NCBI RefSeq assembly: GCF_964222135.1
Contig: NZ_CAXQBR010000003.1
Coordinates: 62,001-126,000, forward strand
DNA length: 64,000 nt
Reading direction: 5' to 3'
DNA from: Euzebya sp.
GTDB lineage: Bacteria; Actinomycetota; Nitriliruptoria; Euzebyales; Euzebyaceae
Each line of letters starts with the position of its first letter. The first letter of the stretch is position 1. The notes below the pieces were generated by a model, which saw nothing but the letters and a program-made list of their open reading frames with translations, made no database searches and was not told where the DNA came from. Shown here in pieces: positions 1 to 64,000 of this stretch. The position numbers and the translations under genes are program-made.

Positions 1-1
1 G

Positions 2-109
2 GCCGCGGCCACCCCCAAGTCCCGGGCCAGCGCCGACGAGCTGCCGCTCGGCGACGTCGACGACGAGGCCGCAGACGACGAGGTCGTGGACGCCGACGAA
101 GAGGGCTAG
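2..109 (+). CDS. C-terminal tail of an upstream gene (partial)
   Basis: An open frame enters from the left edge and stops at TAG 107-109. The 35 visible residues form a highly acidic tail (many Asp/Glu, ending DADEEG). Such tails are low-complexity and do not identify the family. A 10-bp hairpin follows directly, which fits the end of a transcription unit. In many actinobacteria a PDZ/Lon-like protein lies upstream of the UPF0182 gene, but nothing here proves that. Confidence 0.45.
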   Translation, partial: AAATPKSRASADELPLGDVDDEAADDEVVDADEEG

Positions 110-119
110 CGCCGCCGCA

Positions 120-142
120 CCCACCCCGGCGTCCGGGGTGGG
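120..142 (+). terminator. GC-rich hairpin after the upstream gene
   Basis: A perfect 10-bp inverted repeat (120-129 with 133-142) closes on a 3-nt loop (CGT), 11 bases after the stop codon of the partial gene. No T-run follows, so it is a hairpin-type terminator of the kind common in high-GC actinobacteria, or an mRNA-stabilising 3' end. Confidence 0.5.
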
Positions 143-166
143 ACGCGTTAGGTTGGGCGGTCAACC

Positions 167-3100
167 ATGAACCTCCTCACTGAGCTGCGCCGACGGTGGC
201 TCCTCGTCCTCATCGGTGTGGTCGTCCTGGCGGCCCTCGTGGGGCCGCGGGTCGCGACCTTCTACACCGACGTCCTGTGGTTCCGGTCCGTCGGGTACAC
301 CGAGCGGTTCTTCAGCCTCCTGTACACCCGCTTCGGGCTGGGGATCGCCGCCGGCATCGTGATGGCCGTCCTGATCGGGGTGAACCTCTGGCTCGCCCGG
401 CGCGCGGCACCGGACTTCCGCCTGCCGACCGAGGCCGAGGAGGTCATCGAGCGGTACCGACGGGCGGTCGAGCCGTTCACGCGGGTCGCCATCATCGTCC
501 TGGCCATCGCCGTCGGGATCGTCGGCGGCGCCGCGCTGGTGGGGGAGTGGCGGACCTACCTGCTGTGGGCCAACGGCGGCTCGTTCGGGATCGACGACCC
601 GCAGTTCGGGCTGGACCTCGGGTTCTTCGTCTTCGACCTGCCGTTCTGGACCATGGTCAACGGCTGGCTGTTCGGCGCGGTCGCGGTGACGATCGTCGCC
701 ACCGCCGCGGCGCACTACCTGTTCGGCGGCATCCGCCCGCAGTCGCCGGGCCAGAAGATCACCGGTGGGGCGAACATCCACCTCTCGGTGCTGCTCGCGG
801 CCCTCGTCGCGGTCCGCGCGTGGGGGTTCTGGCTGGACCGGTTCCACCTCAGCTACTCCGAGCGCGGGCTGGTCACCGGGCTCAGCTACACCGACGTCAA
901 CGCCGAGCTGCGCGCGTTCACCCTGCTGACGGTGATCGCCGCGGTCTGCGTGCTGCTGTTCCTCGCGAACATCCGGTTCCGCGGCTGGGTGCTGCCGAGC
1001 GCCGGCGTCGGGATCCTGCTCGTCGCGTCCCTGGTGCTCGGCGGCGCCTACCCCGCCGCCATCCAGGCGCTGCGCGTCAACCCCCAGGAGCTGCCCCGCG
1101 AGCGGCCCTTCATCGAGCGCAACCTCCAGATGACCCGGTACGCGTTCGGGGTCGCAACCGACGAGCAGGCCCTCGACGGGGACGGCGACGTCGTCTACGA
1201 GGAGTTCGGGGCGACCACCAACCTCGAGCGCGACGACATCATCGACAACTCCACCACCCTCGAGGCGATCCGCCTGTGGGACCCCGCCACCCTGCAGAAC
1301 ACCTACAACCAGCTGCAGGAGCTGCGCCCCTACTACGACTTCCGCGACGTCGACGTCGACCGCTACGACATCGCCGGTGACCCCCAGCAGGTGATGATCA
1401 GCGCCCGCGAGCTGAACATCAACGACCTGACCGAGCCGTCGTGGCAGAACCAGGCCCTCATCTTCACCCACGGCTACGGGGTCGTGTCCTCGACGGTGTC
1501 GACGGCCGCCGCGAACGGCCAGCCGGAGTTCGTGTCACGCGACATCCCGAACGAGGGCGTGGAGGAGCTCGACCTCGAGCAACCGCGCATCTACTTCGGC
1601 GAGGTGTCCCCGCCCTACTCGATCGTCGGGACCGAGGAGGACGAGTTCGACTTCGAGACCGACGTCGAGCAGGTGTTCAACCGCTACGACGGCGCGGACG
1701 GGGTCAACGTCGGCGGCCTCCTCAACCGCATCGCCTTCGCCATCCGCTACGCCGAGCCGAACATCCTGCTGTCGGGGCTGATCGACGGCGACTCGCGCAT
1801 CCTCTTCAACCGGCGCATCCGCGACCGGGTCAGCGAGATCGCCCCGTTCCTGCAGCTCGACCACGACGCGTACCCGATCGTGGTCGACGGCCGGGTCAAG
1901 TGGGTCCAGGATGCGTACACGATCAGCGACATGGTCCCGTACTCCCAGCGGATCGACCTCGCTGCGGCGACCCAGAACATCGAGCGCGAGACCGTGCTGG
2001 TCCAGACCCCCGAGGGCGTCCAGACCCAGGAGCAGGTCGTCGGCATCCCCGCCCTCGAGGGCGAGGCGAACTACATCCGCAACTCCGTCAAGGCCGTCGT
2101 CGACGCCTACGACGGGACCGTGGACCTGTACATCACCGACCCCGACGACCCGATCATCCAGGCGTGGCAGCGGGCGTTCCCGAACGTCTTCGTCGATGCC
2201 GACGAGGTCCCCGACGACATCCGCGCGCACTTCCGCTACCCCGAGGACCTGTTCAGGGTCCAGTCCCGCGTCCTCCTGCGGTACCACATCCCGAACGCGG
2301 ACGGCTTCTACAACAACTCCGACCTGTGGGAGCTGCCGGTCGACAGCGCCTTCGCGGACAACAACGCCGACTCCCGGCTGAACCAGCGGACGTTCCCGCC
2401 GACCTACCAGCTCATCCGCCTGCCCGAGCAGGAGGAGGAGACCTTCAGCCTGATCCAGCCGTTCAGCCCCGCCGAGCGCGAGGTGCTCAGCGCCTACATG
2501 GCGGCGTCCAGCGATCCGGAGACCTACGGGGAGATCCGCATCCTCGAGATGCCTCCGAACCGGACCGTCTTCGGGCCCGAGCAGGTCTTCGCCCGGATCA
2601 ACCAGGACAACGACGTCGCCCAGCTCCTCACCCTGCTGAACCAGGAGGGGTCCGGCGTCGTGTGGGGCAACCTCATCGTGGTGCCCGTCGAGGACTCCCT
2701 GCTGTACGCCCTGCCCCTATTCCTCCGCGCCGAGCAGTTCGACATCCCCGAGCTGCGCCGCGTCGTGCTGGTGTACGGCGACGACGTGGTCATGGGCACG
2801 AGCCTGCAGGAGGGGTTGGAGACCCTGTTCGGCGACCTGCCCGACGACGTCGTCGAGGCGGAGGCCCTGCCCGAGGGGGAGGAGGGCGAGGTCGACGCCA
2901 CGCCGATCCCCGGCGACGAGGGCGACGGCGCCGAGGGCGTCGAGGTGGACGCCGACGTCCAGGCCCTGATCGCCCAGGCCATCGAGGCGTTCGCCCTGGC
3001 GGACCAGGCGCTGTCCGAGGGCGACCTCGGGACGTACCAGGAGCAGGTCGAGATCGCCGAGGACCTCCTCAGCGAGATCGACCAGGCACTGGGCGGGACC

Positions 3101-3211
3101 GGCCAGGTCGGGTCCGCGGGGGGTGGCGCCGAGGGGAGTGGCACCGCCGGGACGGAGGCCCCGGAGGCTTCGGGCGGGGACCAGGCCACGGAGTCGCCGG
3201 ACGGCGGCTGA
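167..3211 (+). CDS. UPF0182 family membrane protein
   Basis: 1014 residues, the usual size for UPF0182 proteins. About seven hydrophobic segments lie in the first 300 residues (near 10-32, 55-78, 107-128, 161-186, 206-226, 251-270, 274-296). A large presumably extracytoplasmic domain with the family-typical Tyr/Asp-rich sequence follows. From about residue 890 the tail is rich in Asp, Glu, Gly and Ser and contains a short helical stretch (about 930-975). The function of the family is not known. The ATG at 167 is preceded by GGTTG...CAACC (151-166), a small dyad next to the start where a normal Shine-Dalgarno would lie. The gene reads alone toward the initiator tRNA. Confidence 0.93.
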   Translation: MNLLTELRRRWLLVLIGVVVLAALVGPRVATFYTDVLWFRSVGYTERFFSLLYTRFGLGIAAGIVMAVLIGVNLWLARRAAPDFRLPTEAEEVIERYRRAVEPFTRVAIIVLAIAVGIVGGAALVGEWRTYLLWANGGSFGIDDPQFGLDLGFFVFDLPFWTMVNGWLFGAVAVTIVATAAAHYLFGGIRPQSPGQKITGGANIHLSVLLAALVAVRAWGFWLDRFHLSYSERGLVTGLSYTDVNAELRAFTLLTVIAAVCVLLFLANIRFRGWVLPSAGVGILLVASLVLGGAYPAAIQALRVNPQELPRERPFIERNLQMTRYAFGVATDEQALDGDGDVVYEEFGATTNLERDDIIDNSTTLEAIRLWDPATLQNTYNQLQELRPYYDFRDVDVDRYDIAGDPQQVMISARELNINDLTEPSWQNQALIFTHGYGVVSSTVSTAAANGQPEFVSRDIPNEGVEELDLEQPRIYFGEVSPPYSIVGTEEDEFDFETDVEQVFNRYDGADGVNVGGLLNRIAFAIRYAEPNILLSGLIDGDSRILFNRRIRDRVSEIAPFLQLDHDAYPIVVDGRVKWVQDAYTISDMVPYSQRIDLAAATQNIERETVLVQTPEGVQTQEQVVGIPALEGEANYIRNSVKAVVDAYDGTVDLYITDPDDPIIQAWQRAFPNVFVDADEVPDDIRAHFRYPEDLFRVQSRVLLRYHIPNADGFYNNSDLWELPVDSAFADNNADSRLNQRTFPPTYQLIRLPEQEEETFSLIQPFSPAEREVLSAYMAASSDPETYGEIRILEMPPNRTVFGPEQVFARINQDNDVAQLLTLLNQEGSGVVWGNLIVVPVEDSLLYALPLFLRAEQFDIPELRRVVLVYGDDVVMGTSLQEGLETLFGDLPDDVVEAEALPEGEEGEVDATPIPGDEGDGAEGVEVDADVQALIAQAIEAFALADQALSEGDLGTYQEQVEIAEDLLSEIDQALGGTGQVGSAGGGAEGSGTAGTEAPEASGGDQATESPDGG

Positions 3212-3275
3212 CCGCCTCTGACCGCACGTTCTCGGGTCCGCCACGGCGGCGGACCGCACATCGTCCCGGACTGTC

Positions 3276-3322
3276 CCGGACGACGTGCAGCCGGGCCCCG
3301 CGCAGAGCCGGACGACGTGCAG
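3276..3322. repeat. Two copies of CCGGACGACGTGCAG
   Basis: The 15-mer CCGGACGACGTGCAG occurs at 3276-3290 and again at 3308-3322, in the gap between the UPF0182 gene and the tRNA. The first copy sits in a small dyad (CCCGG 3275-3279 / CCGGG 3291-3295). The same core, GACGACGTGCAG, recurs inside a perfect hairpin at 47.9 kb, so this looks like a dispersed intergenic repeat. Confidence 0.6.
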
Positions 3323-3354
3323 TTGGCCGTCGTCAGACGCGCGCCGGGCACGGC

Positions 3355-3382
3355 TTGCACACCTCGTCGAGCACGCTACAGT
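3355..3382 (+). promoter_or_regulatory. Likely promoter of the initiator tRNA
   Basis: TTGCAC (3355-3360) and TACAGT (3377-3382) are separated by 16 bases and match the -35/-10 pattern of the housekeeping sigma factor. The -10 ends only 6 bases before the tRNA 5' end at 3389, so transcription would begin at or very near the mature 5' end. Confidence 0.55.
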
Positions 3383-3388
3383 TCTTCG

Positions 3389-3462
3389 TGCGAGGTGGAG
3401 CAGTTCGGTAGCTCGCCGGGCTCATAACCCGGAGGTCGTAGGTTCAAATCCTGCCCTCGCAA
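3389..3462 (+). tRNA. Initiator tRNA-Met (CAT)
   Basis: A complete cloverleaf can be drawn: acceptor TGCGAGG (3389-3395) pairs with CCTCGCA (3455-3461), the discriminator is A3462, and the T arm contains GGTTCAAATCC. The anticodon loop is CTCATAA (CAT), closed by GGG on the 5' side and CCC on the 3' side. These three G:C pairs mark initiator rather than elongator tRNA-Met. CCA is not encoded (CGA follows). Position 1 is T, giving a U1:A72 pair instead of the usual C1xA72 mismatch. An integrase remnant lies just downstream, suggesting this gene served as an attachment site. Confidence 0.95.
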
Positions 3463-3479
3463 CGACGAAGTACCAGGTC

Positions 3480-3516
3480 AGAGGCCCTTCCAATCGGAAG
3501 GGCCTCTCCGGTTTTT
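3480..3516 (+). terminator. Rho-independent terminator after the tRNA
   Basis: A perfect 12-bp stem (3480-3491 with 3496-3507), loop AATC, followed by CCGG and five T residues (3512-3516). It lies 17 bases after the tRNA and is the clearest intrinsic terminator in the window. Confidence 0.9.
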
Positions 3517-3613
3517 GGCCATTGGTCACAGAATGGTCACAGGAGTTCGGGGCAAGGTCATCCCGGCTGGCCCGCGGGCATGTGGCGCTGGTGCGGGAGG
3601 GTTCGGGGACCCC

Positions 3614-4003
3614 TCAGAGGTCGATCGCCCGGGCGATCTCGTCGGCGGTCGCAGCTTGCAGCGTCGGGATCGCGTGGGAGTAGGTGTTCATCGTCGTCGT
3701 GACGCTCGCGTGTCCGAGCCGCTCCTGGACGATCTTCGGGTGGACGCCTGCGGCGAGTGCGGCGGTCGCCGAGCTGTGGCGCAGGTCGTGCAGCCTGATG
3801 CGCGGCAGACCGGACTCACGGACGTGGCGGGCGAAGCGCTGCGCCAGCCCGTCCGGATCGATCGGTGAGCCGTCCCTCAGGTCGAAGACCCAGCCGCCAT
3901 CTGGCCGGAGTCCGCGGCCGGTCACGGCGCGCTCCTCGAGCCGCTCGGCGCTGTGGCGTCGCAGTGCCTCGACCGTGGCTGCATCGAGGTCGACCCGGCG
4001 GGT
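3614..4003 (-). pseudogene. Tyrosine recombinase/integrase, C-terminal fragment
   Basis: About 128 residues of the catalytic domain of a phage-type tyrosine integrase remain, reading toward the tRNA and stopping at 3614. Box II is visible as HDLRHSSAT, followed by LGHAS (the conserved His) and NTYSHA with the nucleophile Tyr. The N-terminal DNA-binding domain and the first catalytic Arg are missing. Upstream of about 4003 the frame no longer resembles an integrase because amidase DNA abuts it on the other strand. Position (about 150 bp from the tRNA) and orientation are typical of an element integrated in a tRNA gene. Two copies of GGTCACA lie between (3525-3541). It cannot be active as seen. 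Confidence 0.85.
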
Positions 4004-4005
4004 CC

Positions 4006-4390
4006 TCGCCTCGGGGATCGGATCCGACCGCTGCTCGATCTCGACATCGTCTCGAGCGACGACCGACGAGACGCACACGAGTCGATCGACCGGATCGCGC
4101 GCATCCTCGACCACTTCTTCGCCGACTTCGACATCCTGCTGTGCCCCGTGTGCCCGACCACGGCCCCACCCCACGACCGACCACGCCTCGAGATCGGCGA
4201 CGAGTCGGTCCCCGCGCGTGCCATCATGCGCGCAACGGTCCCGTTCAACCTGACCGGGCACCCCGCGCTGTCGGTCCCCTTCGGCACCGCCGGCGACGGG
4301 CTCTCGATCAACGTCCAGATCATGGCTCGCCCCACCCACGACGAGGTCGCCCTCGCCCTCGCAACCGCCCTCGAGCACACGAAGATGTGA
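4006..4390 (+). pseudogene. Amidase signature family, C-terminal fragment
   Basis: The last ~125 residues of an amidase-signature enzyme are readable up to the TGA at 4388-4390. The late-domain features are present: [15 protein letters not shown], then [20 protein letters not shown], then a closing helix. The Ser-cis-Ser-Lys catalytic core and all N-terminal sequence are absent. The frame runs directly into the antisense integrase fragment at about 4003. The two remnants were therefore joined by a deletion or by element excision. There is no start codon that would make a functional enzyme. Confidence 0.8.
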
Positions 4391-4436
4391 ACCGTGGCCC
4401 GCAGCTGCTGCTGGTGGTGATCGCTGGCGCAGTGGG

Positions 4437-7239
4437 TCATGAGCGGCTGGTCCGCCCCGAGCCGGTCGCGTACTCGAGCAGCTCGGCGAACGTCGTCGAC
4501 GTCGCCTGCTCCCGCCCGCGGCGTCGGGTGTCCACGTCCAGCAGTCCCTCGAGCTGCGCGCGGTGCACAGGTCCGTGCACGGGATCCATCGCGACGGGGT
4601 CGAAGCCGAGCCGCGGTCCCCAGCGCTCAACCTCCGCCAGCAGCGTCGCGGCCCGGGTGCTCTGCCCCGCCATCGCCTCGGCCACGGCGAGGGTGTTGAT
4701 GGCGGCCAGGGGCCCGGTCCGCTCGCCGCTGCCGATCGCGGGCGGGAGCACCCCGCGCAGCTCGACGCCGGCCTCGGTCGGGCGGCCGAGGTCGATGAGG
4801 AGCTTGGCGGCGAACCAGGCGCTCGATCCCTCCGCCCACTGGTGGCCGGCGACCTCCGCGGTCGCGCGTGCTCGACGCAGCCCGTCGAGGGCCCCGGCCG
4901 GGTCACCGCGGACGGCGAGCAGCTGGGCGGCCACCATCTCGATCTCCGCGCGAGCCCAACCCGGGAGGGCGGCCACGTCGATCTCGCCGAGGACATCGGC
5001 CGCAGTGGTCACGTCCCCGGCCCCCGCTGCGACCAGCGCCCGCAAGCCGTGCGCGCGGGCCGCCACCACCGGGTCGTCCGCGCGCAGCGCGATCGCGAAC
5101 CCGGCGTGCTCGTGCACCTCGTCGACGCGTCCCCCGAGGTACTCGAGCAGCGCGAGGGCCAGGTGCGCCCTGGCCCGCAGGGGGTCAGGGGCCGAAGGCG
5201 CGGCGGCCAGTGCCAGGCCGAGCCAGCGGCGACCCTCAGCGACGTCCCCGAGGCGGTACCAGTACCAACCCATGTGACCGGCGACCGCGAGGGACACGGC
5301 GGGGTCCCCGCCGTCGAGTCCGTGGGACAGGGCGCGCCGGATGTTGGCCTGCTCGTCGGCGAGCCTCCGCCACCACCGGCCGCCCTCGGACGTCCGCAGG
5401 CCCGCGTCGGCGCGGGCCGTGAGGCGCGCGACCCAACGCGCGTGGGCGTCCTGGAGGTCGGCCAGCCGTCGTGCCGGCAGGCCGTCGATCGCATGGCGGC
5501 GGACGCTGTCGAGGAGCCGCAGCCTGCGCCCGGGACCGCCGCGTCCCGGCACGACCATGCCACGGAGCTCCAGCTCGCCGAGCCCGCGTCCCACGTCCTC
5601 CGGCGACGTGCCGACGTCTCCCAGCACGCCGACCAGCGCGGGTCGGACGAAGCCGCCGGTGAACACGGCCGCGGCCGCCAGGGCCGCTCGGGCCGCGTCA
5701 CCGAGCTGGTCGGTGCTCCACGCGATCGCCGCGTGCAGGGTGCGGTGGTGACGCCGCGTGGCGGGACCGCCGCCGAGCAGGCGCAGGCGGTCGTCCAGTG
5801 CAGCGGCGATCTGATCGGGCTCCAGCCGGTCGACCTGCCCGGCGGCCAGCTCGATCGCCAGCGGCATGCCGTCGAGCTCCCGACAGACGGTGCGGATGTG
5901 GGCCATCGCGCCCGGGCCGGGCCGGAAGCCGGGGACCGCGCGGCGTGCCGCGGCGATGAAGAGCCGGACGGCCTCGCCGTCCGGTGCGAGGTCGAGGGGG
6001 CCGAGCGTCAGCAGCCGCTCGCCATCCACGCCGAGCGGCGCGAGACCGGTCGCCACGATGCGCAGCTCGGAGCAGGCCGTCAGGGTCTCCACGAGGTCCG
6101 CCGCGCCGTCGGCGACCGCCTCGCAGCCGTCGAGCAGCAGGATCCCGCGCCGGTCGCCGATGGCGCCCACCAGAGCAGCCGACGTCACGTCACCGGTGGC
6201 CACCCCGACCGCGGCGGCGACCGCCTGGGGGACGTGACCGTCGTCGACCAGGGCGCCGAGCTCGGCATGCCACGGCCCCTCCGTCCCCTGCTGCGCGGCC
6301 ACGGCCGCGGCCGCGTGCTCGCGCACGAGCCGGGTCTGGCCCATCCCCGACACCCCCCCCACGGTGACGAGCCCCGGCCGGTTCGCCGCATCGGCCAGGG
6401 CCGCCAGCTCGGCGCGGCGGCCGACGAAGGCCGTCCGACGTCGCGGACGGCGCGGCCGTCGTCACCTCGCGACGCGCGGCGACGAGGGGCCCGCCCGTCG
6501 GGTCGAGGTCGCCGCGGAGCATCGCCTGCTGGAGGTCGCGGAGTCGGCGGCCGGGGTCGACGCCACGCTCCGCCCGGAGGTGGTGGTCCAGGGCGCGGAA
6601 CGCCTGCAACGCGTCGTCGCGTCGCCCGGCGGCGTACATCGCGCGCAGCCGGAGCTCCTGCACGCGCTCGTCGAGGGGGTGGGCACCGGCGAGGTCACGG
6701 AGGTCCTCCACCACCTCGCCGCCGCGACCGAGCCCCACGAGCACGTCGGCGCGGTCGGTGCGGATCGCGGTGCGCAGCGCCTCGAGCCGGACCCGGTGCG
6801 ACGGGACGACGGGGATGTCGTCGAGGCCGGCCAGCGGTTGACCGCGCCACTGCGCCAGGCACCCGTCGAGCAGCCGGAGCGCGGCCGTGGGATCGCGGTC
6901 GCGGACGGCTGCGGCCTCGCGGTGGTCGCGCGCCACCCGGTGCGCGTCGACGTGGGCGGGATCGATGTCGAGGACGTACCCGCCCGCGGTGTGGACCAGC
7001 GCGGTGCCGACCGCCCGGGACCGGAGCCGGGAGAGGTGCGCGGGCAGCGTCGTGCGGACCGACGGCGGCGCGGCGTCACCCCACAGGGCGGCCGCCAGGC
7101 GCGAGGCGGGGACCGGATCGCCGACGTGGAGCGCCAGGTGTGCCAGCGCGGCCGCCGCGAGCGCGCCACGGACCTCGATGCGCACACCGTCGATGCGGAC
7201 CTCGACGGGACCGAGGACACCCACCTCGAGCTGTGGCAC
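4437..7239 (-). pseudogene. SARP/AfsR-type regulator, split by a frameshift
   Basis: The start is GTG at 7239, with GGGAG seven bases upstream. The N-terminal ~240 residues are a winged-helix plus bacterial transcriptional activator (BTAD) domain of SARP type. At about 6435-6455 the frame must shift by one base to continue into the NB-ARC-like ATPase (FVGRRAEL...GGVSGMGQTRL) and a long TPR-like C-terminus ending at 4437. A single-base indel explains this. The Walker A lysine is Gln (GMGQTR, normally GVGKTR) and the Walker B region reads LLLDGCEAV, where related proteins have LLLDNCEH. Nucleotide binding may therefore be lost. It could be a true pseudogene, two separate proteins (BTAD activator and TPR protein), or a sequence error. 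An 11-bp-spaced direct repeat lies in its promoter. Confidence 0.75.
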
Positions 7240-7305
7240 GAACGGACTCCCATGCCGGGCCGACTCCACGCCGGCGACCGCACCTCGACGACTGCACCCC
7301 CGATC

Positions 7306-7334
7306 ATTGCACGTCGATTGCACGCGGTTGCCCG
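7306..7334. promoter_or_regulatory. Direct repeats with 11-bp spacing (possible SARP operator)
   Basis: ATTGCACG occurs at 7306-7313 and 7317-7324, exactly 11 bp apart, followed by TTGCCCG at 7328-7334; ACTGCACC lies upstream at 7291-7298. They sit in the 165-bp divergent gap between the SARP gene and the first CWB2 gene. SARP proteins are known to bind heptameric direct repeats spaced one helical turn apart. The sequence itself is not a known SARP site; the assignment rests on spacing and location. Confidence 0.45.
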
Positions 7335-7404
7335 GTCCTCACCCACCGCGTCAGGCTGCTCGCGCCATCCGCGCGGGGTGGCGGACACGACGAGGGGAGC
7401 AGCC

Positions 7405-9408
7405 ATGCCGCACGGACCGGTGCACCGCCGGGGACGTCCGCGTCCCCTCCTCCTCGCCGTCCTGCTCTGCGCGACCGCGGCCTCGACCGCCGTGGCGCCG
7501 ATCGCGGTGGCGCAGCCGGGCTCGGGCACGATCGTCTACGTCCAGGACGACCAGATCTGGATCGCGACGCCCGACGGCTCGCAACGGCACCAGGTCACCA
7601 CCGAGGGCCGCTGGTTCGGCCCGTCCATGGCCGATGACGGGACGATCATCGCGGCAACGGACGGGGCCGAACCCGACGAGGGCCTGCTGGTCCGCATGAC
7701 ACAGGGCGGCGAGGTCCTGTCCGCGTTCGTGCCCGACGTGCAGTTCGACCTCGGCCTCACGGGCACGGAGGTGCAGCCGAGCGGCGAGCTGGTCGCCTAC
7801 GGCACGATCGGCGGCGATCTCGGATCGGTCGAGCGGGCGACGTACGTCGTCGACGCTGCCGGCGAGCCGCCGACGTCCGTCGCCGGCGTCGGCCTGGAGG
7901 CTGCGTACGGCTGGTACCCGGGTACCGACGTGCTGGTGACGTCGGAGTACGACACGATCCGCTACCTGCTTCCCGGCCGCGACGCCAGCGAGGAGTGGAT
8001 CGACCGCTACAACCTCGTGCCCAACGACATCGACGTCAGCCGTGACGGGGCCCTGATGGCCATCGCCGGCTGTGACTTCGGATCGTCGGGGGACACGTGC
8101 GAGCAGATCGAGCTGCACGAGCTCTCCGGCCCGCCGCCGGCGGCGACCGTCCCGGTCAGCTGTCGCATCACCCACCCCGACGGCCACGTCTACGACGCGG
8201 TGGCCCTGTCGCCCGGCGGAGGGGGGGTCGCGTACGCGATCAGGCCACCGGACTCCGTCGTCGCGCAGGTCGTGGTCCACCCCGATGCGGACGTCCGGTC
8301 CTGCGACCTCGATGCGCCGGTGGTGCTCGGCGACACGACGACCACGTTGGACTGGTCCCCGGCGCCGTTCGACCCGGCCGGTGGCGGTGGGCCGCCTGCG
8401 CCGGGCGGCGGACCCGCGCCCGACGCCCCGGTGATCTCGCTGGCCGACGGCGGCCGGGTCGATGGCGGCGGTGCCGAGGACCCCGTCGGCCAGACGATCG
8501 CCACGTCCCGATCGGCGTGGGGCGACGGGGAGGCCGAGCTGGTGGTCCTGGCCACTGCCGACCGGTTCCCGGACGCGCTGGCCGGCGCGGCCCTGGCGGG
8601 CGAGCGCGGGCCGATCCTCGTGACGCCCTTCGCGGAGCAGCTCGACGCCCGGGTCGCTGCTGAGATCGCCCGCGTCACAGGCGGTGACGGCATCGCGCTT
8701 GTGCTCGGTGGGACCAGTGCCGTCAGCGAGGGCGCCGCCGCCGCGGCGGGGGAGGCGGCGGGTGCCACGAGCTGCCCGGCGCCGTACCCCACCGACTGCC
8801 GCTACGCCGGGACCGGCCGGGAGGACACCGCCGCGCGGATCGCGTCGACCGTGCTCGACCGCGACGGCGACCTCGGGGTCGTCCTCCTCGCCCGCGGGGA
8901 CGCGTTCGCCGACGCGATCACCGGCGGCGCATACGCCGCGGAGGCCGGGATCCCGATCCTCCTGACCCCGTCCACGCAGCTCGACGCCGGCACCGAGGCG
9001 GTCATCCGCGACCGCGGCATCGAGGAGGTGATCATCCTGGGCGGCACCGCAGCCGTCTCCGACGCGGTGGCCGACGCGCTCCCCGCGACGGTTCGGCGGG
9101 TCGCTGGTGCGGACCGGACCGAGACGAGCGCGGCCATCGCGACCGAGCTGTGGCAGTCCGAGGGCCTCGCCGGTGGCGGCGTGCTGCTCGTGAACGTCCG
9201 CGATGAGCGCGGCTGGCCGGCGGCGCGCGCGGCCGCCGGCGTGTCGGCGCTGGCCAACGCACCCCAGCTCGGCGTCGAGGACCCGCCCGCTCCGCCGGGC
9301 CGGGCGGTGCTGGACGCCGCCGACGCGCTCAGCGGACCCGTCGCGACGTACGCCTCCACAGCGCTCGTCTCCGACGCCCAGCTCGCCGCCGTGGAAGCGG
9401 CACGATGA
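7405..9408 (+). CDS. Secreted beta-propeller protein with CWB2 cell wall-binding repeats
   Basis: 667 residues starting at ATG 7405 (GAGGGGAG just upstream). A Sec signal peptide covers about residues 1-33 (Arg-rich n-region, long hydrophobic core, AVAQP cleavage region). Residues ~40-330 resemble a TolB/WD40-like propeller (repeated 'I-A-T-P-D-G-S' style strands, 'SRDGALMAIAG', 'LDWSP'). A Gly/Pro-rich linker follows. The C-terminal ~310 residues hold CWB2 repeats with signatures such as ADRFPDALAGAALAG, ILVTP and VLGGTSAVS. CWB2 domains anchor proteins non-covalently to cell-wall polymers. The ligand of the propeller is unknown. Confidence 0.85.
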   Translation: MPHGPVHRRGRPRPLLLAVLLCATAASTAVAPIAVAQPGSGTIVYVQDDQIWIATPDGSQRHQVTTEGRWFGPSMADDGTIIAATDGAEPDEGLLVRMTQGGEVLSAFVPDVQFDLGLTGTEVQPSGELVAYGTIGGDLGSVERATYVVDAAGEPPTSVAGVGLEAAYGWYPGTDVLVTSEYDTIRYLLPGRDASEEWIDRYNLVPNDIDVSRDGALMAIAGCDFGSSGDTCEQIELHELSGPPPAATVPVSCRITHPDGHVYDAVALSPGGGGVAYAIRPPDSVVAQVVVHPDADVRSCDLDAPVVLGDTTTTLDWSPAPFDPAGGGGPPAPGGGPAPDAPVISLADGGRVDGGGAEDPVGQTIATSRSAWGDGEAELVVLATADRFPDALAGAALAGERGPILVTPFAEQLDARVAAEIARVTGGDGIALVLGGTSAVSEGAAAAAGEAAGATSCPAPYPTDCRYAGTGREDTAARIASTVLDRDGDLGVVLLARGDAFADAITGGAYAAEAGIPILLTPSTQLDAGTEAVIRDRGIEEVIILGGTAAVSDAVADALPATVRRVAGADRTETSAAIATELWQSEGLAGGGVLLVNVRDERGWPAARAAAGVSALANAPQLGVEDPPAPPGRAVLDAADALSGPVATYASTALVSDAQLAAVEAAR

Positions 9409-9678
9409 CGCGGGCGACGGGCCTGGCCGAGGTGCAGATGGCCACAGGCGCCCGGCGCAGCCGGACGCCGAGGTCGCAGCGGTGGTCTCGCGCGGCTGCC
9501 GCCGGCCGTGACCGGTTCCGCCAGCACCTCGTCGACGCCCCGGGCACGACGGGGCAGGCTCGCACGCGGTCGATGCCCGTGGGGTGACGCCGCCGTCGGC
9601 GAGCGCGCACGGCGCCCCGCCCGATGCCAGACTGTGGCGACGTGGGCAGGGCGCGCGCGGGAGCGGAGAGGGCAGGAC

Positions 9679-10434
9679 ATGGGGTGGTTGTCGCGGAGCC
9701 GCGCCGGCGGCACGGGGGTCGACCGGTTGAGGGAGCGGGCCATGACGCACCGGGATCATCTGCTGGTGGACCGCACGTGCCGCGAGCTGCTCCGCATCGG
9801 CACGCCGGAGGCCCTCGACGTCGCCCTCGACGCGGTCGCGGCCGGGCGGTTCCACCCGTGGACGACGCAGACGGCCCTGGACGCCATGTGCGATGACATC
9901 GCCCGCCGGTGGTCGGCGGCGACGCCCGAGGGGCGGACGTCCCTGGCCCGCATCCTGGTCAAGACCGACGAGGGCCGCCAGACCCTCCGCGACCTGCTCG
10001 GCGGGCCGTCGGAGCCCTGGACGCTGATCTGCGCGCAGTGCGGCGCGGACGTGGTGACCATCACGAAGGTCCCGCCGCTGTGGCCGTGCGCGGACGTTCG
10101 GGGGAGGTTCCGCGTCGATCCCGACGGCGGGCACCTGCTCGTCGGGGACCCCGCCGCCGGCATCCCGATGGGGCATCGTTCGGGGCAGGGACCAGAGGGC
10201 GCCGCCTTCGACGCGCGTGATGTGTCGACCCTGGCGCGGGAGCTCCGGTGGGGGTTGCGGTTCGTCTGCCCGGAGGAGCCCACCGTCTGGTGCCCTGACC
10301 ACGTCGAGGTCATGGTCACGAACGAGCGCACCGACCTCGACGACGGCTGGCATCAGGTGGTCACGACCCACGTCGCCACCTACCCCGACGGGCACCGCCG
10401 CGAGGTCGCTCGTCGGACCATCACGGACGCCTGA
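9679..10434 (+). CDS. Unknown protein with a CxxC motif
   Basis: 251 residues from ATG 9679; an internal ATG at 9742 with GGGAG upstream is an equally good start (230 residues). The first half is helical and alludes to no family I recognise. The middle has ICAQCGADVV, a possible zinc-binding CxxC pair, with further cysteines at LWPCAD, FVCPEE and VWCPDH that could complete the site. No signal peptide or membrane segment is visible. It stands alone after a 270-bp gap in which I see no convincing gene. Confidence 0.6.
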   Translation: MGWLSRSRAGGTGVDRLRERAMTHRDHLLVDRTCRELLRIGTPEALDVALDAVAAGRFHPWTTQTALDAMCDDIARRWSAATPEGRTSLARILVKTDEGRQTLRDLLGGPSEPWTLICAQCGADVVTITKVPPLWPCADVRGRFRVDPDGGHLLVGDPAAGIPMGHRSGQGPEGAAFDARDVSTLARELRWGLRFVCPEEPTVWCPDHVEVMVTNERTDLDDGWHQVVTTHVATYPDGHRREVARRTITDA

Positions 10435-10454
10435 CCACTGGGCCAGGAGCGCCG

Positions 10455-10667
10455 TCAGAGCGCGGCGTCGTCGGCCCACCAGGCAGACGCGTCCTCCGAT
10501 CGCCGCCGCCGGTCCTCCGCCAGGGCTCCGGTCGCGACGGCGAGATCGATCGTGCCGAGGAGCCACTCCCACCGCTCGGTCGGGGTTCGCCGCGCCCATG
10601 CCCGGGACTTCACGTCGATGTCGTACGCCCACCCGTCGCCCAGGGCGGGGATGTCGACTTCATCCAT
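10455..10667 (-). CDS. Small protein paired with a nucleotidyltransferase-like gene
   Basis: 70 residues. Its ATG overlaps the end of the upstream reading frame by 8 bases, so the pair is translationally coupled. The sequence (WEWLLGTIDLAVATGAL, then a charged tail) resembles the short hypothetical partners often found next to AbiEii-like nucleotidyltransferases in actinobacteria. The role is unknown; an antitoxin or accessory function is possible but unsupported beyond the pairing. Confidence 0.55.
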   Translation of the reverse strand: MDEVDIPALGDGWAYDIDVKSRAWARRTPTERWEWLLGTIDLAVATGALAEDRRRRSEDASAWWADDAAL

Positions 10668-11001
10668 GGGACTGAAGCCGCCGCAGGGCGTCGATGTCCG
10701 CCAGGTCCCAAGGGAGCGGCGGCTCGGCGAACAGGTCCACCTCGCGGCGCGGGTCCAGCGGGTCGTGCAGTGAGAAGACCGTCAGGTCGCGCTGCTCCAC
10801 CCAACGGCGGCGGATCTCCGGGTTCGCGAACTGGACGGCCGGGACCGGCAGCCGCGGGACGAGGCCCATCGCGTCGAACACCTCGAGGGCCCACCGCACG
10901 TTCGCCTCCTGGAGATCGACCACGAGGTCGAGGTCGACCGTCATCCGAGGGTGGCCGTGGACCACGACCGCCACCCACCGACCACCACGCCCTTGGTCCA
11001 C
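10660..11001 (-). CDS. AbiEii-like nucleotidyltransferase, probably N-terminally truncated
   Basis: 113 residues from GTG at 11001. The segment HGHPRMTVDLDLVVDL carries the D-x-D metal-binding pair of minimal nucleotidyltransferases, and the rest (ALEVFDAMGLVPRLPV, VFSLHDPLDPRREVDLF) matches the AbiEii-related 'DLDLVVDL' proteins. The usual N-terminal helix and the GG of the family's VVGG-type motif are absent: the sequence reads RWVAVVVHGH. The gene begins 3 bases after the stop of the large CWB2 gene. Its 5' end was therefore probably removed when that boundary formed. It may be non-functional. Confidence 0.6.
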   Translation of the reverse strand: MDQGRGGRWVAVVVHGHPRMTVDLDLVVDLQEANVRWALEVFDAMGLVPRLPVPAVQFANPEIRRRWVEQRDLTVFSLHDPLDPRREVDLFAEPPLPWDLADIDALRRLQSHG

Positions 11002-11003
11002 GG

Positions 11004-14000
11004 CTAGCCCAGCTGGCCCCCGGTCCGCCGGCGGCGACGGATCGCCAGCGCCAGGAGCGCGACGGCCCCGACCACCAGCGCGGCGTCCCCTCGTGGGAGG
11101 GAAGCGACCCCGGCGGTCTGCGGCTCGGCGTCTTCCGCGGGTGCCGTCTGGAGCAGGATCGCGACGATCGCGTCCTCGACCTCGGCCGTGATGGTGGAGG
11201 TGTCGCCGACGAGGCGGATCAGTCGGAGGGCCTCGCGGTTGCGCGTCAGCAACGCCTCGAGCTCGTCGGCACCGCCCTGACCGTCGATCAACGCGAAGCT
11301 GGTCCCGGCGATGGCGGACTGCGGGCCGGCGGCCAGCGCCTGCGGCCAGTCCAGGCCCGTCGCGAGCGTCAGCGCCCCGGGGTCCATCCCCTCCGCGACG
11401 GCCTCGTCGTAGACCGCGAGGGAGGTCTGGTACCGCGTGTCACCGGCCAGGCGGCGGGTCGTCACGCCCGCCCCGTCGGCGATGCCCTGCTCCACCGCCG
11501 CGCTGACCGCGGCGTCGCCACCGGCAATCACGACCTCGTCGACGCCGAGGTCGGTCAGCGCCGCGGTGGTCGCCTCGGGCAGCCGGTCGCGGTTCACCAG
11601 CAGGATCGGGTCGCCGCGGAATCCGGCGTACGGGGCCACCGAGACCGGGTCGGGCCAGCCGCGCGCGGGGTCGGTGTGCTCGCCCTCCACCACGAAGGCG
11701 GTCCCCGTGGCGCTGCCGAGCTCGGCCGCGCTCAGCGCCGCGGTCTCGAACCGGTTCTCGCCGCCGATGCGGCGCACCGTCAGCCCGTCGGCGACCAGGG
11801 CGTCCTCCACGGCCTGGCTCACCGCCGCCACGCCGCCCAGGATGACGACCTCCTCGGCGCCCAGCCGCTCGATCTCGGCCTCGGTGGCCGGGTCCAGGGC
11901 GTCCGTCGGCGTGTACAGGAGCGGCGCGCCGAGGTCCGCTGCGAGCGGACCGCCGGCGAGGTTGTCGGCGTAGTCGTCGACCCGGCCGAGCAGGGCCACC
12001 GGTGCGCCGTCGCCGAACGCGTCGACGCTCACCGCGATCGCGGTGTCGATGGCGCCGCTGCCGTCGATGCGCTCGATCGGGATCGGGGACCCGCCCGCGA
12101 ACTGCGCCGGCGCGGGCAGCGTGACGGAGTAGATGTCGATCGCGTTCCGCCCGCCCTCGGTCAGGCGGAAGTCGCCGGTCGCGCCGGTGTAGGTCCAGGT
12201 GCCGTCGGTGTTCTCGGTGATGTCGAAGATCGCCGAGACCCACTGGTCGGCAGCCTCGGGGATGAACCAGGCGACCTCTGTGAACTCGAAGGTCCCGTCC
12301 GGGTGCTCGATGTAGTCGACCACCTGGGTGCCCTGGGAGTACCAGCCCATGAAGATCCGGTTCTGCCCCGGGATCTGGTGGAACACGTGCGCGGTGCAGA
12401 TCGTCGCCTGCGCGCCGGTGCGGACGGGGGCGCGGTAGATGGCCTTGTCGCCGCCCTCGCCGGTCTCGGGGTCGGCCGGGGTCCTCGCGTAGCTCTCGAA
12501 GGCGACCTCCGGGTCGAAGGACGACTCCTCGGCGGTCGTCACCGGCTCGGGCCGCTCGGCGAGCAGCCGGTCGGTGGCGTAGGCGTGGATCCCGCCGTTG
12601 CCAGCCGTGTTGTCCACGCCCTGGACGCAGGTGGCGCCCGGTGGCAGCACGCCGCCGCCACGCTCGTCGGTGGTCAGCACGAAGTCCCCGGAGTGGGTGA
12701 ACTCCGCCTCGTGGTTGAAGTCGATGTCCTCGGTGGCGGGCTGGGACGGGTCGGCGGAGCCGGTCGTGCTCTCCCGACCCATGTGGTACGCGCTGGCGAT
12801 GTGCTCGACGCCCGCCACCGATGGCGCGCCCGCCTCGATCCACCCGGCGACGCTCAGGTCGATCGGGTCGGTGTCGGTGCCGCCCTGCACGCAGTCGAGC
12901 ACCGGTGCCCCGGTGGCCCGGTCGGGACCGGACGTGCTCGCCCGCAGCCGGCACGGCAGTGGGTCCCCGTTGATCGTGTCGTCCGTCCGATCCTCCGGTG
13001 TCCCCGCGTCGTCGAACATGCCGGAGATGTCGAAGGTCATCAGCGCCGCGCCACCCGCGCAGGTGAGGGTGTCGTCGGGGAAGACCTCGAGCTCGTGGCA
13101 GCCGTAGATGCTGCCCGTGTTGGTGTGGCCGAGGGCCATGTCGAGGTCGTCGTAGCGGTAGCGGTAGACCAGCGGACGGCAGCCCTCGTCCTCGGCGAAC
13201 CCGCCGTCGGCGGCGATGCCCCGCTTGTCCTCGGTCGTGGCGTCGGCGGGGAAGTCGAGGCAGCTCGAGATGTCGAGGACCTCGAAGCCGTCCAGCCCGA
13301 GCCCGCCGCACTCGTTGCCGCGGATCAGCTCGCCGGTGTCACCGTCGTCGTCGCAGTCGTCGGCGTCCGCGGCGACCCCGATCGAGTCGGAGGTGACCGA
13401 GTACACGATGTGTGGTCGCGACGGGTCGACGTTGACGGTGTGGGACTCCCCGATGTGGCTGACCAGCGCGATCTCGACCGGGGCGGTCACATCGGTGATG
13501 TCGATCAGCTCGAGCCCGCCCTGGGGCGCGTCGAGCAGGCCCTGCCCGGTCAGGCCGCCGTCGTGGCAGCGGCCCGGCGCGTCGGAGGCGTCGATCAGCA
13601 GCTGGGCGTCCTCCCGCACCGCGAGGTCACCCCAATCGGTGTTGAGGGGCACGTCCCCCTTCGGCGTCGCCTCGACGTCGTGCTGGAGGCCCAGCGCGGA
13701 GGCCGGGTCGGTGATGCAGGTGGCGGAGGGGTGGCCGGCCACGAACGACGGCGCCACGGCCCCGTCCTCGTCGGTCAGCTGGACGATCGTCTGACCGGCG
13801 GAGTTCCCTCCCGCGGCGATCGTGCCGACCGAGGCGTAGGTGATGCCGCCCTGGGTGAAGAAGTCCAGGTCGGAGTGCGGGTTCCCGGTCGTGAACGAGC
13901 CGAGGTGCTCCCACTCCGCTCCCTCCCCGCCGCTGTTGATGCCGGTCCCGCCGGCAGGCGCGAAGGTCGCGCCCCCGACCGCCGGGTGGTCGGCTGCGGC

Positions 14001-14081
14001 GATGCCCGGCACCGCCAGGAGGGTCGCGACCGCCAGCGCGGTCACCACCAGCACCGTCGTGGTCGCTCGACGTGGTCCCAT
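11004..14081 (-). CDS. Large surface protein with CWB2 repeats and C-terminal membrane anchor
   Basis: 1025 residues from ATG 14081 (GAGGCAGG upstream). A signal peptide is at ~1-34. Residues ~40-640 are rich in Asp, Gly and paired Cys, with LVIVD-like repeat segments ('GGLELIDITDVTAPVEIALV', 'PRPHIVYSVTSDSIG'-like text) and many D-x-D turns suggesting calcium-bound beta structure. Three CWB2 repeats follow (~690-960; VVILGGVAAVS, VVIAGGDAAVS). The end has ASLPRGD, a ~17-residue hydrophobic helix and RRRRRTGGQLG. This is the layout of a sortase signal or stop-transfer anchor, though LPRGD is not a canonical LPxTG. The ligand is unknown. Confidence 0.85.
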   Translation of the reverse strand: MGPRRATTTVLVVTALAVATLLAVPGIAAADHPAVGGATFAPAGGTGINSGGEGAEWEHLGSFTTGNPHSDLDFFTQGGITYASVGTIAAGGNSAGQTIVQLTDEDGAVAPSFVAGHPSATCITDPASALGLQHDVEATPKGDVPLNTDWGDLAVREDAQLLIDASDAPGRCHDGGLTGQGLLDAPQGGLELIDITDVTAPVEIALVSHIGESHTVNVDPSRPHIVYSVTSDSIGVAADADDCDDDGDTGELIRGNECGGLGLDGFEVLDISSCLDFPADATTEDKRGIAADGGFAEDEGCRPLVYRYRYDDLDMALGHTNTGSIYGCHELEVFPDDTLTCAGGAALMTFDISGMFDDAGTPEDRTDDTINGDPLPCRLRASTSGPDRATGAPVLDCVQGGTDTDPIDLSVAGWIEAGAPSVAGVEHIASAYHMGRESTTGSADPSQPATEDIDFNHEAEFTHSGDFVLTTDERGGGVLPPGATCVQGVDNTAGNGGIHAYATDRLLAERPEPVTTAEESSFDPEVAFESYARTPADPETGEGGDKAIYRAPVRTGAQATICTAHVFHQIPGQNRIFMGWYSQGTQVVDYIEHPDGTFEFTEVAWFIPEAADQWVSAIFDITENTDGTWTYTGATGDFRLTEGGRNAIDIYSVTLPAPAQFAGGSPIPIERIDGSGAIDTAIAVSVDAFGDGAPVALLGRVDDYADNLAGGPLAADLGAPLLYTPTDALDPATEAEIERLGAEEVVILGGVAAVSQAVEDALVADGLTVRRIGGENRFETAALSAAELGSATGTAFVVEGEHTDPARGWPDPVSVAPYAGFRGDPILLVNRDRLPEATTAALTDLGVDEVVIAGGDAAVSAAVEQGIADGAGVTTRRLAGDTRYQTSLAVYDEAVAEGMDPGALTLATGLDWPQALAAGPQSAIAGTSFALIDGQGGADELEALLTRNREALRLIRLVGDTSTITAEVEDAIVAILLQTAPAEDAEPQTAGVASLPRGDAALVVGAVALLALAIRRRRRTGGQLG

Positions 14082-14238
14082 GGCCTGCCTCGCCTTCGGC
14101 TCGCCCTGACTGCGGGTGGGGTCCACCAACCAACCACACCGCCGGCTCGCTGGCGACCCCGTGCGTGGAGGGTTCGCCGTCGGCGGACGCCATCCCTGCC
14201 GTAGTCTGCGATCGGATGTCCTCGATGCCGGCGCGCGC

Positions 14239-15423
14239 ATGATCGTCCTGGCCCACCCGCTCGTCGACGCGGCCGGACTCGGCGTGCCGTCAGCGGTGGT
14301 CGCGGCCGCGGCGCTGCTGGTCGTGCTCCTGATCTCGTCACGTGCCGGTGCGCGCACGCCGCGGCTAGGTCGCGGGGTGGGGGGCGCCGGCGGTGCACGG
14401 CTCGTCGTCGGCCGGGCCGTCGGGCTGGGGCTACTCGCCATGGCGATCCTGGCGGGCCGACTGGGGCCGCCCGGCCAGCTCGACACGATCACGACCGCGC
14501 TGGTGATCGGCGCGGGCTGGCCGCTGCTCCTGCTCGTGAGCTTCGTGGCCGGCGACGTCTGGCGGCTGCTGAACCCCTTCGACACCCTCGCGCGCGGTCT
14601 CGAGGCCGTCACCGGCGGGTCCGCCAACCGATCCACGCCGCGCCTGGGGTGGGTGGCCGCCGTGGGGGCGGTGACGTGGACCTGGTGGTTGACGGTGTTC
14701 CCGCAGGCGCTCGCGCCGCGCTCGATCGCGCTGGCCCTCGGCGGCTACACGATCTTCGCGCTGGCGGGCTGCCTGGTCACCGGTCGTCGCACCTGGCTGG
14801 ACCGGGCCGAGGTCATGTCCGTGGCCCTCGGGGCCATCGGCCGGTCCGGACGACACCGATCGCGGGCCGCCCAGCCCCGCGCGGTCCACGCCACGATGGG
14901 GATCCTCGCCGGTGGGCTGCTGTTCGGGGAGGTGCGGTTCTCGCGCTGGTGGCTGCACCAGCTCGATCAGCTCGGTGCCGACCCCTACGGCGACGCGGCG
15001 GTCGGCATCGGGTTCGCGGTCGCGGTCACCCTGGGGGGCGCGCTCGCACTGGCCGCGGGTGCGTGGGGCCGTCGGGAGTCGGCCGAGTCCGCGGTGGCGG
15101 ACGTGCACGCCGGGGTCGTGGTCGCCCTCGGCCTCGCGCTGGCGATCGAGCGGGACCGGTTGTGGACGTCGGTCCAGCTGCTGGTCATCCGCGCCGGCAG
15201 CCCGTTCGGGGGCGACGTCGACCTCTTCGGCACGGCGTCGTGGCCGCTGCACCCCTGGCCCTTCGGTGACGCAGCCAGGGTCTGGGTCCAGGTCGCGGTG
15301 GTCACGGCCTGCGGGGCGGTCGCGCTGACCCGGGCCCGTCGCGCCGCACGCGGCAGCCAGGCCGCCACCGCCACCGCGACGGGGTGGCTCGGGGTCGCCC
15401 TGTTGTCCATCGCGACGGCCTGA
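14239..15423 (+). CDS. Polytopic membrane protein related to 'fenitrothion hydrolase'-annotated proteins
   Basis: 394 residues from ATG 14239, with about nine or ten hydrophobic segments. The start MIVLAHPLVD and the motif GDVWRLLNPFDTLARGLE match a conserved actinobacterial membrane family usually annotated as fenitrothion hydrolase from distant similarity. The reaction is not demonstrated for this branch, so I treat the name as uncertain. The protein lies divergent from the large CWB2 gene and 41 bp upstream of the S15-CWB2 gene, so it may be co-transcribed with the latter. Confidence 0.7.
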   Translation: MIVLAHPLVDAAGLGVPSAVVAAAALLVVLLISSRAGARTPRLGRGVGGAGGARLVVGRAVGLGLLAMAILAGRLGPPGQLDTITTALVIGAGWPLLLLVSFVAGDVWRLLNPFDTLARGLEAVTGGSANRSTPRLGWVAAVGAVTWTWWLTVFPQALAPRSIALALGGYTIFALAGCLVTGRRTWLDRAEVMSVALGAIGRSGRHRSRAAQPRAVHATMGILAGGLLFGEVRFSRWWLHQLDQLGADPYGDAAVGIGFAVAVTLGGALALAAGAWGRRESAESAVADVHAGVVVALGLALAIERDRLWTSVQLLVIRAGSPFGGDVDLFGTASWPLHPWPFGDAARVWVQVAVVTACGAVALTRARRAARGSQAATATATGWLGVALLSIATA

Positions 15424-15464
15424 GCGCAGCAGGAGTCGCCGCGCTCGACGCCGAACTCCACCCC

Positions 15465-17918
15465 ATGAGCCGCACCGCCCGCCGCCGGGCCGCCGTCCTC
15501 CTCACCCTCGCCCTGCTCGCCCTCGGGGCCCCGCACGCCGTCGGCCAGGACGACGAGCCGACGATCACCTCACAGGTCATCACCAGCTTCGACGGGACCG
15601 AGATCTTCTCGACGCTGTTCCTGCCCCCAGGGACCACCGAGGACGACCCGGTGCCCCTCGTCATGCGGACCCACGGGTGGGGCGGGACCGGGGAGACGAC
15701 GGTCGGCGGCACGCTCGAGCGCCTCCTCGACGCCGGCTACGCGGTCGTGACCTGGGACCAGCGCGGGTTCGGGCAGTCCGGCGACGTCGCCCACGTCGAC
15801 AAGCCCGAGTTCGAGGGGCGGGACGCGATGGCGGTCCTCGACTGGGTCGTGGCCAATGCCCCGATCGCCGAGGAGGCGCCGGGTGACCCGGTCGTCGGGA
15901 TGACCGGCGGGTCCTACGCCGGGGGCATCCAGACCGCGACCGCGTCGATCGACCCGCGGATCGACGCGATCGCCCCCGAGATCAGCTGGTCGGACCTGCG
16001 GTACTCGCTGTACGAGAACGGCGTCGTCAACTTCGCGTGGTCCCAGCTGCTGTTCGTCGCCGGCGCCGCCACGGCCGGCACCGGCGGGCTGAACCCGGGC
16101 AACGCCACCGGCGTCGAGCCGGGCATCTACGCGCCGGAGCTCGCACAGGCCGAGATCGAGGGGCTGCTGCTCGGCACCCCGAGCGAGTCCTCCCTCGAGT
16201 TCTTCGCCGACTCGAGCCTCGACCACTACGGCATCGAGACCCCGGTCAGCGTCCCCACCCTCGTGATGAACGGCAGCGTCGACACCCTCTTCGACCTCTC
16301 CGACGGCTACCGCATCCACCGCCACGTCCGCGACCAGGGCATCCCCTCGCGGTACATCGCCTTCTGCGGCGGCCACGTCGCCTGCCCGGCCAGCTACGCC
16401 GAGCTAGACGACCGCCGCCACCTCGACGAGGCCATCCTCACCTGGTTCGCGCGGTACCTCCGCGGTGAGGACGTCGACACCGGCCCGACCGTCGAGTACC
16501 GGACCAACGAGGGCGTCTGGCGCGGCGTCGAGGACTTCACCGGTACCGACGTCGCCACCGCGTCGCTCGAGGCGAGCCTGGTCCAGACCGGTCTGCCCGA
16601 TCCCTCCCAGGCCCAGGGCCTGCCGACGATCGCGCTGCCCTCCACCGACGGCGACCCGCAGATGGCATCGGTGGAGGTGCTGGCGGCCGACGACGGCCCG
16701 GTCGACCTCCTCGGCATGCCCACCCTCGAGATCGAAGTCAGCGGCCAGGGCACGCTCGCCCACGTGTTCGCCAAGCTCGTCCACCGCGAGGCCCGCGAGG
16801 TCGTGAACCTCCAGGAGACCCCGCTGCGGGTCGACCTGACCGCCGACCCCGAGCCGGTCACCCTCGAGATGTCCGGCATCGCCTACACCCTCCCGGAGGG
16901 CGACCACCTGGACCTCCAGGTCACCACCACGTCGTTGATGCACCTGCCGGCGCGCGTCCCTGCGCAGGTGGAGGTCGCCGCCACCGTGTCGGTGCCCACC
17001 CGGCAGGCGCCGCTGGCCGTCGAGCGCGTGGCCGGCGACGACCGGATCGCCACGGCCATCGCGGCCAGCCGGCACCAGCACCCGCTGGGCGGCGCGGACA
17101 CCGCGGTCATCGCCCGCCAGGACGTGGCCGCCGACGCGCTGGCGGTCGGGCCGCTCGCGGACCGCCTCGACGCACCGGTGCTGCTCACGCCCCGCGACCA
17201 GTTGGACGCCCGCGTGGCCGGCGAGCTCGACCGCCTGCTGGGGGAGGGGGCCGGCACGGTCCTGATCGCCGGTGGCGAGGCGGCGATCAGCCCCGCGGTC
17301 GAGCAGGCGCTCGCCGACACCGGTCGCACCGTCGAGCGGGTCGGCGGGGCCACCCGGTTCGACACCGCGGCGCAGATCGCCGACCACCCCGATGCCGGCG
17401 GTGGCCCGGTCCACCTGGCCGACGGCGGCGGGTACGCCCCCGCACTGCTGGCCGGGTCCGCCGCCACCACCATCGACGGCGTGGTGCTGTTGACCGACGG
17501 CGCGACGATGCCGACGGCGACCGCGACGTGGCTCGAGGCGGCCGGTGACCGCGAGGTCGTCGCCATCGGTGACGCCGCGGTGACCGCAGACCCAGAGGCG
17601 CAGGCGATCCCGGGTGCCGACCCGGCAGCGCTGTCGGTCGCCGTCGCCGAGCACGCCTGGGAGGACCCCACCGCGGTGCACCTCGCCAGCGCCGACGACT
17701 TCCCCGACGCCCTCGCCTCGATCCCCCTCGCCGGTCCCGGTGGCGACGATGCCGGCGGGCCGCTCCTCCTCGTCCCGGCCGACGGTGCGCTGCCGGAGCC
17801 GATCGCAACCTACCTGGGGGAGGCCGCCGTCGACGTGGACCGGGTCCTGGTCGTGGGCGGGGTGGCCGCGATCGGCCAGGCCGTCGTCGATGCGGTGGTG
17901 GCGCTGCTGGCCGGGTGA
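15465..17918 (+). CDS. Secreted S15-type (X-Pro dipeptidyl-peptidase/CocE-like) hydrolase with CWB2 repeats
   Basis: 817 residues from ATG 15465; signal peptide about 1-27. Residues ~35-540 form an alpha/beta hydrolase of peptidase family S15/CocE: the nucleophile is Ser150 in TGGSYAGG, the acid probably Asp273 in NGSVDTLFD and the base His304 in CGGHVAC. The usual C-terminal jelly-roll (about 340-535) follows. From ~540 to the end are CWB2 repeats ([39 protein letters not shown]). Family members cleave X-Pro peptides or acyl esters; the substrate is not evident. The fusion places a hydrolase on the cell wall. Confidence 0.85.
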   Translation: MSRTARRRAAVLLTLALLALGAPHAVGQDDEPTITSQVITSFDGTEIFSTLFLPPGTTEDDPVPLVMRTHGWGGTGETTVGGTLERLLDAGYAVVTWDQRGFGQSGDVAHVDKPEFEGRDAMAVLDWVVANAPIAEEAPGDPVVGMTGGSYAGGIQTATASIDPRIDAIAPEISWSDLRYSLYENGVVNFAWSQLLFVAGAATAGTGGLNPGNATGVEPGIYAPELAQAEIEGLLLGTPSESSLEFFADSSLDHYGIETPVSVPTLVMNGSVDTLFDLSDGYRIHRHVRDQGIPSRYIAFCGGHVACPASYAELDDRRHLDEAILTWFARYLRGEDVDTGPTVEYRTNEGVWRGVEDFTGTDVATASLEASLVQTGLPDPSQAQGLPTIALPSTDGDPQMASVEVLAADDGPVDLLGMPTLEIEVSGQGTLAHVFAKLVHREAREVVNLQETPLRVDLTADPEPVTLEMSGIAYTLPEGDHLDLQVTTTSLMHLPARVPAQVEVAATVSVPTRQAPLAVERVAGDDRIATAIAASRHQHPLGGADTAVIARQDVAADALAVGPLADRLDAPVLLTPRDQLDARVAGELDRLLGEGAGTVLIAGGEAAISPAVEQALADTGRTVERVGGATRFDTAAQIADHPDAGGGPVHLADGGGYAPALLAGSAATTIDGVVLLTDGATMPTATATWLEAAGDREVVAIGDAAVTADPEAQAIPGADPAALSVAVAEHAWEDPTAVHLASADDFPDALASIPLAGPGGDDAGGPLLLVPADGALPEPIATYLGEAAVDVDRVLVVGGVAAIGQAVVDAVVALLAG

Positions 17919-18002
17919 TGGCGCGGGCGGTGACCCGACCGGCCTGACCGCCGGGGTCCGCGCTGCGCCGTCGAGGGAGGAGTGGCACACTCCCGAGCAA
18001 CT

Positions 18003-18027
18003 GAACATGAGATCCGTTGTCATGTTC
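18003..18027. promoter_or_regulatory. Zur-like operator upstream of znuA
   Basis: GAACATGA (18003-18010) and TCATGTTC (18020-18027) form a perfect 8-bp inverted repeat with a 9-bp spacer, 20 bp before the znuA start. Read on the minus strand, the centre TGACAACGGATCTCA resembles the actinobacterial Zur box (TGAAAACGATTTTCA type). The zur gene itself is the third gene downstream, which supports autoregulated zinc repression. Confidence 0.65.
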
Positions 18028-18047
18028 GCCGCCCGTCTGGAGATCCC

Positions 18048-19037
18048 GTGCCCCGCCTGCCGCGCACCGCCATCCCGGTCGCCCTGCTCGTCCTGCTCGT
18101 CCTCACCCTCGCCGCCTGCGGTGGGGGCGAGGCGACGCCCAGCCCGTCCGGGGACGCCGCGCAGGACGGCCGGCCGTCGATCGTGGTGACCACCACGGTG
18201 CTCGGCGACGTCGTTGGCCAGCTCGTCCAGCAGGACGCCGACGTCGAGGTGCTGCTCCCGGTGGGCGCGGACGCGCACGCCTTCACCCCCAGCGCCGCGC
18301 AAGCCGAGGCGGTGCGCGCCGCCGACCTCCTCGTTACGAACGGCGGCGACCTGGAAGAGGGCCTGCTCGATGCGATCGAGGCGGCCGAGGAGGACGGCGT
18401 CAGGGTCGTCCACGCGCTGGACCACGTCGACGTCATCGAGTTCGGAGCGGACGACGACCACGCGGAGGCACCTGAGGACGGCCACGAGGACGGGCACGAC
18501 CACGACGGCGCGGACCCCCACTTCTGGACCGACCCGCTCCGCATGGCCGACGTCGTCACCGCCCTGGGGGAGGCGCTGGCCGACAGCGACGACCGCGACA
18601 TCGACTGGGCGGCGCGGGCCGACGACCTGGCGGGGCAGCTCGAGGCCGTCGACGCGGAGGTCGTCGAGATCCTCGACGCCGTGCCCGACGCCCGACGCCG
18701 GCTCGTCACCAACCACGACGCGCTCGGCTACTTCGCCGACCGGTACGGCTTCGAGGTGGTCGCCACCGTGATCCCCGGCGCCACCACCCTGGCCGAGCCG
18801 AGCGCGGCCGACCTCGACGAGGTGGTCCACGCGATCGAGGAGGCGGGTGTCCCCGCGATCTTCGCCGAGACCAGCGCCGCGCCGCGGCTCGCCGAGGTCG
18901 TGGCACAGGAGGTGGGCGGCGACGTCGAGGTCGTGACCCTCCACACCGAGTCCCTCAGCGAGCCCGACGGCCCCGCGGCGACCTATGAGGACCTGCTGCG
19001 GTCCAACGCCACCGCGATCGCTGAGGCGCTCGGCTGA
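18048..19037 (+). CDS. znuA: Zinc ABC transporter substrate-binding lipoprotein ZnuA
   Basis: 329 residues from GTG 18048 (GGAG five bases upstream). A lipoprotein signal ends in LTLAAC. The cluster A-I binding fold is clear: ligand His in GADAHAFTPS, a variable His/Asp-rich loop (DDDHAEAPEDGHEDGHDHDG) that marks zinc rather than manganese binders, His in DPHFWTDPL, and a late acidic ligand region. It captures Zn(II) outside the membrane and delivers it to ZnuB. It is probably repressed by Zur through the dyad just upstream and forms an operon with the next two genes. Confidence 0.92.
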   Translation: MPRLPRTAIPVALLVLLVLTLAACGGGEATPSPSGDAAQDGRPSIVVTTTVLGDVVGQLVQQDADVEVLLPVGADAHAFTPSAAQAEAVRAADLLVTNGGDLEEGLLDAIEAAEEDGVRVVHALDHVDVIEFGADDDHAEAPEDGHEDGHDHDGADPHFWTDPLRMADVVTALGEALADSDDRDIDWAARADDLAGQLEAVDAEVVEILDAVPDARRRLVTNHDALGYFADRYGFEVVATVIPGATTLAEPSAADLDEVVHAIEEAGVPAIFAETSAAPRLAEVVAQEVGGDVEVVTLHTESLSEPDGPAATYEDLLRSNATAIAEALG

Positions 19038-19059
19038 CGGCCTGGCATCCTCTGAGCCG

Positions 19060-19926
19060 ATGGTGGACCTCCTGCTCGAGCCGTTCGCGTCGGGCTTCAC
19101 CCAGCGCGGCCTGGTCGCCGGTCTGCTCGTCGCGGTGATGTGCGCGACCGTCGGCGTCTGGGTGGTCCTGCGCTCGCTGGCCTTCATGAGCGACGCGCTC
19201 GCCCACGGCGTGATCCCCGGCATCGCCATCGCGGCCCTCACCGGCGCGGACCTGACCCTCGGCGCGGCGATCGCGGCGGTGGTGACCGTGGCCGGCGTCT
19301 CGGTGGTCTCCGAGCGGGCTCGCCTGCCCGAGGACACCGGCACCGGGCTGCTGTTCGCCGGCATGCTCGCGCTCGGCGTCGCGATCATCTCGCGGTCGCG
19401 GAGCTTCGCCGTCGACGTCACCGCGTTCCTCTTCGGCGACGTGCTCGGCGTGACCGCCGCGGACATCCGCCTGCAGGCCATCGCCACGACCGTCGCGGTG
19501 GTCGCCTCCGTGGTCGGCTACCGCGCGTTCCTCGCCCTGTCCTTCGACGAGCGCAAGGCGGTGCTGCTCGGGCTCCGCCCCCGCCTTGCCCGCGCCGCCT
19601 TGCTGGGGTTGATCGGCCTCACCGTCGTCACGTCCTTCCGCACCGTCGGCAGCCTGCTCGTCTTCGGCCTGCTCGTCGCCCCGGCGGCGACCGCCACCCA
19701 GGTGGTCCGGCGCGTCCCGGCGGTCATGGCCCTCTCCCTCCTCCTCGGGGTCCTGGCGGTGGTCGTCGGCCTCGAGCTGAGCTACCACCTCGACCTCGCC
19801 GGCTCGGCGGCCATCGCCGGCTCGTCGGTCGCGATCTTCTTCCTCGTCCTCGGCGTGACCTCGGTCCGCCAGGGGCTCCGCCAGCGGCGCACGGGGGTAC
19901 CCTCCTCGGCCTCGACCGCAGCGTGA
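19060..19926 (+). CDS. znuB: Zinc ABC transporter permease ZnuB
   Basis: 288 residues from ATG 19060, 22 bp after znuA. About eight to nine membrane helices of the ABC-3 family (Pfam ABC-3) are visible, with family signatures SLAFMSDALAHGVIPG near the N-terminus and FGDVLGVTAADI in the middle. It forms the membrane channel for zinc. An ATPase subunit (ZnuC) would normally be encoded between the two genes; none is present here or elsewhere in the window. Confidence 0.92.
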   Translation: MVDLLLEPFASGFTQRGLVAGLLVAVMCATVGVWVVLRSLAFMSDALAHGVIPGIAIAALTGADLTLGAAIAAVVTVAGVSVVSERARLPEDTGTGLLFAGMLALGVAIISRSRSFAVDVTAFLFGDVLGVTAADIRLQAIATTVAVVASVVGYRAFLALSFDERKAVLLGLRPRLARAALLGLIGLTVVTSFRTVGSLLVFGLLVAPAATATQVVRRVPAVMALSLLLGVLAVVVGLELSYHLDLAGSAAIAGSSVAIFFLVLGVTSVRQGLRQRRTGVPSSASTAA

Positions 19927-19949
19927 CACCGGTGGACGGAGCAGCCGAC

Positions 19950-20354
19950 ATGGAGGAGAAGGTCCTGCGCGATGCGGGCCTGCGGGTCACCCGGCAGCGC
20001 ACCGCGGTGCTCGAGGCCCTGCGCGAGCGGACCGAGGCGCTGAGCGCCCAGGACCTCTACATGGAGTTCCGCGCCCACGGCGACCCCATCGGGCTGTCCA
20101 CCGTCTACCGGGCGCTCGAGTCCCTCGAGGAGGCCGGCCTGCTCGACGTGATCGAGCGGGAGGGCCAGCAGGCGTACCGCTTCTGCTCGACGTCCCACCA
20201 CCACCACCTGATCTGCACCACCTGCAACGAGGTGGAGGAGCTCGAGGCGGGGCTGGTGGAGGAGTGGGTGGCGAAGGTGTCCGCGGCCCACGACTTCGAG
20301 GTGACCGGGCACCGGGCCGACATCTACGGCCTCTGCCAGCGCTGCCGCGGCTGA
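19950..20354 (+). CDS. zur: Fur-family zinc regulator Zur
   Basis: 134 residues from ATG 19950; a GTG at 19932 is an alternative. An N-terminal winged helix (VTRQRTAVLEAL, STVYRALESLEEAGLL) is followed by the Fur dimerisation domain with HHHHLICTTCNEVEEL and a C-terminal CQRC. Two CxxC pairs form the structural zinc site. Position behind znuA-znuB identifies it as Zur rather than Fur. It would repress the operon under zinc sufficiency through the dyad at 18003-18027. Confidence 0.88.
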   Translation: MEEKVLRDAGLRVTRQRTAVLEALRERTEALSAQDLYMEFRAHGDPIGLSTVYRALESLEEAGLLDVIEREGQQAYRFCSTSHHHHLICTTCNEVEELEAGLVEEWVAKVSAAHDFEVTGHRADIYGLCQRCRG

Positions 20355-20368
20355 CGGGGTCGTCGCAC

Positions 20369-21586
20369 GTGGCCGTCGCGCGTCGGGTCGTGGACCTCCC
20401 GATCGGCGTGGTCGGCGGGGGGATCGTCGGCCTGGCCGTCGCCCGCGAGCTGACCCGCCGACTGCCCGGCGTCGAGGTGGTGGTGTTCGAGAAGCAGCAC
20501 GACCTGGCCGCCCACCAGACCGGGCACAACTCCGGCGTGGTCCACGCCGGCGTCTACTACCCGCCGGACAGCCTGAAGGCTCGGCTGTGCACCGCCGGGA
20601 GGGCGATGCTCGCGGAGTACTGCGCCGACCGGGGTCTGGCGTACGAGGTCTGCGGCAAGCTGGTCGTCGCCGTGGACCGTGAGGAGCTCGGCCGCCTCGA
20701 CGACCTCGAGGCGCGCGCCCTCGAGAACGGCGTCCCCGGCCTGCGCAGGCTCCCGGGGGCGGCGATCCCGGAGGTGGAGCCGCACGCCACGGGCATCGCC
20801 GCACTGCACTCACCGGAGACGGCCATCACCGACTTCGCGGCGGTGGCGCGCGCACTCGCCGCCGACGTGGAGGCCGCCGGCGGGTCCGTCCTGCGGTCGG
20901 TGCGGGTGGAGGCCGTGGCCCGTCGCGGCGGGACGGTCGAGGTCCGGACGTCGGACGGCCCGCACCGCGTCCGCCACCTCGTCGTCTGCGCCGGCCTGCA
21001 GTCCGACCGGGTGGGCATCGACGCCGCCGGCAGCGCCGAGCTCCGGATCGTCCCGTTCCGCGGCGAGTACATGGCGGTCGCGGCGGCCAAGCAGGACCTT
21101 GTGCGCGGCATGGTCTACCCGGTGCCCGACCCCCGCTACCCGTTCCTCGGCGTCCACTTCACCCGGCTGGTCGGCGGTGGGCTCGAGGTCGGCCCGAACG
21201 CCGTCCTCGCCCTCAGCCGCGAGGGCTACCGCCGCCGCGACGTCGACGTCCGCGACGTGCTGCGCACCCTCACCTGGCCCGGCACCTGGCGCCTCGCCCG
21301 CGCCCACTGGCGGACTGGGGTGGCCGAGCTGGTGGGGTCGCTGTCCCGCCGCGCGTACATGCGCCGGGCGCGCCGGTACGTGCCCGCGATCGGCTCCCGC
21401 GACGTGGTCCGGGGTCGCACCGGCGTGCGTGCGCAGGCACTCGCGAGGGACGGATCGCTGGTCGACGACTTCCGCATCGACCACGCCGACGGCGTGACGA
21501 GCGTGCGCAACGCCCCGTCCCCCGCGGCCACGTCCAGCCTGGCGATCGCCGAGCACGTCATCGACCGCCTGCCGCCGCTGTCCTGA
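20369..21586 (+). CDS. lhgO: L-2-hydroxyglutarate oxidase (LhgO-like FAD oxidoreductase)
   Basis: 405 residues if GTG 20369 is used; GTG 20390 is an alternative. The FAD-binding start IGVVGGGIVGLAVARELTRR, the family motif HQTGHNSGVVHAGVYYPP and the later FRGEYM and YPFLGVHFTR segments fit LhgO of the DAO superfamily. It oxidises L-2-hydroxyglutarate to 2-oxoglutarate, a metabolite-repair reaction. It starts 14 bp after zur but the link is probably only positional. Confidence 0.85.
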   Translation: MAVARRVVDLPIGVVGGGIVGLAVARELTRRLPGVEVVVFEKQHDLAAHQTGHNSGVVHAGVYYPPDSLKARLCTAGRAMLAEYCADRGLAYEVCGKLVVAVDREELGRLDDLEARALENGVPGLRRLPGAAIPEVEPHATGIAALHSPETAITDFAAVARALAADVEAAGGSVLRSVRVEAVARRGGTVEVRTSDGPHRVRHLVVCAGLQSDRVGIDAAGSAELRIVPFRGEYMAVAAAKQDLVRGMVYPVPDPRYPFLGVHFTRLVGGGLEVGPNAVLALSREGYRRRDVDVRDVLRTLTWPGTWRLARAHWRTGVAELVGSLSRRAYMRRARRYVPAIGSRDVVRGRTGVRAQALARDGSLVDDFRIDHADGVTSVRNAPSPAATSSLAIAEHVIDRLPPLS

Positions 21587-21599
21587 GGGCCGTGGTCGA

Positions 21600-22634
21600 A
21601 TGGTGCGCATGGGATCTGACCTGGCCGCCTTCGCGGCTGCCATGCCGAAGACCGAGCTGCACGTCCACCTGGTCGGCGCCGCCTCGGTGGACACCGTCCT
21701 CGAGCTGGCGCGGCGCCACCCGCACGTCGGCGTGCCGACCGAGCGGGACGCCCTCGAGGCCTACTACGAGTTCACCGACTTCGCGCACTTCATCGAGGTG
21801 TACATCAGCGTCAACGCGCTGGTCCGCGCGCCGGAGGACGTCGAGGCCCTCGTGGTCGGCGCGGCCCGGGACATGGCGGCGCAGCAGATCCGCTACGCCG
21901 AGCTGACCGTCACCCCCGACAGCCACCTCCTCATGGGGATCGCGCCGGATGCGGTCGCCGAGGCGCTGACCGCCGGTCGCCGCCGGGCGCGGGCGGAGCA
22001 CGACGTCGAGCTCGCGTGGGTCTTCGACATCCCCGGTGAGCTCGGCCTCGAGTCCGGGGAGCGGACGATCGACTGGGTCGAGGCCCACGCGCCCGAGGGC
22101 AGCGTCGGGTTCGGTCTCGGCGGACCGGAGGTCGGCGTCCCCCGACCCCAGTTCGAGCAGGTCTTCGCCCGGGCCCGCGCGCTGGGGCTGCACAGCGTCC
22201 CCCACGCCGGCGAGACCACGGGTCCCGACACCATCCGCGATGCCCTCGACGTGCTGGGCGCCGAGCGGATCGGCCACGGCATCGCCGCCGCGGACGACCC
22301 GGACCTCCTCGCGCGGCTGGCCGGGGAGGGCATCACCCTGGAGGTCTGCCCCACCTCGAACCTCCGGACACGCGCCGTCGACGTGCTGGAGGGCCACCCG
22401 CTGCCGAAGCTGCTCGACGCCGGCGTGCCCGTCACCCTCGGCAGCGACGACCCCGGCATGTTCGACACGACGTTGGTCGGCGAGTACCTGGTGGCCGCGG
22501 AGGTCCTCGGCCTGGACCGCGACGCACTCGTGGCGATCGCCCGGACCGGCATCACCGCGTCGTTCGCGGACACCGCGACCCGGCGGCGGCTGACCGAGGC
22601 GCTCGATCGGTTCGTCGCCGACGAGGTGACCTGA
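21600..22634 (+). CDS. Adenosine deaminase family protein
   Basis: 344 residues. The zinc-binding HxH is His21/His23 in ELHVHLVG, the catalytic pair lies in PHAGE (His202, Glu205), and Asp283/Asp284 in SDDPGMF complete the site. This is the metallo-amidohydrolase fold of adenosine deaminases. LVG replaces the common LDG after HxH, and the protein is of the bacterial Add/Add-like or aminodeoxyfutalosine deaminase class; the exact substrate (adenosine, adenine or a futalosine-type nucleoside) cannot be decided from sequence. An internal ATG at 21609 could be the real start. Confidence 0.82.
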   Translation: MVRMGSDLAAFAAAMPKTELHVHLVGAASVDTVLELARRHPHVGVPTERDALEAYYEFTDFAHFIEVYISVNALVRAPEDVEALVVGAARDMAAQQIRYAELTVTPDSHLLMGIAPDAVAEALTAGRRRARAEHDVELAWVFDIPGELGLESGERTIDWVEAHAPEGSVGFGLGGPEVGVPRPQFEQVFARARALGLHSVPHAGETTGPDTIRDALDVLGAERIGHGIAAADDPDLLARLAGEGITLEVCPTSNLRTRAVDVLEGHPLPKLLDAGVPVTLGSDDPGMFDTTLVGEYLVAAEVLGLDRDALVAIARTGITASFADTATRRRLTEALDRFVADEVT

Positions 22635-22677
22635 CCGGCGACGTCGGGGTGTCGCACCCCCCGGCCATGATGGTGGC

Positions 22678-23670
22678 GTGGCCGTCCAGACCGACCGCGG
22701 ACCCGGCACCGTCGATCCCGACGGGCCCCGGTCGGCGCGGGGGCTGTGGCGGCTCACGCGCATCCCGGGCGTGGACGCGGTCCGGGCACGCCGCATCGCC
22801 GACGCCCTCCCGACGTGGGCGGCGCTCGCCGACGCTGACCGCCCCACCCTCCTCCGGCTCGGTGTCGCCGGGCTGGCGGACCGGCTGCGGACGGTGCCGG
22901 ACGTGTCGCTGCCGCGCACCCTCGACGGGATCGTGCTGTCCGCCTTCGACGCCCGCTACCCCGCCCACCTCGCGGCCATCCCGAACCCCCCGGCGCTGCT
23001 CTGGGTCGAGGGCAGCCTCCCGCCGGACCCGGGGATCGCCGTCGTCGGCACGCGGACGCCATCCGCCTACGGCTGCCGCGTCGCGCACCGGGCCGCCCAC
23101 GAGGTCGCGGCGACCGGCGCGGTCCTGATCTCGGGCATGGCCGACGGGGTCGACCAGATCGCCGAGCGCACCGCGGTCGACGCGGGCGGCCGGGTCGTCA
23201 GCGTCCTCGGCGGCGGCCTCGACCGGGTGCCCCCGCGACTGGCCGAGCACCGGGACGCGATCCTCGCCGCCGGTGGTGCGGTCATCTCCGAGCAGCCCCC
23301 GGGGAGTGCACCCACCCGCCCGTCCCTCGACGCCCGCGACCGCATCCAGAGCGGCCTCTCCCACACCGTCGTCGTGGCCCAGGCGGGCCTCGGCGGGGGG
23401 ACCTCCGCGACGGTCCGCTTCGCGCTGGTCCACGGCCGTCGGCTGGTCGTGCCCCGACCCGAGCCCGACAGCCGCCACGCCGCCGACCCCGAGTCGGCGC
23501 TGATCATGGCGCTGGGTGATCCGGCGGGGATCGATCCCGCCGTGCTCGGGCTCAGCGGACGGCAGGGCGCCCGCGTCGCGAACCGGCGACCCGTCGCGGA
23601 CGTGGTGGTGCGCACCGGCGCCGAGCTCGCCGCCGCGCTCCGGTCGCCGAGCGGCATGATCGCGCCATGA
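22678..23670 (+). CDS. dprA: DNA-processing protein DprA
   Basis: 330 residues from GTG 22678. A helix-hairpin-helix-like N-terminus (RIPGVDAVRARRIAD) precedes the Rossmann DprA core: IAVVGTRTPSAYG, LISGMADGVDQIAE, VVSVLGGGLDR. DprA loads RecA on incoming single-stranded DNA in natural transformation. No other competence gene is in the window. The stop overlaps the next start by 4 bases (ATGA). Confidence 0.85.
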   Translation: MAVQTDRGPGTVDPDGPRSARGLWRLTRIPGVDAVRARRIADALPTWAALADADRPTLLRLGVAGLADRLRTVPDVSLPRTLDGIVLSAFDARYPAHLAAIPNPPALLWVEGSLPPDPGIAVVGTRTPSAYGCRVAHRAAHEVAATGAVLISGMADGVDQIAERTAVDAGGRVVSVLGGGLDRVPPRLAEHRDAILAAGGAVISEQPPGSAPTRPSLDARDRIQSGLSHTVVVAQAGLGGGTSATVRFALVHGRRLVVPRPEPDSRHAADPESALIMALGDPAGIDPAVLGLSGRQGARVANRRPVADVVVRTGAELAAALRSPSGMIAP

Positions 23671-24287
23671 CCGACCAGGGACCGCCGCCGTCCGCGTCCG
23701 ACCACCCCCCGACGTGGACCTTCGACATGCCGATCTACCACGCCGAGACCCGTGCGGCCTGGCGGGCGTGGCTCGCCGCCCACCACCTGACCGAGCGCGG
23801 GGTGTGGCTGGCCACCTGGAAGTCGGCGACCGGGCGTCCGGCGGTGCCGTACCCCGACGCGGTCGAGGAGGCGATCTGCGTCGGCTGGATCGACTCGACC
23901 GTCAACCGCCTCGACGACGAGCGGAACCTGCAGCTGATGACGCCGCGCAAGCCGCGGAGCAGCTGGACGCGCCTGAACCGCGAGCGAGTCGACCGCATGG
24001 AGGCCGCCGGGCTCATGACCGACGCCGGACGCCGAGCGGTCGAGGTCGCCAAGGCGAACGGCTGGTGGATGCGGTTCGACGCGGTCGAGGACCTGATAGA
24101 ACCGGAGGGGCTGGCCCGCGCCCTGGACGCCGTCCCGGCCGCGAGGGCCAGCTGGGACGCCTTCCCGCCGTCCGCCCGCAAGCAGATGCTGTGGTGGGTG
24201 GTCAGCGCGGCTCGGGACGACACCCGCGCACGGCGGGTGGCCGCCATCGTCGACGCCGCACGTGAAGGCCGCCGCGCGCAGGGCTGA
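23667..24287 (+). CDS. YdeI/OmpD-associated family protein
   Basis: 206 residues, coupled to dprA by an ATGA overlap. The sequence follows the YdeI-like pattern: a short lead, then AETRAAWRAWL, GVWLATWKSATGRPAVPY, EEAICVGWIDSTVNRLDDER, MTPRKPRSSWTRLNRERVDRM, and the C-terminal SARKQMLWWVVSA helix. The family is widespread in soil and marine bacteria; function is not established. Cytoplasmic, with no signal peptide. Confidence 0.85.
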   Translation: MTDQGPPPSASDHPPTWTFDMPIYHAETRAAWRAWLAAHHLTERGVWLATWKSATGRPAVPYPDAVEEAICVGWIDSTVNRLDDERNLQLMTPRKPRSSWTRLNRERVDRMEAAGLMTDAGRRAVEVAKANGWWMRFDAVEDLIEPEGLARALDAVPAARASWDAFPPSARKQMLWWVVSAARDDTRARRVAAIVDAAREGRRAQG

Positions 24288-24352
24288 CGGGCAGGGGGTC
24301 GGAGGGCTGGCATCCTGGCACGCCCTGAGGTCGGACGTCGAGGAGGCTCACC

Positions 24353-25894
24353 GTGGATGCCATGTCGCTCCCCGGCGACGACTTCGTCCTGATCGGCGCC
24401 TTGCTGCTGCTCCTCGGCGTCGTCGCGGCGGGCGCAGCCGAGCGGGCACGCGTCCCCGGCCTGCTGGTGTTCCTCACCGTCGGCATGGCCATCGGGGACG
24501 ACGGGCTGAACCTGCTCAGCCTCTCCGACCCCGAGGTCGCCCAGTTCGGCGCGGTCATCGCGCTGGTCATGATCCTGTTCGAGGGCGGTCTGACCACCAA
24601 GCCCGGCGACGTCCGCCGGGCGCTCGGCCCCGGTCTGGTGCTCGCGACCGTCGGCGTCGTCGTCACCGCCGGCCTGACGACGCTCGGGGCCTGGCTGATC
24701 CTCGACGTCACCTGGCGGACCGCGCTCCTCATCGGCGCCGTCGTCGCCTCCACCGACGCCGCCGCGGTGTTCGCCGTGCTCCGCAGCGCCCCGCTGCCGC
24801 GTCGCCTCAGCGCCCTGCTCGAGGTCGAGTCCGGGAGCAACGACCCGGCGGCGATCGTGCTGACCCTCGCCGTCCTCGCCACCGTCGAGGCACCGGCGTC
24901 CGCGCCGGACATCGCGACCTTCGCGATCCGCCAGCTCCTCGGCGGCGTGCTCGGCGGGGTGCTCTTCGGGGTCCTCGGCGCCACGGTCATGCGTCACCTC
25001 GGCAGGGGCCCGACCGCGCTGTACCCCGTCGGGGCGCTCGCGCTCGCCGGCGTCGCGTACGGCACGACCGCGGCGCTGGGCGCGTCGGGCTTCCTCGCCG
25101 TCTACGTGGTCGGGCTGTTCGTCGGGGCGCTGGTCCCGCGGCACCGGCGGGGCATCCGCCAGTTCCACGAGGGCATCGCCAACATCGCCCAGATCATGAT
25201 GTTCCTGGTCCTGGGCCTGCTGGTGTTCCCCTCGCGGCTGCCCGGCGTGGCCCTGCCCGCCCTGGCGGTCGCGGCCGTGCTCGTCTTCATCGCCCGCCCC
25301 GTCGCGGTCTGGCTGTGCCTCCCCTGGTTCGGGTTCACGCCGCGCGAGGTGACGCTGGTGTCGTGGGCGGGGCTCCGCGGGGCGGTGCCGATCGTCCTCG
25401 CGACGTTCCCCCTCACCGCCGGCGTGCCGGGCGGGCAGACGATCTTCGACGTGGTGTTCTTCGTGGTGCTCATCTCCTCGGTCCTCCAGTCCTCGTCCGT
25501 CGGGTTCCTCGCCCGATGGCTGGGTCTGCCCGAGGGGCCGGACGTCTGGGCACCGATCGCCGAGGCGGTGCCGCTCGACGGCGTGGACGCGGACCTCATG
25601 GAGGTGGACATCGTCGACGGACTGGCGGTGTCCGGCCAGCGGATCAGGGACGTGCCGCTGCCCGCGGGGGCGCGGCTGACCGCCGTGCTGCGGGAGGACC
25701 AGGTCGTGCTGCCCGACGGCGAGACGGTGCTGCAGCCCGGCGACCTCGTCCTCGTCGCGGTGCCGCGCCGCGAGGAGGCGACCGCCGAGATGGTCGCCTG
25801 GGCTCGCGGTGAGGCGGTGGGCTGGAACCCCCCCGGCGGGGCCGCCGGCGATCAGCCGGAGGTGGAGGAGACCCAGACCGATCCGAGGTCGTAG
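24353..25894 (+). CDS. Potassium/proton antiporter, CvrA (NhaP2) type
   Basis: 513 residues from GTG 24353 with GAGGAGG upstream. About 12-13 membrane helices of the CPA family are followed by a C-terminal TrkA-C-like domain (about 415-480: VSGQRIRDVPLPAGARLTAV, VLQPGDLVLV). Typical CPA segments include ILFEGGLTTK, STDAAAVFAVLR, LEVESGSNDPAAIVLT and SWAGLRGAVPIVLA. These fit the CvrA/NhaP2 group, which exports K+ in exchange for H+. Its last 43 coding bases overlap the convergent GH32 gene. Confidence 0.88.
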   Translation: MDAMSLPGDDFVLIGALLLLLGVVAAGAAERARVPGLLVFLTVGMAIGDDGLNLLSLSDPEVAQFGAVIALVMILFEGGLTTKPGDVRRALGPGLVLATVGVVVTAGLTTLGAWLILDVTWRTALLIGAVVASTDAAAVFAVLRSAPLPRRLSALLEVESGSNDPAAIVLTLAVLATVEAPASAPDIATFAIRQLLGGVLGGVLFGVLGATVMRHLGRGPTALYPVGALALAGVAYGTTAALGASGFLAVYVVGLFVGALVPRHRRGIRQFHEGIANIAQIMMFLVLGLLVFPSRLPGVALPALAVAAVLVFIARPVAVWLCLPWFGFTPREVTLVSWAGLRGAVPIVLATFPLTAGVPGGQTIFDVVFFVVLISSVLQSSSVGFLARWLGLPEGPDVWAPIAEAVPLDGVDADLMEVDIVDGLAVSGQRIRDVPLPAGARLTAVLREDQVVLPDGETVLQPGDLVLVAVPRREEATAEMVAWARGEAVGWNPPGGAAGDQPEVEETQTDPRS

Positions 25895-27291
25895 GCGGCC
25901 AGGTCGACCGCGTCCGCGCCGGGGCCGGTGACCTCGACGCCCACGCTGTCCGGGCGGGTCGGGTAGATCCGCGCCGTCAGGGCCACGCCGGCGACGAAGA
26001 CCTCGACGATCGACCGGTCGACCACGCAGCGGAGCTCCACCACCTCGTCGGGGACGGTGGCCGCGGCCGTGTGCGTCCCGCCCGTCGCGGCCGGGTCGAG
26101 GCTCGACCGGTCCCGGTCCAGCCACAGCCGCCCGGCCTGCGGGTCGAACCCGATCGTGGTGACCTCGGCGCGGTCCGGGGCGCAGCGGACGGCCAGCTCC
26201 ACCGGGCCGCGGTCGACGGCCACGCGGAGGACGAGGGCGACGACGTCCCCCACCGCCCCCTCGGCGCGCCACCCCCCGTCGCGGGCCACCCGCGTGATGC
26301 GCCGGGCATCGGTCCGGAGGTCGTCGAGCTCGGGCAGCGGGGTGACGACCAGCTGGCCATCGACCACCTGGACGGCCCGGGGGAGGGACAGGACGCCGGA
26401 CCAGCCGGCTGCCCGCTGGGCCTCGACCGGCAGCGCCTCCCACGACCACCCCCACATGACGGCCCCGGACGGCTCGACGAGCAGGCAGGGCGCGTACAGG
26501 TCGGGCCCGGCATCGACGCGCTGCAGCCGCCGGGGGGTGAACGCCCCGTCGGCGAGCCGCCCGATGACGGCCACCGGGTGGTGGGTCGGCTTGGGGCTCG
26601 CGGTCGTGTCGTCGTGGACGTTGACGATCAGGGCGTCGGCGTCGGGGCCGCGCAGCAATGCCGGGCACTCCCACATCGTCCCGGTCCAGGCGGCCCCGTC
26701 GACGTCGGCTGCATCGAGGGTCGCGCCGGTGAGCAGCGGACCCTCGTCGGTCCAGGACCGCAGGTCGTCGGAGGTCAGGTGCAGGACCGCACCACCCTGC
26801 CCGACGATGCCGGCGCCGATGAGCTGGTGCCAGCGTCCGCCGTCGGACCAGACGAACGGGTCGCGGTAGCCCAGCAGGTCCAGGTCCGGCGGGGGCTCGG
26901 CGACCGGGTTCTCGGGGTCCTTGGTCCAGGTGTCGAGGTCGTCGTCGGTGCTCCGGGCGACGCAGGTGGTCTGGGCCTGGGAGTGCCCCAGCGGGCCACG
27001 CGCGCCCGTGTAGAGCATCGTGGCCACGCCGTCGTCGTCCACGACGCAACCGGAGTAGCACCCGTCGGCGTCGGGACCGTCCGCATCGGGGGAGAGGGCC
27101 AGCGGCCGGCGCTCCCAGTGGACCAGGTCCGCGGTGGCGAAGTGCCCCCAGTGCGGCCGGTCCCAGAACCCGCCGGCCGGGTTGGCCTGGTGGAACAGGT
27201 GGGTCCGGCCGCGCCAGCGGATCGGGCCGATGGGGTCGTTCATCCACCCCGTCTCGGGCCGCAGGTGGGCGACGGGTCGGTGGTCGACCAT
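25852..27291 (-). CDS. GH32 beta-fructosidase (sucrose/levan-type hydrolase)
   Basis: 479 residues. All three GH32 catalytic landmarks are visible: WMNDP with nucleophile Asp19, YRDP with Asp144, and WECP with acid/base Glu208. A five-bladed propeller and a C-terminal beta-sandwich fit the length. There is no signal peptide, so it should act on intracellular sucrose, sucrose 6-phosphate or short fructans. No adjacent sucrose transporter is evident. The 3' end overlaps the antiporter gene by 43 bp. Confidence 0.9.
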   Translation of the reverse strand: MVDHRPVAHLRPETGWMNDPIGPIRWRGRTHLFHQANPAGGFWDRPHWGHFATADLVHWERRPLALSPDADGPDADGCYSGCVVDDDGVATMLYTGARGPLGHSQAQTTCVARSTDDDLDTWTKDPENPVAEPPPDLDLLGYRDPFVWSDGGRWHQLIGAGIVGQGGAVLHLTSDDLRSWTDEGPLLTGATLDAADVDGAAWTGTMWECPALLRGPDADALIVNVHDDTTASPKPTHHPVAVIGRLADGAFTPRRLQRVDAGPDLYAPCLLVEPSGAVMWGWSWEALPVEAQRAAGWSGVLSLPRAVQVVDGQLVVTPLPELDDLRTDARRITRVARDGGWRAEGAVGDVVALVLRVAVDRGPVELAVRCAPDRAEVTTIGFDPQAGRLWLDRDRSSLDPAATGGTHTAAATVPDEVVELRCVVDRSIVEVFVAGVALTARIYPTRPDSVGVEVTGPGADAVDLAAYDLGSVWVSSTSG

Positions 27292-27320
27292 GTGCCACGT
27301 CTACCCGCCGGCGCACCGCG

Positions 27321-27605
27321 TCATGTGCTGACCTGGACGCCCTTCCAGAACGCGAGGTAGCCGGCGATCTGGGACGCGGCCTCGCTCGGTTCGGGGTAGT
27401 ACCAGGCCGCGTCGGCGTTGACGTCTCCGTCGACCACGACGTCCTTGTAGCTGGCGAGGCCCTTCCACGGGCACCGGCTCGTGGTGTCGCTGTCCCGCAG
27501 GACCGAGGCGTCGACGCTGTCGGGCGGGAAGTAGTGGTTGCCCTCGACGACGATCGTGTCGTCGGAGCGGGCGATGACCCTCCCGTTCCAGGTGGCGGTC
27601 GGCAT
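27321..27605 (-). CDS. DUF427 domain protein
   Basis: 94 residues from ATG 27605 (GAGGAG upstream). The compact DUF427 fold is evident: ATWNGRVIARSDDTIVVEGNHYFPP, then CPWKGLASYKDVVVDG, then WYYPEPSEAASQIAGYLAFW. These proteins are common in actinobacteria and their function is unknown. Single-domain version; located 29 bp downstream of the divergent-side GH32 start, same strand. Confidence 0.88.
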   Translation of the reverse strand: MPTATWNGRVIARSDDTIVVEGNHYFPPDSVDASVLRDSDTTSRCPWKGLASYKDVVVDGDVNADAAWYYPEPSEAASQIAGYLAFWKGVQVST

Positions 27606-27694
27606 GGCGGGCTCCTCTCGTGCGGGTGCGTGGTCGGGGGTGCAACCGCTCGGGGGTCCCGTCGCTTCCCGGTGGGGGTGACCGTGGCCGGTGC

Positions 27695-27773
27695 CGTCGT
27701 GCGCCCGTGGGGCGCTGGCGGGTGGTCGGGGGTGTGGGGGACGCTCGTCGTGCGCCCGTGGAGCGATGGCGGG
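27695..27773. repeat. Two 28-bp direct repeats
   Basis: CGTCGTGCGCCCGTGG followed by (G/A)GCG(C/A)TGGCGGG occurs at 27695-27722 and 27746-27773, 51 bp apart, with two mismatches. It lies in the divergent gap between the DUF427 and DUF454 genes. It could be operator DNA or a duplicated promoter element. Confidence 0.6.
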
Positions 27774-27831
27774 CGCGGTGGAGCGCTGCGCGCTGGGGGC
27801 CGGACGGCACGAGGGCGTACCGTGGGTGGTC

Positions 27832-28254
27832 GTGCAACTCCAAGGTCCCGCAGACCCGGACGTCGACCGCGGGCGATCACCGCTGGTGCGTGGCCTGTGG
27901 ATCGCCCTCGGCCTGCTCTGCGTGGCGGTGGGGGGCATCGGCGTCGTGGTGCCCGGCCTCCCGTCGACCGTGTTCTTCATCGGTGCGGCAGCGTGCTTCA
28001 CCCGCTCGAGCCCACGCCTCGAGGCCTGGGTCCTCAACCTCCCCGGCGTCGGTCAGACGGTCGCGGACTTCCGGGCCGGACGGGGCATGCCGCGCCGGGC
28101 GAAGGTGATCGCGATCACCAGCATCGTGGTCTTCGGCGGTGCCGGGGCCGTGTTCGGGCTGACCACGCCGGTGGCCCGTGGGGTGCTCGCGGTCCTGTGC
28201 GCCATCGGGATCATCGCGGTGCTCCGCGTGCCGACCCGCGTCGACCAGGCCTGA
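27832..28254 (+). CDS. DUF454 (YbaN) inner-membrane protein
   Basis: 140 residues from GTG 27832 (GTG 27826 also possible). The signature GLLCVAVGGIGVVVPGLPSTVFFI and the loop FTRSSPRLEAWVLNLPGVG are diagnostic of DUF454. Two more hydrophobic segments follow. Function unknown. The start is uncertain because several in-frame GTGs cluster there and no strong Shine-Dalgarno stands out. Confidence 0.82.
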   Translation: MQLQGPADPDVDRGRSPLVRGLWIALGLLCVAVGGIGVVVPGLPSTVFFIGAAACFTRSSPRLEAWVLNLPGVGQTVADFRAGRGMPRRAKVIAITSIVVFGGAGAVFGLTTPVARGVLAVLCAIGIIAVLRVPTRVDQA

Positions 28255-28614
28255 TCGCCCTCACCAGCGCATCACCAGCCGGGGCCACCGCAGCCTGGGC
28301 GACCGCAGTGGTGCGGCCGCGGAGCGCCGCGGGATCCTGACCGCCCGGCCAGTCCGTCCCCGGCCGGTCCGGGACGGTCCCGGGACCCCCGCAGCCGCAG
28401 GGAGGCGGGCCGCCGCACGTCGCGGCGAGCGGGACGGACCCGGAGACGAGGACCCGCGCCGACCGGGACCTTCGGCACCTCCGGAGGGCCACCGCGGGCA
28501 GCCATGCTGCGTCCATCGGGAGTCCGAACGGTCACCCCGAGCGACTCTCAGCCGACGTGACCCGTGGCCGGTGCGAGGCCGGCCCGCCGGGACCCTTTCG
28601 AGGAGGGGATCCCC
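28255..28614 (+). other. 360-bp gap and leader before lctP
   Basis: No gene is convincing in this stretch. It is very GC-rich and contains a near-palindromic run around 28365-28385 (GGTCCGGGAC / GTCCCGGGACC). A strong ribosome site AGGAGGGG (28601-28608) lies at the end. It probably carries the promoter of the lactate operon, but I cannot place a -35/-10 or a known LldR-type operator. Confidence 0.4.
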
Positions 28615-29877
28615 TTGGACAACCTTGCCGTTCTCAGCCTTCTGGCCTTCCTCCCGGTGCTGGTCATCGGCGTGCTGCTCGTCGGCCTCTCGGTGCAGAT
28701 CCTCTACATCGTGTTCGGGGCGCTGCTGCTGCTCGCGACGCTGACGGCATCGGGGGCCATGTCGAGCATCCGGGCGGCGTTCACCCGCATAGCCCGGACC
28801 CGCGGATCCAGGCCATCATCATCGCCTGGCTCTTCGGCTCCTTCATCGAGGGCGCATCGGGTTTCGGCACCCCCGCCGCGGTCGTCGCCCCGCTCCTGCT
28901 CGCCCTCGGGTTCCCGGCCATGGCCGCGGTCATGTGCGGCCTCATCATCCAGTCGACGCCCGTCACCTTCGGTGCGCTCGGCACCCCGCTCCTCATCGGC
29001 GTCAACGGCGGGCTGTCGAACACCGCGGCGCAGTCCAGCATCGAAGCCGCCGGCGGGACCCTCCCCGGCTACCTGGGCGACCTCGCCGTCGGCGCGGCGA
29101 CCGTCCACGGCATCGTCGGCACGCTCATCCCGCTGTTCATGGTGTGCCTGCTCGCCCGGTTCTTCGGGGAGCGGAAGCGGTTCAGCGAGGGCCTGGCGAT
29201 CTGGCGCTTCGCGATCTTCGCGGCGCTCGCCATGATCGTCCCGTACTGGACCACCGCCGCCCTGCTCGGACCGGAGTTCCCGTCGCTGTTCGGCGCCCTC
29301 ATCGGGCTGGCCGTCGTCATCACCGCCGCACGCCGAGGCATCCTCATGCCCCGCGAGCCGTGGACCTTCGCCCCCCGCGACAGCTGGCTCGACACCTGGA
29401 TGGGCGACCTGGAGCCCGACACCGCGGCCCCCCGCCAGGTCATCGGCACCACACGGGCGTGGGCGCCCTACGTCCTGCTGGCCAGCGTCCTGGTCATCAC
29501 CCGCATCCCCGAACCTGATGTTCGCCCAGTTCCAGTTCGCCACGGCCGAGGGCATCGGCGTCGCGACGATCCCGATCGTGGCCGCCCAGGCCGTCGGCGG
29601 CGCAGGCGGCAACATGATCGCCGTGCACAACGTCGTCGCGGCCGCCGCGACCGTGGGCCTGATCGGCCGGGAGGGCGACCTGATGCGCAAGGTCGCGATC
29701 CCGTTCCTCTACTACATCACCTTCGCGGGCACCCTCACGTACGTGATGGTGTGGGGCGTCGGGTTCAACCCCGGCACCATCGGCCTGGTCCTCCTCGCCG
29801 CCGCGGGCGCGTGGACCGTCGACCGGGCCCGCCGCGAGCGCTTCGGCATCGACGAGCGCGTCGAGGTGGCGGCGTGA
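28615..29877 (+). pseudogene. lctP: L-lactate permease, disrupted
   Basis: The start is TTG 28615, six bases after AGGAGGGG. LctP sequence is readable in three pieces. Piece one ends FTRI at about 28790, where one base is missing (CGCATAGC instead of CGCATCAGC). Piece two ([23 protein letters not shown] and on) runs to about 29510. Piece three starts at NLMFAQFQF and ends at 29877. About 130 residues are missing between pieces two and three, and about 50 near the N-terminus (VLLVGL joined to [10 protein letters not shown]). Intact relatives have about 540-560 residues. It cannot encode a working permease as read. glcD begins in its stop codon (GTGA). Confidence 0.85.
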
Positions 29878-31328
29878 GGCTGTCCCGGAGGGGTGGGGCG
29901 GGGCGGCGCCCGCCCGCCGTCCCGGCCTGGCACGACCCCTCCCGCCAGCTGACCGGTCGCGAGGACCGGCTGCTGGCCGACCTCCACGCCCTCCTCGGCG
30001 ACGACGGGCTCCGCGCGGGCCACCTGGGCCGCGCCACCTACCGGCGGGACGCGTCGTTCCTGAACGCCGACCCGCTGGCGGTCGCGCTGCCCCGCACCGT
30101 GGGGCAGACCGCAGCGGTGCTGCGGGCCTGCCGGGACTACGGGGTCCCCTTCACCCCCCGGGCGGCCGGCACCGGCCTGGCTGGGGTGCCACGCCGACGG
30201 GGGAGGGAGGGGTGCGGCCCCTCGTCGTCAGCGTCGCCCGGATGGACGCCCTGCGCGAGCTCGACGTGGCCAACCGTCGCGCCTGGGTCGAGCCGGGGCT
30301 CGTGAACGCCCGCCTCGGCCGCGCGGGGGCGGCGCACGGCCTGCGGTTCGCGCCCGACCCCGCCAGCCAGATCGCCGCGACCCTCGGCGGCAACGTCGCC
30401 ACCAACGCCGGCGGCATCCACGTCCTCACCTACGGCGTGATGAGCCAGCACGTGCTGGCCGTCGAGCTCACCGACGCCGACGGGGTCACCCACCTGCTGG
30501 ACGGCCGCGCCCCCGACCTGGCCGGCCTCGACGTCCGCGGGCTCTCCGTCGGCGGGGAGGGGACGCTCGGCATCGTCACCGGCGCCTGCCTGCGGCTGCT
30601 GCCGATCCCGCCGGCCGTCGGCACCGTGCTGGCCGGCTTCGGCTCGCTCCGGGAGGCCGCGGCGACCGTCGGCGACCTGGTGACCTCCGACCGGCTGCCC
30701 GACGCCGTCGAGCTGATGGACGCGCGAGCCGTCCAGCTGGTGGAGGGGTACGCGGGCGCCGGCTACCCCGTCGACGCCGCCGCGGTCCGGCTGGCCGAGC
30801 GCAACGGCGCCACCTCCACCACCCGCGGCGGACGAGGCGCAGCGCGCCCGCATCTGGAAGGGCCGCAAGGCGGTGGCGGGGGCCATCGCCAAGCACAGCC
30901 CCGACTACTTCCTCCAGGACGTCGTCGTCCCCCGCTCCCGGCTCGGGGAGATGCTCGACGAGGTCGTCGCCATCGGCGAGCGAGAGGACCTGGTGATCCT
31001 CAACGCCGTGCACGCCGGCGACGGGAACCTGCACCCCTTCGTCCTGTTCGACCGCCGCGAGGAGGGCGTGCTCGACCGCGTGTTCGCCGCCGGACGTGAC
31101 ATCGTGGCCACCGCCCTGCGCCTGGACGGCACCGTGACCGGCGAGCACGGCGTCGGCATCGAGAAGCGGGACTTCCTGTCCCACGTGTTCACCGCCGACG
31201 ACCTGGCCGTGCAGCGGCTGGTCCGCGACGCGGTCGAGCCGAGCGGCCTCGCGAACCCCGACAAGGTGCTCCCCAGCACCGTCGGCTGCCAGGAGGTCCG
31301 CATGGTCCCCGAGGGAGCATGGGTATGA
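29874..31328 (+). pseudogene. glcD: GlcD-like FAD-linked (lactate/glycolate) oxidase, disrupted
   Basis: The start GTG 29874 overlaps the lctP stop. The FAD-binding part reads well up to [12 protein letters not shown], then one G is missing in the G-run at 30183-30186. It resumes in the next frame ([16 protein letters not shown]) through GGNVATNAGGIH and LSVGGEGTLGIVTGA. At about 30783 a ~20-25-residue piece is absent. A second frame change at about 30826-30830 leads to ARIWKGRKAVAGAIAKHSPDYF and the normal C-terminus with AVHAGDGNLHP and GEHGVGIEK. Intact enzymes oxidise D-lactate or glycolate at the membrane. The stop overlaps the glcE ATG. Confidence 0.85.
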
Positions 31329-32347
31329 GCGCCGTCACCACGTCGATCACCACCGCCGAGGAGCTCCGGGACGTCATCGCCGACGCGCGCCACGCCGGCA
31401 CGCCCCTCGACGTTCGCGGCGGCGGATCGGTCCTCGACCGGCTCCCGACCGGCGGCGAGCAGGTCCTCTCCGTGGCCGGCATGACCGGCGTGGTCTCCCA
31501 CGCCGCGGACGACCTGACGATCACGGTCCGCGCCGGGACGCCCCTGGCCGAGCTCGCGGCCGTGCTGGCCGAGGTCGGCCAGGAGTGCCCGATCGAGCCC
31601 GCGGGCCCGGCGGGCGCCGCATCGGCCGGCACTGTCGGCGGCCGGATCGCCACCGGTCTGGCCGGTCCGCGCCAGCTCGGCGCCGGACGTGTCCGCGACT
31701 GGGTGCTCCGCGTCGCGTTCGTCACCGGGGCGGGCCACGTCGCGGCCGCCGGAGGGGTCACGGTCAAGGACGTCAGCGGCTACGACATCTGCCGGCTCCT
31801 GACCGGGTCGTGGGGCACGCTCGCCGTCATCACCGAGGTGACGCTGAAGGTCCGCCCCCTCGCACGCCACCGCGGCTGGTACGTCAGCGACGGACCCCGC
31901 CACGCCCTCGACCGGCACCTGTACCGGCCGTCCGCCTGCACCACCACCCCCACGCGCACGCACGTGCTGCTGGAGGGACACCCCGACGACGCCGCCGACC
32001 AGGCCGCCGCCGTCGGCCTCGAGGCGGGTGATCCCCCCGACCTGCCCGGCACAGCCCGCGCCGCCGTCGACCCGGCCGCGCTGCCGTCCCTCGCCGCGGA
32101 GCTCGGCGAGCTCGGCCTGCGCTGGGCCGCCCAGGACGGCGTCGGCGTGTGCCACCTCGACGGCGACGCGGAGCAGCTGGCCGCGGCCCGGGCGGCGGGC
32201 GAGCACCGCGGCGGCCGCCTGGTGGTCCTCGTCCCGTCCCTCGGCCTTCCCGCCTTCGGCGGCCCGCGCCGCAACGTGATCGCCGACCGCATCGGCGCCG
32301 CCCTGGACCCCGACGGCGTCCTGGCGCCCCACCGCTGGACCCGATGA
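31325..32347 (+). CDS. glcE: GlcE-like FAD-binding subunit
   Basis: 340 residues from ATG 31325 (ATGA overlap with glcD). The FAD-binding PCMH fold is visible: PLDVRGGGS, the conserved GRIATGLAGPRQLGAGRVRDWVLR and VTVKDVSGYDICRLLTGSWGTLAVITEV. It is somewhat shorter than usual GlcE, and the region after RPSACTTTPTRTHVLLEG looks compressed. Reading frame is intact. It would act with GlcD and GlcF, both of which are damaged here. Confidence 0.75.
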   Translation: MSAVTTSITTAEELRDVIADARHAGTPLDVRGGGSVLDRLPTGGEQVLSVAGMTGVVSHAADDLTITVRAGTPLAELAAVLAEVGQECPIEPAGPAGAASAGTVGGRIATGLAGPRQLGAGRVRDWVLRVAFVTGAGHVAAAGGVTVKDVSGYDICRLLTGSWGTLAVITEVTLKVRPLARHRGWYVSDGPRHALDRHLYRPSACTTTPTRTHVLLEGHPDDAADQAAAVGLEAGDPPDLPGTARAAVDPAALPSLAAELGELGLRWAAQDGVGVCHLDGDAEQLAAARAAGEHRGGRLVVLVPSLGLPAFGGPRRNVIADRIGAALDPDGVLAPHRWTR

Positions 32348-32361
32348 GAGGCTGACCGCCG

Positions 32362-33138
32362 ATGACCGCCATCGACCCGAGCGCCTGCGACCCCGCCGCC
32401 TCGATCTTCGACGCCGACCAGCTGGCCCAGTGCGTCCAGTGCGGGTTCTGCCTGTCGTCCTGTCCGACCTACGAGGAGACCCACCTCGAGGAGCACGGCC
32501 CGCGAGGCCGGATCCTGGCCATGCGGCTGGTGGCCGCCGGCGAGGTGGAGCTGACCGACCCGGCCGTCGCCGACTCGCTGCAGACCTGCATCCAGTGCCG
32601 GGCCTGCGAGGCGGTCTGCCCCTCCCTGGTCGAGTACGGGTCCCTCATCGAGACCGCCCGCACCGAGCTGACCCGCCGCGAGCCGCCGACCGGGCTGCGC
32701 GGGCTGGCCCACCGGGTCGGCTTCTGGGTGCTCGCCCGCCCGGCCTGGCTCCGCGCCGCGGTGACCGGCCTGTCGCTGGCCCAGCTGCTCCGCCTGGACC
32801 GGGTGCTCGGATCTCGGCTGCGCCCGGCCAGGCGCGTGACGCTCGCCAGCCTGTGGCAGCGGATCGCCGATCGGCCCCTCGCGCTGCTCCGGGCCATCCC
32901 CGAGCTCGAGCTGATCGAGCCGGACGACGAGCAGCGCTGCTGCGGATCCGGCGGCATCTACTCGATGGAGCAGCCGGAGTTCGGCGACGCGCTGCTGGCC
33001 GCGAAGGACGCCGCGATCGGGCGGGCCGGCGCGGACGGCGTCGTGTCCGGCAACGCCGGCTGTGCGATGCAGATCGCCCGGGCCGGCTGGGAGATCCACC
33101 ACCCGGCGGAGCTGCTCGCCCGCGCGCTGCGGGACTGA
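32362..33138 (+). pseudogene. glcF: GlcF-like iron-sulfur subunit with large in-frame deletion
   Basis: 258 residues, whereas GlcF proteins are about 400-450. Both [4Fe-4S] motifs are intact (CVQCGFCLSSCP and CIQCRACEAVCP). After LRPARRVTLASLWQ the sequence jumps directly to RIADRPLALLRAIPELELIEP and the last CCG motif RCCGSGGIYS. The first CCG domain and half of the second, about 150-180 residues, are missing without loss of frame. The product would lack the normal membrane/quinone-binding core. It ends the operon. Confidence 0.75.
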
Positions 33139-33208
33139 CCGGACCCCGATCGGCCGGGCTCCCCGTTCACGGGTAGGTGCGCGGGGACCGCGTCGCTACG
33201 CTCAGGCC

Positions 33209-33691
33209 ATGAGGATCGACGTGCACGAGCAGTCCCTCCCGGGGGTCGGGGTCCGCTACGACCTGCACGGCCCGGACGGTGGCCGGCTCTACGTCATCGT
33301 CGACCGTGACGGGCGCCGCTCGATCGGGGTGCCGGGGCCGGACGACGAGCCGGTCCAGCAGGTCTCCCTCGACCCCGACGAGGCCGTGGTCGTCGCGTCG
33401 CTGCTGCTGGGCGCGCGCTTCTCCCTGGACACCCGCCACGACGCCCGCCACGAGGGTGACGAGGCGGTCGTGGACATCGTGGCGCTCGGCCCGACGTCCT
33501 CGGCGGTGGGCCTCACCCAGACCGAGATCGCGGGCCTGCACGCCGAGGCCGTGGTCCTCGCGGTGCTCTCGGGGTCCACCCCGGAGATCGTCGAGGACGA
33601 GACCCGGTACCGGGCACAGCCGGGCGACCGGGTGGTGGTCGCCGCCCGTGCGCCCGACGCCGTGCGGATCGTCGAGGACCTGCGCGGCTGA
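33209..33691 (+). CDS. K+/H+ antiporter regulatory subunit (KhtT-like)
   Basis: 160 residues from ATG 33209. The N-terminal half is a short alpha/beta region and the C-terminal half is a TrkA-C domain (VGLTQTEIAGLHAEAVVLAVL, TRYRAQPGDRVVVAARA). It is cytoplasmic and lies 9 bp before the antiporter gene, the standard KhtT-KhtU arrangement. It likely gates the transporter by binding a nucleotide or pH signal. Confidence 0.85.
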   Translation: MRIDVHEQSLPGVGVRYDLHGPDGGRLYVIVDRDGRRSIGVPGPDDEPVQQVSLDPDEAVVVASLLLGARFSLDTRHDARHEGDEAVVDIVALGPTSSAVGLTQTEIAGLHAEAVVLAVLSGSTPEIVEDETRYRAQPGDRVVVAARAPDAVRIVEDLRG

Positions 33692-33700
33692 GGGCCCCGG

Positions 33701-35482
33701 ATGCCGCACGAGACCGAGGTCATCGCGCTCCTGGCGGTCGGCTTCGGGATCGCGTTCCTGCTCGGGCTGATCGCCCAGCGCCTCCGCATGCCGCCGCTCG
33801 TCGGCTACCTCCTCGCGGGCGTCGCGGTCGGTCCCTTCACGCCGGGCTTCGTCGCCGACGCCGAGATCGCCGGCCAGTTCGCCGAGATCGGCGTCATCCT
33901 GCTCATGTTCGGGGTCGGTCTGCACTTCTCCGTCGAGGACCTGCTGGCCGTCCGCCGGATCTCCCTCCCGGGCGCCATCGTGCAGATCGTCTCGGCGACC
34001 GCGATGGGTGCGGTCATGGCCCGCACGTGGGGCTGGACGTGGGGGGAGGGGCTGGTCCTGGGCGTCTCCCTGTCGGTCGCCAGCACCGTCGTGCTGCTCC
34101 GGGCACTCGACGCGCGCGGCCTGGTCGACTCCGTCGACGGGCGCATCGCCGTCGGCTGGTTGATCGTCGAGGACCTGGCGATGGTGCTCGCCCTCGTCCT
34201 GCTGCCGACCCTCGCCCTCCCGCTCGGCGGCACCCCGATGGCAGACGGTCCCACCGCCATCGGGCCCGCCGTCGCGTGGATGCTGGCCCAGGTCGTCGCG
34301 TTCCTCGCCATCATGTTCGTCGCGGGCCGCAGGGTCGTGCCGTGGCTCCTCGGCAACGTGGCCCGCACCGGCTCCCGGGAGCTGTTCACCCTCGCCGTCC
34401 TCGCCGCCGCCGTCGGGATCGCAGTCGGCGCGGCCGCCCTGTTCGACGTGTCGTTCGCCCTGGGGGCGTTCTTCGCCGGGGTCGTGATCAGCGAGTCGGA
34501 CCTGAGCCACCAGGCCGCGGCGGATGCGCTGCCGTTCCAGGACGCCTTCGCGGTCCTCTTCTTCGTGGCCGTCGGCATGCTCTTCGACCCGGCGATCCTG
34601 GTCGAGCAGCCGCTGCGGGTCCTCGGCGTCCTCGTGATCATCCTGGTCGGCAAGTCCCTCGCCGCGCTCGTGCTGGTGCTCACCTTCCGGTACCCCGTCC
34701 GGACCGCCCTCATCGTGGCCGCGAGCCTGGCGCAGATCGGCGAGTTCTCGTTCATCCTCGCGGGGTTGGGTGCCTCCCTGGACCTGCTCCCCGAGGGCGG
34801 CGAGAGCCTCATCCTGGCCGGCGCGCTCCTGTCGATCACCGCCAACCCGGTGATCTTCAGCACCGTCGACCCGATCGCCAGGTGGATCCGGGCGCGGCCC
34901 AGGCTGGCGGACCTGCTCGAACGGCCCTCGGGCAGCCTCTCCGCGCTGCCGGAGGCGGTCGGGCGGGCGCCGCTCGACGACCACGCCGTCCTGGTGGGGC
35001 ACGGCCGCGTGGGCCAGCCGGTGGCCGCGGCCCTGCAGGCCGAGGGCATCACCTACCTCGTCGTCGAGCGGAACCGGGAGGTGGTCGAGGCCCTGCGCGA
35101 CGAGGGCGTGCCGATCGTCTACGGCGACGCGACCCGGCCGGCGATCCTCGGGCACCTCCACCTCGAACGTGCCCGCCTGCTGATCGTCACCACCCCCGAC
35201 GCCTTCGAGGCGCGGCGCATCGTGGACCACGCCCGCACGGTCAACCCCGACATCGACGTCGTCGTCCGGACCCACACCGACGAGGGCCGCAGAGATCTCG
35301 AGGCCCTCGGGGTGGGCCGTGCGGTCTTCGCCGAGCAGGAGCTCGCCCTGGCGGTGATCCGCTACGCGTTCGGCAGCTTCGGCATCGTCCGGGACATGTC
35401 GGACGTGGCGGCGGCCACCCTGGGCCTGTCGCACCCGCACGTCGGGCGTGACGAGGACCCTCGGGTGGCCGACGACGGCTGA
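33701..35482 (+). CDS. Monovalent cation:proton antiporter (KhtU/KefB-like) with TrkA-N domain
   Basis: 593 residues. About 12-13 CPA2 membrane helices (LLAGVAVGPFTPGFV, ILLMFGVGLHFSVEDLL, SLSVASTVVLLRALDARG, VGWLIVEDLAMVL, SFALGAFFAGVVISES) are followed by a cytoplasmic Rossmann TrkA-N domain (VLVGHGRVGQPVAAALQAEG, GDATRPAILGH). It exports K+ or another monovalent cation in exchange for protons. The partner subunit is encoded 9 bp upstream, so these two form an operon. Confidence 0.9.
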   Translation: MPHETEVIALLAVGFGIAFLLGLIAQRLRMPPLVGYLLAGVAVGPFTPGFVADAEIAGQFAEIGVILLMFGVGLHFSVEDLLAVRRISLPGAIVQIVSATAMGAVMARTWGWTWGEGLVLGVSLSVASTVVLLRALDARGLVDSVDGRIAVGWLIVEDLAMVLALVLLPTLALPLGGTPMADGPTAIGPAVAWMLAQVVAFLAIMFVAGRRVVPWLLGNVARTGSRELFTLAVLAAAVGIAVGAAALFDVSFALGAFFAGVVISESDLSHQAAADALPFQDAFAVLFFVAVGMLFDPAILVEQPLRVLGVLVIILVGKSLAALVLVLTFRYPVRTALIVAASLAQIGEFSFILAGLGASLDLLPEGGESLILAGALLSITANPVIFSTVDPIARWIRARPRLADLLERPSGSLSALPEAVGRAPLDDHAVLVGHGRVGQPVAAALQAEGITYLVVERNREVVEALRDEGVPIVYGDATRPAILGHLHLERARLLIVTTPDAFEARRIVDHARTVNPDIDVVVRTHTDEGRRDLEALGVGRAVFAEQELALAVIRYAFGSFGIVRDMSDVAAATLGLSHPHVGRDEDPRVADDG

Positions 35483-35514
35483 GCCCCGTCGGGCCGTCAG
35501 ACCACTGTCCGTTT

Positions 35515-35579
35515 CCCCCTCTTGACGAGGGGGTACGTGGGCCCGGTAGGAGCGGCCGGTCCCACCCGACGGCCGCTCC
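35515..35579 (+). promoter_or_regulatory. Two hairpins in front of the sugar ABC operon
   Basis: CCCCCTC (35515-35521) pairs with GAGGGGG (35527-35533) over a 5-nt loop, and GGAGCGGCCG (35549-35558) pairs perfectly with CGGCCGCTCC (35570-35579) over an 11-nt loop. They lie 30-100 bp after the antiporter stop and 40-100 bp before the solute-binding gene. Roles could be terminator, operator or leader structure. TTGACG at 35522-35527 falls inside the first hairpin, so I do not call it a -35 box. Confidence 0.55.
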
Positions 35580-35615
35580 GCTGGACGAGCCGCGGGTGGG
35601 GGTTCGGGAGGGCCC

Positions 35616-36878
35616 ATGGCGCATCCGGGTGGACGGCGGAACCGACCTGGGCGGGTGGTCGCCACGGTGTCGGTGCTGGCCCTGCTCCTGGCTGCCTGCG
35701 GCTCCTCGGGAGGTGAGGGCGACCAGCTCAACTTCTACATCTTCGACGAGCCGTCCGGCTCCTTCGAGGCGGCCGCGGAGGCGTGCAGCGGCGACGACTA
35801 CACGATCAACGTCGAGACGCTCCCCTCCGACGCCGACCAGCAGCGCGAGCAGCTGGTCCGCCGGCTCGCCGCCGGCGACACCTCCATCGACCTCATCGGC
35901 ATGGACGTCATCTGGACCGCCGAGTTCGCCGGTGCCGAGTGGATCCTGCCGTTCGAGGGCGAGGCGGCGGAGACCGCGACGGAGGGCCGGCTCGAGGCGC
36001 CGGTCCAGACCGCGACGTACGAGGACCAGATCTGGGGCGCGCCGTTCACCTCGAACACCCAGCTGCTGTGGTACCGCAGCGACCTGGTCGACGAGGCCCC
36101 GGAGACGTGGGACGAGATGCTCGACGAGGCGGAGCGGCTGGCCGAGGAGGGTGAGCCGCACCTCATCCAAGCGCAGGGGCAGCGCTACGAGGGGCTGACG
36201 GTCTTCGCGAACACCATGATCCAGTCGGCCGGCACCGAGGTGCTCGGCGAGGACGGCGAGGAGGTCGTCCTCGAGGAGGAACCCACCAGGGCCGCGCTGG
36301 ACACGATGGCGCGCTTCGCCAACTCCGTCGCCGCCGCCGACACCCTGTCGACGTCGCTCGAGGACACCGGACGACTCGAGTTCGAGGCCGGCGAATCGGC
36401 GTTCATGCTGAACTACCCGTTCGTCTACCCCTCCGCGGAGGAGAACGCGCCCGACATCTTCGAGGACATGGAGTACGCGGTGTTCCCCTCCGTCGTCGAG
36501 GGCGAGCCGGCGCAGGTCACGATCGGCGGCATCAACGTCGGCGTCGGCGCCCAGACCGCCGACCCCGAGCGGGCGTTCGAGGCGGCGAACTGCATCGCCA
36601 GCGAGGAGAACCAGAAGGTCGCCAACCTCGAGGGCGGGCTGCCGCCCACGTCCGAGGCGCTGTACGAGGACGAGGAGATCCAGGAGGCGTACCCGTTCAT
36701 CGGGACGGTGCTCGAGACGCTCCAGAACGCCGCGGTGCGGCCCAAGAGCCCCCGCTACAACGACGTGTCGCTGGCGATCTCCGGCAGCCTGCACCCGATG
36801 GCGCAGATCGACGACGACACCTACGACCAGCTGGTGCAGGCCGTCGAGCGCGCCCTCCAGGGAGAGGGGCTCCTGTGA
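35616..36878 (+). CDS. Sugar ABC transporter solute-binding lipoprotein (LpqY-like)
   Basis: 420 residues from ATG 35616 (GGGAGGG upstream). Lipoprotein signal ending in LLLAACGS. The family-1 extracellular binding fold is clear: DIDLIGMDVIWTAEF-type segment, GAPFTSNTQLLWYRSDLVDEAP, NYPFVYPS and VTIGGINVGV. This is the maltose/trehalose class; gene order and ATPase type resemble the LpqY-SugABC trehalose importer. Trehalose is likely but maltose-type sugars are not excluded. The stop overlaps the next start by 4 bases. Confidence 0.88.
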   Translation: MAHPGGRRNRPGRVVATVSVLALLLAACGSSGGEGDQLNFYIFDEPSGSFEAAAEACSGDDYTINVETLPSDADQQREQLVRRLAAGDTSIDLIGMDVIWTAEFAGAEWILPFEGEAAETATEGRLEAPVQTATYEDQIWGAPFTSNTQLLWYRSDLVDEAPETWDEMLDEAERLAEEGEPHLIQAQGQRYEGLTVFANTMIQSAGTEVLGEDGEEVVLEEEPTRAALDTMARFANSVAAADTLSTSLEDTGRLEFEAGESAFMLNYPFVYPSAEENAPDIFEDMEYAVFPSVVEGEPAQVTIGGINVGVGAQTADPERAFEAANCIASEENQKVANLEGGLPPTSEALYEDEEIQEAYPFIGTVLETLQNAAVRPKSPRYNDVSLAISGSLHPMAQIDDDTYDQLVQAVERALQGEGLL

Positions 36879-37828
36879 GCACGAGCACGAGCACGAGCAC
36901 GGCTGACGCGGAGGTCGACACCGCCACGTCCTCGGGAGGAGGAGGGGGGAGGTCTGATCGCCAGAAGGCCGAGCGCAAGCTCGGGTGGATGCTGTGCGCC
37001 CCCGCGGTCTTCGTCATGGTGCTGGTGACCGGCTACCCGATCCTCTACGCGGGCTGGCTGAGCCTGCAGGAGTACGACCTGCGCTTCCCCGACGAGGCGT
37101 CGTTCGTCGGGTTCGCGAACTACATCTCGGTGCTGACCTCGTCGACGTGGTGGGACGTCGTCCTGGCCACGGTGATCATCACCGTCGCGTCGGTCACCGT
37201 GGAGCTGATCCTCGGGTTCGCCCTCGCGTTCGTGATGCACCGGGCGCTGTTCGGCCGAGGAGTCGTGCGCGCCTCGATCCTGATCCCGTACGGCATCATC
37301 ACCGTCGTCGCGGCGCTGGCGTGGAAGTTCGCCTTCGATCCCTCCACCGGGTTCGTCAACCCGCTCCTCGGCATCGACCAGATCTGGTTCGGCGAGACCT
37401 GGTCGGCGTTCTTCGTCATCATCCTCACCGAGATCTGGAAGACGACGCCGTTCATGGCGCTGCTGCTGCTGGCCGGCCTGACGCTGGTGCCCGCCGACCT
37501 GCTGAAGGCGGCCCAGGTCGACGGCGCCACCGCCTGGAAGCGGTTCACGCGGATCACCCTCCCGATGATGAAGCCCGCGGTGCTGGTGGCGCTGCTGTTC
37601 CGGACCCTCGACGCCTTCCGGATCTTCGACGCGGTCTACGTCATGACCCGCGGGGCGAGGGGGACCGAAACGGTGTCGGTGACCGGTTACGAGACCCTCG
37701 TCATCCGGTTGAACCTGGGGCTCGGATCAGCGATCTCGGTGCTCATGTTCCTGATGGTCCTGCTCATCGCGTTCCTCTTCGTCAAGGGCTTCGGCGCCAA
37801 CCTGGACCAGCAGCGAGGGGAGATCTGA
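36875..37828 (+). CDS. Sugar ABC transporter permease (SugA-like)
   Basis: 317 residues from GTG 36875, overlapping the binding-protein stop. Six membrane helices and the binding-protein-dependent transport signature ([20 protein letters not shown], the EAA loop that contacts the ATPase). The N-terminus begins with STSTSTST, encoded by four tandem GAGCAC hexamers (36877-36900). Hexamer slippage would change only the number of Ser-Thr pairs, not the frame. Confidence 0.88.
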
Positions 37829-37829
37829 C

Positions 37830-38669
37830 GTGGACGACCGGAACGCGAGCACGCGCGAGAAGGTGCTGTGGGCGATCGGTTCGGTGGCGGTGATCGTCTA
37901 CGCGATGATCCCGGTCGCCTGGATCGTGTCGCTGTCGCTCAAGCCGAACAGCGAGCTGACCGACGGCCGGTTCATCCCCGCCACGGTCAGCTTCGACAAC
38001 TACGCGGCGATCTTCGAGGACCCGCAGTTCCCCGCGGCGCTGCGCAACTCCATCGGCATCGCGCTGATCTCCACGGTGCTGGCGGTCATCCTCGCCATGT
38101 TCGCCGCCTACGCGATCGTCCGGCTCGACTTCCCGGGCCGGCGCCTGGTCCTCGGCGGGGCGCTGGCGATCGCGATGTTCCCGCCGGTGTCGGTCATCGG
38201 TCCGCTGTTCAACATGTGGCGGTCGCTGGGGCTGTTCGACACCTGGGCGGGCCTGGTGATCCCGTACATGACGTTCACGCTGCCGCTCGCGATCTGGACG
38301 CTGTCGGCGTTCTTCAGGGAGATCCCCTGGGACCTCGACAAGGCCGCCCGCGTGGACGGCGCGACGCCGTTCCAGGCCTTCCGGCGCGTCATCGCCCCGC
38401 TCGCTGCCCCCGGCGTGTTCACCTCGGCGATCCTCGTGTTCATCTTCGCCTGGAACGACTTCCTCTTCGCGACCTCGCTGACGTCCACGAACAGCGCGCG
38501 GACCGTGCCCGCCGCGATCGCGTTCTTCACCGGGTCGAGCCAGTTCGAGCAGCCCACCGGATCGGTGGCGGCCGCATCGGTCGTCGTGACGGTCCCGATC
38601 ATCATCATGGTGCTGCTCTTCCAGCGCCGCATCGTGTCGGGGTTGACCTCCGGCGCCGTCAAGGGATAG
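37830..38669 (+). CDS. Sugar ABC transporter permease (SugB-like)
   Basis: 279 residues from GTG 37830, one base after the previous stop. Six helices; EAA loop [20 protein letters not shown]; typical start [17 protein letters not shown]. It forms the heterodimeric channel with the preceding permease. The next gene begins 8 bp later. Confidence 0.9.
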
Positions 38670-38677
38670 GAGCAGAC

Positions 38678-39861
<1,184 letters not shown>

Positions 39862-39865
<4 letters not shown>

Positions 39866-40344
39866 GCCCGGACCGCCGCGCTACGGAACCGCTCGAGGTA
39901 CAGCGGCCAGCCCTCGGTGTCGCGGACACCGTCCGCCAGGTCGGTCCAGCCGTCGCCGTGGCGGTCGAGGTGGCGGTGCTCGAGCTCGACCCGGGTCCGG
40001 TCGGGTGACTCGGCGACGAAGCGGACCTCCACCTCGCTGGCCTTCGCCAGGTCGGTCTCGAGCTGCCAGCGCGGGGAGATGTCCCAGGTGAACACCAGCC
40101 GGTCCGGCGGCTCGTAGGCCAGCACGCGACCCCAGGCGCACTCCGACCCGTCGACCCCGCGGTCGTAGACCCGGCCGTCCTCGCGGGGTTCGAGCACGGA
40201 CTCGGCGATGTCGACGGCGAGCAGGTTGTGCTCCCGCGGCTTGATCGCGTCGAAGCGTTCGACGAAGACCCGGAAGGCCCGGTCGATGGGGGCGTCGACG
40301 ACGATGTCGTGGCGCACGGTGGTGGCGGTGGTCTGGGGGGTCAT
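39862..40344 (-). CDS. SRPBCC/AHSA1 family protein
   Basis: 160 residues; a START-like fold (VVDAPIDRAFRVFVERF, AWGRVLAYEPPDRLVFTWDI, TRVELEHRHL). It is translationally coupled to the ArsR-family gene upstream (4-bp overlap). ArsR-AHSA1 pairs are frequent; ligand and function are unknown. Cytoplasmic. Confidence 0.88.
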
Positions 40345-40643
40345 GTGTCCTCCTCGGGGTCCTCGACGAGCGTGGCGTAGGTGGTGAGCGCCTGGTCCCA
40401 GAAGCGGTCGAGTTGCTCACGGAGCGCGCGCAGCCCCTCGGGGTCCGGCGTGTAGATCCGCCGGGTGCCCTCGGGCCGGTCCTGCACCAGGCCGGCGGTC
40501 TTCAGCGCCTTCAGGTGCTGGGAGACCGCGGGGCGGCTGATCGGCATCACGTCGGCGATCTCGCCGACCGCCCGGGGGCGAGCGACCACGAGCTCGAAGA
40601 TGTGTCGCCGCGTCGGGTCCGCCAACGCGCTCCAACCGTCCAT
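40341..40643 (-). CDS. ArsR-family winged-helix regulator
   Basis: 100 residues from ATG 40643. The helix-turn-helix is clear: LADPTRRHIFELVVARPRAV, then ISRPAVSQHLKALKTAGLV. It has no Cys metal site like classical ArsR, so it probably belongs to the non-metal subgroup that accompanies AHSA1 proteins. Upstream DNA holds GTAAGC twice (40648-40653, 40665-40670), 17 bp apart, and the palindrome TTGGCTACCAA (40673-40683), possible operators for autorepression. Confidence 0.88.
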   Translation of the reverse strand: MDGWSALADPTRRHIFELVVARPRAVGEIADVMPISRPAVSQHLKALKTAGLVQDRPEGTRRIYTPDPEGLRALREQLDRFWDQALTTYATLVEDPEEDT

Positions 40644-40743
40644 ATCCGTAAGCTAGCACGAACGGTAAGCGATTGGCTACCAAGTTCTCCGCAGGTCCCC
40701 GATGTCGCTCGTCACCACGAGGTCGTGCCCGCACCACGGTGGT

Positions 40744-40861
40744 GGTCTGTCAGGTTCGTTGCGCAGGCCGGAACGAAGGTGACAGGCCTTGGCCGTCGCG
40801 CGCTGTCGCCCCCGGAGGTCTGTCGGGTTCGTTGCGCAGACCGGAACGAAGGTGACAGACC
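40744..40861. repeat. Two 45-bp repeats with internal dyad symmetry
   Basis: Copies at 40744-40788 and 40817-40861 differ at three positions. Each begins GGTCTGTC and ends GACAG(A/G)CC, which pair with each other, and contains a second inner dyad TTCGTT / AACGAA. They lie in the 277-bp gap between the ilvD 3' end and the ArsR gene start (both on the minus strand). In the outer stem the copies differ by one pair, A:T versus G.T wobble. A weaker relative is at 51232. They may form RNA hairpins or be a dispersed repeat family. Nothing else in this gap looks like a gene. Confidence 0.75.
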
Positions 40862-40921
40862 CCTCCGGGGCTCACGCCTCCGCGGTCTCACGTCCCCGCC
40901 GGCAGCCAGCGGGCGACGGCC

Positions 40922-42763
40922 CTAGTCGAGCGAGCGCACCGCGCCGGTGTCGGCGCTGGTCACCATCCGGGCGTAGGCCCGCAGGGCCTGGCTGACCACG
41001 CGCGTGCGGTCGCGCGGGGTGTAGGCCGCGTCGCCGCGTGCCTCCTCCTCCGCGCGGCGGCGGGCCAGCTCGTCGTCGTCCACCCGCAGCTGGATCGAGC
41101 GGGCGGGGATGTCGATGTCGATCACGTCGCCGTCGCGGACGAGCGCGATGGCCCCGCCGGCGGCGGCCTCCGGCGAGGCGTGGCCGATCGACAGCCCGGA
41201 GGTGCCGCCGGAGAACCGGCCTTCGGTCAGCAGCGCGCACTGCGTGCCCAACCCCCGGCTCTTGATGTACGTGGTGGGGTACAGCATCTCCTGCATCCCC
41301 GGGCCGCCCTTCGGGCCCTCGTAGCGGACGATGACCACGTCGCCGGCCTGCACCTCCTCGCCGAGGATGCCCGCGACCGCGTCGTCCTGGCTCTCGTAGA
41401 CCTTGGCGGTCCCGCTGAAGGTGAAGTTCGACTCGTCGACACCGGCGGTCTTCACGATGCAGCCGCGCTCGGCGATGTTGCCGTACAGCACGGCCAGCCC
41501 GCCCTCCGCGGTGTAGGCGTGCGCGACGTCGCGGATGCAGCCCCCCTCCCGGTCGAGGTCGAGCGAGGGCCAGCGGGTGTCCTGGCTGAACGCCTCCTGG
41601 GTGGGGATGCCACCGGGGCCCGCGCTGAACAGCCGGTGGGCCTCCGCGGTCGCGGTGGGCCGCACGACGTCCCACTGGTCCAGGGCGGCCGCCAGGGTGT
41701 CGGCGTGCACGGTCTGCACCGACGTGTCGATCAGGCCGCCGCGGTCGAGCTCGCCGAGGATCCCCATGATCCCGCCGGCCCGGTGGACGTCCTCCATGTG
41801 GTACTGCGGGGTGCTCGGGGCGACCTTGCACAGGTTCGGGACGCGCCGGCTGATCGCGTCGATGTCGGCCATGGTGAAGTCGATCCCGCCCTCCTGGGCG
41901 GCGGCCAGGATGTGGAGGACGGTGTTGGTCGACCCGCCCATCGCGATGTCGAGCGCCATCGCGTTCTCGAACGCGGTCCGGTTCGCGATCGCGCGCGGCA
42001 GGACCGACGCGTCGTCCTTCTCGTAGTGGCGGCGGGCCAGGTCGACGATCGTGCGGCCGGCGGCCAGGAACAGCTCACGCCGGTCGGCGTGGGTGGCCAG
42101 CGTCGAGCCGTTCCCCGGCAGGCTCAGCCCCAGCGCCTCGGTGAGGCAGTTCATCGAGTTGGCGGTGAACATCCCCGAGCAGGACCCGCACGTCGGGCAG
42201 GCGGACCGCTCGACCGCGGCGACGTCGGCGTCGCTGACCCGGGCGTCGCCCGCCTTCATCATCGCGTCGATCAGGTCGAGCTTGACCTCCGCGCCGGCCA
42301 GCTGGGTCTTCCCGGCCTCCATCGGCCCACCGCTCACGAACACCGTCGGGACGTTCAGGCGCAACGCCGCGTTCAGCATCCCGGGGGTGATCTTGTCGCA
42401 GTTCGAGATGCACACCAGCGCGTCGGCGCAGTGGGCGTTGACCATGTACTCGACGGAGTCGGCGATCAGGTCGCGGCTGGGCAGGCTGTACAGCATCCCG
42501 CCGTGGCCCATCGCGATGCCGTCGTCGACGGCGATCGTGTTGAACTCCTTCGCGACCCCGCCGGCCGCCTCGATCTCGCGGGCGACCAGCTGACCGAGGT
42601 CCTTCAGGTGCACGTGGCCCGGCACGAACTGGGTGAAGGAGTTCGCGATCGCGATGATCGGCTTCTCGAAGTCCTCGTCGGTCATCCCGGTCGCCCGCCA
42701 GAGCGCGCGGGCTCCGGCCATGTTGCGTCCGTGGGTGGTGGTGCGGGAGCGGTACGCGGGCAT
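40922..42763 (-). CDS. ilvD: Dihydroxy-acid dehydratase
   Basis: 613 residues, the normal length. IlvD/Edd signatures are present: the cluster Cys motifs [12 protein letters not shown] and [20 protein letters not shown], early conserved [14 protein letters not shown] and late [12 protein letters not shown]. It dehydrates 2,3-dihydroxy-isovalerate and -methylvalerate in valine/isoleucine synthesis and carries an Fe-S cluster. Single gene here; the other ilv genes are not in the window. Confidence 0.96.
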
Positions 42764-42853
42764 GGCGACAGGCTATGCCGCCGCCACCCCGACGCCCCAG
42801 TCGAGCCGGCTCTGGGTTGGGTCCGCCTCCGACGCAGACCTACGATCCTGCGC

Positions 42854-44041
42854 GTGACCCCGACCCGACGCGCCGTGGCCGTCACGGTCGTCGGTACGAC
42901 CGCGAGCGTGCTGCCCGCGTTCCTCACCGGTGCGGTCGCCGTGCAGCTCGGCGCCGACCTCGGCATCGGCAACGCCGGCATCGGGCTGGCCATCGGGGCC
43001 TTCTACGCGAGCGCCTCGCTCGCCTCGGCCCTCCTCGGCCGCGCGGCGGAGCGGATCGGCCCGGCCACCGCGATGCGGTCCGGGTTGGTGATCACGATCA
43101 TCGCCCAGGTCGCGGTCGCGACCGCCGTGTCCGACGCCGTGGCGCTGTCCGCCGTCCTGCTGGTCGGCGGCTGCGCCAACGCGCTGACCCAGCCGGCGGC
43201 GAACCTGCTGCTCGCCGGCCGGCTGCCCGCACGACGGCTCGGGCTGGCCTTCGCGCTCAAGCAGTCGGGGATGCCGCTCGCGTCGCTGCTCGGCGGGGTT
43301 GCGGTGCCGGCCCTCGCGCTGACGATCGGCTGGCAGGCGGCGTACGCCGCCGGGGCGGTGCTGGCCGTCGCGGTCCTGCTCGTGGTGCCGCGCGACCCCG
43401 GCGTCCGCGCTGCGGCAGGGCGGGTCCGCCCACGACCGGACCTGCCCCCCTGGGTGCTGCGGCGCTATGCCCTGGCAGGCCTGCTGGGCGCGACCGCCGC
43501 CGCCGGGTTGGTGACGTTCCTCGTCTCCGCGGCGGAGGACGCGGGGCTCAGCGAGTCCGCCGCCGGGTTGCTGCTCACCGGCGGCGCCCTCCTCGGCATC
43601 GTGTCGCGGCGGGCCCACGGCCAGCTCGCCGATCGGGGCCGGCTCGTGCCGCTGCCCCGGGCGACGGGGCTGCTGGCGCTCGGGGCGGCAGGGCTCGCCG
43701 TCCTGGCGGTCGACACCACCTGGGGCTACCTGGTCGGGGTGGTGCCGGCGTTCGCCTGCGGGTGGGCGTGGCCGGGGCTGTTCAACCTGTCCGTCGTGCA
43801 GCGCAACCCGTCGGCGCCGGCGGCCGCCACCGGCGTCACCCAGACCGGCGTGTACGTCGGGGCGGGGGCCGGCCCGGCTGTCGGCGGCCTCGTCGCGGAC
43901 GCGCTGGGCTATCCGTGGCTGTGGCTGATGTGCGCGGCCGCGTTGGCCGGCGCCGCGCTGGTCGCCCGGTCGTTGCAGGCGGGCGTGGACGCGGACGGGG
44001 TCAGGGACGCCCGAACAGCTCGGCGACCACACGCGGCTTGA
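42854..44041 (+). CDS. MFS transporter
   Basis: 395 residues from GTG 42854. Twelve hydrophobic segments, the family A-like motif near GRAAERIGPATAMRSG, a central loop at ~185-205 and the late TGVTQTGVYVGAGAGPAVGG segment. It matches small drug or metabolite efflux MFS proteins; the substrate is unknown. The 3' end overlaps the convergent acyl-CoA synthetase gene by 41 bp. Confidence 0.85.
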   Translation: MTPTRRAVAVTVVGTTASVLPAFLTGAVAVQLGADLGIGNAGIGLAIGAFYASASLASALLGRAAERIGPATAMRSGLVITIIAQVAVATAVSDAVALSAVLLVGGCANALTQPAANLLLAGRLPARRLGLAFALKQSGMPLASLLGGVAVPALALTIGWQAAYAAGAVLAVAVLLVVPRDPGVRAAAGRVRPRPDLPPWVLRRYALAGLLGATAAAGLVTFLVSAAEDAGLSESAAGLLLTGGALLGIVSRRAHGQLADRGRLVPLPRATGLLALGAAGLAVLAVDTTWGYLVGVVPAFACGWAWPGLFNLSVVQRNPSAPAAATGVTQTGVYVGAGAGPAVGGLVADALGYPWLWLMCAAALAGAALVARSLQAGVDADGVRDARTARRPHAA

Positions 44042-45512
44042 CGACCTTCCCGAGGGCGTTGCGGGGGAGGTCGTCCACGACGACGACGCGGCGGGGCACC
44101 TTGTAGGGTGCGAGCCGCTCGCCGACCCAGGTGACCACCGCGCCGCCGTCGGGTGGCTCCCCGTCCGCGGGGGCGACCAGTGCGGCGCCGACGACCTGTC
44201 CCCACTCGTCGTCGGCGAGCCCCACGACCGCGCAGTCGGTCACCGCCGGGTGGTCGCGCAGGACCTCCTCGATCTCGAGGGCCGAGACCTTGAACCCACC
44301 GGTCTTGATGATGTCGACGCTCTCGCGCCCCCTGATGGTGAACACCCCGTCGTGGTCGCGGACCACGACGTCGCCGGTGACGAACCAGCCGTCCCGGAAG
44401 GCCTCGGCGGTGGCATCCGGTCGGCCCCAGTACCCGCGGAACATCCCGTCGCCGCGGACGAGCAGCCCGCCGGCCTCCCCGTCGGGGACGTCCCGACCGA
44501 TGTCGTCGACGACGCGGACCTCGACACCGGGGAGGGGCCTGCCGACGGTCCCCGCCCGGCGCAGGCCGTCGTGGGGGTTCGAGAGGGCCATGCCGATCTC
44601 GGTCATGCCGTACCGCTCGAGGAGGACGTGCCCGGTGAGCTCCTCCCACCGCTCGAGGACGCCGACCGGCAGGGCGGCCGATCCCGAGACCATGAGTCGC
44701 AGGCGGGCGGCGTCGGCGCAGACCCGCTCGCGCCACGCCGCCGGCGCCTCCTCGACCGCGGCGATCAGCCGGTGGTAGATGGTCGGGACCGCCATGACCA
44801 CCGTGAGGTCGGCCATGGCGTCCCACACCGCCACCGGGTCGAACCGCGGCATGACCCGCACCGCGCCGCCGGCCCACAGGGTGGTCGTCACGACGTTGAC
44901 GAGCCCGTGCATGTGGTGGAGGGGGAGGACCAGCAGGCACACGTCGTCCGGCTCGTACCGCCACGCCGACTCGAGCGTCCTGACCTCCTGGATGAGGGCG
45001 TCGTGGGTCCACACCGCGCCCTTCGGTGGCCCGGTCGAGCCGCTGGTGTAGACGATCAGCGCCGGGGCGCTGCCCGGGACGTCGGCGCCGGCCCAGCCCT
45101 CCCCCGCGGGCGGCAGGTCCTCGACCACCAGCAGCCGCACCCCGAGGTCGTCTGCGAGGGCGGCGACGTCGTCGCGCCGGTCCCGGTCCACGAGCAGCGC
45201 CGACGCGCCGCTGTCGGCGAGGGTGCGGCGCAGCTCCGGCCGGGGGTGGGACAGCGCGAGCGGCACCGCCACCCCGCCCGCGAGCCAGGTGCCCCACAGC
45301 GCGGTGGTGCTGGGGACCCCCGGTGCGACGAGGTGGGCGATGCGGGCGCCGTCCAGGGAGGTGGGGGCGGACGGCTCGTGGGCCAGCAGCCCGGCGGCGA
45401 CGCGCTCGGCGCCGGCCACCAGGTCGGCGTGGGTGGCGGACCCGTCGTCGGCGTGGACGGCCGGTCGGGGGCCGTGCCCGCGGGCCCGGGCGACGAGCGC
45501 CGGCTCGGCCAC
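44001..45512 (-). CDS. AMP-forming acyl-CoA synthetase (malonyl-CoA/short-chain type)
   Basis: 503 residues. ANL-superfamily motifs: P-loop YTSGSTGPPKG, ERYGMTE, the hinge GRESVDIIKTGGFKVSALEIE and the C-terminal lysine loop LPRNALGKVVK. Length and the LPLHHMHGLVNV segment match the malonyl-CoA synthetase/ACSF3-like group. It activates a carboxylic acid to its CoA thioester; exact substrate unknown. It sits 7 bp upstream of the DUF385 gene's end and may be co-transcribed with it. Confidence 0.88.
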   Translation of the reverse strand: MAEPALVARARGHGPRPAVHADDGSATHADLVAGAERVAAGLLAHEPSAPTSLDGARIAHLVAPGVPSTTALWGTWLAGGVAVPLALSHPRPELRRTLADSGASALLVDRDRRDDVAALADDLGVRLLVVEDLPPAGEGWAGADVPGSAPALIVYTSGSTGPPKGAVWTHDALIQEVRTLESAWRYEPDDVCLLVLPLHHMHGLVNVVTTTLWAGGAVRVMPRFDPVAVWDAMADLTVVMAVPTIYHRLIAAVEEAPAAWRERVCADAARLRLMVSGSAALPVGVLERWEELTGHVLLERYGMTEIGMALSNPHDGLRRAGTVGRPLPGVEVRVVDDIGRDVPDGEAGGLLVRGDGMFRGYWGRPDATAEAFRDGWFVTGDVVVRDHDGVFTIRGRESVDIIKTGGFKVSALEIEEVLRDHPAVTDCAVVGLADDEWGQVVGAALVAPADGEPPDGGAVVTWVGERLAPYKVPRRVVVVDDLPRNALGKVVKPRVVAELFGRP

Positions 45513-45519
45513 CGGCGGC

Positions 45520-45927
45520 TCAGCCGGCGGGGTGGAGGACGACGACGGGGATGTCGCGGTCGGTCTTCTGCGCGTACTCGTCGTACTGCGGCCAGACCTC
45601 GGCCATCGACGACCAGAGCGCCTGGCGACGCTCGCCGTCGACGGTCTCGGCGGTCGCGGTCATGACCTCGCTGCCGACCTGGATGATGACCTGGGGGTTC
45701 GCCTCCAGGTTCAGGTACCAGTCGGGGTGGTCGTCTGCGCCGCCCTTGGAGGCGATGACGACGTAGTCCGCACCGTCCTCGCGGTAGATCAGCGGGGTGG
45801 TGAAGGGCTGCCCGCTGGTGCGACCCGTGGTGGTGAGGAGGAGGGTGAAGACCCCCGGCTGCCACTCGTGACCGACCTCGCCGTCGGTCTCGCGGTACCT
45901 CTCGACGTGCTCTTGGCCGAACAGCAT
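45520..45927 (-). CDS. DUF385 / F420-dependent (Ddn-like) oxidoreductase
   Basis: 135 residues. The split-barrel family signature GRTSGQPFTTPLIY, SKGGADDHPDWYLNLEANP and the closing QYDEYAQKTDRDIPVVVL fit the deazaflavin (F420)-dependent nitroreductase family. It reduces quinones or nitro compounds using reduced F420 in characterised members. The presence of such a gene implies that the host makes F420. Same strand and 7 bp from the acyl-CoA synthetase gene. Confidence 0.88.
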   Translation of the reverse strand: MLFGQEHVERYRETDGEVGHEWQPGVFTLLLTTTGRTSGQPFTTPLIYREDGADYVVIASKGGADDHPDWYLNLEANPQVIIQVGSEVMTATAETVDGERRQALWSSMAEVWPQYDEYAQKTDRDIPVVVLHPAG

Positions 45928-45973
45928 GGTCGCCTCCGCTCGCTCCGTGGGCTGGGCCCGCGACGATAGCCGC

Positions 45974-47659
45974 TCAGGATGCCTGCGTGGCGCGGCCGCG
46001 CGCCTTGGCGCGGTACATGGCCGTGTCGGCCTCGCGGAGCAGGTCCGCGGCGGTGGTCCGGACGCGGGCTGCTGCCATCGTCACGCCGATGCTGACGCCG
46101 ACCCGGACGTCCGTGCCGTCGACGCGGACGGGGTCCTCGACGGCGGTGGCGATGCGGTCGACGATGACGTCGACGTGGGACTCGTCGTCGATGCCGCCGC
46201 AGAGGACGACGAACTCGTCGCCGCCCAGCCGCGCGACGGTGTCTCGCGGCCGGATGACCTCACCGATCCGACGGCCGACGACGCGGAGCAGCTCGTCTCC
46301 AGCGGCGTGGCCGAGCCGGTCGTTGACCGCCTTGAAGCCGTCGAGATCGAGGAAGAGGAGCGCGGTCGTGGCCCCGGTGCGGTGCGCGCCAGCGAGCTCC
46401 TGGTCGATGCGGTCCTCCAGCAGGGTCCGGTTGGGCAGCCCCGTGAGGGCGTCGTGCAGGGCCAGGTGCGTCAGCTCCGAGTGCGCCTGGCGGCGCTCGG
46501 TGACGTCGATGACCTGGGCGATGAAGTACTGGGGCTCCCCGGACTCGTTGCGGAGGAGGCTGGCGTGCACGCTGCCCCACCACTCGGTCCGGTCGGCGCG
46601 CAGGAAGCGACGCTCGGCCACGGCGTGGTCGGGCGTCCGGGGGTCGTGGACGTCGGCGACGAACCGCTGGGTGTCCTCGGCATCGTCGGGGTGGATGACG
46701 TCGGCGAGACCGCCCGCGGTCAGGGCCGCGACCGCGTGACCCGCCTGGGCGACGAAGGCGTCGTTGATCTCGAGGAACCGCCCGTCGAGGTCGACGAGCG
46801 CCATGCCGATGGGGGCCCGGTCGAAGGCCAGCTGGAAGCGGGCTCGCGCATCTTCGAGCTGCTCGACGTGGTGGCGGTCCGTCAGCCAGCCGCTGACCAC
46901 GTTCGCGAGCAGGCGCAGGTACTCCCGGTCGTGCCGGCTCCAGCGGCGGACCGTGGGGTGGGAGGAGCCGACGTCGACGCTCCCCGCCACCTCGCCGTCG
47001 ATCACCACCGCGGCGCTGAGGCAGCCGCCGGGGGCGAGGACCGGGACCGCATCGCCTGGCATGACGTCGACGTCGCCCGCGGCGTGGGTGACGAGCGGCC
47101 GGTCGCCGATCACCGACGAGAGGACCGCCACGTCAGCGTCGAGGGCGGTGCGGGCCGCCGCGAGCGCCTGCGACAGCCGGTCGTGGAGCGGCATGTGCAC
47201 CGCGGCGATCTGGAGCAGCGCGGCGAGCCGCTCGTCCTGCACCTGGCGCTCGTCACCGCGGTGGTGGGTCATCGCCGCGGAGATGCCGCGCCACAGCAGC
47301 GGCCCGTCGATGTCGTCCTTCGACAACCCGGCCTGGGCGCCGTGCTCCACCGACACCCGCGCGAGCTCGTGCCCGTCGACGCCGCTCAGCACGAGCATCG
47401 GCACCGAGGGGAACGCCCGGTGGATCGCTGCGACCGACTCGCTGCCGTGCGCGTCGGGCAGGCCGAGGTCGATGACCGCGCAGTCGATGTCGAAGGCGTC
47501 GAGGTGCTCGAGCGCCTCGCGGAGGGGGCCGGCGCGCGCCACCTCGACGGGGTGGTCGGCCAGCAGCTCGGTGATCAGCGCCGCCATCACCGGGTCGTCC
47601 TCGACCAGCAGGACGCACACGGCGTCCTGCGATCGGGCGGGGGTGGGAGCGGGCATCAC
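45974..47659 (-). CDS. REC-GAF-PAS-GGDEF diguanylate cyclase
   Basis: 561 residues from GTG 47659 (ATG 47656 also possible). A receiver domain (1-125) has acid pair Asp21/Asp22, phosphoacceptor Asp64 in AVIDLGLPD and Lys114. A GAF-like domain (~140-265), a PAS domain (~275-390; FQLAFDRAPIGMALVDLDGRF) and the GGDEF domain (~395-555) follow. The active site RLGGDEFVVL is intact, and RPRD five residues upstream is a typical inhibitory (I) site. It should make c-di-GMP from GTP with product inhibition. The sensor kinase is not in the window. Confidence 0.92.
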   Translation of the reverse strand: MMPAPTPARSQDAVCVLLVEDDPVMAALITELLADHPVEVARAGPLREALEHLDAFDIDCAVIDLGLPDAHGSESVAAIHRAFPSVPMLVLSGVDGHELARVSVEHGAQAGLSKDDIDGPLLWRGISAAMTHHRGDERQVQDERLAALLQIAAVHMPLHDRLSQALAAARTALDADVAVLSSVIGDRPLVTHAAGDVDVMPGDAVPVLAPGGCLSAAVVIDGEVAGSVDVGSSHPTVRRWSRHDREYLRLLANVVSGWLTDRHHVEQLEDARARFQLAFDRAPIGMALVDLDGRFLEINDAFVAQAGHAVAALTAGGLADVIHPDDAEDTQRFVADVHDPRTPDHAVAERRFLRADRTEWWGSVHASLLRNESGEPQYFIAQVIDVTERRQAHSELTHLALHDALTGLPNRTLLEDRIDQELAGAHRTGATTALLFLDLDGFKAVNDRLGHAAGDELLRVVGRRIGEVIRPRDTVARLGGDEFVVLCGGIDDESHVDVIVDRIATAVEDPVRVDGTDVRVGVSIGVTMAAARVRTTAADLLREADTAMYRAKARGRATQAS

Positions 47660-47715
47660 GGAGAGGATCGTCCCGGTCAGCAGGCGGTTGAGCGACTGCG
47701 ATCACCAACCGTGTC

Positions 47716-47745
47716 ACCTGAGGTGCAGTTCGACTACCTGAGGTG
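47716..47745. promoter_or_regulatory. Two ACCTGAGGTG sites 20 bp apart
   Basis: ACCTGAGGTG is at 47716-47725 and 47736-47745, exactly two helical turns apart, about 55-85 bp upstream of the diguanylate cyclase start. Each is a near-palindrome (ACCTNAGGT). This looks like a tandem operator for a dimeric regulator; which one is unknown. Confidence 0.5.
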
Positions 47746-47832
47746 AGGAATCGATGCGCCGCAGGGGGACGATGCCCTTCGGTGTACCACAGCGTGGTGA
47801 TCGACGTGCAGAGGGTGTCCGAGTGCCGCCGC

Positions 47833-47938
47833 ACTGCACGTCATCCGGTGCTCGTCGCGGGTGACCTGCACGTCGTCCCGCACCCTCCGGGACGACGTGC
47901 AGGTGGAGGTGCCCGCTGACCCGACGACGTGCGGGTCA
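47833..47938. repeat. Array of TGCACGTC(G/A)TCC elements forming hairpins
   Basis: The core occurs at 47834-47848, in both arms of a near-perfect 17-bp hairpin (47864-47880 with 47888-47904, 7-nt loop), and once more in the loop of a second hairpin (TGACCCG 47917-47923 / CGGGTCA 47932-47938), which overlaps the stop codon of the CWB2 gene. On the minus strand this lies directly after that gene, so a terminator role is plausible although no T-run follows. The same core is found twice at 3.3 kb. Confidence 0.7.
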
Positions 47939-50900
47939 GCCCGTGGCGGCGGTGATCAGCGCATCGACGACCGCGGTGGTGATGGCGGTCTCGCCGCCGT
48001 AGACGACCAGGTCGGTGAGGCTGCCGGCCAGCCCGGTCAGGTAGCTGGTGGTCGCCACCGACGCGGTGGTGGGTGCGGTGAGCAGCATCGGCCCACCCGC
48101 ACGTGCGATGTGCGGTCCGCCGGACAGCGCGTCGGCGAACACATCCGCCCGCGCGATCCCCACGGTGGTCGGGGCGTCGAAGAACGCCTCGGCCACCATC
48201 GTGGCGGTCTCGGTCCGGTCCGCCCCGACCAGCGCGGTCGCCTCGCCGTAGGGGCGGGCGGCCGGCCCCCCGACGGCGTAGGCGGTCGTCGTGTCGGTCA
48301 GGTACCCCTCCACGGTGGCGTGGCGCACCTCGGACGGGGTGAGCAGCACCGCGGCATCGGCCACCGCGGCGGCCACGCCGGCGGACAACGCGTCAGCGAA
48401 GTCCTCCCCGGTCGTGATCATCACCACCTCGGGGTCGCCCAACTCACCGGCGATCGCCAGCGCGGTCTCATACCGGGTCGGCCCGGCGATCCGATCGACG
48501 GTGTAGCCGAGCCCGGTCAGCGCGTCGGCCACCGTCTGGTCGACCGCGCCGTCGCCGCCGAGGATCACGACCCGCCCACCGGTGGGCAGGACCCGGCTGA
48601 TCTCCTCGGCCACCGCGGGTGGCAGCACCGTCGGGTGGGTGAGCAGCATCGGGGCGTCCAACGCCACCGCGAGGGGGGTGCCGGCCAGGGCGTCGGGGAA
48701 GTCATCGGCGGTCGCGAGCACGACCGCGCCGGCGGCACCGTCGTCGTAGCTGTCCTGGCTGACCGCGATCGCGGTCGCGATCCGGTCATCACCAGCCAGC
48801 CGGTCGAACGCCACCCCAGCCGGGACCAACTCGGTCCAGTCGACCGTGGCGGTCGCCCGGGTCTCACCCGCATCGAGGACCCCATCGGTGTCGACATCGC
48901 GGAACACCGTGACCGTGTCGGTCCCATCCTCGGTACCGGTGTAGGTCAGGACGGCCCGGCCGTCGGCGTCGGTGCGGATGATGTCGCTGACGTCGTTCGC
49001 GCCGGTGACGTCGAAGGTGAGGTGCTCGTCCCCGGCGGGCGCGCCCCCGAGGGTGAGCGTGGCCGTGACCTCGTGGACCTCGCCGACCGACGCCTCGGCC
49101 CCGGCGGGGTCGAGCGCGAGAGCGTACGCGGGGCCGCCGCCACCGCCACCGGACGGGGTGGGCGGCACCGGTGTCGGCCAGGTGCCGAGGGCGAGGATCT
49201 CGAAGCCGCCCTGGGGGCACAGGCCGTCGACCGGGTCGGGTGCGAGCCACGGACGGCAGTCCGCTCCGAGGGTCGGGACACCCGTCTCGAGGTTCATCGG
49301 GTTGGCAGTGCCGAGGAACAGGGTGTCGTCGCCGAAGGACTCCATGGTCCGGATGCCGTAGTTGAGGTGGTTGCCGACGCCGGCGTAGGAGTCCGGGATC
49401 GCCCTGCGGTCACCGGACGGGAACCGGAACAGGTCGGCGCCGAAGAACTGGTGCCAGTCGAGGTCCACGCCGGGGACGATCTGGCTGTAGGTCTGCTCGG
49501 GTAAGAGCTGGTCCTCGGTCTGCTCCGACAGGTCCTCCTCGAGGGCTTCGAGGACGTCCACCCACGGGACCCCCGCGACCTGTTGCGTCGAGAGGTCGTC
49601 GGCGGGCGCATCGGCGGTGAACGCCAGGGTCCCGGTCACCAGGGACTCGAGCATCGAGTAGAGCAGGTAGCTCCAGTCGAACGTGCCCAGGTAGAGCTGG
49701 CCGTCGAAGGGCTCCATCGTCCAGGTGTAGGTGTTGAACGGGTTCTCGAGCCCGGAGCTACCGTACAACGGGTCCCACCCGGTGTCGGTCCAGGTCCAGT
49801 CACCGGGGACCGGCAGGGCTGGTGGATCCAGGGTCCCGTAGCCGTCGTATGCGGGGAGCTCCGACTCGCCGTAGAGCAGGTCGCAGCCGACGTCGTCGGT
49901 GCAGTGGGCCCCTGCGAGCTGGTCGAACCCGTCGCCGCGGAAGACCGAGATGGCGCGGTGGGAGTTGAGCGCCGACTCGATGATGTCGGGCGGTCCCGCC
50001 AGGCCATCGAACACGCCGGATCCCTGCAGGTGCGCGAGGAAGCCGGTCAGCGGGACCATCATCGTGCCCCAGTGGAGCTGGCCGTCGTAGGACGCCAGCG
50101 CCCCGACGGCAGTGGCCGCGGCGATGGCGGGGTCCGGCTCGTAGTCCGAGATCGACCAGACCTGGGTGAGGTCCACCGGCGCGGCGGTGCTCAGGCTGCC
50201 GGTGGGCGGACTCATCCACAGCCCGACGGGGCTGGCATCGGCGGCCGCCCCGAGGCGCGTCGGCCAGGTCGTGGCGTAGAGGCGGCCCTCGTGCTCGACG
50301 AGCTCGGCGATGCCCGTCCCGGGCGTGGTCCCGACGACCTCGAAGGCGAAGGGATCGGCGAACGACCCGGTCCAGCGGGCCAGGACCCCGTCGCCACCCG
50401 TCATCGGCAACGGGAACGGCCCCCCGGCCGTCGGCGTCGTGAACCCCGCGTACAGCGCTCCGCCCGCGGTCGCGAAGGCGCGGATGTTGCTGTAGTTGCC
50501 GGGCTCATCGACACCGTCGAACGTCGTGGCCCCCAGCAGCTCGCCGGTGCTGTTGCGGTAGGCGAACATCGTGATCGGCGAGCCCGTGCCGAGCGACGGG
50601 TCGCCGATCGTCGGACCGGACAGGAAGACGATGTCGCCGATCGCGCCAGCCGCGCGGAGCCCGACGGTGCCCTGGATCTCGTCCCACCCGAGGTCGCCGT
50701 CCTGCGGCGTCCGCTCGACCACCGCGCCCGTGTGGATGTCCATCTGGAAGATCCGGGGCCGCACCTGGTCGTACCGCGGGCTCGTGTCGTCCCCGTCGCA
50801 CTCCCACGAGTTCGTGCTGGGCAGGCTGATCCCGCCGGCGAGCACGTCGCCCACGTCGGCGAACACCAGGCAGTGGTAGTTCGGGGCGGTGCCCCACCAG

Positions 50901-51175
50901 AGCGAGTCGCCGATCTGGGTCATGCCCCAGGCGTACGCCTGGTTGACCTTCGGGTCGCCGATGCAGTCCACGGGAGTGGGGACGTCCTCCCAATCGCCTC
51001 CGTCGAGGCACTCCACCGGCGCCTTCGCCGCCAGGTGGCGGTCGAGGTCGGGGTAGGCGAACGCCGACTCCGCGGTGCGGACGGTGTTCGCCGCGCCGGC
51101 GGGCAGCACCGGCAGCAGCAGGGCGATGGCGGCCATGAGGGCGACGATGGCCCTCCGGGGACGTGGACGTGACAC
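47936..51175 (-). CDS. Surface protein with Big-1-like domain and CWB2 repeats
   Basis: 1079 residues from GTG 51175, with GGAAAGG eight bases upstream. Signal peptide about 1-29. Residues ~30-660 are unusually rich in Trp, Tyr, Asp and Gly, with beta-propeller-like segments ([33 protein letters not shown]). A Big-1/invasin-like domain is near 680-790 ([29 protein letters not shown]). Three CWB2 repeats end the protein ([39 protein letters not shown]). Ligand unknown. Confidence 0.85.
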
Positions 51176-51219
51176 CAGGCGACCTTTCCTGAACCACCCC
51201 CCACCAAGAGCAGCGCTCT

Positions 51220-51229
51220 GTGTATACAC
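51220..51229. promoter_or_regulatory. GTGTATACAC palindrome upstream of the CWB2 gene
   Basis: A perfect 10-bp palindrome 45 bp before the CWB2 start, in the divergent gap shared with gpsA. On the minus strand it contains TATACA, a good -10 hexamer, without an evident -35. It could be a promoter, a GntR-type operator, or both. Confidence 0.35.
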
Positions 51230-51343
51230 CATCTGTCAGGTCGCTGCGCATTCCGTAACATCCGGAACAACCGCCCGTCGTCTCCGGGGGACGGGCTATG
51301 GTCTGGCGCCACCGCCCGCGGACCGCCGGACAGGACCGAGGAC

Positions 51344-52351
51344 ATGAGTCGACCCATCCACGTCACCGTCCTCGGTGCGGGGTCGTGGGGGACGACGCTG
51401 GCCTCCCTCATCACCGCGAACGCGCCGACCACCATCTGGGCTCGCGATCAGGAGGTGGCCGACGAGATCACGGCCGAGCGGACCAACCGGGCGTACCTCG
51501 GCGACGTGGCCCTGCCGGCCAAGCTGGAGGCGACCGCGGACCTGGAGCAGGCCGTCGCCGCGGCCGACGTGCTGGTCGTCGCGGTCCCCTCCCAGGGGAT
51601 CAGGGGGGTCCTGGCCGACGCCGCCCCGCACGTCCGCCCGTGGATCCCCGTCATCTCCCTGGCCAAGGGCCTCGAGCGGGACACCCGGATGCGACCGACC
51701 GAGGTGATCAGCGAGTGCCTGCCGGGCCACCCCGTCGGGCTGCTCGCCGGCCCGAACATCGCGAGCGAGATCATCGAGGGCAAGGCGGCGGCCGCGGCGC
51801 TCGCCACCCCCGACCTCGACATCGCCACGTCCCTCCAGCCGATCTTCGCCCGCGGCCGCTTCCGCGTGTACACGAACACCGACGTCCTCGGCTGCGAGCT
51901 CGGCGGGGTGCTGAAGAACGTGATCGCCATCGCCGCCGGCATGGCCGACGGCCTCGGGGTCGGGGTCAACACCAGCGCGATGGTGATCGCCCGCGGCCTG
52001 GCGGAGATCACCCGCCTGGGCACCGCGATGGGGGCCGACCCCACCACCTTCGCCGGCCTCACCGGCATGGGCGACCTGATCGCCACCTGCATGAGCCCGC
52101 GGTCGCGGAACCGGCGAGTCGGCGAGCAGCTCGCCCAGGGCCGGACCATCGACGAGGCGGTGGAGGTGCTCGGGCAGGTCGCCGAGGGGGTCAAGACCGC
52201 CCGCAGCGTGGTGGAGCTCGCCGCCGAGCACGGTGTCGACGTGCCGATCTGCGCCGAGGTCGACGCGGTCGTCAACGAGGGGCGGACCCCGGCGGAGGCC
52301 TACCGCGGGCTCCTCCGCATCCAGCCCGGCCACGAGCACGAGGCCGGCTAG
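51344..52351 (+). CDS. gpsA: NAD(P)-dependent glycerol-3-phosphate dehydrogenase
   Basis: 335 residues. N-terminal Rossmann GAGSWGT, the conserved AGPNIASEI segment, the catalytic Lys in [15 protein letters not shown] and the late [12 protein letters not shown] and [10 protein letters not shown] segments are all present. It makes sn-glycerol 3-phosphate for phospholipids. The gene ends tail to tail with the epimerase gene (stops overlap at 52348-52351). Confidence 0.95.
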
Positions 52352-53418
52352 CGCCCGTCGTCCGTCACGCCGCCGACGCCGCCCACGCCGGTGCGGATCT
52401 CGTCGAGCCGGGCCGTGACGCTGCCGTCGACGTCGAGCGGCGGCGTCTGCCCGCCGCTGCCCTCCCGCAGGCCCGCCATGACCTCCCTGACCGCGTCCAG
52501 AGCCGGCACGGTCGGCGCCCACCCGAGCTCGGTCCGCGCCCGCGCGGTGTCCATGACCGGCAGGCTGAGGGCGAGGTCGAAGAGGGCCTGCGAGGCGGGG
52601 ACCAGGCGCAGGGACCAGGCGGCCGTCAGCAGCGCACGTGGCACCCACGCGGGCATCCTGACGACGCGGGCGCCGAGGAGGTCTGCGAGCGACGCCGCGT
52701 CGAGGATCGGCTCCGCGGCGATGTTGAAGGCGCCCCGGACGTCGCGGACCAGCGCCAATCGGTAGGCCTCCGCCGCATCGCGGGCGTGCAGCGCCTGGAA
52801 CCGCAGCCCGGGCAGGTCCGGCACGACGGGGATCAGGTCGGGGCGCGCCAGGGCGCCCGGCACCAGCGGACCGGCGAAGTAGCGCCGCTGCTCCGACGCC
52901 GACGCGCGCTGGAAGATGAACCCGGGGCGCAGCCGCACGACCCGCATCCCGGGGTGGTCGCGCTCGACGATGTCGAGGGCCCGTTCGGCGTAGGACTTCT
53001 CGCGCCCGTACCCGGCGGTCGGCAGGGCGTGGGTCGGCCACGTCTCGTCCACCGGCGCATCGTCCGCGGCGGGGGAGTAGGCCGCGACCGAGGACGCGTG
53101 CACCAGCGCGCCCACCCCGGCGGCGGCCGCGGCCTCGAACACGCGGATCGACCCGAGGGCGTTGTTCCGCCACGTCCGCGCCGCATCGCGGATCGGGTGG
53201 AAGGTCCAGGCCAGGTGCACGACGGCGTCCGCGCCGCGGACCACGTCGGCCAGGTCGTCGGCGGCCACGTCGGCCTGCACCCACGTGGTCTTCGCCGCCG
53301 GTCGGTGCGGACGCCGACGCGCCACGCCGACGATCTCGGTGACCCGGTCCTCGTCGGCGAGCCGCTCGACGAGGCTCGATCCGACGTTCCCGGTCGCCCC
53401 GGTGATCACCAACCGCAC
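52348..53418 (-). CDS. NAD-dependent epimerase/dehydratase (extended SDR)
   Basis: 356 residues from GTG 53418 (AGGAG five bases upstream). Cofactor site [18 protein letters not shown]; the active-site Tyr/Lys pair is likely in [11 protein letters not shown]. It resembles actinobacterial SDRs with unknown substrate. The divergent neighbour is the beta-phosphoglucomutase gene. Confidence 0.85.
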
Positions 53419-53541
53419 CCGTGCTCCTGTCGCCGTCCGACACCCTCGTCCTGGATCCGGTCCTACCGCCCCGCCCACCCACGGCAAACGGGCCCGCCGC
53501 TACCGTGTGGTGGTCGCGGACCCCTCCCACCAGGACCTGCC

Positions 53542-54345
53542 ATGCCCACCGTCCCCTCCATACCGGCCGCGGACTACGACGCCGTCCTCTTCGACCTGGA
53601 CGGGGTCCTGACCGACACCGCATCCCTCCACGCCCGCGCGTGGAAGCAGATGTTCGACGAGTTCCTCCGCCGGTACTCGTCCCTCCACGGACTGCCCTTC
53701 GACCCGTTCGAGATCGCGACGGACTACCGCACCTACGTCGACGGCAAGCCGCGCTACGAGGGTGTCAGCGCCTTCCTCGAGTCCCGCCGCATCGTGCTGC
53801 CCGAGGGCTCGATCACCGACCCGCCCGAGGCCGACACGACGTTCGGCCTCGGGAACCGGAAGAACGAGGTGGTCCAGCGCCTGATCGCCGAGGGGGTCGA
53901 GCCGTACCCGAGCTCGGTCACCCTGGTCCGCACGCTGCTCGACGCCGGCATCCGCACCTGCGTGGTGTCGTCGAGCCGGAACGCGCAGCCGGTGCTCTCC
54001 GCAGCAGGCATCGCCGAGCTCTTCGAGGACGTCGTCGACGGGGTCGTCGCCGCCGAGCAGGACCTGCCGGGCAAGCCCGAGCCGGACACGTTCCTCTACG
54101 CCGCCGAGCGCCTGGGCGTCGAGCCCGCCCGCGCGGTGGTCATCGAGGACGCCATCGCCGGGGTCGACGCCGCGCACGGCGGGGGCTTCGGCCTGGTCAT
54201 CGGCGTGAACCGCGAGACCGACGGGGGAGGGGAGGGCGCGACCGCCCTCCGCGAGCACGGGGCCGACATCGTCGTCGAGGACCTCGCCGAGCTCCTCGAC
54301 GAGGCCGATCCCGCTGCCGGCACCGATGCCGGCACCGCGTCCTGA
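53542..54345 (+). CDS. Beta-phosphoglucomutase-like HAD phosphatase
   Basis: 267 residues from ATG 53542. HAD motif I DLDGVLTD with nucleophile Asp, motif II VVSSSRN and motif III/IV GKPEPDTFLYAAERLG with VIEDAIAGVDAAHGG. It ends 12 bp before the GH65 gene, an arrangement also known from mycobacterial Rv3400-Rv3401. The likely role is conversion of beta-glucose 1-phosphate to glucose 6-phosphate. The long insertion after YRTYVDGKPRYEG (cap domain) is normal for this group. Confidence 0.85.
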   Translation: MPTVPSIPAADYDAVLFDLDGVLTDTASLHARAWKQMFDEFLRRYSSLHGLPFDPFEIATDYRTYVDGKPRYEGVSAFLESRRIVLPEGSITDPPEADTTFGLGNRKNEVVQRLIAEGVEPYPSSVTLVRTLLDAGIRTCVVSSSRNAQPVLSAAGIAELFEDVVDGVVAAEQDLPGKPEPDTFLYAAERLGVEPARAVVIEDAIAGVDAAHGGGFGLVIGVNRETDGGGEGATALREHGADIVVEDLAELLDEADPAAGTDAGTAS

Positions 54346-54357
54346 GGAGGCCGTCCC

Positions 54358-56733
54358 GTGCTGCAACGTGACATCGTCGGGCTGCCCACGTCCGACTACC
54401 CGCCCGAGGAGTGGGCGCTGGTCGAGACCGGCTTCCGGCCGCGCTACACCGCGGTCACAGAGACGATCTTCGCGGTGTCCAACGGCTACCTCGGCCTCCG
54501 CGCGGTGCACGACGAGGGACGTCCCTTCGCCGAGCGCGGGACGTTGATCAACGGCTTCCACGAGCAGTGGCCGATCGTCCACGCCGAGGAGGCCTACGGG
54601 TTCGCCCGGACCGGGCAGACGATCATCGCCGCGCCCGACCCCCGCCGCTTCCACCTCTACGTCGACGACGAGATCCTCAACCTCTCCAAGGCGGAGGTGC
54701 GCGACTACGAGCGGCGGCTCGACTTCCGGACGGGTCAGCTGACCCGCCGGGTCGTGTGGCAGCTCCCCTCGGGCGTGGTGGTGGAGGTGCGCTCGGCGGT
54801 GCTGACGTCGCTGGTGCACCGCCACCTGGTGGCCCTGCGGTACTCCGTGGAGGTCCTCGAGGGCAGCGCCCCGATCGTGATCTCGAGCCAGCTGCGCAAC
54901 GAGGACGACTCGCGCACCAACGCGGGGGATCCGCGCCTCGCCCGCGGGTTCGAGCACGAGGTGCTGCAGTGCCAGGGCGCCCGCAGCGATGGGACCCGGC
55001 AGGTGCTCGAGTACCGGGTCCCCCAGTCCGGGATGACCCTCGCCTGCGGCATCGACCACGTGATCGCCGGCGACACGATCACCGAGATCTCGAGCGTGGC
55101 CACCGCCGCCCGGGGCAAGACCGTCGTCAGCGCCGACGGGGTGCCCGGCGCCAAGATCGAGATCACGAAGTTCGCGGCGTTCCACACCTCGGACTCCACG
55201 GCCACCCACCAGCTGGCGGACCGCTGCGACCGGACCCTCGACCGGGCGGTGCGCGAGGGGTGGGACGCCGCGGCCGCCGACCAGGCGTCGGCCCTGGACG
55301 CGTTCTGGGACACCGCGGACGTCCGCATCGGCGGCAACGCGACGGTCCAGCAGGCGGTCCGCTGGAGCCTGTTCCACATCCACCAGGCCGCGGCGCGCAG
55401 CGACGACCTGGGCATCCCGGCCAAGGGCCTGACCGGCAGCGCCTACGAGGGCCACTACTTCTGGGACACCGAGGTCTACGTCCTGCCCTTCCTGATCTAC
55501 ACCCAGCCGCGGGTGGCCCGGAACCTGCTGCGGTTCCGCCACCGCCTGCTCGACGCCGCCCGGCAGCGGGCGATCGAGGTGGGGGAGGTCGGGGCGCTGT
55601 TCCCGTGGCGGACGATCACCGGGGAGGAGGCGTCCGCCTACTACGAGGCCGGCACCGCCCAGTACCACATCAACGCCGACATCAGCTACGCGGTCGAGAA
55701 GTACGGGCGGATCGCCGGCGACCTCGACTTCCTGGGGGACCAGGGCGCGGAGATCCTCGTCGAGACCGCCCGGCTGTACGCCGAGCTGGGGTTCTTCCGC
55801 GCCGAGAACGGCGACACCTTCCACATCCACGGCGTCACCGGCCCGGACGAGTACACGACCGTCGTCGACGACAACGCCTACACCAACCTGATGGCGGCGA
55901 AGAACCTGGCGGACGCCGCGCTGCTCGTGGAGCACCTCGCCGCGGAGGACCGCGACGCCTACCTGCGCCTGGTGCGGCGGACGGGCGTCAGCGACGACGA
56001 GGTCGCCACCTGGAAGCGGGCGGCCAACCAGATGTACCTGCCCTACGACGACGACCTCGGGGTCACGCCGCAGGACGCCCACTTCCTCGAGCTGCAGCGC
56101 TGGGACTTCGAGGGGACCCCGCGGGAGAAGTACCCGCTGCTGCTCCACTTCCACCCGCTGGTCATCTACCGGCACCAGGTGACCAAGCAGGCCGACGTGG
56201 TCCTGGCCATGTTCCTCCGCGACGAGTGCTTCGACCTGGCGCACGTGCAGCGGAACTTCGAGTACTACGACCCGCTCACGACCGGCGACTCGTCGCTGTC
56301 GACGTCGGTGCAGTCGATCATCGCCAGCCGGATCGGCAACGCGTCGAAGGCGATCGAGTACTTCCGCTACGGCGTGTTCATGGACCTCGCGGACGTCGCG
56401 GGCAACACGAGCCACGGCGTGCACGTGGCGGCCGCCGGCGGGGTGTGGCTCAGCATCGTCTACGGCTTCGGTGGGCTGACCGACACCGGTGAGCACCTCG
56501 CGTTCCGCCCGCGCCTGCCGTCGTCGTGGGAGGACCTCCAGTTCGCGCTGCTCGTCCGCGGGCAGCGCCTCGACGTGACGGTCGAGCGCCACCAGGTCAC
56601 CTACGCGCTTGCCGAGGGCGACGACGTCACCATCCTCCACGAGGGGGGCGAGCTCCGCCTCCGCGCGGGCACCCCGGTCACCTGCGACATCACCTCGACG
56701 TGGGTCGACCTCCACCGGGAGGTCCACGACTGA
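54358..56733 (+). CDS. GH65 family glycoside phosphorylase (trehalose/kojibiose/maltose type)
   Basis: 791 residues from GTG 54358 (GAGGAGG upstream). The (alpha/alpha)6 barrel landmarks are seen: AYEGHYFWDTEVYVLPFL, catalytic acid Glu498 in GVTGPDEYT, KQADVVLAMFL and the phosphate-binding TTGDSSLSTSVQ. It splits an alpha-linked disaccharide with phosphate to glucose and beta-glucose 1-phosphate. Which disaccharide cannot be told from these residues. Coupled with the upstream mutase; the importer at 35.6-39.9 kb could supply trehalose or maltose. Confidence 0.9.
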   Translation: MLQRDIVGLPTSDYPPEEWALVETGFRPRYTAVTETIFAVSNGYLGLRAVHDEGRPFAERGTLINGFHEQWPIVHAEEAYGFARTGQTIIAAPDPRRFHLYVDDEILNLSKAEVRDYERRLDFRTGQLTRRVVWQLPSGVVVEVRSAVLTSLVHRHLVALRYSVEVLEGSAPIVISSQLRNEDDSRTNAGDPRLARGFEHEVLQCQGARSDGTRQVLEYRVPQSGMTLACGIDHVIAGDTITEISSVATAARGKTVVSADGVPGAKIEITKFAAFHTSDSTATHQLADRCDRTLDRAVREGWDAAAADQASALDAFWDTADVRIGGNATVQQAVRWSLFHIHQAAARSDDLGIPAKGLTGSAYEGHYFWDTEVYVLPFLIYTQPRVARNLLRFRHRLLDAARQRAIEVGEVGALFPWRTITGEEASAYYEAGTAQYHINADISYAVEKYGRIAGDLDFLGDQGAEILVETARLYAELGFFRAENGDTFHIHGVTGPDEYTTVVDDNAYTNLMAAKNLADAALLVEHLAAEDRDAYLRLVRRTGVSDDEVATWKRAANQMYLPYDDDLGVTPQDAHFLELQRWDFEGTPREKYPLLLHFHPLVIYRHQVTKQADVVLAMFLRDECFDLAHVQRNFEYYDPLTTGDSSLSTSVQSIIASRIGNASKAIEYFRYGVFMDLADVAGNTSHGVHVAAAGGVWLSIVYGFGGLTDTGEHLAFRPRLPSSWEDLQFALLVRGQRLDVTVERHQVTYALAEGDDVTILHEGGELRLRAGTPVTCDITSTWVDLHREVHD

Positions 56734-57722
56734 GCCGGCTCGCCCGCGCCGGCGAGGCGTACCCGCTCGTCCCGGTCACGGTCGGGGTGGTGCTGTACTC
56801 GACCGGCCCCGTCATGGTGCAGGGCTCGTCGGTCAGCGGTCCCGTCTTCAGCTTCTGGCGCCTGTGGATCGGCGCCGGCCTGCTCGGCTCGCTGGCCGTC
56901 GCGTCGGATCTGCGGCGCCGGGGGAGGGGCGGACGGCCGCCGCGACCGGTCGGGCTGGCGCGCCGGCGGTGGCCGCTGATCGGTGGCGCCTGCTTCGGGC
57001 TGCACCAGCTGATGATGTTCTCGGCGGTGAAGATGACCAGCGTCGTCGACGTGACCCTGATGGGGGCGCTCGCCCCGGTGGTCACGGCGCTCGGCGCGTG
57101 GTGGGTGTTCCGCGAGCGGCCCGGACGCCGCTTCTACGCCTGGTCGCTGGTGGCGATCGCCGGCGGGGCGTACCTGGCGGTCGGTGCCTCGTCGGGTCCG
57201 ACGGGCAACCCCGGCGGCATGGCGCTCGCGGCGGCCAACGTCGTGTTCTTCGCCGGCTTCTTCCTGGCGTCCAAGCGCAGCCGCGACGAGATCGGCGTGC
57301 TCGACTTCCTCGCGGGCGTCGTGCTCGTCGCCGCCGTCGTCGTGAGCGGCTACGCCGTCCTCGCGGGCGAGGCGATCGGCGGGATGACCCGCACCGACCT
57401 GCTGCTCGCGACCGCGGTCGCGGGTGGCCCCGGCGCGCTCGGGCACGTCGGCATGACCTGGCCGCTGCGGTGGGTGCCGGCGAACATCCCGCCGGTCATG
57501 CGGCTGGCCCAGCCCGCGATCGCCGGGGTGCTCGCGCTGATCGCGTTCGGCGAGCCGCTGACCTGGACCCACCTGGCCGGCGGGCTGGTCGTCGTGGTCG
57601 GTGCCGCGGGGGCGATCACCTCACGCGCCGGCCGGGCGCTGCGGGCCGAGGCGCGGCAGGCCGGTCAGCGGACGCCGTCCGCGGCGCCCGACCGCGAGGT
57701 CACAGCGCCGACAGCTCGCTGA
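56730..57722 (+). CDS. EamA/DMT-family transporter
   Basis: About 330 residues, ten hydrophobic segments in two EamA repeats (second begins near GNPGGMALAAANVVFFAGFF). No good ATG or GTG lies at the expected start. CTG 56730 has a perfect GGGAGG 7 bases upstream and overlaps the GH65 stop; GTG 56784 is an internal alternative. Substrate unknown. Its last 23 coding bases overlap the CBS gene on the other strand. Confidence 0.75.
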   Translation: MSRLARAGEAYPLVPVTVGVVLYSTGPVMVQGSSVSGPVFSFWRLWIGAGLLGSLAVASDLRRRGRGGRPPRPVGLARRRWPLIGGACFGLHQLMMFSAVKMTSVVDVTLMGALAPVVTALGAWWVFRERPGRRFYAWSLVAIAGGAYLAVGASSGPTGNPGGMALAAANVVFFAGFFLASKRSRDEIGVLDFLAGVVLVAAVVVSGYAVLAGEAIGGMTRTDLLLATAVAGGPGALGHVGMTWPLRWVPANIPPVMRLAQPAIAGVLALIAFGEPLTWTHLAGGLVVVVGAAGAITSRAGRALRAEARQAGQRTPSAAPDREVTAPTAR

Positions 57723-58098
57723 GCACGTCGCGGGCGCTGAGCACCCCGACGGGGAGCCCGTCGTCGTCGACGACCACCAGGTGCCGGGTGCCGCCGTCGA
57801 CCATGCGGTCCACGCCGGTCTGCAGGGTGTCGGTCGCGCTGATCGTGAGGATGTCGCCGCGCGCCCGGTCGGCCAGCTTCACACCGTCGAGCTCGTCGTC
57901 GTCGGCCAGGGCCGTGACGATGTCGCGCTCGCTGAGCACGCCGACCAGCTCGTCGCCGTCGGTGACCAGGAGCAACCCGATGCCGCGGTCGCGCAGCGCC
58001 TTCGACGCCTGGCGGAGCGACTGGCTCTGATCGAGGGTGATGAACCAGTCGGTCATGCACCGGCTGACCGGTTGGGCGAGGGTGGTGTTGACCGTCAT
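57700..58098 (-). CDS. Tandem CBS-domain protein
   Basis: 132 residues made of two CBS motifs (about 8-65 and 72-130: LVGVLSERDIVTAL and PVGVLSARDVLSEL). Such stand-alone proteins bind adenosine nucleotides and act as energy sensors; the partner is not known. The start overlaps the end of the amidohydrolase gene by 4 bases, so the two are co-transcribed. Confidence 0.9.
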   Translation of the reverse strand: MTVNTTLAQPVSRCMTDWFITLDQSQSLRQASKALRDRGIGLLLVTDGDELVGVLSERDIVTALADDDELDGVKLADRARGDILTISATDTLQTGVDRMVDGGTRHLVVVDDDGLPVGVLSARDVLSELSAL

Positions 58099-59195
58099 GA
58101 CTCCCCTCCAGGGGGTGTCGTCCGTGTGGGGTCTGGCGCGGGCTGATCGATGCGGTAGAAGGTCGCTGCGGTGTCGTGGAAGATCGCACGTCGATCATGT
58201 TCTGGGTGGGAGGCCGTCAAACGGTCGAGTGCGTCGAACCAGGTCGTCCAGCGCAGCGACACCCGGTCCATCGGGAAGTTCGACGCCGCCATGGTGCGGC
58301 TGGGGCCGAACGTGGCCAGCACGTGCTCGACGAGGGGGCCGAGCGCGTCGGCGACCTCCTCGACGCCCGGCGGGGTGACCCGCTCGTGCCACCCCCACCC
58401 GGAGATCGGCATGGCCAGCCCGCTCAGCTTCACGTGCACGTGGTCGTGCGCGGCGACGGCGGCGAGGTCGTCACGCCACCGGTCGAGGACGGCCTGGCGG
58501 TCGGACTCGGTGCGCCCGGCGGCGGCGAACGGCCCGCCGACGCCGACGGGGCTGCCGGCGTGGCACAGGACCACGGGGGTGCCGGGGTGGTCGGCGACCA
58601 GCTCGGCCACGTCGTCCAGCTGGTGGCCGTACGCCCACGCGTCGAACGTCAGCCCGCGCGCGCCCAGCCGGTCGAACCCGCGGCGCCACGCGTGCTGGGC
58701 CAACCGGTCCGGGCTGTCGGCGAAGCTGGCCAGACCCTCGTCGTCCCCGCCGTGCGCCAGGTAGTCGCGGATGCCGCGGAAGCGCCCCGACGCCTCGCAG
58801 TGGGCGTCGAGGACCGCATCGAGGCGCGGGTCCGCCAGGTCGGCGTTGCCCACCAGCGCCAGCAGGTCGCGTCCGCACACGGACTCGAGCCAGCGGGTCT
58901 CCTCGACCTGGCCCATCGCCGTCTTCGACTGCCAGTCGGCCTGGACGTGGACGAAGCCGCGGACGTCGGCGCCGTCGGTCTCGTTCCACCAGGTGCCCGG
59001 CAGGTACGGGTTGAGGACCTGGTCGGGACGGCCGACGAAGGCCAGCGAGGCGTCGGGCACCAGCCGCTGCGCGGCCCGGCGCAGCAGCCGCTCGTTCCAC
59101 CCGAGCCCCCGCACCAGCGGTGAGGCGGTCCGGGGGGTGGTGCGCGGATCCCACAGGTGGATGTGCGCGTCGATGATCGGCCCGTCGTACATCAC
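58095..59195 (-). CDS. Amidohydrolase family protein (metal-dependent, amidohydro_2)
   Basis: 366 residues. The metal site starts with DAHIHLWD (HxH), then a conserved His in VVLCHAGSP and a final Asp in AASNFPMD. The fold and length match the amidohydrolase-2 group that contains ACMSD- and lactonase-like enzymes. Substrate unknown. Cytoplasmic. Confidence 0.85.
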   Translation of the reverse strand: MMYDGPIIDAHIHLWDPRTTPRTASPLVRGLGWNERLLRRAAQRLVPDASLAFVGRPDQVLNPYLPGTWWNETDGADVRGFVHVQADWQSKTAMGQVEETRWLESVCGRDLLALVGNADLADPRLDAVLDAHCEASGRFRGIRDYLAHGGDDEGLASFADSPDRLAQHAWRRGFDRLGARGLTFDAWAYGHQLDDVAELVADHPGTPVVLCHAGSPVGVGGPFAAAGRTESDRQAVLDRWRDDLAAVAAHDHVHVKLSGLAMPISGWGWHERVTPPGVEEVADALGPLVEHVLATFGPSRTMAASNFPMDRVSLRWTTWFDALDRLTASHPEHDRRAIFHDTAATFYRIDQPAPDPTRTTPPGGES

Positions 59196-59270
59196 GTCGC
59201 ACCCTATCGGCTCGGCCGGTCCCGGTCGCGCTCCGGCGGCGGCCGCGGTGACCGTCAGACGCGGCGATCG

Positions 59271-59945
59271 TCAGCCGCCGCTGGCGGCTCCTCGCGCGGC
59301 CAGGCCGGCGGTGGCGGCACGGGTGACCTCGAAGAGGGGGCTCCAGATGCGGGCCAGGTCGCCGGGGAGGGGGTGCAGCGGGCTCCCGGCGAGGTCCGCG
59401 AGGACCTCGCGGTCCTCGGCGACGGCCGCCCGCGCGGCGTCGCGGAGGTCCGTGCCGAACGCGGTCGCGTCGTCCGGGTGGGGGAAGTTCGCCGGGTCGG
59501 CCAGGACGAGCGGCCGGACGACGCCGACGCCTGCGACCGGGCCGCCGCCCTCGAGCGGCCCGACGAGCGCGGCGACCTCGACGGGGACGTCGTCGCGGCG
59601 GGCGCCGGCGGCCGCGAGGGCCGCCCGCGAGCGGGCGGCGTCCGGCGGCGAGGCGAGGTCGTGGGGGTTCAACGCCATCGCGGCGACCAGCACGCCACCG
59701 CCGTCCGGGAGGTCGAGGAGGGCGGCGACGGTGACGAGCGTCGAGCTGGTCGCCGCGACCCTGACCGTGCCGGCGAGCTCGGTGAACGCCCGCGGCGCGA
59801 CGTCGCCGGGATCGAGCAGCGGCACGTCCGCGAGCGGTCCCTCTCCCCGCGGCCACGCCGCCAGGATCGACGGGATGGCGGCCATGTCCGGGCGCAGCAG
59901 GCGGCGGACGGCATCCAGGTCCGGGGGGACGGTGGGCGTGGGCAT
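59271..59945 (-). CDS. Unknown protein of ~224 residues
   Basis: No recognised domain. Predicted alternation of strands and helices, no Cys, no signal peptide. Segments such as MAALNPHDLASPP-like and VLADPANFPHPDD suggest an enzyme-like fold with a short acid cluster. The gene lies between the amidohydrolase and PhoD genes on the same strand; a Met-initiated frame of good codon bias is open throughout. Confidence 0.6.
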   Translation of the reverse strand: MPTPTVPPDLDAVRRLLRPDMAAIPSILAAWPRGEGPLADVPLLDPGDVAPRAFTELAGTVRVAATSSTLVTVAALLDLPDGGGVLVAAMALNPHDLASPPDAARSRAALAAAGARRDDVPVEVAALVGPLEGGGPVAGVGVVRPLVLADPANFPHPDDATAFGTDLRDAARAAVAEDREVLADLAGSPLHPLPGDLARIWSPLFEVTRAATAGLAARGAASGG

Positions 59946-59966
59946 CGGCCCAGGGTAGGGGCGGGG

Positions 59967-61613
59967 TCAGCCGACCTGGACCGCGCCGGCCTGCCCGCGG
60001 CTGACCTCCCACGCCGCCAGCGTCGACATCGCCGAGGTGGGGTCCTGGGGGTCGTCGACGGTCCGGAACGTCGTCCGCCATCGGTCCGGGGTGGCGCGCA
60101 CGAGCGCGATGCCGCGCTGCTCGCCCTCCACGAACCGGATGTGCGGGTTCGTGGGGGCGAGCAGCGCCCGCACCGCGGCGTTGGTCCCGGCGGGCAGCCC
60201 GTCGGAGCTGACCGAGGTCCCCACGAACTCCGTGGCGACCACCGGGGCGGTCGGGTCGCCGAAGTCGGTGGACAGGTCCGCCACCCAGTGGGAGTGGATG
60301 TCGCCGGTGATCACCACGACGTCGGGGATCCCCTCGGCCGCGACGTGCCCGAGCAGCCGCTCGCGGTCGGCCACGAACCCGTCCCAGGAGTCGCCGTTCA
60401 ACCCGGGTTCGCCGTTGAGGGGGACGCCGATGGTCGCGATCAGGTCGTCCACGACGTCGGGCAGCCCCGCCGGCACGTTGATCGGGTGGACCTGCACCTG
60501 GTTGCCGATGCAGGACCACGCCGCTGACCGCGACGACAGCCGATCGAGGAGCCAGGCCCGCTGCGCCTCGCCGAGGATCGTCCTCGACGGATCCCGCGCA
60601 TCGCCGCCCACCGTCGGGTTCTCCGTGGAGGGCTGGTCCGAGGAGTGCTGGCGCGTGTCGATGATCGACAGGTCGATCACGTCGCCGAACGTGAGGGAGC
60701 GGTAGATCTGCATGTCCCCACCCACCGCGGGACCGGCGGGCAGGCGGATCGGCATGTGCTCGTAGTACGCCTGGTAGGCGGCCTGGCGGCGCGCGCTGAA
60801 CGCCTCCGGCGAGTCGTTGCCCTCCGCGGCGTTCTCGTCCTGGGGGTGGAGCCCCCGGTAGTTGTTGTCGACCTCGTGGTCGTCCCAGGTGACGACGAAG
60901 GGCGCGGCCGCGTGGGCGGCCTTCAGGTTCACGTCGCCCTTGTACAGCGCGTAGCGGGTCCGGTAGGTGGCCAGGTCGAAGGGTTCGGCGCCGACGTGGG
61001 CCCGCTCCGCGGAGGTGTCCGGCCCGCCGCCCTCGTAGATGTAGTCACCCAGGTGGACGACGAAGTCGGGCCGCTGGCGCACGACCTCCCGGTACGCCGC
61101 GTAGTGGGCGGCGTCGAAGGCCTGGCAGCTGACGAACGCGAAGCTGACCTCGTCGGTCGAGCCCGGTGCCGGCGCGGTCCTCGTCCGCCCGATCCGCGAC
61201 CGCCGCCCCAGCGCGGTGAACGCGTAGAAGTAGACCGTCGCGGGCTCGAGCCCGGTCACGTCGACGTGGACGCTGTGGCCGAAGTCCGCGCGGGCGGTGG
61301 TCGTACCGGACGCCACGACCCGGCGCAGGCGCGGGTCCTCGGCGACGACCCAGGCCACCTCGACCGGCGCCTCGCCGGCACCGCCGCCTCGCAGCGGCTC
61401 CGGCGCGATGCGCGTCCACAGGATGACGGAGCCGGGGAGGGGGTCGCCGCTCGCGACGCCCAGGGTGAACGGCGCCGGGTCGTAGGCGACGCCCGCGGGG
61501 ACGCTCGCATCCATGGCCTGCCCGAGGGCCACGTCGGCAGCGCGCGACGACGTCGCCAGCGCCAGGGCGCCGGCAGCCAGGCCGGTGTGGAGGAACCGTC
61601 GACGGGACAGCAT
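59967..61613 (-). CDS. phoD: PhoD-like alkaline phosphatase, Tat-exported
   Basis: 548 residues from ATG 61613. A Tat signal MLSRRRFLHTGLAAG is at the start. PhoD-N fibronectin-like domain (~40-140) precedes the metallophosphatase core: FVSCQ, VVHLGDYIYEGG, VTWDDHEVDNNYRG, VITGDIHSHWV. It hydrolyses phosphomonoesters or diesters outside the membrane using Fe/Ca. The gene should respond to phosphate, but I see no convincing PhoP box in the short upstream gap. Confidence 0.92.
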   Translation of the reverse strand: MLSRRRFLHTGLAAGALALATSSRAADVALGQAMDASVPAGVAYDPAPFTLGVASGDPLPGSVILWTRIAPEPLRGGGAGEAPVEVAWVVAEDPRLRRVVASGTTTARADFGHSVHVDVTGLEPATVYFYAFTALGRRSRIGRTRTAPAPGSTDEVSFAFVSCQAFDAAHYAAYREVVRQRPDFVVHLGDYIYEGGGPDTSAERAHVGAEPFDLATYRTRYALYKGDVNLKAAHAAAPFVVTWDDHEVDNNYRGLHPQDENAAEGNDSPEAFSARRQAAYQAYYEHMPIRLPAGPAVGGDMQIYRSLTFGDVIDLSIIDTRQHSSDQPSTENPTVGGDARDPSRTILGEAQRAWLLDRLSSRSAAWSCIGNQVQVHPINVPAGLPDVVDDLIATIGVPLNGEPGLNGDSWDGFVADRERLLGHVAAEGIPDVVVITGDIHSHWVADLSTDFGDPTAPVVATEFVGTSVSSDGLPAGTNAAVRALLAPTNPHIRFVEGEQRGIALVRATPDRWRTTFRTVDDPQDPTSAMSTLAAWEVSRGQAGAVQVG

Positions 61614-61736
61614 GTCTGGGCCTCTGCTCGTGGGACTGCGCGGCGACCGCGGACGTCGATCGTCGGTGCCCGCGGTGAGCGGATCCTGACCGACGGGTTG
61701 CCGTCGGGCAACCGCTCGGCGTGCGAAGGTGGTGCG

Positions 61737-62387
61737 GTGCGACCCGACCGTGGACCCGCCTGCGTGCGCGCCGTCGACGTGGCAGACGACCCGGAGGCCT
61801 GGACCCGGGCCGGCTTCGCCGTCACCGACTCCGAGGTGCGGTTCGGAGGACTCACCCTCCGCTGCACCGGCACCGGGCCGGTGGCCGGCATCACGGGCTG
61901 GGCGCTCGACCCGCCGCCAGACGGGCCCGTGGACGGTCTGGCCCTCGCCGAGGTCGCCGAGAGCTGGCTGTCCACCCCGTCGGCCCATCCCAACACCGCC
62001 GTGGGCATCGACCACCTGGTCATCGCCTCGGCGGACCTCGACCGGACCACCGCGGCGTTCGCCGAGCTGGGCTGGCAGGCTCGGCGGACCGTGGCGGACC
62101 CGCGCGGCGGACCGCGGCGGATGCGCTTCTTCGTCGTGCCGGCGGTGGACCGCGACCTGCTCGTCGAGGTCGTCGCCGGCGGCGACCCCGAACCCGAGGT
62201 GACGGCGTTCTGGGGCCTCGCGATCACCGTGGCCGACCTGGACGAGGCCGCCCGCCTGCTCGGCGACGCCCTCGGTCCGGTGACCGACGCGGTGCAGCCC
62301 GGCCGGCGGATCGCCAGGGTCCGGGGTCGCGATCTCGGGCTGACCGTGCCCCTCGCCCTGATGTCCCGACGGTCGTCTCACGACTGA
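61737..62387 (+). CDS. Glyoxalase-like (VOC) domain protein
   Basis: 216 residues from GTG 61737. Typical VOC strands: GIDHLVIASADLDRTTAAFAELGW, RRMRFFVVPAVDRDLLVEVV, LAITVADLDEAARLLGDALG. Two half-sites of the fold are visible; metal ligands could be the His and Glu of HLVI and EVV. Function unknown; common near TesB in actinobacteria. Confidence 0.78.
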   Translation: MRPDRGPACVRAVDVADDPEAWTRAGFAVTDSEVRFGGLTLRCTGTGPVAGITGWALDPPPDGPVDGLALAEVAESWLSTPSAHPNTAVGIDHLVIASADLDRTTAAFAELGWQARRTVADPRGGPRRMRFFVVPAVDRDLLVEVVAGGDPEPEVTAFWGLAITVADLDEAARLLGDALGPVTDAVQPGRRIARVRGRDLGLTVPLALMSRRSSHD

Positions 62388-62430
62388 CCGTTCGCGGGTC
62401 GACAGCCGGTGTGGGACCATTGTCCGTCAC

Positions 62431-63285
62431 ATGGCTGAATCGGTCTCCGCGCTGCTGTCCCTGCTCGACATCGAGACGCTCGACGTCGACCTGTACCGCG
62501 GCGAGGCCCCGAAGACCGACGTGCAACGGGTCTTCGGCGGGCACGTGGCCGCCCAGGCGCTGGTGGCGGCGGTCCGGACCGTCGACCACGACCGGCCCGT
62601 CCACTCCCTCCACGCGTACTTCCTCCGGCCGGGCAACCCCCGCCACCCGATCATCTACGCCACCGACCGGATCCGCGACGGCCGGTCCTTCACCACCCGC
62701 CGCGTCGTCGCCACCCAGCAGGGCAAGGCGATCTTCCACCTGAGCGCGTCGTTCCAGATCGCCGAGCCCGGCCCCGAGCACGCCGACCCCATGCCGGACG
62801 TCCCGGGTCCCGAGGACCTCCAGACGCTGAAGGCGACGCTGGCCGGCTGGGGCGTCGACTGGGAGCCGCCGTTCCCCGAGTGGAGCTCGATCGACCTCCG
62901 GTACGTGCGGATGCCGAACGAGGTCGCCGCCGAGCGCTCGGACCACCTGCAGCTGTGGTTCCGGTCCCTCGACCCGGTCCCCGACACCCCCCACCTGCAC
63001 GTCTGCGTGCTGACGTACATGAGCGACCTGTCCCTGCTCGGCACGACCGTCTCGCGCCACGGCGACTTCCCCGGCCAGGACCGCTTCCGGATGGCGTCGC
63101 TCGACCACGCGATGTGGTTCCACCGCCCCTTCCGCGCCGACGAGTGGCTGCTCTACGACATGCGCTCGCCGAGCGCCGGATCGGCTCGCGGTCTGGCCCT
63201 CGGCCAGATCTTCACCGCCAGCGGCGCACTCGTCGCCACCGTGGTCCAGGAGGGGTTGACCCGGCCGAACGCGCGGGCGACCTGA
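62431..63285 (+). CDS. tesB: Acyl-CoA thioesterase II
   Basis: 284 residues. Double-hotdog fold: FGGHVAAQALVAAVRTV, HSLHAYFLRPGNP, RSFTTRRVVATQQGKAIF, and the second half with SLDHAMWFHRPFRADEWLLYDM and the catalytic-side RGLALGQIFTASGALVATVVQEGL. It hydrolyses medium and long-chain acyl-CoA. ATG 62431 gives the normal length. Confidence 0.92.
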   Translation: MAESVSALLSLLDIETLDVDLYRGEAPKTDVQRVFGGHVAAQALVAAVRTVDHDRPVHSLHAYFLRPGNPRHPIIYATDRIRDGRSFTTRRVVATQQGKAIFHLSASFQIAEPGPEHADPMPDVPGPEDLQTLKATLAGWGVDWEPPFPEWSSIDLRYVRMPNEVAAERSDHLQLWFRSLDPVPDTPHLHVCVLTYMSDLSLLGTTVSRHGDFPGQDRFRMASLDHAMWFHRPFRADEWLLYDMRSPSAGSARGLALGQIFTASGALVATVVQEGLTRPNARAT

Positions 63286-63287
63286 GC

Positions 63288-63764
63288 TCAGACCTCCGCG
63301 ACGCGGATCAGCAGCGGCAGGCTGAGGATCACCAGCACCACCCGGACGGTGTGGAACACCGCCACCTGGGCGCCGACGCCCTGCTCGGCGCCGGCGGCCG
63401 ACATGACGCTCAGCGCGCCGGGCGACGTCGCGAGCACGACCCCGTCGGGTGCCAGGCCGACCCAGCGCAGCGCGACGGCGACGGCGAGCCCGAACAGGAT
63501 GAACGCCACCGCGCTCAGCAGTGCGCCGACGGCGATCTGGCGGAACTGGCCGACGACCTGGCGGGTCACCGTCACCCCGATCGCGCACCCGAGCACGATG
63601 AACGCCGCGCTGACCAGCGGCTGGGGGAGGATGAGCTCGCCCTCCCCCCGGACCAGCGTCACCGCTGCGGCCCCGACCATCGAGCCGATGATCAGGCCGC
63701 CGGGCACGTGAAGGCGTTCGAGGGACAGGCCGGTGACCGCACCGGCGACGAGGGCAGCGAGCAT
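63288..63764 (-). CDS. Single-domain AbrB-family membrane protein
   Basis: 158 residues from ATG 63764, about five hydrophobic segments. It matches one 'AbrB duplication' repeat (LERLHVPGGLIIGSMVGAAAV, LSAAGAEQGVGAQVAVFHTVR-like end). Full AbrB proteins have two such repeats (about 340-360 residues), so this is a half-size version. Topology suggests a transporter; substrate unknown. Confidence 0.78.
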   Translation of the reverse strand: MLAALVAGAVTGLSLERLHVPGGLIIGSMVGAAAVTLVRGEGELILPQPLVSAAFIVLGCAIGVTVTRQVVGQFRQIAVGALLSAVAFILFGLAVAVALRWVGLAPDGVVLATSPGALSVMSAAGAEQGVGAQVAVFHTVRVVLVILSLPLLIRVAEV

Positions 63765-63775
63765 GGGCCGGCAGC

Positions 63776-64000
63776 CTATGCCCGGTCGTGCGCCGTCCCC
63801 CCAGCCGCCCGGCTCTGGATCCCCCAGGCGTCGAGGTACCACGGCGGCTCGTCGGGCACCGGTCCGGGGGGCGGGAAGTGCCGATCGGCGTCGCGGACCA
63901 GGTCGAGCTGGAACGCGAACCCGACCCCGCCCGGGAAGACGACGTCGCGGTCCGGACGGCGGGTGAAGCCCATGGCCGCGTACATGCCGTGGGCGACCGG
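63776..64000 (-). CDS. GNAT acetyltransferase, C-terminal part (continues past the right edge)
   Basis: About 75 residues remain before the right edge cuts the gene. The tail PVAHGMYAAMGFTRRPDRDVVF is typical of GNAT motif B ('LYxxxGF'), followed by a proline-rich end. Acceptor substrate cannot be told. It ends at 63776, 11 bp from the AbrB-like gene start region, same strand. Confidence 0.72.
   Translation of the reverse strand, partial: PVAHGMYAAMGFTRRPDRDVVFPGGVGFAFQLDLVRDADRHFPPPGPVPDEPPWYLDAWGIQSRAAGGTAHDRA

Follow-up and report, generated by a model that had tools for sequence, protein, structure and literature searches.

LctP-family permeases transport lactate and glycolate. GlcDEF is the glycolate oxidase family, in which GlcF normally has two CCG domains. 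The closest intact operons to the one described here, those of genomes G037 and G012, run lctP-lutC-lutB-glcD-glcE(-glcF). Our locus keeps the order lctP, glcD, glcE, glcF with 67-87% protein identity to G037, but it differs from both operons in having no lutC and lutB between lctP and glcD and in having lost segments that both of them keep. The presence of lutC and lutB in the G037 and G012 operons points to lactate as the putative substrate. We do not claim the loss of lutC and lutB as an extra deletion, since lctP and glcD overlap tightly here behind a GAGGTGG sequence that resembles a ribosome site, and genomes G006 and G008 have glcDEF without adjacent lutCB.

The other comparison that matters is with young pseudogenes. 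In Salmonella, 346 of 378 pseudogenes carry a single lesion, and among those 346 there are 141 short deletions and 131 genes with nonsense mutations (PMC2916853). Our locus resembles these recent pseudogenes in that short deletions are the commonest lesion, but the Salmonella genes mostly have one lesion, many of them nonsense, whereas here there are seven lesions in three of the four genes (three in lctP, three in glcD and one in glcF) and all are deletions. This benchmark shows that pseudogenes with several lesions, every one a deletion, are unusual.

The genes lie at 28615-33138 on the plus strand of the window, by which we mean the whole stretch of 64,000 nucleotides that was analyzed. It belongs to contig C3 (246,686 bp). 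The draft genome consists of 111 contigs totalling 5.06 Mb, with an estimated completeness of 97.1%. The initial annotation described four coupled genes with GTGA and ATGA overlaps and a strong ribosome site before lctP, and direct reading confirms all of this. A AGGAGGGG-like ribosome-binding site (28601-28610, plus) stands 5' of the TTG start of lctP, the GTGA overlap of lctP and glcD is at 29874-29877 and the ATGA overlap of glcD and glcE at 31325-31328. Between glcE and glcF there is a 14-nt gap and no overlap.

Lesion sizes were measured against intact orthologues in G037, G012, G049, G055 and G062 and are consistent among them. The lactate/glycolate permease gene lctP (28615-29877, plus), recognized by Pfam Lactate_perm and by alignment with the lctP of G037 and G012, is a pseudogene in three pieces (28615-28788, 28791-29513 and 29518-29877). 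Its first deletion takes 120 nt (40 aa) in frame relative to both orthologues, with the junction at 28686-28699. The second removes 1 nt at ~28789 (28788-28791, plus) and changes the frame according to both homology and the frame scan. The third, placed by orthologue alignment at ~29512 (29508-29518, plus), removes ~407 nt (~135 aa; 404 nt against G012) and changes the frame again. Positions 96-299 and 446-521 of the Lactate_perm profile (family PF02652, TIGR00795) match over the cut-off in different frames and the rest is missing.

The gene for the FAD-linked 2-hydroxyacid oxidase subunit, glcD (29874-31328, plus), is also a pseudogene in three frame pieces. It was found by tblastn with G037 GlcD and by the Pfam domains FAD_binding_4 and FAD-oxidase_C, both of which are split across frames. 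It has lost 1 nt at ~30180 (30176-30190, plus; a net shift of 1 against G049, G037, G055 and G062, and a call of the frame scan), 60 nt in frame (20 aa) at ~30780 (30770-30790, plus; 60 nt against four relatives) and 2 nt at ~30824 (30820-30830, plus; 62 nt lost in total with the preceding deletion, and again a call of the frame scan). The first and last of these change the frame, which makes two frame changes each in lctP and glcD. The Pfam splits of both genes fall at the same places as the frameshifts defined by homology. The iron-sulphur subunit gene glcF (32362-33138, plus) is cut in frame to 258 aa by a deletion with its junction at ~32850 (32838-32857), which takes 447 nt relative to G049 and G055 and 450 relative to G062 (149-150 aa). 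Fer4 and CCG domains remain at its ends, leaving the 4Fe-4S part and one CCG domain by Pfam, and its middle is absent by comparison with a dozen full-length orthologues.

These measurements agree with most of what the initial annotation had estimated. It put frameshifts near 28790, 29510, 30185 and 30828, and the codon-usage scan and homology each find them independently. Its losses of ~20-25 residues in glcD and ~150-180 in frame in glcF hold up, as does one of ~130 in lctP, but the other lctP loss, given as ~50 residues, was too large. Its suggestion that glcE might be compressed must be rejected: the gene (31319-32347, plus) is intact, and its 342 aa align over their full length with the G037 and G012 orthologues of 336 and 351 aa. 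The reading frames of lctP and glcD are destroyed relative to intact orthologues. None of the fragments contains an internal stop codon. One could argue that the shortened genes still encode a working, reduced system, because glcE is undamaged, three of the losses, including that in glcF, are in frame and the operon spacing is kept. We find this hardly credible, since lctP and glcD each shift frame twice and the orthologues we examined retain what is missing here.

The damage is local. Frameshifts were sought with a homology-free codon-usage Viterbi scan at a strict setting over ~18% of the genome, and in-frame losses were assessed where orthologues were at hand. The scan gave 17 candidates in 0.93 Mb, 4 of them within the operon. 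The 13 in the other 0.92 Mb give an expectation of 0.03 per 2 kb and a probability of ~3e-8 for four or more, so the clustering of frameshifts in the operon is far beyond chance. Both neighbours of the operon are intact, and the adjacent GH32, DUF454 and YbaL-like genes appear so. Elsewhere in the window, a gene region at 4461-7242 (minus) changes frame between a part resembling an N-terminal transcriptional activator and an AAA ATPase part; either a SARP-type regulator gene with a frameshift or a pair of adjacent genes could account for this.

The earlier statement that neighbouring operons show nothing like this is correct within the window, but contig C107 carries another gene with several lesions close together, for an EncM-like FAD oxidase. 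This gene (L112:2893-3859, G000:C107 ~22.9-23.9 kb, minus) lacks ~29 residues in frame at one place and a longer segment at another, and its frame changes twice. Two VVT-like stretches flank the first of these gaps, which suggests a short direct repeat there; against the PDB set, the middle piece of the gene matched nothing informative. Of the lesion clusters seen, that of the lactate operon is the largest but not the only one.

Genes with a single lesion occur elsewhere in the genome at ~1.4 per 100 kb and are of both signs, since extra as well as missing bases can be read from the junctions of other frameshifted genes. Examples with one frameshift are L079:15013-16060, L092:18386-19049, L097:5868-6602, L084:12748-13466 and L079:2091-3287, and the products involved are a galactokinase, a WS/DGAT acyltransferase, an ABC ATPase (with an extra base), an ABC-2 permease and a histidine kinase. 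Another histidine kinase gene, L054:6626-7950, changes frame at an apparent short tandem duplication near its HAMP region. Aligning 142 kb of the genome's own genes with same-genus orthologues revealed just two defects, a gap of 18 aa and a split of 1 nt. Nearly all of the 34 AMP-binding and 21 aldehyde dehydrogenase matches in the genome are full length in a single open frame. Of the partial matches, one is at a contig end and several are paralleled by similarly partial ones in relatives. The four other PF02913 genes of the genome are full length as well. With so little damage in core genes and in these two large enzyme families, we reject decay or error across the whole assembly.

A local error of assembly or consensus is a different matter. 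The organism's operon would then be intact, and a poorly covered stretch would have been misjoined several times with only deletions left. We think this is the less probable explanation, but it deserves to be taken seriously. Every lesion is a deletion, the fragments show little or no relaxed selection, and the density of frameshifts (13 in 0.92 Mb) is above that in same-genus relatives (1 in 0.4 Mb, p ~0.045). The draft also contains a demonstrable failure: the ends of contigs C76 (end of L049) and C89 (start of L050), both lie within another lctP and share an unmerged overlap of 290 bp with 91% identity. T>G or A>C accounts for 15 of the 25 mismatches in this overlap, and they probably reflect error-laden reads in GC-rich DNA. 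GC is 81-85% at that failure but 62-70% at the three lctP lesion sites (2nd-20th percentile locally, in 60- and 100-base windows), which is below average and poses little difficulty for sequencing. At the glcD sites GC is high (85th-96th percentile). No long direct repeats occur at the junctions; the inferred microhomology reaches at most ~6-8 nt at one of the two lctP junctions and ~3 nt at the second. The missing lctP and glcF segments are found nowhere else in the assembly, all contigs considered, and there is no orphan contig that holds them. Genes interrupted by assembly or sequencing error do resemble this locus in having frame changes with no clear loss of selection in a draft genome. 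They differ in that here there are large deletions at moderate GC against a clean background of core genes. The initial annotation offered either decay or an artefact of GC-rich repeats. The first fits all the measurements and is the one we slightly favour; collapse of GC-rich repeats we reject, given the lack of junction repeats and the moderate GC of the lctP sites.

Selection on the fragments was gauged from amino-acid changes on each branch. For lctP plus glcD there are 44 on the window branch and 50 on the G037 branch (excess -6 +/- 10), and for glcD plus glcF 28 versus 20 on the G049 branch (excess +8 +/- 7, non-significant). The intact glcE serves as a control, with 29 versus 30 (-1, G037) and 19 versus 8 (+11, G049). 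Substitution thus does not appear to be clearly raised in the fragments, but very recent decay would show no speed-up either. That seven tightly clustered deletions are matched by neither substitutions nor nonsense codons could also mean that a single mutational burst, such as the repair of several breaks, made all of them in one lineage in place of slow neutral decay. We regard this as improbable, because nothing directly indicates a shared event, the junctions have no repeat and the distant EncM-like gene has the same pattern. A broader version is that a single event, or strong deletion pressure, produced several short deletions in the operon without substitutions and that the same process struck other dispensable genes, the EncM-like oxidase on C107 among them; this too is unlikely, if a little less so.

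The operon is missing from the three same-genus genomes and has a patchy distribution in the class. GlcE orthologues are present in 15 of the 66 genomes of the class, this genome included, and in 0 of the 3 same-genus genomes, and the nearest ones (70% and 67% identity) belong to another family. This patchiness suggests that the operon is accessory, and it has probably spread horizontally within the class. A search of plasmid records gave just a 36-base match. The genome has other lactate genes, two with LUD domains on C22 and a full-length lctP on C78, so the function of the operon may be redundant.

We believe, with some reservation, that this is recent and genuine decay of a dispensable operon, probably spread horizontally, in a genome with further lactate genes. 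The damage is local, the missing segments are absent elsewhere, the lctP breakpoints are below average in GC and have no repeats, and the operon is accessory and possibly redundant; the other single-lesion genes of both signs and the one other gene with clustered lesions point the same way. The reservation comes from seven deletions out of seven, the lack of any nonsense codon, amino-acid change that is not clearly raised and a draft with unmerged C76 and C89 ends. An operon for uptake of lactate or glycolate by LctP and oxidation by the FAD and iron-sulphur proteins GlcDEF would have been acquired, probably by transfer within the class. It would have become dispensable because the LUD lactate-oxidation genes and another full-length LctP gene remain, and several deletions would then have inactivated it with glcE still untouched. 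The deletions would exist in the living genome and the products would presumably no longer work.

The observation is real in the assembly, and in kind it would be ordinary gene decay. If the lesions are an artefact, automated annotation would be misled by this draft into denying the organism a lactate/glycolate pathway. If they are genuine, the locus captures an accessory catabolic operon of a GC-rich bacterium at an early stage of being lost through deletions, and it could serve to measure how deletion compares with substitution in young pseudogenes.
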